Below are positions 1 to 25,556 of a stretch of DNA of 25,556 bases, one piece after another. Position 1 is the stretch's first letter. Each line of letters starts with the position of its first letter. The translations under genes were made by a program, and so were the position numbers. Source of the DNA: a virus; IMG/VR virus record IMGVR_UViG_3300049914_000018, positions 1 through 25,556 of that record. One strand, 5' to 3'. The notes beneath the pieces are model-generated. The model made no database searches. It saw only the letters and a program-made list of their open reading frames with translations, and was not told where the DNA came from.

Positions 1-192
1 CCATAATTTAGGAGTATTAATATTGGCATGTATTGGATTAAATATAACGGCAAGCAACGGATCGTCACAATAATGAATATATGCATCGGTGCATAATTCA
101 CCACAACCTTTTGTAGTTACCGTTTTACCAATTTCCCATTTAAAATCATTACGAGTTGTATTGTTTTGAGTTGTTAGTTTGTAGGCAAGCAT
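1..192 (-). CDS. Partial small hypothetical protein (N-terminal 64 residues)
   Basis: The gene starts at ATG 192 and runs off the left edge still open. Upstream on the minus strand is GGAGAGAG, a good Shine-Dalgarno sequence 4-5 bases before the ATG, and a sigma70-like promoter lies about 40 bases further up. The visible part begins MLAYKLTTQNNTTRNDFKW and contains ELCTDAYIHYCDDPLLAVIF followed by NPIHAN. This cysteine/histidine-bearing pattern resembles small phage-encoded proteins of unknown function that I have seen in phage genomes, but I cannot give a family name. It does not belong to the structural operon, because over 850 non-coding bases and a promoter separate it from the spanin-like gene. 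The function is unknown. The reading frame itself is well supported by the SD and by the absence of stops. Confidence 0.7.
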   Translation of the reverse strand, partial: MLAYKLTTQNNTTRNDFKWEIGKTVTTKGCGELCTDAYIHYCDDPLLAVIFNPIHANINTPKLW

Positions 193-229
193 TTACTCTC
201 TCCGATTGTTTGTAAACTTAAACTAACAT

Positions 230-258
230 AGTGTAAACAAGTATTTTTACATTGTCAA
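230..258 (-). promoter_or_regulatory. Sigma70-like promoter for the left-edge gene
   Basis: Read on the minus strand, a perfect -35 hexamer TTGACA (258-253) is followed after exactly 17 bases by TACACT (235-230), which matches 4 of 6 positions of the -10 consensus. The expected start near 223 gives a leader of about 30 bases carrying the SD before ATG 192. It implies that the gene at the left edge is transcribed separately from the late operon. Confidence 0.55.
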
Positions 259-406
259 GTTAAATTTTCTAATTAAGAAAGTTCTAATAATACTGGCTAT
301 TATAATACTTACTATTGCAAATTGGGGTGTATAAAGTATCGACCAGTGCCATTATAATTCAATGGCGTTGATCGTAGAGCGTTTTTTGGCTATTAAAACT
401 TGCCTG

Positions 407-465
407 TTTAACCTTAATTAGCGGGATTCACTAATAAAGGTTAAAATGTTACCTCTTGGTAATAT
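407..465 (+). other. Two abutting strong hairpins of the candidate RNA
   Basis: The first hairpin pairs 407-415 with 437-445 (TTTAACCTT/AAGGTTAAA, 9 bp). After a single A-A mismatch, 417-421 pairs with 431-435 (5 bp), leaving a 9-base loop CGGGATTCA. The second starts at the next base and pairs 446-453 with 458-465 around a TCTT tetraloop, including one G-U pair (448-463). The two stems could stack coaxially. Confidence 0.7.
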
Positions 466-498
466 ATTTATAGTATCTCTTGACTTTTAATTGTAATA

Positions 499-620
499 GT
501 TGCAAATTTAGAGTGCAGGTAGTTGCAATATGCTTTCAGCCTATATATTCTTTTCAGTGTCAGCCAAAACTTCCTGCACAAAGTTTTGTTTGATCGTATT
601 GCACGGTCTGGCACTGAAAA
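499..620 (+). other. Kissing-loop domain of the candidate RNA
   Basis: Hairpin 499-505/523-529 exposes a 17-base loop containing GTGCAGG (513-519). A 13-bp helix, 551-563/608-620 with one U-G pair, encloses hairpin 565-572/581-588, whose 8-base loop contains CCTGCAC (573-579). The two loops are perfectly complementary over 7 bases, so they can form a loop-loop (kissing) interaction, either within one molecule or between copies. Confidence 0.65.
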
Positions 621-699
621 AAGTAGATAGGTTTTTTTATGCCCTTACATAGAGAACGGGATGTCTGTTTTATAGATCAGTAACCCCTTCCTCACAATA

Positions 700-959
700 T
701 AAGTATGGAGTAGTTTTTTTACTGACTGAGTGAATTAACACTTGGGTCGTTCGAAGTTTGAACGATAGGCGTATGTGCAGAAATAATCGCCTGTAAGGTT
801 GTTAGTTGAATCGTTGGCTAATAATCAATCGCTTGAAGGGATACCCCTTGCACTCCTGACTGAGAATATCCACCTGATAGACAAACCAGAGGTGGGAAGT
901 AGGTCAAACGATTACGCGAAAACTTGAAACTTCATTCCAGCCGCCAGAGTCCATACTTA
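700..959 (+). other. Multibranch domain of the candidate RNA
   Basis: A perfect 10-bp helix, TAAGTATGGA (700-709) with TCCATACTTA (950-959), closes a domain that holds six nested hairpins in series: 746-766, 767-792, 799-824, 836-849 (AAGGG/CCCTT with a 4-base loop), 870-895 (CCACCT/AGGTGG) and 896-933. Loop bases 809-814 (AATCGT) are complementary to loop bases 908-913 (ACGATT), giving a second possible kissing contact. A competing local pairing, 678-683/719-724, would have to open or form a pseudoknot. Confidence 0.6.
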
Positions 960-1050
960 AAAATCCCCTGAGCACTCTCACGTACTTTTGCTTATTCTTG
1001 CCGCCAGATAATAAAAGAAGATTATCAGTACAAACTTAAAGAGTACAAAA

Positions 1051-1731
1051 CTACCATAGCTTATAAGCTACTTCAATACCACATTCAGGGATGGTACTAA
1101 CTCTTGGGGAGAGTCTAAGTTTATCAAGTATCATATAATCAAACGAAACGAAGAGGTATAACGAGTGAGGACTTTGAGGAAATGATGCGCTTAGACCTAA
1201 GTAGACACCATCCATACTTGTGTGATTGTCCTGAACGAAGGTCTGAGTTGTATTGGTCGTTAATCTCTCATACCAAATCGGATTGAAGTCTATTTTATAA
1301 TCTATAAATCTTTCAAGGAAATATGGATAGGCTGTAATCGTAACTCTCATCAATGTATCTTCTTTTTCTAAATACATCGGTTCGTAGGCCGCAAAGAGTA
1401 AGGAGTCTTTATTGTAGTTTTCTTGCAACAGACTGTCAATCCTATCTTTTAATGTCTGAGAAAGTTGAAGCGATTGAGTTAATCCCGTCCCCTGCTTCGA
1501 TGGTAACTGAATCGGAACTCTTACTTTTACCGTGTCAGTTTTTTTCTTAGCTACCATCTCAGCAAGTTGTAAATTCAATCTTTGTACTTCTTCTAATCCT
1601 TGTTCTTTTCCCTCAGCGATTCCTGTCAAATGTCTGTACGATCCGTAGGCAATTATACAAACTGTAAAGATTAAAACGACGTACAACCATTTAGGAGTTG
1701 AACCAAAGAATTTAACTATAGATTGCCACAT
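1051..1731 (-). CDS. Membrane-anchored coiled-coil protein, spanin-like
   Basis: A 226-residue protein. Residues about 15-35 form one hydrophobic segment (WLYVVLIFTVCIIAYGSY), followed by a charged helical stretch to about 115 likely to be coiled coil, and then a beta-rich C-terminal part. The last 50 residues alternate hydrophobic and polar residues and end in an aromatic Trp, as outer-membrane beta-strands often do. It starts at ATG 1731, with AGAGGAATT upstream as SD, and overlaps the endolysin stop by 16 bases. It is the last gene of the late unit. Position beside the endolysin, the N-terminal TM and the periplasmic helix suggest disruption of the outer membrane at lysis, as spanins do. 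No family match is recognised, so the role is inferred. A structural membrane protein is the alternative. Confidence 0.6.
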   Translation of the reverse strand: MWQSIVKFFGSTPKWLYVVLIFTVCIIAYGSYRHLTGIAEGKEQGLEEVQRLNLQLAEMVAKKKTDTVKVRVPIQLPSKQGTGLTQSLQLSQTLKDRIDSLLQENYNKDSLLFAAYEPMYLEKEDTLMRVTITAYPYFLERFIDYKIDFNPIWYERLTTNTTQTFVQDNHTSMDGVYLGLSASFPQSPHSLYLFVSFDYMILDKLRLSPRVSTIPECGIEVAYKLW

Positions 1732-2273
1732 AATTCCTCTTCTAATTCTGGGGCTATGTTTTCACTACGGACCATCCATCCTTTGTAAGCGTAGTGATCT
1801 TCACCGTGTTTCTCTTTATAACGCTCATTGATCTTTGCGTAATGAATCTGCTGAAGGTTGACTAACTTATTCAATACGTCTATCGGTTCGCTTAAATTAA
1901 TCGCTCTGAGCGTAACCTCGCCAATAATTCCATCGGGTAATACCCCTACAGCGTTCTGAACCATTTTTGCGGCAGTTCTTGTACCACAATTGACGGCTAT
2001 GTCAAAGACTTTCCAAGCCACACGATCCGAGATTATACAAGTAAGGTGTAAATAATTCCAAAAGTCTCTATGGTAGATTTCAATGGCCTTTTCTTCTGTC
2101 AAAGATTTAATATCATATTCAGGATAAGACGAGGCGGAGATACCAAATTTAGTTCCTTTTAAATCTCCTTGCCCAACTTCTCCGCCCGTCCAATTACCAA
2201 CATCTTTCGGATTGTCCTGAAACCCACCTTCAAACTTTAATGTCAATGGATAACATCTTTCCCATTGTGCCAT
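1716..2273 (-). CDS. Endolysin, GH108-type N-acetylmuramidase
   Basis: A 185-residue soluble muramidase that would cut the glycan strands of peptidoglycan at the end of infection. The glycoside hydrolase family 108 pattern is clear: KFEGGF near residues 13-18 with the catalytic Glu at 15, GTKFGIS at about 40-46, SLTEEKAIEIYHRDFW at 57-72, FDIAVNCG at 90-97, and a C-terminal peptidoglycan-binding-like part with DGIIGEVTL at 114-122. No signal peptide is seen, so release depends on a holin. The start at ATG 2273 follows AGGAG by 5 bases, and that SD lies 2-3 bases beyond the upstream gene's stop codon. The insert between the EGGF and GISAS motifs (GNWTGGEVGQGDLKG) is within the normal range for the family. 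The downstream partner is the spanin-like gene at 1051-1731. Confidence 0.9.
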   Translation of the reverse strand: MAQWERCYPLTLKFEGGFQDNPKDVGNWTGGEVGQGDLKGTKFGISASSYPEYDIKSLTEEKAIEIYHRDFWNYLHLTCIISDRVAWKVFDIAVNCGTRTAAKMVQNAVGVLPDGIIGEVTLRAINLSEPIDVLNKLVNLQQIHYAKINERYKEKHGEDHYAYKGWMVRSENIAPELEEELCGNL

Positions 2274-2281
2274 AAAAACTC

Positions 2282-3199
2282 CTAAGCAGAGAATAATGCA
2301 CTAAATGCAGTTGTTAAAATTCTACCACCACCGGCAATCTTTAAGAATGTAATATCGTCGAAATCTTTCTCAGACGTCCAGTTCATTGTTATACCTGCGT
2401 TTAAATCCAAGGCACAAGTCATACCGTTAGCAAAAGTTACCTTACTGTAATTTGCTCTTTCTAAAATAGTTTTCCATTTCGTCAACTCTGCTTCTGTGGT
2501 TTCCATAGATTCAAGTTCAAATTGAATGTCTATTCCATAACCTACAGGATTGGAAGGTCGTGTAGTTAGCAATGAGGCCGTAAACTTTCCATTCCGAAGA
2601 TTGCTGATTATATCACCGTAACTTCCCGAAGCGCCACACTCGAATTGAGTTAAACCGGCAGGTACTATATCTGTTCTTGCCAATAAGGATGTATTGTAAA
2701 ACGTATCCGCTGAATTTGCTGCTGTATCTATTTTGTAAGTACTGTCAATGATTGCATTAAAATCAGTTTGAGAAATCATCCTGCTTGCAGTCATCTCAAT
2801 AAACATAATGTCATCAAAGTCTTTATCTGAGACCAACCTCCACCCCATTCCAAAACCTGTAGGTGACGGTGTGCCTGTACTCGGAGCTGAAGAGATTACC
2901 TGACCACCGTTTAAAGTAATTCGATGGTCAACTAATTGAGTGCTGAGTGAGTCCAGAAGTGCGATAAAGTTCGCTGTCGTTCGTGTTGCCATAAACTCAG
3001 CAGACATTTTTGCATTGTAACCATATTGTAGTGGTTGTTGTTTTGTATTCTTCACCGTCAACGGATCGAATGTAACCTTTCCATTTCTCAAATGTGGAAT
3101 AGCTACATATCCCACGTCCGCTGTTGGCGTACTGTCTGTTATCGCCCATTCCGATATTCCAGCGGGCAATATATTTGTTCTTGCAGGTGTTAATGCCAT
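2282..3199 (-). CDS. Duplicated-domain virion protein, possible tail tube
   Basis: A 305-residue beta-rich protein built from two copies of one domain, residues 6-151 and 174-303. Matching landmarks are ARTNILPAG (6-14) with ARTDIVPAG (174-182), HLRNGK (36-41) with NLRNGK (200-205), and SDKDFDDIMFIEM (124-136) with SEKDFDDITFLKI (276-288). Duplicated beta domains that form trimers with pseudo-six-fold symmetry are known in tail tube proteins (for example T5 pb6) and in tail hubs. No other gene in the window looks like a major tail protein, so tail tube is the leading guess, although tube genes usually precede the tape measure. The start at ATG 3199 has AGGAGA about 7 bases upstream. A tail tip or decoration protein is the alternative. 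Confidence 0.55.
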   Translation of the reverse strand: MALTPARTNILPAGISEWAITDSTPTADVGYVAIPHLRNGKVTFDPLTVKNTKQQPLQYGYNAKMSAEFMATRTTANFIALLDSLSTQLVDHRITLNGGQVISSAPSTGTPSPTGFGMGWRLVSDKDFDDIMFIEMTASRMISQTDFNAIIDSTYKIDTAANSADTFYNTSLLARTDIVPAGLTQFECGASGSYGDIISNLRNGKFTASLLTTRPSNPVGYGIDIQFELESMETTEAELTKWKTILERANYSKVTFANGMTCALDLNAGITMNWTSEKDFDDITFLKIAGGGRILTTAFSALFSA

Positions 3200-3215
3200 T
3201 TTAAATCTCCTTTTG

Positions 3216-4037
3216 TTATACTATCCAAGTTGCAGGGTTAGATGTACGAATAGTTTTCTCTATACATTCTATCGTATAGTCTCTCGCACCATCCCAACTC
3301 TCTAACCATTGATTGCTAAATTGTGAATTATCTTTTAATACTACTTCGACCGTTTCCGAACCTACTAAAATCCTTCGTCCTCTATTTGCATTCCAGAAAT
3401 TAAATATAAATTCTTTATCCGCCATAGTCGTTAAAACTCCAACATCAATCGAAATATGTCTTAAATAACCGTCTGAAGATTGATGAATTGTACCATCGTC
3501 TGACTGTTGACTGATAGGATTAACAGCCTCGGCCTCATCTGGATGGTCGAGACCTCGTATAAATAATTCCCTGTCAAAAGTTCTGTACTCATAGATAGAA
3601 AGGTCGTCTATGTAAACCGTTGCAGCAGCAGAAAGATAAGCGATTATAAAAGAATCGGATACATCACCCTCTACCGCTGTAAACAATAATGTAGATTTCG
3701 TCCAAGTTGCACTATTCAATTCTGTTGCTGTCGCCCCACTGGCCGTTGTTTTAAGGGTGATGCTTGGTGTGCCCGTTGAAGATTTAGCCCACAATTCGAC
3801 TAAATATGTATGCGATAGTCTGTATGCAATCCCAGCATTAAGAAACACACACTCGGTAGGACTTCCAACACTTCCAGCCACTATCTTTCCCGCACCCACC
3901 CCCGAACGGAATTGATCCGCCGTAGAGGTATATGATAACACATGATCATCTAAGTTTTGCCAATTTTCAATATCACCTCTGAATGTCCTGTTAGCAAAAC
4001 TCGGTTGATTCATTTTATAGTATAAAGTTACACTCAT
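3216..4037 (-). CDS. Tail tip protein with carbohydrate-binding-like domain
   Basis: A 273-residue protein. Residues about 11-150 look like a CBM4/9-type jelly roll: a PSF start, W26 in ENW, the YTSTADQFRSGVGAGKI stretch, a TYLVELWAKSSTG strand, and the closing VYIDDLSIYE at 141-150. Such modules bind sugars in enzymes and phage tail proteins. Residues 155-273 form a second beta-rich part (FDRELFIRGLDHPDE... to the end) that resembles structural segments of tail proteins but that I cannot name. It follows the hub-like gene after 3 bases and precedes the duplicated virion protein, so it is probably part of the tail tip and may contact host surface glycans. The fold assignment rests on pattern only. 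Confidence 0.6.
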   Translation of the reverse strand: MSVTLYYKMNQPSFANRTFRGDIENWQNLDDHVLSYTSTADQFRSGVGAGKIVAGSVGSPTECVFLNAGIAYRLSHTYLVELWAKSSTGTPSITLKTTASGATATELNSATWTKSTLLFTAVEGDVSDSFIIAYLSAAATVYIDDLSIYEYRTFDRELFIRGLDHPDEAEAVNPISQQSDDGTIHQSSDGYLRHISIDVGVLTTMADKEFIFNFWNANRGRRILVGSETVEVVLKDNSQFSNQWLESWDGARDYTIECIEKTIRTSNPATWIV

Positions 4038-4040
4038 AAT

Positions 4041-5075
4041 TTATCTCATTTGTGTTAAGGTTAGATTGACTAACTTTTCTGACTTAATTATAGACTTTCC
4101 AGTAACCATAAAAATAAAAGTATCGGAAATTCCTTCATCTAAAACCGGATGACTAACCCAACATTGATCGCCTTTTTCGTAGGCTATCAAAGGTTTTTTA
4201 ATTGTAGAGTCTGGATCGCCCCACCATCCTAAAATATCTAAGATTAATCTCGGTGCATAAAGATTTTCAATAAACTTCTTTGCACTATACTTAGCCGTGA
4301 TTGCGTCTTTTATCCATTGAAAATCTATATCTGGAAGTAGAGAAACTTTTTTATATCTTGTTTGAGAAACACCACAGAGAGAATCGGTTGTACTTCCACC
4401 ATATAAATCGATTCCTATGCCACCCGGTTCATAGGGTGTAAAATTTGAATAATTAAAAGGCCCTGAAAAATCCTGTACTGCTTCATTACATCTATATTGA
4501 CCGTCAAATTTATCTCTCCAATAATTATAATTATAATTGAAAACAAATTGATTATAAATATTAGAAACATGGGTTTTATTTAATAAGGGTTCTCTCGCCA
4601 TTTGAGTTTGATCTATAATAAGAGTTGTAGTTGTGTCTGTATCAAGTGCTTTAATTGTGTGTTTACCTAAATTATTTTCATAACATATTAAATGCGCTTC
4701 ATAACAAATTTCATCTATAATATCTCTGACTAAACCTTGTGTTGTCATTGAATTCGCAAATATCCAACTATCCCTTAATCCATCCGATCCATTACCTACG
4801 ATATCAAATGCGGAAAAATCTATCTCAGAACTTGTCAAACCCACTTCATCGCGTAAAAGACTTTCAATTATATAGGCGGGATTTTCAATTAAACCGCCCT
4901 CATCATATCCATTAGCAGTTCTGTCGTCTGCATCTATCCAAGAACCAAAAGCGCGTCCTTGCCACGAACAATAGATTTTTCCGGTTATTGGTGGACTAAA
5001 TACATCGTAATGTTTATGACCAGAGAATCCGAAGGGGCCTACAGAACCATATTTCATATATCTTCCAATAATCAC
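4041..5075 (-). CDS. Tail tip / baseplate hub-like protein
   Basis: A 344-residue protein with the segment IENPAYIIESLLRDEVGL (about 63-80) followed by a predicted SWIFANSMTTQGLVRDIIDEI helix. This arrangement is typical of phage tail hub or tip proteins, where a helix-rich piece sits between beta domains. The start is GTG at 5075, overlapping the upstream TGA as GTGA, with AGAGGG 5 bases before it as SD. The N-terminus (IIGRYMKYG) reads like the inside of a larger protein, so this and the 456-residue protein before it probably act together and may be one protein in relatives. The C-terminal part ends in a beta domain (TFIFMVTGKSIIKSEKLVNLTLTQ). Role at the tail tip is likely; exact identity is open. 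Confidence 0.65.
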   Translation of the reverse strand: MIIGRYMKYGSVGPFGFSGHKHYDVFSPPITGKIYCSWQGRAFGSWIDADDRTANGYDEGGLIENPAYIIESLLRDEVGLTSSEIDFSAFDIVGNGSDGLRDSWIFANSMTTQGLVRDIIDEICYEAHLICYENNLGKHTIKALDTDTTTTLIIDQTQMAREPLLNKTHVSNIYNQFVFNYNYNYWRDKFDGQYRCNEAVQDFSGPFNYSNFTPYEPGGIGIDLYGGSTTDSLCGVSQTRYKKVSLLPDIDFQWIKDAITAKYSAKKFIENLYAPRLILDILGWWGDPDSTIKKPLIAYEKGDQCWVSHPVLDEGISDTFIFMVTGKSIIKSEKLVNLTLTQMR

Positions 5076-6442
5076 GTTGGCCCTCTTCGCTCTGTACCCG
5101 TTCTACCTACGGGTGGTTTCCAAGGTTTTCTTTCTGTCAGTCCTACCGCGATAACAAATATAATTTGTATCCCAAATGCTTTTATTTTTGCCGTCTCTGT
5201 AGCTGGTGCATTATTCGGGTCTTCTCTAAAATTGAAACTATATTCTGACAGTTGAGATATATTATTTAGACTATCGAAAGCAGTGCCTAAGCTCAAATAA
5301 TGTTCTGTAGTTGTCGCCGGAACTGGTACATTGTCTAATTCGCTGCCGGCAGGATCGTAAAAGGTAAGTATAAACGATTGAGCGTTTACAAGTCCAGTGT
5401 CTAATATGATAAATAATGCAATATTGTTATCTATACCTCCCGCATCGTCTACAATTGTACCATTAGGCAGTCCATCTATACCCATAGATAAAATCCCGGT
5501 TGTATTGAGAACACTTGCATAGGTTGCACTATTTCCATCAATTGCTTTTTCAAAATCAGTTATATTGTTATTCGCACCCGCACGCGAGAAAAGTGGCTTC
5601 ATTCCTCCGATAATAGTACCAGGCGAAATTAATATGGTTGAGATACCGCTGTCATCTTCATCTGTTATCGCTTCTTGGGGTTCTCCATTACCATCAATAT
5701 TATAAATCCAAGACGGTACTTTCATTCCACTGTCATGAAAATAAACACCGCCGGCAGGAGGTGCATATTTTGTTTTATGACCTGCCATACAAAATCTATT
5801 CCGCGTTTTATCTATACAAATACTTGGTACAAGTTCGTATTTTTCATAAACCCAATTAAGGCTTGCATTCGGCCAGTCGGTGTAGTAATCTCCGTAAAGG
5901 ATCGGCAAGACTTGACCTATAGAGTCGCCCGGTGCGTAAGGATAATCTACTTTATTAATGAGGGTTTTCGGTATAACAATTTGTTCTTTTTCTCTCTCTC
6001 CAATTAAGTCTACAATTATTTCGGAACGTGAAAACTGTACGTTGTCAACTATCCCAGCGTATAACCATAAAATATCGGTAGAGGCAATTCCAGAAGTCAC
6101 CCCGACTATTCCAATTTTAACTTGCCGTCTTAACCACTCTGTGCCGTAGGTATAAGGTAAAAATTCTGTGTGTACCCCTTCTTCAAGAGCTAAATTATTT
6201 AAAGTAATTGAAGTATTACCCACCGCTCCCATACCACCGCCCATTGTAATATCGATCGAATCTTCGATGGAATCTATTCCATCTTTCATTGGATAAGTAC
6301 CGACTACCGCACCCACATCACTAAAAATAATTGGGGCAGATGACCAGTACTTAGTCTCTGCATCAAGCGTGACTTTGACAATCCAAATAATTGAATCTTC
6401 TTCAATCAATGCCTGTTTAATATTTTCGGGGAGTGTTAGCAT
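5072..6442 (-). CDS. Distal tail / tail tip protein
   Basis: A 456-residue beta-rich protein that begins directly after the tape measure stop (TAAATG), the usual place of distal tail proteins. The N-terminal 180 residues carry a tail-protein signature: an opening beta strand (IIWIVKVTL), EWLRRQVKIGIVG, LWLYAGIVDNVQFSR, then a VLPILYGDYY segment of a kind I associate with phage tip proteins. Residues about 285-420 look like a galactose-binding/F5-8-like beta sandwich (FEKAIDGNSATYASV), which could bind sugars. It ends with a charged RKPWKPPVGRTGTERRGPT tail and overlaps the next gene by 4 bases. The final residues may be read in another frame if a frameshift joins it to the following protein. 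Confidence 0.65.
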   Translation of the reverse strand: MLTLPENIKQALIEEDSIIWIVKVTLDAETKYWSSAPIIFSDVGAVVGTYPMKDGIDSIEDSIDITMGGGMGAVGNTSITLNNLALEEGVHTEFLPYTYGTEWLRRQVKIGIVGVTSGIASTDILWLYAGIVDNVQFSRSEIIVDLIGEREKEQIVIPKTLINKVDYPYAPGDSIGQVLPILYGDYYTDWPNASLNWVYEKYELVPSICIDKTRNRFCMAGHKTKYAPPAGGVYFHDSGMKVPSWIYNIDGNGEPQEAITDEDDSGISTILISPGTIIGGMKPLFSRAGANNNITDFEKAIDGNSATYASVLNTTGILSMGIDGLPNGTIVDDAGGIDNNIALFIILDTGLVNAQSFILTFYDPAGSELDNVPVPATTTEHYLSLGTAFDSLNNISQLSEYSFNFREDPNNAPATETAKIKAFGIQIIFVIAVGLTERKPWKPPVGRTGTERRGPT

Positions 6443-8431
6443 TTATATCATTCTATGATACGAGGCTTTTCCTAAAGCATTCACAACGACTCTCTCTACC
6501 ATTTTATTGCCAAGCATAAGATTAATTTCTACAGGTTGCATTTGAACAGAATTCATCCCGCCTCTACTCGTTGGCATAAATTGTTCAGGGTCTTGCGGTG
6601 CATTCTCTCCAAATTTATACATCCTGCCAGTCTTTGTACCTATTCCGATAACTGGTTCGTAAAGAGTTCCACCTTGATCGAAAGCAATCGCCGCTGCTGT
6701 CATTGCTTCAATAGTTGCAAGTCCAGAGACTACCGCCGCCGTGCCAGTTAAAGCTCCAGCCCCAAGAGTCGCGATTGAAACCAAAGTCGCCGCTGGAGCT
6801 GCTGCCACCGCAATCGCAGCCATTGATGCAACCGTTGTTGCTGTTGTAATTGCCGCTATGGCTTCTGCCGCTATAGCATTAATTACATACTGAGCGGCCA
6901 TCGACATCAACGCATCTATCACGGAGTTTTTAACACCCTGCCACAAATCATTTAAAGTAACCGTCTGACCTTTTAAAGCCGCTCCGAGAGTATCAAAAGC
7001 ACTCATCATCGGGCCGGTTATATATTGATGCTCTTCCTTCCAGTTCTCCATTTCTTGTTGATGGAGTTTTAATTTTTCCTTTGCCTCATTATCTTCTTTG
7101 TCTCTCAAATTCTCTATTAATCTTGCTTCATCATCAAGAGCATCAATCCTTTGATTGGCCGCTCTTTCCTCATCGTCCGCCATATCAATTTCAAGTGCCT
7201 GTTGATCTCGTAAGGCATTCATGATATCTGCTTCTTCTTTTTCTCTCCTTGCATTAACTTCTTCCCAGTTGACAAACTTTGACTTGCCGGCGGGTTTCGG
7301 TTTTGGTGGAACTATCGTAGGAACAGATACTCCAAAACCCATTCCCCGACTTCCAGCAGATGTTCCACCTTTTGGTGGATACATTAATTCTCTATCTTCG
7401 CCGGTAATTGTAGGTCGACCAGCTTCACCATACATTCTCTTCAATCCTCTGTTGGGATAGATATTCTCTTTTATTAATTTATAATAACCATCCAGGAATA
7501 ATAAGTACCAATGCCCCTTCCCAATTATCTTCTCCATATTGCTTGCCGTTTCAGCTAAAGCATCAACAAGTGGCGATAATTGTGTCGCAAGTTTCCCTCC
7601 AGCTTCGCCAAGATTAGCCCAAGAAGTTTTTAATCTTTCATATTTTTCAAGTTGTGCCTCTGCGGCTTTATTAATATCTAAATTCTGTTCTTTCGCTTTT
7701 TCAAGTATCGCATTAAATAGAGCATGTTGTTTCCCAACATCGTTTAATTCTTTTGGCAAAACCCCTAAAGTTTCAGCAAAATCCTTATACGATTGTTCAA
7801 CATCTATATTAAGTTTCAACGCTCTCAATGCTCTCTTCCCACCTAAAGAAGCATTTTCAATTATGTTCATTGTTTCTTCAAAACTGTAACCAAGTAATTT
7901 AGAGCGTTTCTCTGCTAACTCCATTATTTCCGGTATTCTTTGCCAGTCAACATCAAGTAAAGTCAACTTCATCGCTGCTTGTAAAAGTTCATACTGAGAA
8001 ACATGTTGCCCTAATTTTGCATTAATTTTATCCATCATTTCAATAAAATTAACACCATCTTTTTCTGCAATTTGTTGCATGGTAGAACGGAGTAATTCCA
8101 TCCTTGCAGATTTCTCTGCTGCATCAAACGCTTTTTTAAGACTATAAACAGCCGCTACAATCGCACCGATATAAACCGTTGCCTCTCTGATAACTGTACC
8201 AAGTTTAAAGTACGTCTCGTGAAGCCCTTTACCAGCGGTAATCGCTCCGTGCGTAGAATCTTTTAACAGGATTTGAGCGGTTGCAAGTTTGCCCTGTTGA
8301 GCGGTTAATTCCGTAGAACCAACTTTAAGACCAGAAACTTCAGTCTTTAAATCTTTGATATAGGTTTTCAACTGGCCTATAGTTTCAAGTCCTATAGCTT
8401 CAAATCTAAGTTTTAAACTGTCATCCGCCAT
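6443..8431 (-). CDS. Tail tape measure protein
   Basis: A 662-residue protein, the length ruler and DNA-channel protein of a long tail. It is mainly helical: a coiled N-terminus, a hydrophobic segment around 85-100 (TVYIGAIVAAVYSLKKAF), long charged helices at about 395-470 (repeated E/K/D/R with DDEERAANQRIDALDDEARL), and a strongly hydrophobic Ala-rich stretch at about 520-600 that probably inserts into the host membrane at DNA ejection. At about 0.15 nm per residue (the known rule for tape measures) the tail would be near 100 nm. It starts at ATG 8431 inside a TAATG overlap with the shifted-frame chaperone extension, and it is followed at once by the distal tail gene. Identification is by composition, position and length. 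Confidence 0.9.
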   Translation of the reverse strand: MADDSLKLRFEAIGLETIGQLKTYIKDLKTEVSGLKVGSTELTAQQGKLATAQILLKDSTHGAITAGKGLHETYFKLGTVIREATVYIGAIVAAVYSLKKAFDAAEKSARMELLRSTMQQIAEKDGVNFIEMMDKINAKLGQHVSQYELLQAAMKLTLLDVDWQRIPEIMELAEKRSKLLGYSFEETMNIIENASLGGKRALRALKLNIDVEQSYKDFAETLGVLPKELNDVGKQHALFNAILEKAKEQNLDINKAAEAQLEKYERLKTSWANLGEAGGKLATQLSPLVDALAETASNMEKIIGKGHWYLLFLDGYYKLIKENIYPNRGLKRMYGEAGRPTITGEDRELMYPPKGGTSAGSRGMGFGVSVPTIVPPKPKPAGKSKFVNWEEVNARREKEEADIMNALRDQQALEIDMADDEERAANQRIDALDDEARLIENLRDKEDNEAKEKLKLHQQEMENWKEEHQYITGPMMSAFDTLGAALKGQTVTLNDLWQGVKNSVIDALMSMAAQYVINAIAAEAIAAITTATTVASMAAIAVAAAPAATLVSIATLGAGALTGTAAVVSGLATIEAMTAAAIAFDQGGTLYEPVIGIGTKTGRMYKFGENAPQDPEQFMPTSRGGMNSVQMQPVEINLMLGNKMVERVVVNALGKASYHRMI

Positions 8432-8697
8432 TACTTTTCTTTCTTCATTTTTCTGAATCTCTCATCTTCCGCCCAACTGGAATACTGTCTCAGATAATTT
8501 TCTATAATCACATCTTCCATAGTCAAAATCTTCTCCACTTCTTTTCTCTTCAGAATATCTTCAGGATATAAACAATATAACATCCACTCTCTACCGAATT
8601 CCCGTGGTGGTGGAGTTATGCCATAGTCTTTAGTTTTGAAGCGTCCAAACGCTTTCTTTGCTCGGAGAACTTTGTCAGTTTCTCCGCGTAGTACGCG
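8431..8697 (-). CDS. Tail assembly chaperone -1 frame extension (T part of G-T)
   Basis: Between the short chaperone and the tape measure, the -1 frame is open from just after a TGA about 25 bases upstream of T TTT TTC down to a TAA that overlaps the tape measure ATG as TAATG. If ribosomes slip at 8703-8697, 85 residues of the short form are joined to 88 more, making a 173-residue protein. The added part runs RVLRGETDKV... through PPPREFGREWMLYCLYPED to ..WAEDERFRKMKKEK and looks like genuine coding sequence, rich in helix-forming and charged residues. An in-frame ATG lies after GAGAGTGG (Met 39 of this part), so internal initiation is an alternative. Programmed frameshifts at this place are conserved in many long-tailed phages. 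Confidence 0.7.
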   Translation of the reverse strand, partial: RVLRGETDKVLRAKKAFGRFKTKDYGITPPPREFGREWMLYCLYPEDILKRKEVEKILTMEDVIIENYLRQYSSWAEDERFRKMKKEK

Positions 8698-8951
8698 AAA
8701 AAATCTGCCTGTATTCCCCCGAACTCATCTATAGCAATATTATCAAATCCCAATTCACTTGGAATAATTCTTAAATACTTCCATAAGAAATTCTTTTTAA
8801 ATGCAGTCCGGCAAATCTTATTCCATAAGTACTTAGTTCTTTTAGACTTCCTGACCCAAAAGGGAATATTCTGCAATTTCTCAATCTTTGCTTGTGCTGC
8901 AAAAGTGATTTCAGCAAACTCAAACTTTTTACCACCGACAATACGTTCCAT
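8616..8951 (-). CDS. Tail assembly chaperone, short form (gpG-like)
   Basis: A 111-residue, helix-rich, basic protein just upstream of the tape measure, the position of lambda G/GT and Mu gp41/gp42-type tail assembly chaperones. These coat the tape measure and recruit tail tube subunits and are not part of the virion. The start at ATG 8951 overlaps the holin stop as TAATG. Codons 83-85 are GAT TTT TTC, which contains the classical -1 slippery heptamer T TTT TTC (8703-8697). Unshifted ribosomes finish after 26 more residues (ending SKLKTMA) at 8616, and shifted ones continue in the frame described at 8431-8697. Family assignment comes from position and frameshift structure rather than from sequence recognition. 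Confidence 0.7.
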   Translation of the reverse strand: MERIVGGKKFEFAEITFAAQAKIEKLQNIPFWVRKSKRTKYLWNKICRTAFKKNFLWKYLRIIPSELGFDNIAIDEFGGIQADFFAYYAEKLTKFSEQRKRLDASKLKTMA

Positions 8952-9181
8952 TATTTAACCTCTGGTTTAGCAAAGTTTCCATTTGAATTGGTCAACCAAT
9001 TCTTTAAGAGATAACTCAGAGCCGCGCCAAGTGCAACCGTTCCAATAGTCTGTAGGTCGGACACTGTAGGCAACGACCCGGCTTGTACTATCTGATACAA
9101 TGCTGTGATTATCGCTGTAATAACAGCAAGGATACTACCTTTGATAATATCCTGTAGGTTTAATTTCCCGAATATGCTCAT
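8951..9181 (-). CDS. Holin-like small membrane protein
   Basis: A 76-residue protein with two hydrophobic segments: residues about 14-33 (KGSILAVITAIITALYQIV) and 44-60 (TIGTVALGAALSYLLKNWL), separated by a short polar turn (AGSLPTVSDLQ). It ends in a hydrophilic charged tail. Two TM helices, small size and a charged C-terminus are typical of holins, which open the inner membrane so that the endolysin can escape. The start at ATG 9181 has a strong AAGGAG 7 bases upstream. It overlaps the tail chaperone start as TAATG. It is separated from the endolysin by about 6.7 kb of tail genes, which is unusual but does not exclude the role. A non-lytic membrane protein is the alternative. Confidence 0.65.
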   Translation of the reverse strand: MSIFGKLNLQDIIKGSILAVITAIITALYQIVQAGSLPTVSDLQTIGTVALGAALSYLLKNWLTNSNGNFAKPEVK

Positions 9182-9193
9182 TTTATTGCTCCT

Positions 9194-9508
9194 TTAATCT
9201 GTGTAATCTGCTGTTGGTACTTTGTGCAAATTATTTATTTTAACTATCTCTGCACGATCTATTTTCTGTCGAAGTCTATATCTCTCAGACATTGCCTCTA
9301 AGTCATTCAGTACATCCATTATCTTAGCGTTTACTTCTTCAAATTGCTTCCTTGTTAAATAAGTCTCCGCCGCATGTGTTGTAGTCTCAATATTGTACCT
9401 TGCAATCGCCATAGGTATTAAGTATCCGGAAATGAGAACCAAAATAACAAGTAAACTCTTCCAAGCCCATTGTAACCACCAGTTATGTTTTTCTAATAAA
9501 TGTTTCAT
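9194..9508 (-). CDS. Single-TM protein with periplasmic helix
   Basis: A 104-residue protein starting MKHLLEKHNWW. Residues about 17-37 form one TM segment (SLLVILVLISGYLIPMAIA), followed by a charged helix (residues 50-90, TRKQFEEVNAKIMDVL...) with coiled-coil character, and it ends KVPTADYTD. I chose ATG 9508 rather than the GTG three codons earlier because AGGTGG sits 5-6 bases before it. It precedes the holin-like gene by 12 bases. The layout (TM, then helix on the outer face) fits an i-spanin or a holin-associated regulator, but no family is recognised. It forms a small membrane-protein pair with the next gene, inserted between fibre genes and the tail chaperone. Confidence 0.6.
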   Translation of the reverse strand: MKHLLEKHNWWLQWAWKSLLVILVLISGYLIPMAIARYNIETTTHAAETYLTRKQFEEVNAKIMDVLNDLEAMSERYRLRQKIDRAEIVKINNLHKVPTADYTD

Positions 9509-9592
9509 ATCTACCACCTATCTGTTTGTGGATTATCAAGTATATTTTCTTCTTTCATTAACATACTTATTCATCTCTTTATATTCCTTTGA

Positions 9593-11419
9593 CTATTTCC
9601 TTATCAAAACATAACTGCCTTGATTATTTATGGCGTTAACTGTAAATGTCACCGTGTCGGGTATCAACGGAGCAACAACTATAATTGTGTATGTTCCCTT
9701 TAAATTACCTAAAGAAAAATATATACTTGTCTGTCCGTTGATATTTGTATACGTTAAATAATCCGAACAACTGTATCCTATTGCACCCAAAGGAACAGAA
9801 TTCACCTCCCAATTTATATAAACATTCGGGACAGGATCAGTACCATCGGTTACAGTTACAACGAATGGACTTGTCAAAGTTGTGTTCACTAACTGGCCTT
9901 GATTATTGCCAGAAGTTAAGGCGATTGTAATCGGTGCTGAATAAATTGCTGCCCATGTAGAGCCAGTTTCAAATCCTGTCGCGTTTTGGAAATTAGACAG
10001 ACTTGAATACCAGACACTTTGGGCAGGATGACTTCCCCACCTCCCCAATCCATAAAAACTGTTGTTGTCTGAAGTAATCCCAGCATTTTTAAGCCAAATG
10101 AAATCAGTAGTTGCCGAGTATCCTGTCACCGTGTTGTGTGTAACAACTATAGTTGCCGTCGGATGTGCCGCGACGCTATCATTCTGTATCCACATTCCAT
10201 AAATTTTTGATCCGATAAATGTATTTCCAGTAATCGTGATTTTCCCAGCCCCTAAGTTCGAGCAGTTCATTCCATTCCCGGGTGCATTGTCTTTAAGTGT
10301 CACCGAGTTATTGTTAATCATCAAATCAGTCCCATCTGGATAAATTCCACCACCCATAAGCGTCCCGGTATTGTATCGGATTGTATCGCCAGTGTTCCGC
10401 CAAAAATCAACCAACGTACCCTGAATGTTGTCAAGAGTGTTATATTCTACAGTGTTATATCCATAGTTGGGGTCTAATCTTCCATGCATTGACCCCTGTA
10501 TCCCTATTCCACATTGATCTCCAGTATTGGAAAATCCATCTACTGTCGGTAACATATTCACAATTGTATCTTTTCTCATCGCACTCCTAATACAACATCT
10601 AAAATAAATGGCTGTGTTAGCCGTCGAATCTGCATAACATGAATCAATCAATCCGTTGGTTACACAAGTCATATAAAGAGCGCCATCAATATTGTTTTTT
10701 GTGTTAATTCCACGGAAAGTTATATTTTCATATCCTGTGGTAGTCGCCCAATAAGTTTGAAGTCCTATAAAAAAGCAACGTATATCTAAATCACGAACAA
10801 TAACATCGTGCGAAGATGTGTATAGTTCATTACAATATCTATAGATACGTATTGAGTCTCTTGTTGCGGGAAAAGTGACATTGTCGTATGTATGAATGAA
10901 TACAGTATCTCGACTTCCACTTAATCCATACCCACCCTCTGCAAGGCCGGTAAGCCATGCTCCCCATGTTGCAGGACTGGAACCGCGATAAATAAGTCCA
11001 GTTGACTTTAACCAAGCATCATTTCGCCATTGATAATAATATGAGTTAAGCGCACTGTATCCGCCAAGATACGCCTTATAATATCCTACGAGTCCAGCGA
11101 TTGCAGTCCAAGTCACCTCACGTAAATCTCCATAGATGATTGGTTTTGCACCTGTTCCATAAGCACCAATAACAATCGGAGAACCAACCGAACCTTGTAA
11201 AGTGTCAAGTATTTGTCCTCCAAAAACATCGCCACGTTTGAAGAGAATAGAATCTCCGGGTTGAAAATTAGAGAACGAATAAATCTTGTTTGGAGTTGCC
11301 CATGGTTCTTCTTGTGTAATACCATCATTTGCGTCATCACCGTCATCGGCTACATAATATGTAGTCTGAGCTGATAAAGTGACAGTAAAAAACAATATTA
11401 AAAAGATTAATCTCTTCAT
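9593..11419 (-). CDS. Secreted right-handed beta-helix protein with C-terminal Ig-like domain
   Basis: A 608-residue protein. It begins with a Sec signal peptide ([18 protein letters not shown]), then TTYYVADDGDDANDGITQ followed by EEPWATPNK, the standard opening of pectate-lyase-like parallel beta-helices. The helix runs to about residue 480 with many N-rich turns (NNNSVTL, TITGNTFIG, VVTHNTVTG). Residues about 497-596 form an invasin-like Big_1/Ig domain (SGNNQGQLVN ... NGQTSIYFSLGNLKGTY ... VTFTVNA). Beta-helices of this kind are common in phage tailspikes and in secreted polysaccharide enzymes. I chose ATG 11419 because it overlaps the upstream stop as TGATG and starts exactly at the signal peptide. 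The signal peptide is odd for a phage tail protein and suggests export to the host surface, or capture of a host surface gene. No catalytic residues can be assigned. Confidence 0.75.
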   Translation of the reverse strand: MKRLIFLILFFTVTLSAQTTYYVADDGDDANDGITQEEPWATPNKIYSFSNFQPGDSILFKRGDVFGGQILDTLQGSVGSPIVIGAYGTGAKPIIYGDLREVTWTAIAGLVGYYKAYLGGYSALNSYYYQWRNDAWLKSTGLIYRGSSPATWGAWLTGLAEGGYGLSGSRDTVFIHTYDNVTFPATRDSIRIYRYCNELYTSSHDVIVRDLDIRCFFIGLQTYWATTTGYENITFRGINTKNNIDGALYMTCVTNGLIDSCYADSTANTAIYFRCCIRSAMRKDTIVNMLPTVDGFSNTGDQCGIGIQGSMHGRLDPNYGYNTVEYNTLDNIQGTLVDFWRNTGDTIRYNTGTLMGGGIYPDGTDLMINNNSVTLKDNAPGNGMNCSNLGAGKITITGNTFIGSKIYGMWIQNDSVAAHPTATIVVTHNTVTGYSATTDFIWLKNAGITSDNNSFYGLGRWGSHPAQSVWYSSLSNFQNATGFETGSTWAAIYSAPITIALTSGNNQGQLVNTTLTSPFVVTVTDGTDPVPNVYINWEVNSVPLGAIGYSCSDYLTYTNINGQTSIYFSLGNLKGTYTIIVVAPLIPDTVTFTVNAINNQGSYVLIRK

Positions 11420-14400
11420 CAATATTCTCGGTAAACATACCATTTATGCGAATAAAACAATCTTGCCGTTATACCTTTTGTTTTGATTATTCTTTGGCTA
11501 AGCCCTGTTTGTCTTTCAGTCCCATTCGGAACGCAAGTTGAAGAAGTTAATGAACCGAGCAATACCAAATTAAGACTATTATTACTTGGAGTACCAGCAT
11601 AGAAACTTGCCGTGTACCCTCCAACTATTATCGCAAATGCTTTTACGGTATCTGCCGTTACTGGTAATCCTGTATCAAAAATTAAAGAATCACCACCAGC
11701 CCCAATACCCAAACCAACACGGCATCGCCAGTTTAACGATATTGAATCAGTATAATCAAAAACTGCGTAATCGACATGCCCTGTCGTAGCAGTTGCGTCC
11801 CCAAAGCCAAGTTGTAAATAATATCTATTCGATCCACTCGACAATGCAGATACCCGACCAATAAAAATCAGTGTGCATGGTTTAGTACCAAACGCGAAAC
11901 TGTTGATATTGGTATAAAACGATGAACGACCTGCCTCTACAGTTCCGGTACTTATACTTGCATACCCAACATTCAGTGAATCACTTAAATTAGGCGTAGC
12001 CAAGACTGTTCCTGCGCCTGCACTGGCATCCGCCCAATCAGCAGACAGTCCAACTGACCCCCTATCACAATCATCCGACCATTCATAAGTTTTACATATT
12101 CTTTTGTAAAAAAGTGCGCCGAGCGAGTCGTTGACATTTCCAGTCGAACTCGGATTCATAGTATTTTCTAAATAATAGGTATTTGTCGCACCAACCCTAC
12201 TAATTTTTAAATTATCACCCACGACAATTTTCATCAGACTGTCTTTGTGAGTTTTCGCGGAAATTACTCCCGTTGAACTCATATACAAAAGACTATCTAT
12301 ACCATCGAGGGGAAGAGTAACAGCATGAGCCGCGACAGTATCACTTGCTGCGTTTGCCGCTTTCAATTCTGCCCCTGTGGGAGTTTCATAAACTGTAAGA
12401 GAGTCTGCCCTTGTTACTTTCGTTCTTACCTCTGCTTTTGTCTCTGCTGAATCTGCACCAAGCCGTAATGTCGAACCAAACAACCAAGCGTTACCACCAT
12501 CCGTTATTTGTAAACCGCGTCCATGTTCGCCAAAAAGATTTAATCCATTTGAAGACTTTGCTTCTATTGCATCTGTTTTTATAATGCTTGCTCCATTTTG
12601 AATAGCATCAAAAAAAGAATTTAAACTAAGACTTGAATATGTTTGATATACCGAACTCTGATTATAATAATATTGTATGATAATATTATATTCTTTTGCC
12701 CCATCTGTAACTGCCATGTGAGGATCGCAGGTGTGCATGTTAGGATAAGAAATTGTAAAATATTGACTTTCGTGCCAACTGGCAGAAAGTGCCAAATTAT
12801 CTGAAGTGTCAGCAAAGAATGCCTTTGTATCCCAATAAGTATTCAATACACCACAGAGCAACAAAATTGAATTTCTGTCGGGGATATAAATTGCATACGG
12901 ACTCCCTCCTTTGTCTATAACTTTTCCCGCTGTACGGTGCGTATCCCAATTCATATCATTTAAAGTGGAATACGAATAGCCAAGACCAACATCATGTTGA
13001 TCTAAACTTTTCCCGCTTTCCATAAACATGTGCCAAACTCCATTCACAACAACTACCGCTACATTCCAAATATTATAATATTGAGATGTTGGATCGGTAG
13101 AATTGGTTAAAACGGGATTTCCCCCATTCATAATTGTCCAAGTGGTTTTATTCGAGCTTTGCCATAAATAAATCCCATTATCAACAGGAATTAGTTTGCG
13201 AGCGAATAAATAATAAGTACTCCCCTCTTTTAAAACATAAGGATATTGCACGGCGTTAAGAACAACTTGAGGCGCAGAAAAAACTCTACACAATGTATCG
13301 GTTGCGTAACTATACTGTAAGTCACCGCTACCATACCATACATCACATTGACTCCCATCGAAAATAATGGATGGTTCACAGGCATACGGAGATATTGTCG
13401 GCAGGACGGGACTACTTGGTTCTGGAATAAGATATACATTCTCTTTTGTCAATCCATTTTTTAAATTAGTTATAAATAAATCCGTTCTATATCGTGTTGT
13501 GAATCCAGTTGATATAGTCGTATCACTTGCATCTTTCTTTAATCTTACCTCTGCTTTTGTCTCTGCTGAATCTGCACCAAACCGTAATGTCGAACCAAAC
13601 CATCCATTGCCAACACTATCGATACAACCAAGTGAATCATGTCTTGAATTCTCGAATATTAACACATTTCTAACTAATCCATTTTTAATTGTCAAACGAG
13701 CGGAAGTTAAATCTGTTGAAGTTGTTGTACCTATACAAGTGTTGCCATTTTTTAATGTTAGCAAAGCGGCAGAATGAATTCCACTCGTACCATTGCCCCA
13801 TTCAACCAAAGGATCGGTTGCTGCCCATGCGTCCGCAGCCCCACCACCAATATTGTATCTACCTCCAGAAAACGACACATAACTTTCAGCTTTTGTTCGT
13901 CTACCCAATGCAGTTGCATAATCACCACTCGCTACAGTTTGATCTCCAATTGCCGTCGACACCGGTCCACTTGCTTTTGCTCCATAGCCAGACGCGAAAG
14001 AATTATCCCCTATATTTACATCGTTCCATTCTGTACCATCCATCAAAACACCGATTGCAATCGTGCCTACTCGAAACGCCGCTTTACGTGGATACCACAT
14101 CATTCTCGTTCCCACGCCTAAATTAGGTTCAGTCCAACCAGCACCGTAAATTCCAGTCGCAAGAATTGCACCTTGTGTTTTGAGAGAGTCAAATTTAGTA
14201 ATACCATTCACCAAATTATTTATTGCAGTTTTTAATGAATCTGCTCTTGTGTCTATATTTCCACCACAAGAGGAATAGATTATAGTTGCACAAAGACTGT
14301 CCCAAGGTAAATTTTTAGTACCGCATCTAAACGTATTGGCAGTCTTAGGAGCAAGAGAAGTCCGAATTTCCTGTGTTTGACCCCAAACAAAATTGATACA

Positions 14401-14430
14401 GAATATAGTTAAGAATAGAATCTTTTTCAT
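11419..14430 (-). CDS. Large mosaic fibre/adhesin with signal peptide
   Basis: A 1003-residue protein. Residues 1-17 form a Sec signal peptide ([17 protein letters not shown], next residue Gln). Residues about 138-195 carry YadA-like head repeats ([31 protein letters not shown]), which form trimeric stalks in adhesins and phage fibres. Residues about 340-600 resemble a five-bladed GH43/GH32-type beta-propeller ([55 protein letters not shown]). Residues about 780-1003 look like a lectin-type jelly roll. Two linker copies ([20 protein letters not shown] at about 277-296 and a near-copy at 650-669) flank the propeller. It starts at ATG 14430 with GAGA upstream and overlaps the beta-helix gene as TGATG. 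It probably recognises or trims a polysaccharide. Whether it is a virion fibre or an exported host-surface protein is open. Confidence 0.7.
12424..12481 (-). repeat. 58-base direct repeat, copy B, inside the fibre gene
   Basis: This copy matches 13543-13600 with a single difference (G at 12462, A at 13581), offset 1119 bases, in the same frame. It encodes the linker [19 protein letters not shown]-type sequence at the C-terminal edge of the propeller-like domain. Confidence 0.9.
13543..13600 (-). repeat. 58-base direct repeat, copy A, inside the fibre gene
   Basis: This is the partner of 12424-12481, on the N-terminal side of the propeller-like domain. Near-identity at the DNA level, while the sequence between the copies is unrelated, points to recent duplication, recombination or gene conversion around an exchangeable domain. 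Confidence 0.9.
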
Positions 14431-14437
14431 ATCATTC

Positions 14438-14977
14438 TCAGTTTATTGCAATCGAATATCGCTCATTGTTTATTATATATTTTCTCAATAGTTCTTTAAT
14501 TGCTTCAACGTCTGAATCTTGATACATCGCATACTTTCGTGGGGAGATGGAGATTTTATGTGGCTCTGTTCCGTGTGTGAAAACTAAATCCCCTGCAAAA
14601 GTTGGAAAAACTTGAAGTTTATCACTACCCGGATGCCGAATAATTCCACCGAATTGATGAATCTTTGCATACTTTAATCCTTCGCCGAATGAGACTGTCA
14701 CACTTGTTTTCCCCTTTTCAATTTTCTGCGAATTATAAAGCTTACCTCCCGGGTTTAAGGGTTTTTTATTAGACCATTTTGCCTCTCTTCCACTACCGTA
14801 TGAAATTGTCGGAGGCCATTTTGTAGGTCTTCCACTGACAAGAAAGTTTTGATGAACACTATTCACAAGCAAACATCCTATATCAGTATAAACATCCGAA
14901 GGAATATCTGAAGCCCTCAAAGCCAATGCTTCAAATTTTTGCAAACATCCACCATCTTCTATTGTAACTTTTAACAT
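14438..14977 (-). CDS. Phage virion morphogenesis / tail completion protein (Mu gpG-like)
   Basis: A 179-residue protein of the Mu gpG / P2 gpS (tail completion) type. Its landmarks are the GRPTKWPPT segment (about residues 50-58), the [10 protein letters not shown] turn (77-86), an [18 protein letters not shown]-like pattern (read as [19 protein letters not shown] at about 93-111) and a C-terminal [17 protein letters not shown] helix. Members of this family finish the tail or join it to the head. It follows the gp37-like gene with 2 bases between stop and ATG 14977. In Mu-like phages this gene closes the head-tail connector block, and here it is followed by fibre genes instead of tube genes. 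Confidence 0.85.
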
Positions 14978-14979
14978 AA

Positions 14980-15516
14980 TTATGCAAGAAGTTTTAAATT
15001 GTAGTCCGTACTGTACACCACGATCTCGGGAGTTATCACAACAAGTCTTTCATCTGTTCCACCTGCTTCGAGCAACGGACTAAGCGGATTAAATTCTGAG
15101 GTTGTAATTGTTGTACCACTCAAAGCAGTGTTGTTTGGTATTCCTTGTATTGTACTCTTAGGTACTTTACCGTGTAAGTCATCGTATACCGCCGCTAAAA
15201 TATCATAAGCACTTCTTGAAGCATCCCGTGTCACTCGTAAAGATTTAGCACCTATAAAAAGCCTGAAAGTTAAAGTATGAATATAAAGTTTTCCACGCGA
15301 ATCTCTGTCAGACTTTGTACTTGTTCTGCCTTGATAACTCACAAGTATAAAAGGAAGAAGTCTGATAAACCCCTGCATCTCTTCAGCGTCTAAGAAAGTC
15401 CTAAGATTAACTTCACCTGCATAGGTCTGAATAGAATTGACCCCGCTTAAATAAGTTGTATCTGTTTTAAGTGTATCTATGATTTGATCTTCAATATTTG
15501 CTATAGAATATCTCAA
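14980..15516 (-). CDS. Mu gp37-like protein (DUF1834), tail terminator-type
   Basis: A 178-residue protein with the DUF1834 pattern: an N-terminal SIANIEDQIIDTLK helix, PFILVSYQGRTS strand, a TLTFRLFIGAKSLR strand, an ASRSAYDILAAVYDDLHGK helix, and a C-terminal segment with ERLVVITPEIVVYSTDY. Members sit between gp36 and gpG in Mu-like phages and probably cap the tail or join it to the neck. The best start is TTG at 15516, overlapping the upstream TGA as TTGA, with no visible SD. Translation is therefore probably coupled to the preceding gene. No in-frame ATG is available near the N-terminus, so the unusual start is favoured. Confidence 0.8.
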   Translation of the reverse strand: MRYSIANIEDQIIDTLKTDTTYLSGVNSIQTYAGEVNLRTFLDAEEMQGFIRLLPFILVSYQGRTSTKSDRDSRGKLYIHTLTFRLFIGAKSLRVTRDASRSAYDILAAVYDDLHGKVPKSTIQGIPNNTALSGTTITTSEFNPLSPLLEAGGTDERLVVITPEIVVYSTDYNLKLLA

Positions 15517-16271
15517 AAGTAATATTCTCCATTATCTTCATCGTTAAAATCTATCGCAGTCGAATTAGTGACAATTGAAGATTGAGCACTCTCTACAACA
15601 AATCCAGTTCCCACTCTATAGAGTTGTTGAGAGATTTCATCCAATAATTTAATAGCATCTTTGTAATGAGCATCCCACATCACGGGCATACCCATTTGAG
15701 TAGGTCGTCTTTGAAAAGCATAATAACAGGACAGGTCTATAGCTAAGTCACGGATTATTGTAGGAATTGTGGTAAATGGAACTGTATAAACCCGTCCTGC
15801 ATAAGAATCTATTAAAGCACAAGCCCGACCGATTAAGATTCCACAAACACTCACGTCCGGCTCGGTAGGATTCGCCGTATCTTCTGTCAATTCCGCTAAC
15901 GTCTGTTTACCGATTCGATCTTCCAAATTTTGCTGTGTGCAATAGTAACCCGCGCTTACCGGTACAGTCTCGCTTACGTTAGCGTACAGGGCTATGTCTG
16001 CGTAATACTTACCATCTGAGGCCGCGTTGCCTATATCAGAGGCGTAGACCGTAAACGTCACGTAACCACTGCCATTTAAAGCCTCCCCACCTTTGACACT
16101 AATCACATCGGCGGTCTGTTTAGGAATAGTCTCAACTCTGTAAAAATCTGCACTCGTAAGAATAGGGAAAGCCACTCCACGAGTATCATTCCCACTCAAA
16201 GTCACGGTCTGAGGACTTGCCTCAGTTCCAGTTATCTCTACATCTCGTTTCCAGTAAATTGCTACCGACAT
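15513..16271 (-). CDS. Mu gp36-like head-tail connector (DUF1320) with extra N-terminal domain
   Basis: A 252-residue protein. Residues about 108-225 match DUF1320 (Mu gp36-like): YYCTQQNLEDRIGKQTLAEL, DVSVCGILIGRACALIDSYA, VPFTTIPTIIRDLAIDLSCY, then an FQRRP turn and an AHYKDAIKLLDEI helix. This family is a head-tail connector component. Residues 1-105 are an added beta-rich domain (VEITGTEASPQTVTLSGN, YYADIALYANVSETVPVS) not found in ordinary gp36 proteins, which are about 140 residues. The added part may decorate the neck or anchor a fibre. It starts at ATG 16271 with AGGTGAT just upstream and overlaps the glycosyltransferase stop by 10 bases. Confidence 0.85.
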   Translation of the reverse strand: MSVAIYWKRDVEITGTEASPQTVTLSGNDTRGVAFPILTSADFYRVETIPKQTADVISVKGGEALNGSGYVTFTVYASDIGNAASDGKYYADIALYANVSETVPVSAGYYCTQQNLEDRIGKQTLAELTEDTANPTEPDVSVCGILIGRACALIDSYAGRVYTVPFTTIPTIIRDLAIDLSCYYAFQRRPTQMGMPVMWDAHYKDAIKLLDEISQQLYRVGTGFVVESAQSSIVTNSTAIDFNDEDNGEYYF

Positions 16272-16957
16272 ACATCACCTAAATAATGCGCAATGTTCCA
16301 TTTCTTAATTACATTTTTCATGTATTCAATCTTTTCTGGAATAGATAATGTGTATTCATGTTGTAAGCATTCGTTAAAGCCTCGTTCCTTATAAATTTCC
16401 TCAAATGATTTGAATCTCAATCCGAATCTTGAAATGTTAGAAGCAAGCACATAGTCATCAATCAAATGTTCCCTTGTTATTCCATTTTTGATTTCTTTAG
16501 GAGTCGGATTGATATTATTTAAAATCTCTTCTAAAGACAGGTCTAACGGCCTCCACAGATCAAGGCATAAGTCTGAGGCTATCATAAACCAATTACCCGG
16601 TGCTATATATCTTCCATCCCTCAAAAAATAGTCATCCGTTCTGAATCTTATGTGTGATACATCCGAAGCGTGAAAGGCTATAGTCCCCTTTGGAAGATAA
16701 ATTGTAAAGTCTGGACATTCAGGATGAATAAGTGTATCTAAGTCTATGTATAAATTAAAATCAGACTTAAACTCTTTAGCCAGTTCATAAATTTGTAACT
16801 TCTCATAGGTCACCGGCCACTGAGGGAATTTCCTCTCAGTGATGAAATGAATATTAGCACCTATCCTTTCAGCGTATAACTGAATAAACGGAAGAGTAAT
16901 CTTCTTCAGTTCAGGTGCAAAATTATCTATATCCAAAAGAAATATTGTCTTTGTCAT
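16262..16957 (-). CDS. GT-A-type glycosyltransferase-like protein
   Basis: A 231-residue protein with features of small GT-A glycosyltransferases: an N-terminal Rossmann-like strand (KTIFLLDIDNF), YEKLQIYELAKEF, then YIDLDTLIHP with the metal-binding D-x-D (Asp72, Asp74). Next come a central APGNWFMIASD segment like the acceptor/donor floor of GT8-like enzymes, and a C-terminal AHYLGD with His224, in the place where such enzymes have a metal-binding His. It would transfer a sugar from a nucleotide sugar to an acceptor that cannot be told from sequence: a capsid, neck or fibre protein, or a host surface glycan. It starts at ATG 16957 (TAATG overlap with the previous gene), inside the head operon. 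The family assignment is by motif only. Confidence 0.65.
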   Translation of the reverse strand: MTKTIFLLDIDNFAPELKKITLPFIQLYAERIGANIHFITERKFPQWPVTYEKLQIYELAKEFKSDFNLYIDLDTLIHPECPDFTIYLPKGTIAFHASDVSHIRFRTDDYFLRDGRYIAPGNWFMIASDLCLDLWRPLDLSLEEILNNINPTPKEIKNGITREHLIDDYVLASNISRFGLRFKSFEEIYKERGFNECLQHEYTLSIPEKIEYMKNVIKKWNIAHYLGDVCR

Positions 16958-17199
16958 TATCCACCAATCAAGGCTAATAAAGCTGTACAGGTTGCCGTAC
17001 CATCTGGAAAACACATAAACAGTTTTATCATTGCAGGATTGTTTTCTCTCATATTCACATATCCAGCAGATAAAATTAATTTGACTACCTCTTTATTGTT
17101 ATCGCCCAAGGCAGTAAATTCCGCAAAATTAATGCAGTCTAAAATATCTACTGAATGATAATACCCTGATGGTATTCCGATTCTGTGTATGATTGGCAT
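16957..17199 (-). CDS. Small hypothetical protein in the head operon
   Basis: An 80-residue protein that I do not recognise. It starts MPIIHRIGIPSGYYHSVDIL, has three cysteines and ends in a mildly hydrophobic TATCTALLALIGG, which is short for a TM helix. The start at ATG 17199 has a strong AAGGAG 7 bases upstream, and it is coupled to the glycosyltransferase by a TAATG overlap, so it is a real gene. It may work with the glycosyltransferase (for example as acceptor or partner), but this rests only on the coupling. It is the first gene after the tandem hairpins at 17225-17278. Confidence 0.7.
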   Translation of the reverse strand: MPIIHRIGIPSGYYHSVDILDCINFAEFTALGDNNKEVVKLILSAGYVNMRENNPAMIKLFMCFPDGTATCTALLALIGG

Positions 17200-17224
17200 G
17201 TTTTTACTCCTTAAAAATTAGTGA

Positions 17225-17278
17225 ATGTGGGTACATCAAAGTACCCACATCCAAAACAATACAATTTTATGTATTGTT
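17225..17278 (-). terminator. Tandem intergenic hairpins after the capsid block
   Basis: Two perfect inverted repeats lie between the beta-helix gene and the next gene. ATGTGGGTAC (17225-17234) pairs with GTACCCACAT (17241-17250) over 10 bp with a 6-base loop. AACAATACA (17255-17263) pairs with TGTATTGTT (17270-17278) over 9 bp and overlaps the stop codon at 17267. No long T run follows directly; only TTTTT appears about 7 bases later on the minus strand. It may be a leaky terminator or an mRNA-stabilising/processing element that sets capsid-gene expression above that of downstream genes. Confidence 0.5.
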
Positions 17279-18301
17279 AGCAATAGTGATTTCTCCTGAC
17301 TCACTTGCAGTAATAGTCTGGCCATAACAACTAGCAACGTGTACCGTTGTTGGTATATACGCTGCCGAACCAGCCGCTTGAAATGTCATAGTCGTACCTG
17401 TCGTACTTGTTTGACAACCAAACATACAGTTGGTAATCATTCCAGTGCATCCAGTCAACATCAAGTATCTTTTAACCGATCCCGCACTAAGAGCCGGAAG
17501 TTGATTAAAGATACAACGATTGATAGTAAGGCCGAGAATTCCACCATCACCGGCTATTAAGTGAATATTGCAGTCTGTATCCGCTGCGTTACCAGACATG
17601 ATACAATCTTCAATTACCAAATCTTGAAGATCACTGTATGTACTTGCAGAAACAATATCCGCAACGCATTTATAAAAGCGACATCCCTTAATAAGAACCT
17701 GCCACGGAGCACCAGAAAGTAGGATACCACCGCCTGTAGCTGCATTGGTAACTGTCGAACCTGCACAATTTTTGAAATGGCAATTTTCAATAGTCGTGCC
17801 AAATGCAACCTTTGTCGTACCGTTATCTTCCAATGAAATGCCATTTACCAATGGTGCGCCAGCAGTAGAGTTACCATTGAAACCCATATTTTTAATCAAA
17901 CATCCAGGAGCGCGTACTGTAATGCACGCACCCGTAGTTGTTCCGCCGGGTTTCATTTGTGGCAGTCCGCCTTGTGTCCGTCCACGACTGACTCCAATAA
18001 TTGCAAGTCCTTCATGCGTATTGGGAACAATCACTCTTTCGGCATAACTATTTGGATCGGTTTCAGTTTCCGCTATTGCTCCGGCTGCAATGTAGATAGT
18101 ATCAAATGCCTCTGATGCTGTAACCGCTGCCTGAATAGTAGCTTTAGCATTTGCCCATTCATCAAGTCCAGAATAGGTATCGCTTCCATTTGTTTTATCA
18201 ACAAAGAGCGATTTCCCACGTCCAAAATTGTCGTGTAATTCTATTTGATCTGCTTCGGCTTGTGCAGGTGGATAAACATTTTTTGCTGTTGAAGTACTCA
18301 T
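17267..18301 (-). CDS. Right-handed beta-helix virion protein beside the capsid gene
   Basis: A 344-residue protein with a beta-helix pattern: an LFVDKTNGSDTYSGLDEW opening (residues about 32-49), then rungs such as IIGVSRGRTQGG, CLIKNMGFNGNS, TIENCHFKNC, VLIKGCRFYKC, LVIEDCIMSGN, LTINRCIFNQ and GMITNCMFG, spaced about 25-35 residues. There is no signal peptide, unlike the large beta-helix protein at 9593-11419. The start at ATG 18301 has a perfect AGGAGG and lies 9 bases after the capsid stop, so it is probably made in high amounts with the capsid protein. It is likely a capsid decoration or head-fibre protein, possibly glycan-binding. No catalytic residues can be assigned. Confidence 0.75.
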   Translation of the reverse strand: MSTSTAKNVYPPAQAEADQIELHDNFGRGKSLFVDKTNGSDTYSGLDEWANAKATIQAAVTASEAFDTIYIAAGAIAETETDPNSYAERVIVPNTHEGLAIIGVSRGRTQGGLPQMKPGGTTTGACITVRAPGCLIKNMGFNGNSTAGAPLVNGISLEDNGTTKVAFGTTIENCHFKNCAGSTVTNAATGGGILLSGAPWQVLIKGCRFYKCVADIVSASTYSDLQDLVIEDCIMSGNAADTDCNIHLIAGDGGILGLTINRCIFNQLPALSAGSVKRYLMLTGCTGMITNCMFGCQTSTTGTTMTFQAAGSAAYIPTTVHVASCYGQTITASESGEITIANNT

Positions 18302-18310
18302 GCTATCCTC

Positions 18311-19333
18311 CTATGCGATTGAATAATACATTGCACCAGCAGTATTCAGTGTGATCGCTGGATTATAAAACTGTTCTACGTCCCATATCTGGGATTTCGT
18401 TTGATTCTCATAATAACTTTCGACAATAGGCGTACCTTGTTTTTCCCACGTGTAACCAAACGCTGGTTCTTGACCTGTACCATTACCACGAATCAATACA
18501 CCTGCATTTGAGGACTGTACAGAATCCCAGAGATAACCCATTGTCAAAGCTGTTCCCTTCACCTTACCTTGACTGATTCCTGTTCCATAGACTGCATAAC
18601 CCACAAGGATTTCGTCAAGTTCAAGCAATCCTGCAGCCGCTTGAAGTGTCAGTTTCGCTGGTGTCATTGGAGTGCCGCCAGCAATAAAGGTATCAAGCAC
18701 TGCTTTATTGCGTTTGAATAAACGCCAAGACGCTGGAGAGAACCATCCAACATTTGGTCTGCGTCCGTTTGCTTTGGTCACGTCGTCAATCAGTGACTCC
18801 ATATCCTTTACAGCGTCGCCAGTTGTCGCCCACGCCTTGCCAGCCCCTGAAGTGTAATAACCCGAAGCATAGTTTGTCGTAGTCGTAACAGCTACACACT
18901 GTAAGTACTCACGATAGAGTGCAAGCTTGTCCTGAACTTGTAGTAGCCGTCCATTGACTAAATCGTCTGGACTTCCTGCGTACTCCGTCCGTTCACGGTT
19001 TTCTACCGTTGCAGCAAGAGCATACTCATAAAGCTCTTGTGTCACGTAACCATTTGAAGAGTTGAGACGTGCAACCTTTGCACCTACGGCACGCTTCAAA
19101 TCGCCGGAAATAACGAATGCTTCTTTACCCCAGCATGGAAATCTTCCTGTTTCTTTCACCATGCCCACTGGTTTAAGAAGTCTATCACCGATTAAAGTTT
19201 GATTAGTGTAACCCTGAACAACATTTGTCGAAATAGGATCAGAAATTCTCAATGCTGAAAGTTGAGCATCTGCAAATTCTTTTGTTTCAAATTTCCCGCT
19301 TTCGGGATTGCGTACATATACTGGATTTATCAT
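18311..19333 (-). CDS. Major capsid protein (HK97 fold)
   Basis: A 340-residue protein in the position of Mu gpT, after protease/scaffold and decoration genes. The N-terminus (MINPVYVRNPESG...) is followed by a long segment typical of HK97-fold capsid proteins that form head shells without an obvious delta domain: VTQELYEYALAATVENRER (E-loop/spine-helix region, about 96-114), NGRRPNVGWFSPASWRLFKRN with LDTFIAG (P domain, about 190-220), LDEILVGYAVYGTG (A domain), and a C-terminal GYTWEKQGTPIVESYYE with the DVEQFYNPA segment. The start at ATG 19333 has AAGGAG 7 bases upstream. Family assignment rests on position, length and these patterns. It is the only candidate in the window. Confidence 0.85.
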   Translation of the reverse strand: MINPVYVRNPESGKFETKEFADAQLSALRISDPISTNVVQGYTNQTLIGDRLLKPVGMVKETGRFPCWGKEAFVISGDLKRAVGAKVARLNSSNGYVTQELYEYALAATVENRERTEYAGSPDDLVNGRLLQVQDKLALYREYLQCVAVTTTTNYASGYYTSGAGKAWATTGDAVKDMESLIDDVTKANGRRPNVGWFSPASWRLFKRNKAVLDTFIAGGTPMTPAKLTLQAAAGLLELDEILVGYAVYGTGISQGKVKGTALTMGYLWDSVQSSNAGVLIRGNGTGQEPAFGYTWEKQGTPIVESYYENQTKSQIWDVEQFYNPAITLNTAGAMYYSIA

Positions 19334-19344
19334 GTTCGTTCTCC

Positions 19345-19770
19345 TTAGATAGCGGCTGTTGCCGGATTCATTGGATCCAAATAAATTAATACCGTGTCGT
19401 TAGCCGACCCACCGGTGAAAGCTCTTCCTACAACGTAACCCGATGAATGATTCGTTACGCCAGAAGCGGGAATAACAGTTGAAGTCCCATCTATGTCTCC
19501 ATAGAAAGCGGTCGCATGATATAAAACTTCTACGTACGCACCTTTTGTTACTGTGCCCGTTGCAATAACTTCAACTAAAGCCGGTCCCGTTTTAACACTT
19601 ACCGAATCGCCGGACTTTGTATCGGTTGGCACTACTCCCATAACGCTATTTGCAGCGTTAGCGGGAACAGCACCAGCCCATGTAACCAACGTTTTCGCGC
19701 AAAGATTTGCCGTTGCGGTTACATATTCAGTGTGGGGAACCCATTTGTCCCCTCCTACATAATTTGCCAT
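19345..19770 (-). CDS. Capsid decoration protein, DUF2190-like
   Basis: A 141-residue, Gly/Ala/Val/Thr-rich beta protein that fits small head-decoration (DUF2190-type) proteins: NLCAKTLVTWAGAVPANA, VMGVVPTDTKSGDSVSVK, then GPALVEVIATGTVTKGAYVE, and a C-terminal SSGYVVGRAFTGGSANDTVL. Such proteins stud the capsid surface and stabilise it. It lies between the scaffold and capsid genes, the same order as in many Mu-like phages. The start at ATG 19770 has AAAGGAG 7 bases upstream. Confidence 0.75.
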   Translation of the reverse strand: MANYVGGDKWVPHTEYVTATANLCAKTLVTWAGAVPANAANSVMGVVPTDTKSGDSVSVKTGPALVEVIATGTVTKGAYVEVLYHATAFYGDIDGTSTVIPASGVTNHSSGYVVGRAFTGGSANDTVLIYLDPMNPATAAI

Positions 19771-19791
19771 AACTTTACTCCTTTAAATAAA

Positions 19792-21156
19792 TTATTTGTT
19801 GTCCCCAAATTTTATTTCACCTTTTGAATACAGAAACATAGCACGTTTCGTTGCTTGATCTTTTTCAAGACCGGCGAACTCTTTATCCGCCTTGTGATCA
19901 ACTGCATATTTCTCTGCATTCTTTATGACCTGAGGACGCATGTCATTGTCTTGGTTTTTATTTATATCTACTTCATCAAGAGGCACTATTTCTTTCGTGT
20001 ACTTCTCTTGGAATGACTTCAAAGCGTCAAGATTCGTCTTAGCCAGTGTGAACATGATAGGTTCATCCTTTTCCCTGTCCGCTGGAGTCATTTTGTTTTC
20101 CTTGATTTTCAACTCGCAGAAGTTCTTTATCTCTCCTTTCAAAACCCCTTCTTTGGCGATTAGTTCATCTTTCGCGACGATTAATTCCGCCTGTACCCTT
20201 GCTTCTTCGGCAAGTCGTTTCTGTTCTCGGAACTCTTTCAGTTCCACTTCTTGAGTAGCAATCTTTTCTTGATACTCTACTTCCAATTTCGCATCCACTT
20301 CAGTATCCTTTCCTTTAAATAATTGTTTTAGTTTCTCGGTGAATTCTGTCCACCTTGTTTTACTTTTGTCAACATTCAACGTCTTTATAATCTCCTCTTG
20401 AAATTCTATAACCTCATCCACAATTGATTCAGGATCGTCTTGGTCTAATTTTTCCATAGTCTCAATGAATCTCCCACAACTTTCAGAGAGTTCTTTAATC
20501 TTCCCTTCAGGCGTTTCGTTGACTATGTCTGTGAACTCAATAGTCTTTGTATCTACTAAGTCTGAAAACTGTAGCGATCCCTCCTTGAATACTTCTTGCA
20601 TCAAAGGAAGATTTTTAACAGCGGGGGGTATAACACCCAACAACCCAACTGCTACGATTGTTTTGTTATCTTTTGTCAATTCAATGCTTCGTTGACCAAA
20701 AAAGCCTTCTTTAATCCATTTCGCCATTTGCTCGTTAAATTCCGCACCAGAAGCAATCAATTCGCTTCCGACTCTCTTCAATCCACCTTTAATTCTACCC
20801 CAAGACGGTATCATTGTTTTTCCTTTATAGTCCGAAGAGTGACCAAGAAAAAAATGCGGAGGTTCATCGGAATTAAAAGACTTAGCCATATTGTCCAAGT
20901 CTTTCTCGGTGAAAGTCTCTCCATTCCAAACCCCCGCTTTGAATATCACAAAATCATTGGCAGATATATCGGCCATTTCCTTTTTCGCTTTCATCCATTT
21001 TCCATCCTTATCCTTGGACCATCCTGCATTTTCAGCGGCCTTCCAAGCTACCGCCGAGGCTTTTGCTTTATTTCCTTTGTATTCAGTCAAAGCTTCTGCA
21101 TAGACTTTTTCAAGTAATTTGTTTAACTCCTCCGGTGCATTAGTCACTTTAGGCAT
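19792..21156 (-). CDS. Capsid maturation protease / scaffold (Mu I-type) with ChaB-like domain
   Basis: A 454-residue protein. Residues about 5-52 resemble a ChaB domain (LNKLLEKVYAEALTEYKGNK, AVAWKAAENAGWSKDKDGKW). Residues about 65-195 form the protease, with FVIFKAGVWNGETFTEKDLD, a FLGHSSDYKG segment with candidate catalytic His106, GFFGQRSIEL with candidate catalytic Ser157, and the LLGVIPPAVKNLP signature of Mu I-like proteases. Residues about 215-400 are long charged coiled coil, the scaffold part. The enzyme would build the procapsid and then digest the scaffold. I chose ATG 21156 over TTG 21162 because AGGAG lies 7 bases before the ATG but only 1 base before the TTG. The ChaB-like head domain is a less usual addition. 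Confidence 0.85.
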   Translation of the reverse strand: MPKVTNAPEELNKLLEKVYAEALTEYKGNKAKASAVAWKAAENAGWSKDKDGKWMKAKKEMADISANDFVIFKAGVWNGETFTEKDLDNMAKSFNSDEPPHFFLGHSSDYKGKTMIPSWGRIKGGLKRVGSELIASGAEFNEQMAKWIKEGFFGQRSIELTKDNKTIVAVGLLGVIPPAVKNLPLMQEVFKEGSLQFSDLVDTKTIEFTDIVNETPEGKIKELSESCGRFIETMEKLDQDDPESIVDEVIEFQEEIIKTLNVDKSKTRWTEFTEKLKQLFKGKDTEVDAKLEVEYQEKIATQEVELKEFREQKRLAEEARVQAELIVAKDELIAKEGVLKGEIKNFCELKIKENKMTPADREKDEPIMFTLAKTNLDALKSFQEKYTKEIVPLDEVDINKNQDNDMRPQVIKNAEKYAVDHKADKEFAGLEKDQATKRAMFLYSKGEIKFGDNK

Positions 21157-21158
21157 TA

Positions 21159-21347
21159 TCAATCTCCTTCAATCATTGCGAACAGTAATAAAATCTCTTC
21201 ATCTAAAATATCTTCAACAACTTTCCTTCTCGGTTTTAACATTTCCTTAAACTTGCCACCTGCACCACCCCAACTTGTAATAATCTCAGAAACAACCTCT
21301 ACACCAGTTTGAAATATATTGTTCTGGAATATGTTTTTCTGGAACAT
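21159..21347 (-). CDS. Small protein with FQ-N-I-FQ repeats
   Basis: A 62-residue protein starting MFQKNIFQNNIFQTG, where FQ-x-N-I repeats three times in the first 13 residues. A charged C-terminal helix follows (RRKVVEDILDEEILLLFAMIEGD). Short proteins with this N-terminal repeat occur next to other repeat-bearing small proteins in phage structural regions, but their function is unknown to me. The start at ATG 21347 overlaps the upstream TGA as TGATG; a longer version from 21368 would run into the preceding gene and is less likely. The stop lies 2 bases before the protease/scaffold ATG. Confidence 0.7.
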   Translation of the reverse strand: MFQKNIFQNNIFQTGVEVVSEIITSWGGAGGKFKEMLKPRRKVVEDILDEEILLLFAMIEGD

Positions 21348-21829
21348 CACAACCCACCCGCCTGCCATAATGGATAGTCGGTATCTTCTAAAGTTACAGT
21401 CGGAGCGACAACATCAATATGTTTAGTCCATTCAAATCCATCGGTGTAATAAAACCAATTTCCCAGTACATATTTTCCGACTATTCTATATCCTGTCGCA
21501 CCACTAACGGCAGACCAACTCACGCTTATTTTATATTTTGGTGCATCGTTATCTTGATCGTATGTACCATTGTCAATTACCGCCGCATAGGCTGGTATCG
21601 CCGAATAATTCACACCATCATAAGCATATACACGATATTCATGCCCAGAATTATCTGCTGGCCAATTCCCTGCATCGTAAACTATTGTCGCGGTCACGGA
21701 GGCAACATTTCCTATCCCACCAGCCGCCGGAACTGTCAATCCATTGATAGACTTCACCGATGCTATCGCCAAGCCATTTCTTGACTTGATGCTTGCCCAT
21801 GCGAGTCCATTTATACTTTTGATCGACAT
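21347..21829 (-). CDS. Tail/fibre accessory protein with IKSINGL repeats and FN3-like domain
   Basis: A 160-residue protein. Residues 2-34 are three 11-residue repeats of the form S-(I/V)-K-S-x-N-G-L-(A/T)-x-x, a motif I recognise from N-termini of phage structural proteins. Residues about 40-155 form a fibronectin-III-like beta domain (VASVTATIVYDAG, YRVYAYDGVNYSAIP, YKISVSWSAVSGATGYRIVG). FN3 domains on virions usually help weak contact with carbohydrates on cells. It starts at ATG 21829 (TAATG overlap) and is coupled to the next small gene by TGATG. It is probably a surface or fibre-associated protein. Confidence 0.75.
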   Translation of the reverse strand: MSIKSINGLAWASIKSRNGLAIASVKSINGLTVPAAGGIGNVASVTATIVYDAGNWPADNSGHEYRVYAYDGVNYSAIPAYAAVIDNGTYDQDNDAPKYKISVSWSAVSGATGYRIVGKYVLGNWFYYTDGFEWTKHIDVVAPTVTLEDTDYPLWQAGGL

Positions 21830-22797
21830 TAGGCGTGAACCATATAACTATTTTCTGGATTGAACCATAATTCATCTATCGTGTTTCCAAATCCTATAAT
21901 CCTTATTGCAACGTCACTTGTCGAGGGTTGATCGGTTACGATTTCTCCCGCAGTTTCACCCATGTATACCGCAGAACCTTTTACAAGTGTCGGAAATTGT
22001 GCGTCGGCACGTATCTTTCCAATCAACAACATCTTGGTTGCACTTCCATCGTTTGCAGCGGCTAAGACACATATTCCTAACTTCTTATCATATCCCGCAC
22101 TCACATTTGCATCCACAAGTTCCCACCTCGAATCACTTGCCTGAAAATAACATAATTGTCCAAATGCTAAAGTTGCACCACCTACACCCGCCTCGGTAAT
22201 TCCACAATACTTACCATCAACAGAAAGCGCGGCGTCCAAAACAAGTCCCGCGTTCTCCCCGAGATCAAGTTCACTCGTGAGTGTCCCACCGGAAGCGTTT
22301 GCCTGTGAACCATTGGCCACATTGAGTAGTGTCCTTAGATCAGAGGCTGACAATGCTTCCGGTACTCCAGTAGAGGCCGTCTTTCTTCCGATAACAGTGT
22401 CTTGTGCAAGGTTGGCCATCTTTGCCAGTGTCACAGCGGCATTTGCGATAGTCTGCGCACCATCGGCATTTGAGGTCACCTCACCTGAATGATTTGGATG
22501 AACATAAAGATTGTAAAGCGTGTCGAAGTAAGTTTTGAGAAATGCTTTAATCTGAGTCCAAGTGGATTGCACGAGAATGTTGCCCGCCTCAGAATTTGAG
22601 TATCCAACCTTGTCGGCATCAACCGGTGGATTCTTGGAACCTGCACCGTTTATCAACGTACCTATGGTTCCTGTTGTTTCTGCCGCCATCCCAGCCGGAA
22701 GATTGCTCTCAGGTATTGTATCAGTGGGGGCAAACTCAGACAATCCATCTGTATCGCTACCATTAAAATGATATTTTAAGGGTATCTTCTCAGCCAT
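21829..22797 (-). CDS. Tail fibre-like protein
   Basis: A 322-residue protein with phage-fibre patterns: IGTLINGAGSKNPPVDADKV with QSTWTQIKAFLKTYFDTLYN (about 44-95), VHPNHSGEVTSNADGAQTIA followed by NAAVTLAKMANLAQDT (about 99-135), GVPEALSASDLRTLLNVA (about 144-161), and a C-terminal beta domain with FGQLCYFQASDSRWELVDA, LVKGSAVYMGETAGEI and DELWFNPENSYMVHA. Such stalk-plus-tip proteins are homotrimeric. It sits between the portal and the protease gene, so it could be a head or neck fibre rather than a tail fibre. The start at ATG 22797 lies 2 bases after the preceding stop. Confidence 0.75.
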   Translation of the reverse strand: MAEKIPLKYHFNGSDTDGLSEFAPTDTIPESNLPAGMAAETTGTIGTLINGAGSKNPPVDADKVGYSNSEAGNILVQSTWTQIKAFLKTYFDTLYNLYVHPNHSGEVTSNADGAQTIANAAVTLAKMANLAQDTVIGRKTASTGVPEALSASDLRTLLNVANGSQANASGGTLTSELDLGENAGLVLDAALSVDGKYCGITEAGVGGATLAFGQLCYFQASDSRWELVDANVSAGYDKKLGICVLAAANDGSATKMLLIGKIRADAQFPTLVKGSAVYMGETAGEIVTDQPSTSDVAIRIIGFGNTIDELWFNPENSYMVHA

Positions 22798-22799
22798 AT

Positions 22800-23045
22800 T
22801 TATCCTTCATCACCCATCTCAACCATCCGACTTTGTGTCCAAACAAAAGCCCTTCGATAAGGTTTTGGAGTGTCTACCAATATTTCTACTTCTCCATTCT
22901 CAAGATTTTTTATGGGGAGTAATGGATTGGCCAATACAACTTCCACCTTGTCACCGTCCCGCAATCCGGGAATGGTTATAGTTTCGCTTGTCATATTGGG
23001 AGGTATCTCCGCGTGTCCGACTATGATAATTTGTCTGCCTTGCAT
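22800..23045 (-). CDS. Small beta-rich hypothetical protein
   Basis: An 81-residue protein (MQGRQIIIVGHAEIPPNMTS..., ending RMVEMGDEG) with alternating strands (ITIPGLRDGDKVEVVLA, GEVEILVDTPKPYRRAFVW). I do not recognise it. It lies between two fibre-like genes with gaps of 7 and 2 bases, so it is part of the same unit and is probably a fibre accessory or small virion protein. The start ATG 23045 has AGGAGATTT on its upstream side. Confidence 0.65.
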   Translation of the reverse strand: MQGRQIIIVGHAEIPPNMTSETITIPGLRDGDKVEVVLANPLLPIKNLENGEVEILVDTPKPYRRAFVWTQSRMVEMGDEG

Positions 23046-23052
23046 AAATCTC

Positions 23053-23820
23053 CTATGTTTTGACTATAATTAAAATATTGATTGGCGAATTTACCATACT
23101 GTCATTTTCAACGGTGCCAATAGCGTCTGAAAAATATAAATCCATTCGATTGTCACTGTAACGGTTTAAATGTCTAGTATAATTTGGATATGTCCCGTCT
23201 GCATTACTTACTTGACACCACACTTTACCGACTGGGAATGCACCCGTTAAAACACCTGTCACATAACCATCGTCTGCTGTTTTAGTCCACACAATATCTC
23301 CAAGTGTATTTTCAAAACCTGTAACTGTAGCTATTGTATTCTCAGTACTGTTCGCAAATAATAAAATTACTCTATAAACTTTATTTGTTGACGCTCCACC
23401 TGTAAGTAATATCGGATCGGATGTTCCATCAGACAAAAAACAAGGTAAAGTATCTGGGATGGTCGGCTTATTTAATATCTGTGCATCACCACTTGAAGCG
23501 ATCCAGTCTGAGTTCACATTCTGCTCTGCTGTAGATGGTGCGTGTGCAACCTGTGAGTGATCGTAGGCCGTCTTTCCTCTATCGCCACGATAAGCATCGG
23601 CAGAAGTCTCACCAATAACAATTTCAGATTTTGCACTTAAGGCTATCCCCGTAGCGGTTGAAACGGGTTTATCTACATCGGAAGTATTGTCAACATTCGT
23701 TAGGCCTACATCAGACTTTGATAATGTGAAGTCGTGTGTATCATTCCAATCCGTCCCCATAATATCGTAAGTGGGGTCGTCTGGTATAACTGTAATATGT
23801 TTATGTGTGATACTACCCAT
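23053..23820 (-). CDS. Tail/head fibre protein with collar-type repeats
   Basis: A 255-residue protein. Residues about 33-55 carry GLTNVDNTSDVDKPVSTATG, a well known phage-fibre shaft motif. GETSADAYRGDRGKTAYDHS with the following QVAH (about 70-93) is another very common fibre motif, and SDWIASSGDAQILNKPTIPD (about 104-123) is a third. The C-terminal 130 residues form a beta tip (YRVILLFANSTENTIATVTG, YSDNRMDLYFSD, INILIIVKT). It begins at ATG 23820, overlapping the portal stop as TAATG. It is a virion fibre. Its place directly after the portal suggests attachment at the head or neck. Confidence 0.85.
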   Translation of the reverse strand: MGSITHKHITVIPDDPTYDIMGTDWNDTHDFTLSKSDVGLTNVDNTSDVDKPVSTATGIALSAKSEIVIGETSADAYRGDRGKTAYDHSQVAHAPSTAEQNVNSDWIASSGDAQILNKPTIPDTLPCFLSDGTSDPILLTGGASTNKVYRVILLFANSTENTIATVTGFENTLGDIVWTKTADDGYVTGVLTGAFPVGKVWCQVSNADGTYPNYTRHLNRYSDNRMDLYFSDAIGTVENDSMVNSPINILIIVKT

Positions 23821-25535
23821 TACTTTTCTTTTACAATCGTTGTCTTACCACTGCTATCTTTGGTCAATATATATTTCCCGCTTGATTCTGGCATTGTCAT
23901 ACTTAAATTAATCGGTGATTCATTTATAACTGGAGATAGCTTAATGTCTGGTGTTGTTACATTCACATTAGCCGGATAAACTCTAACCTGAGCAGGAGCA
24001 TTGTTCACAACCACGTCCGGCGTGTTGACTGTTATCGGTGCTTGATTCACCGTTACAGGAGGTGTCGTAATATTAATTATTGGCTGTTGCTTGTCTAACT
24101 TATCCTGTATATATCCCATCTGTGCGCTTAATTCTGCAAACTCTTTCTTATCGGTATCTTCTTCAATCTTTTTTGCTTCTTCTATTTCCTTTTCATCGCC
24201 TTCTTCACCGATTGTTCCCATTATGGGAATGTCTTGCTTCAATGGTACGGGAATTTCCTTCTTGGAGATCGTATAATTAAATTTCTCTGACAACTCTTCT
24301 TCATCAATCATATAGCCAGCGTCGGAAATGTTCTTAACTATACGTGATTCGATTTCTAAGTCATCCGGCTCTTCGAGATCAAATCTCATCTCTGGGTAGC
24401 CGTCTACATTTGCATAATTAAAATCAACTAACCATTTGACCAACGTTTTATTGATGGTTGAACTAAGCCCCTCAGCTCTAAATATATCCCTTGCGCTTTG
24501 TGTACCTTGATGTACTTCACCTAAAGCCTGCGTGCCCTTGCCTCCGTCAGAACCCGCCTCAGTCGTTAGACTTTGACCATTGACACACTTAGATATTTCA
24601 TCGTTGCACATTCTCAAAAAAATATGATACGTCTCTGCGTTAATTGAACCTTTGGTAGATTCGGCCCAAAGTATCTCAAAATTATCTGGGAGTCTACCGT
24701 AAGCACCATTTCTAATTTGTTGAGCTATTGCTAATGCCTCCGCCTTTAAAGCTGCGTTAGCATTTGCCGGATACTTAACAATCGGGACACTTGCAGCACC
24801 GACTTGTAAATGTTGCATCCAGAACTTGATCGCGGTTTTTTTAAATAACCACATCCAGTACAACGATTGATCTAACGCATCACCAAAAGGCACGTCCCAC
24901 TGAGCAGAGCATCTGTGGACTATAAACTTCTTATCTGGTAAGACTGTACCAAAATATGGATCGGTTTGACTTCTAAGTCTGAGACTCCTATCAACTGCGT
25001 CGAACTGGAATCGACGTTGAGGTCTATTCAGAATCTCTTTAATCTGTATCCGACTATCTTTTATCTCCCAAATAATTTCAGAGACAGCAAACCCCATTCC
25101 TAAAGCACCCATTAAATTGTATAAGTGTTGAGGGAAATATCCAACCCCCTTTAATATCTCTCGTACAAAATCTGCAATCTCTTCATTTCTACCGGATGGC
25201 TTCTTTTCCTTCTTGCCTTGATACGTTACAACATCCCACTTCATCCCTGCCACGTTTAACTTGGCCGAACCCATTACAGACTGTACGTGCGGGTCCCTCT
25301 CTACCTCTGCATACAAATCATAAAAGGCCAACTCTTGATAGGTCTGATAGAGATGTACCCTATCCTTGTTAAGATAAATAGCCTGCCCATTTTTATCTTT
25401 GGCAGAAATTATACCAACGTACTGAGCGATATAATCATTGACTATCGTTGCAGTCTCATTGATCATTATGTCAATGAGTGCCCCATACTCTGGGAGTGCT
25501 TTAATTTGGTTTCTTGTCGATTTAAGTTTTGCCAT
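23820..25535 (-). CDS. Portal protein (DUF935, Mu gp29-like) with repetitive C-terminal tail
   Basis: A 571-residue protein. Residues about 60-430 match Mu gp29-like portals: LAFYDLYAEVERDPHVQSV, GFAVSEIIWEIKDSRIQIKE, LNRPQRRFQFDA (about 169-180), SLTTEAGSDGGKGTQALGEV (about 322-341) and DFNYANVDGYPEMRFDLEEP. It would form the twelve-subunit ring through which DNA enters and leaves the head. After an acidic coiled stretch (445-485), residues about 487-550 are a tandem series of 7-8 residue units with Pro and alternating Val (PPVTVNQAPITVN, TPDVVVNNAP, TPDIKLSPVI), an extension not needed for portal function. ATG 25535 lacks a clear SD. Terminase genes would lie outside the window. Confidence 0.9.
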   Translation of the reverse strand: MAKLKSTRNQIKALPEYGALIDIMINETATIVNDYIAQYVGIISAKDKNGQAIYLNKDRVHLYQTYQELAFYDLYAEVERDPHVQSVMGSAKLNVAGMKWDVVTYQGKKEKKPSGRNEEIADFVREILKGVGYFPQHLYNLMGALGMGFAVSEIIWEIKDSRIQIKEILNRPQRRFQFDAVDRSLRLRSQTDPYFGTVLPDKKFIVHRCSAQWDVPFGDALDQSLYWMWLFKKTAIKFWMQHLQVGAASVPIVKYPANANAALKAEALAIAQQIRNGAYGRLPDNFEILWAESTKGSINAETYHIFLRMCNDEISKCVNGQSLTTEAGSDGGKGTQALGEVHQGTQSARDIFRAEGLSSTINKTLVKWLVDFNYANVDGYPEMRFDLEEPDDLEIESRIVKNISDAGYMIDEEELSEKFNYTISKKEIPVPLKQDIPIMGTIGEEGDEKEIEEAKKIEEDTDKKEFAELSAQMGYIQDKLDKQQPIINITTPPVTVNQAPITVNTPDVVVNNAPAQVRVYPANVNVTTPDIKLSPVINESPINLSMTMPESSGKYILTKDSSGKTTIVKEK

Positions 25536-25556
25536 AATAAAAAAGGCGTACTAAAA

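Follow-up and report, generated by a model that had tools for sequence, protein, structure and literature searches.

Phages and prophages encode base-pairing small RNAs that end in intrinsic terminators, such as lambda oop and the C4 RNAs of P1 and P4; to our knowledge, small RNAs of the oop/C4 type lack a forked stem whose two loops are both matched by a tail. Exonuclease-resistant and tail-loop pseudoknot RNAs form base pairs, at a junction, between their hairpin loops and a 5' strand. GOLLD and ROOL are elaborately folded phage non-coding RNAs (PMC12286853). The putative RNA described here is likewise a phage non-coding element with an elaborate fold; however, GOLLD and ROOL span hundreds of nucleotides, often lie by tRNA islands and have Rfam models, whereas the unit proposed here has about 130 nt, no tRNA was found in the window, and no Rfam model matches. 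Like oop and C4, it is short and placed in phage intergenic space, with a stem plus U-tract and a promoter of its own (here predicted), but it has no C4 or other Rfam match. With exonuclease-resistant and tail-loop pseudoknot RNAs it shares the layout only, the sequence and model comparison being limited to Rfam.

The window analyzed is a 25,556-bp IMG/VR record of an uncultivated Mu-like phage, with a Portal_Mu portal (3.5e-79), a phrog_1005 major head protein, a tape measure protein, and a GH108 endolysin. All credible genes of the window are carried by the minus strand, and an interval of 858 nt (193-1050) without a gene separates the lysis genes from the promoter of a DUF7666 gene:

1-192, minus strand: DUF7666 gene (Pfam PF24703, 1.5e-6), cut by the window edge
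230-258, minus strand: TTGACA-N17-TACACT, the promoter predicted from sequence for this leftward gene
1051-1731, minus strand: gene for a 226-residue protein with an N-terminal hydrophobic segment, adjoining the endolysin gene and spanin-like by position only
1716-2273, minus strand: endolysin gene (Glyco_hydro_108, phrog_315)

The 226-residue protein has no Pfam, PHROG, or phage match. The small open reading frames within 193-1050 have no Pfam match either, so that the gene-free interval recognized by an earlier, sequence-only reading is upheld. Around the -35 box of the DUF7666 promoter, 24 nt (window 247-270) recur at 88% before the terminase genes of record G003 (L020, 14212-14235) and near the end of record G001 (L019, 4842-4865), perhaps as a shared phage promoter sequence.

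The interval folds better than dinucleotide shuffles on both strands, most strongly in 320-640 and, on the plus strand only, in 698-962. The z-scores against these shuffles were −3.8 on the plus and −4.7 on the minus strand for 193-1050, −4.7 and −5.9 for 320-640, and −5.6 and −4.3 for 536-640. For 300-1019, the plus-strand value (−4.24) was the lowest among 17 windows on that strand; the minus-strand value (−3.55) was close to that of a coding window (8551-9270, minus strand, −3.51). Gene-poor regions of the relatives G015, G011, G017, and G019 folded no better than shuffles, and gap calling from codon usage was too noisy. Fold energy alone leaves the strand unsettled; the plus strand is supported by two U-G pairs kept in both phages (548/623 and 560/611), together with a U-tract end and an upstream -35-like box that lie on the plus strand in both.

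Related phage records, about 20, were gathered via the portal and two alignments; as single queries, the endolysin, the head protein, and one tail protein found no relatives. When 193-1050 was compared with these records by BLASTN and nhmmer, only the 24 nt of the DUF7666 promoter rose above chance matches, and only chance matches came from phages, plasmids, and the genomes of the class to which a Melioribacter metagenome-assembled genome (MAG) belongs. A homologue with double-changed pairs was reached by a covariance model (R1) built from window 536-640 alone. R1 matched positions 15570-15466 (minus strand, L062) of the 60-kb record G019, a distantly related phage, with 37.9 bits and a rough E value of 6e-6 from a short calibration (521 kb searched); a control search of other viral DNA, 765 kb in all, gave nothing at E ≤ 10. 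Only 536-640 (plus strand) of the interval has this homologue. Roughly half of the aligned bases are different between the two copies, and that of G019 folds by itself with a z-score of −7.0. The elements of the predicted fold are as follows:

480-485, plus strand: -35-like box TTGACT; the -10 at N17 (CAAATT) is poor
508-640, plus strand: proposed small RNA, about 130 nt long; 5' end approximate, 3' end at the U-tract, covariance homologue for 536-640
513-519, plus strand: tail segment 1 (GUGCAGG), complementary to loop 1 (573-579); 7/7 pairs in both phages, 3 double-changed
524-530, plus strand: tail segment 2 (UGCAAUA), complementary to the hairpin 2 loop region (597-603); 7/7 pairs in both phages, 5 double-changed
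538-561, plus strand: 5' strand of the closing stem P1, pairing with 610-633; inner UUCAGUGUC invariant
565-588, plus strand: hairpin 1 (565-572/581-588, loop 573-580); double changes in 4 of 8 pairs
592-608, plus strand: hairpin 2 (592-597/603-608, loop 598-602); the G019 hairpin takes a different register from the model alignment
610-633, plus strand: 3' strand of P1; inner GGCACUGAA invariant
632-638, plus strand: U7 tract that follows P1, likely an intrinsic terminator; the alignment has UUUUUUAU here for both phages

In the model-fitted alignment (A7), 95.9% of cells are paired and 13 of the 37 pairs are double-changed, a count reached by none of 500 shuffles, and slid registers leave only 32 to 45% paired; with two sequences and an alignment fitted to the model structure, such pair counts may overstate the support. 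Since a MAFFT alignment (A6) was one base out of register in P1, this stem was counted both on A7 and without gaps, anchored at the invariant CAGUGUC/GGCACUG with a spacing of 55 in both phages. In the ungapped register, P1 has 24 pairs, formed at 22 positions in the window and at all 24 in G019; seven are double-changed, and the inner nine pairs, including one U-G, are invariant. Hairpin 2 aligns uncleanly (83% of cells paired), its G019 counterpart being UUGCC-CCUCU-GGCAA. A conserved reading frame, the coding alternative that the sequence-only reading had allowed for, is disfavored because the differences are evenly spread over the codon positions (16/15/15, no codon periodicity), and with the small open reading frames lacking Pfam matches the protein-coding explanation was rejected. 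The proposal of a structured plus-strand RNA itself is supported by the 13 double-changed pairs and by 3 and 5 more in the tail-loop pairings, and on this comparison 508-640 is very probably a conserved plus-strand structured RNA.

Upstream of P1, the predicted 5' tail is complementary to the loops of both hairpins, and the tail of G019 has the same layout in different letters. The complementarity of segment 1 reaches 524/568 with one mismatch; in this 12-pair version five pairs are double-changed, a count equaled or exceeded in 15 of 500 shuffles. Against shuffled tails, the pairing energy with hairpin 1 gave p values of 0.01 in the window and 0.0035 in G019, and that with hairpin 2 about 0.05 and 0.014, making segment 2 the weaker of the two; all of these are optimistic, because the pairings were spotted by inspection before testing. 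An intrinsic terminator has no need of such a tail, complementary to a pair of loops and changed in step with them between the phages, and the -35 boxes upstream suggest that the element has a transcript of its own. We therefore consider it improbable that the locus is an elaborate intrinsic terminator or a double-stranded protein-binding element with no base-pairing role, even if the long stem with its U-tract and the folding of both strands would suit such an element and a protein might bind the invariant inner P1 strands with their kept U-G pair.

The promoter signal is clear in G019, where TTGACA (15627-15622) and TACTAT (15604-15599) are spaced by N17, whereas the window has a weak -10. 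TTGAC lies at −155 from the U-tract in the window and at −157 in G019, and the tract that follows the stem is U6 to U7 across the two phages. When 144 stem-plus-T-run candidates were screened, no other two-hairpin candidate among the 40 lowest in energy had TTGAC at this place. Tail-loop pairing and -35 spacing are features outside the covariance model that agree with it; together with the match in a related phage, the 13 double-changed pairs, and zero matches in the control set, they make it highly improbable that an AT-rich spacer folds and matches G019 by coincidence, a view to which the family of only two members and the many tests preceding the match would otherwise lend some weight.

The surroundings of the two copies differ. 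The G019 element occupies a 267-nt gap just upstream of a co-directional Phage_rep_org_N gene, while the window element runs opposite to the late genes toward a convergent gene (1051-1731), with none downstream on the plus strand. A 5' leader or attenuator that terminates at the U-tract unless a tail-loop switch is set, and so controls the downstream gene, would suit the place of the G019 copy between its promoter and the same-strand replisome-organizer gene, and the tail pairing and hairpin 1 are indeed alternatives; however, the window copy has no such gene to control, and the tail, in either state, leaves the stem that leads into the U-tract intact. A leader is thus unlikely, and a free-standing RNA is favored, as one copy precedes a rep gene and the other has no downstream gene. 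Beside the Mu-type structural module of G019 (L062, 18401-19372) lie genes for a recombination-directionality-factor-like protein and a replisome organizer, for which reason the lifestyle of this phage may not be Mu-like transposition.

The element is likely to be a functional small RNA, the family of which has not been described before. It probably regulates by base pairing, with its own tail masking the loops. Transcription would start near 508-512 from a sigma70-type promoter and stop at the U-tract. The tail may then form a tandem pseudoknot by pairing with both loops, or swap with hairpin 1, an arrangement considered because this hairpin and the longer tail pairing are mutually exclusive. 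In the closed state, the loops would be masked and the 5' end tucked away from nucleases; opening by a partner RNA or protein could let the loops serve as antisense contacts. Action in trans is favored by the two different gene contexts and by the opposite orientations relative to the late genes. A target search at the translation starts of both phages yielded energies no better than those of shuffled RNA, except for the antisense of the locus itself, and the regulatory step is accordingly offered as a proposal. Taken whole, regulation included, the reading of 508-640 as a plus-strand phage small RNA of about 130 nt that acts by base pairing is tentative, and we put it a little short of an even chance.

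This unit is much shorter than the single RNA of over 700 nt proposed by the sequence-only reading, since it ends in the U7 tract and its G019 copy stands alone in its gap. The long stems named there (551-563/608-620, 407-423/429-445, and 340-353/361-374) all exist, but the absence of interior A-C mismatches noted there is not confirmed: a C-A mismatch occurs within the stem 340-374 (C343/A371) and another within the stem 540-631 (C550/A621). Nor is there support for the element being antisense to the whole late operon, for it overlaps no late gene, and about 410 nt lie between its U-tract and the end of the lysis gene at 1051. On either side of the unit, further folding is predicted:

340-465, strand not assigned: hairpins 340-374, 407-445, and 446-465, from folding
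698-962, plus strand: second structured block, in which a 9-bp closing stem (700-708/951-959) encloses several hairpins; z −3.87 on the plus against −2.00 on the minus strand

The 698-962 block may be separate from the small RNA. By inspection, a loop within it (UGUGCAG, 773-779, hairpin 767-792) matches loop 1 (574-580 of 573-580) by 7 nt of complementarity, and a loop-loop contact is possible. This complementarity and the good plus-strand folding of both 320-640 and 698-962 would fit one large ornate RNA (about 300-960, plus strand) with 508-640 as a conserved domain. We regard it as quite improbable, because the U7 tract directly follows the stem, the G019 copy lacks such flanks, and a covariance model of 722-900 (R2) found no homologue. 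By the standard of an extended structure like that of GOLLD, ROOL, or OLE, the flanks fold, but a homologue was found for the 130-nt unit only. Resemblance to GOLLD or ROOL, suggested by the sequence-only reading, was not recovered: cmscan against Rfam 15, run with gathering scores on the entire window and with E ≤ 5 on 150-1150, returned no family, including GOLLD, ROOL, and OLE, and the homologous region of G019 had only a chance-level match (E 3.1). None of the sequences compared is homologous to the remainder of the 700-nt interval, which may, at the low odds given above, belong to a larger RNA. Decidedly improbable, too, is a combined form, in which a self-masking family whose 5' tail reads two hairpin loops in tandem, as a two-lock switch, would here be embedded in a larger multi-domain RNA (300-960) in contact with it through loop-loop pairing.

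If the small RNA reading is true, Rfam lacks a small RNA family that is carried by a lineage of uncultivated Mu-like phages and in which matched changes support the pairing layout of one tail with two loops; a short testable unit then replaces a vague claim of a giant RNA. The covariance model and a sequence pattern, TTCAGTGTC-N42-62-GGCACTGAA followed by T5+ (also TTCAGTGTCN{42,62}GGCACTGAA followed by T5), are concrete means to find more members. Searches of 294 to 395 genomes each, drawn from the class and the phylum of one Melioribacter MAG, found no member; this says little, because the Infernal filters were strict there and the portal of the MAG's own prophage is only 23% identical. Two exact-pattern scans for the hairpin loops gave 81 loci, none of them homologous, the best (L102) lying inside a coding gene. 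A pattern match in the phylum (G677) lies on the strand opposite to a host gene similar to that for the acetolactate synthase small subunit and was judged to be chance.

Two further sequence features were noted. An intergenic region of G003 (L026, 14013-14245) contains, by eye, a long complementary pair, TGTCTGTGGGTC and GGCTCACAGACA. In the window, a direct repeat, ATTCCAGCCGCCAGA and ATTCTTGCCGCCAGA, occupies positions 934-948 and 994-1008, 60 bases apart.
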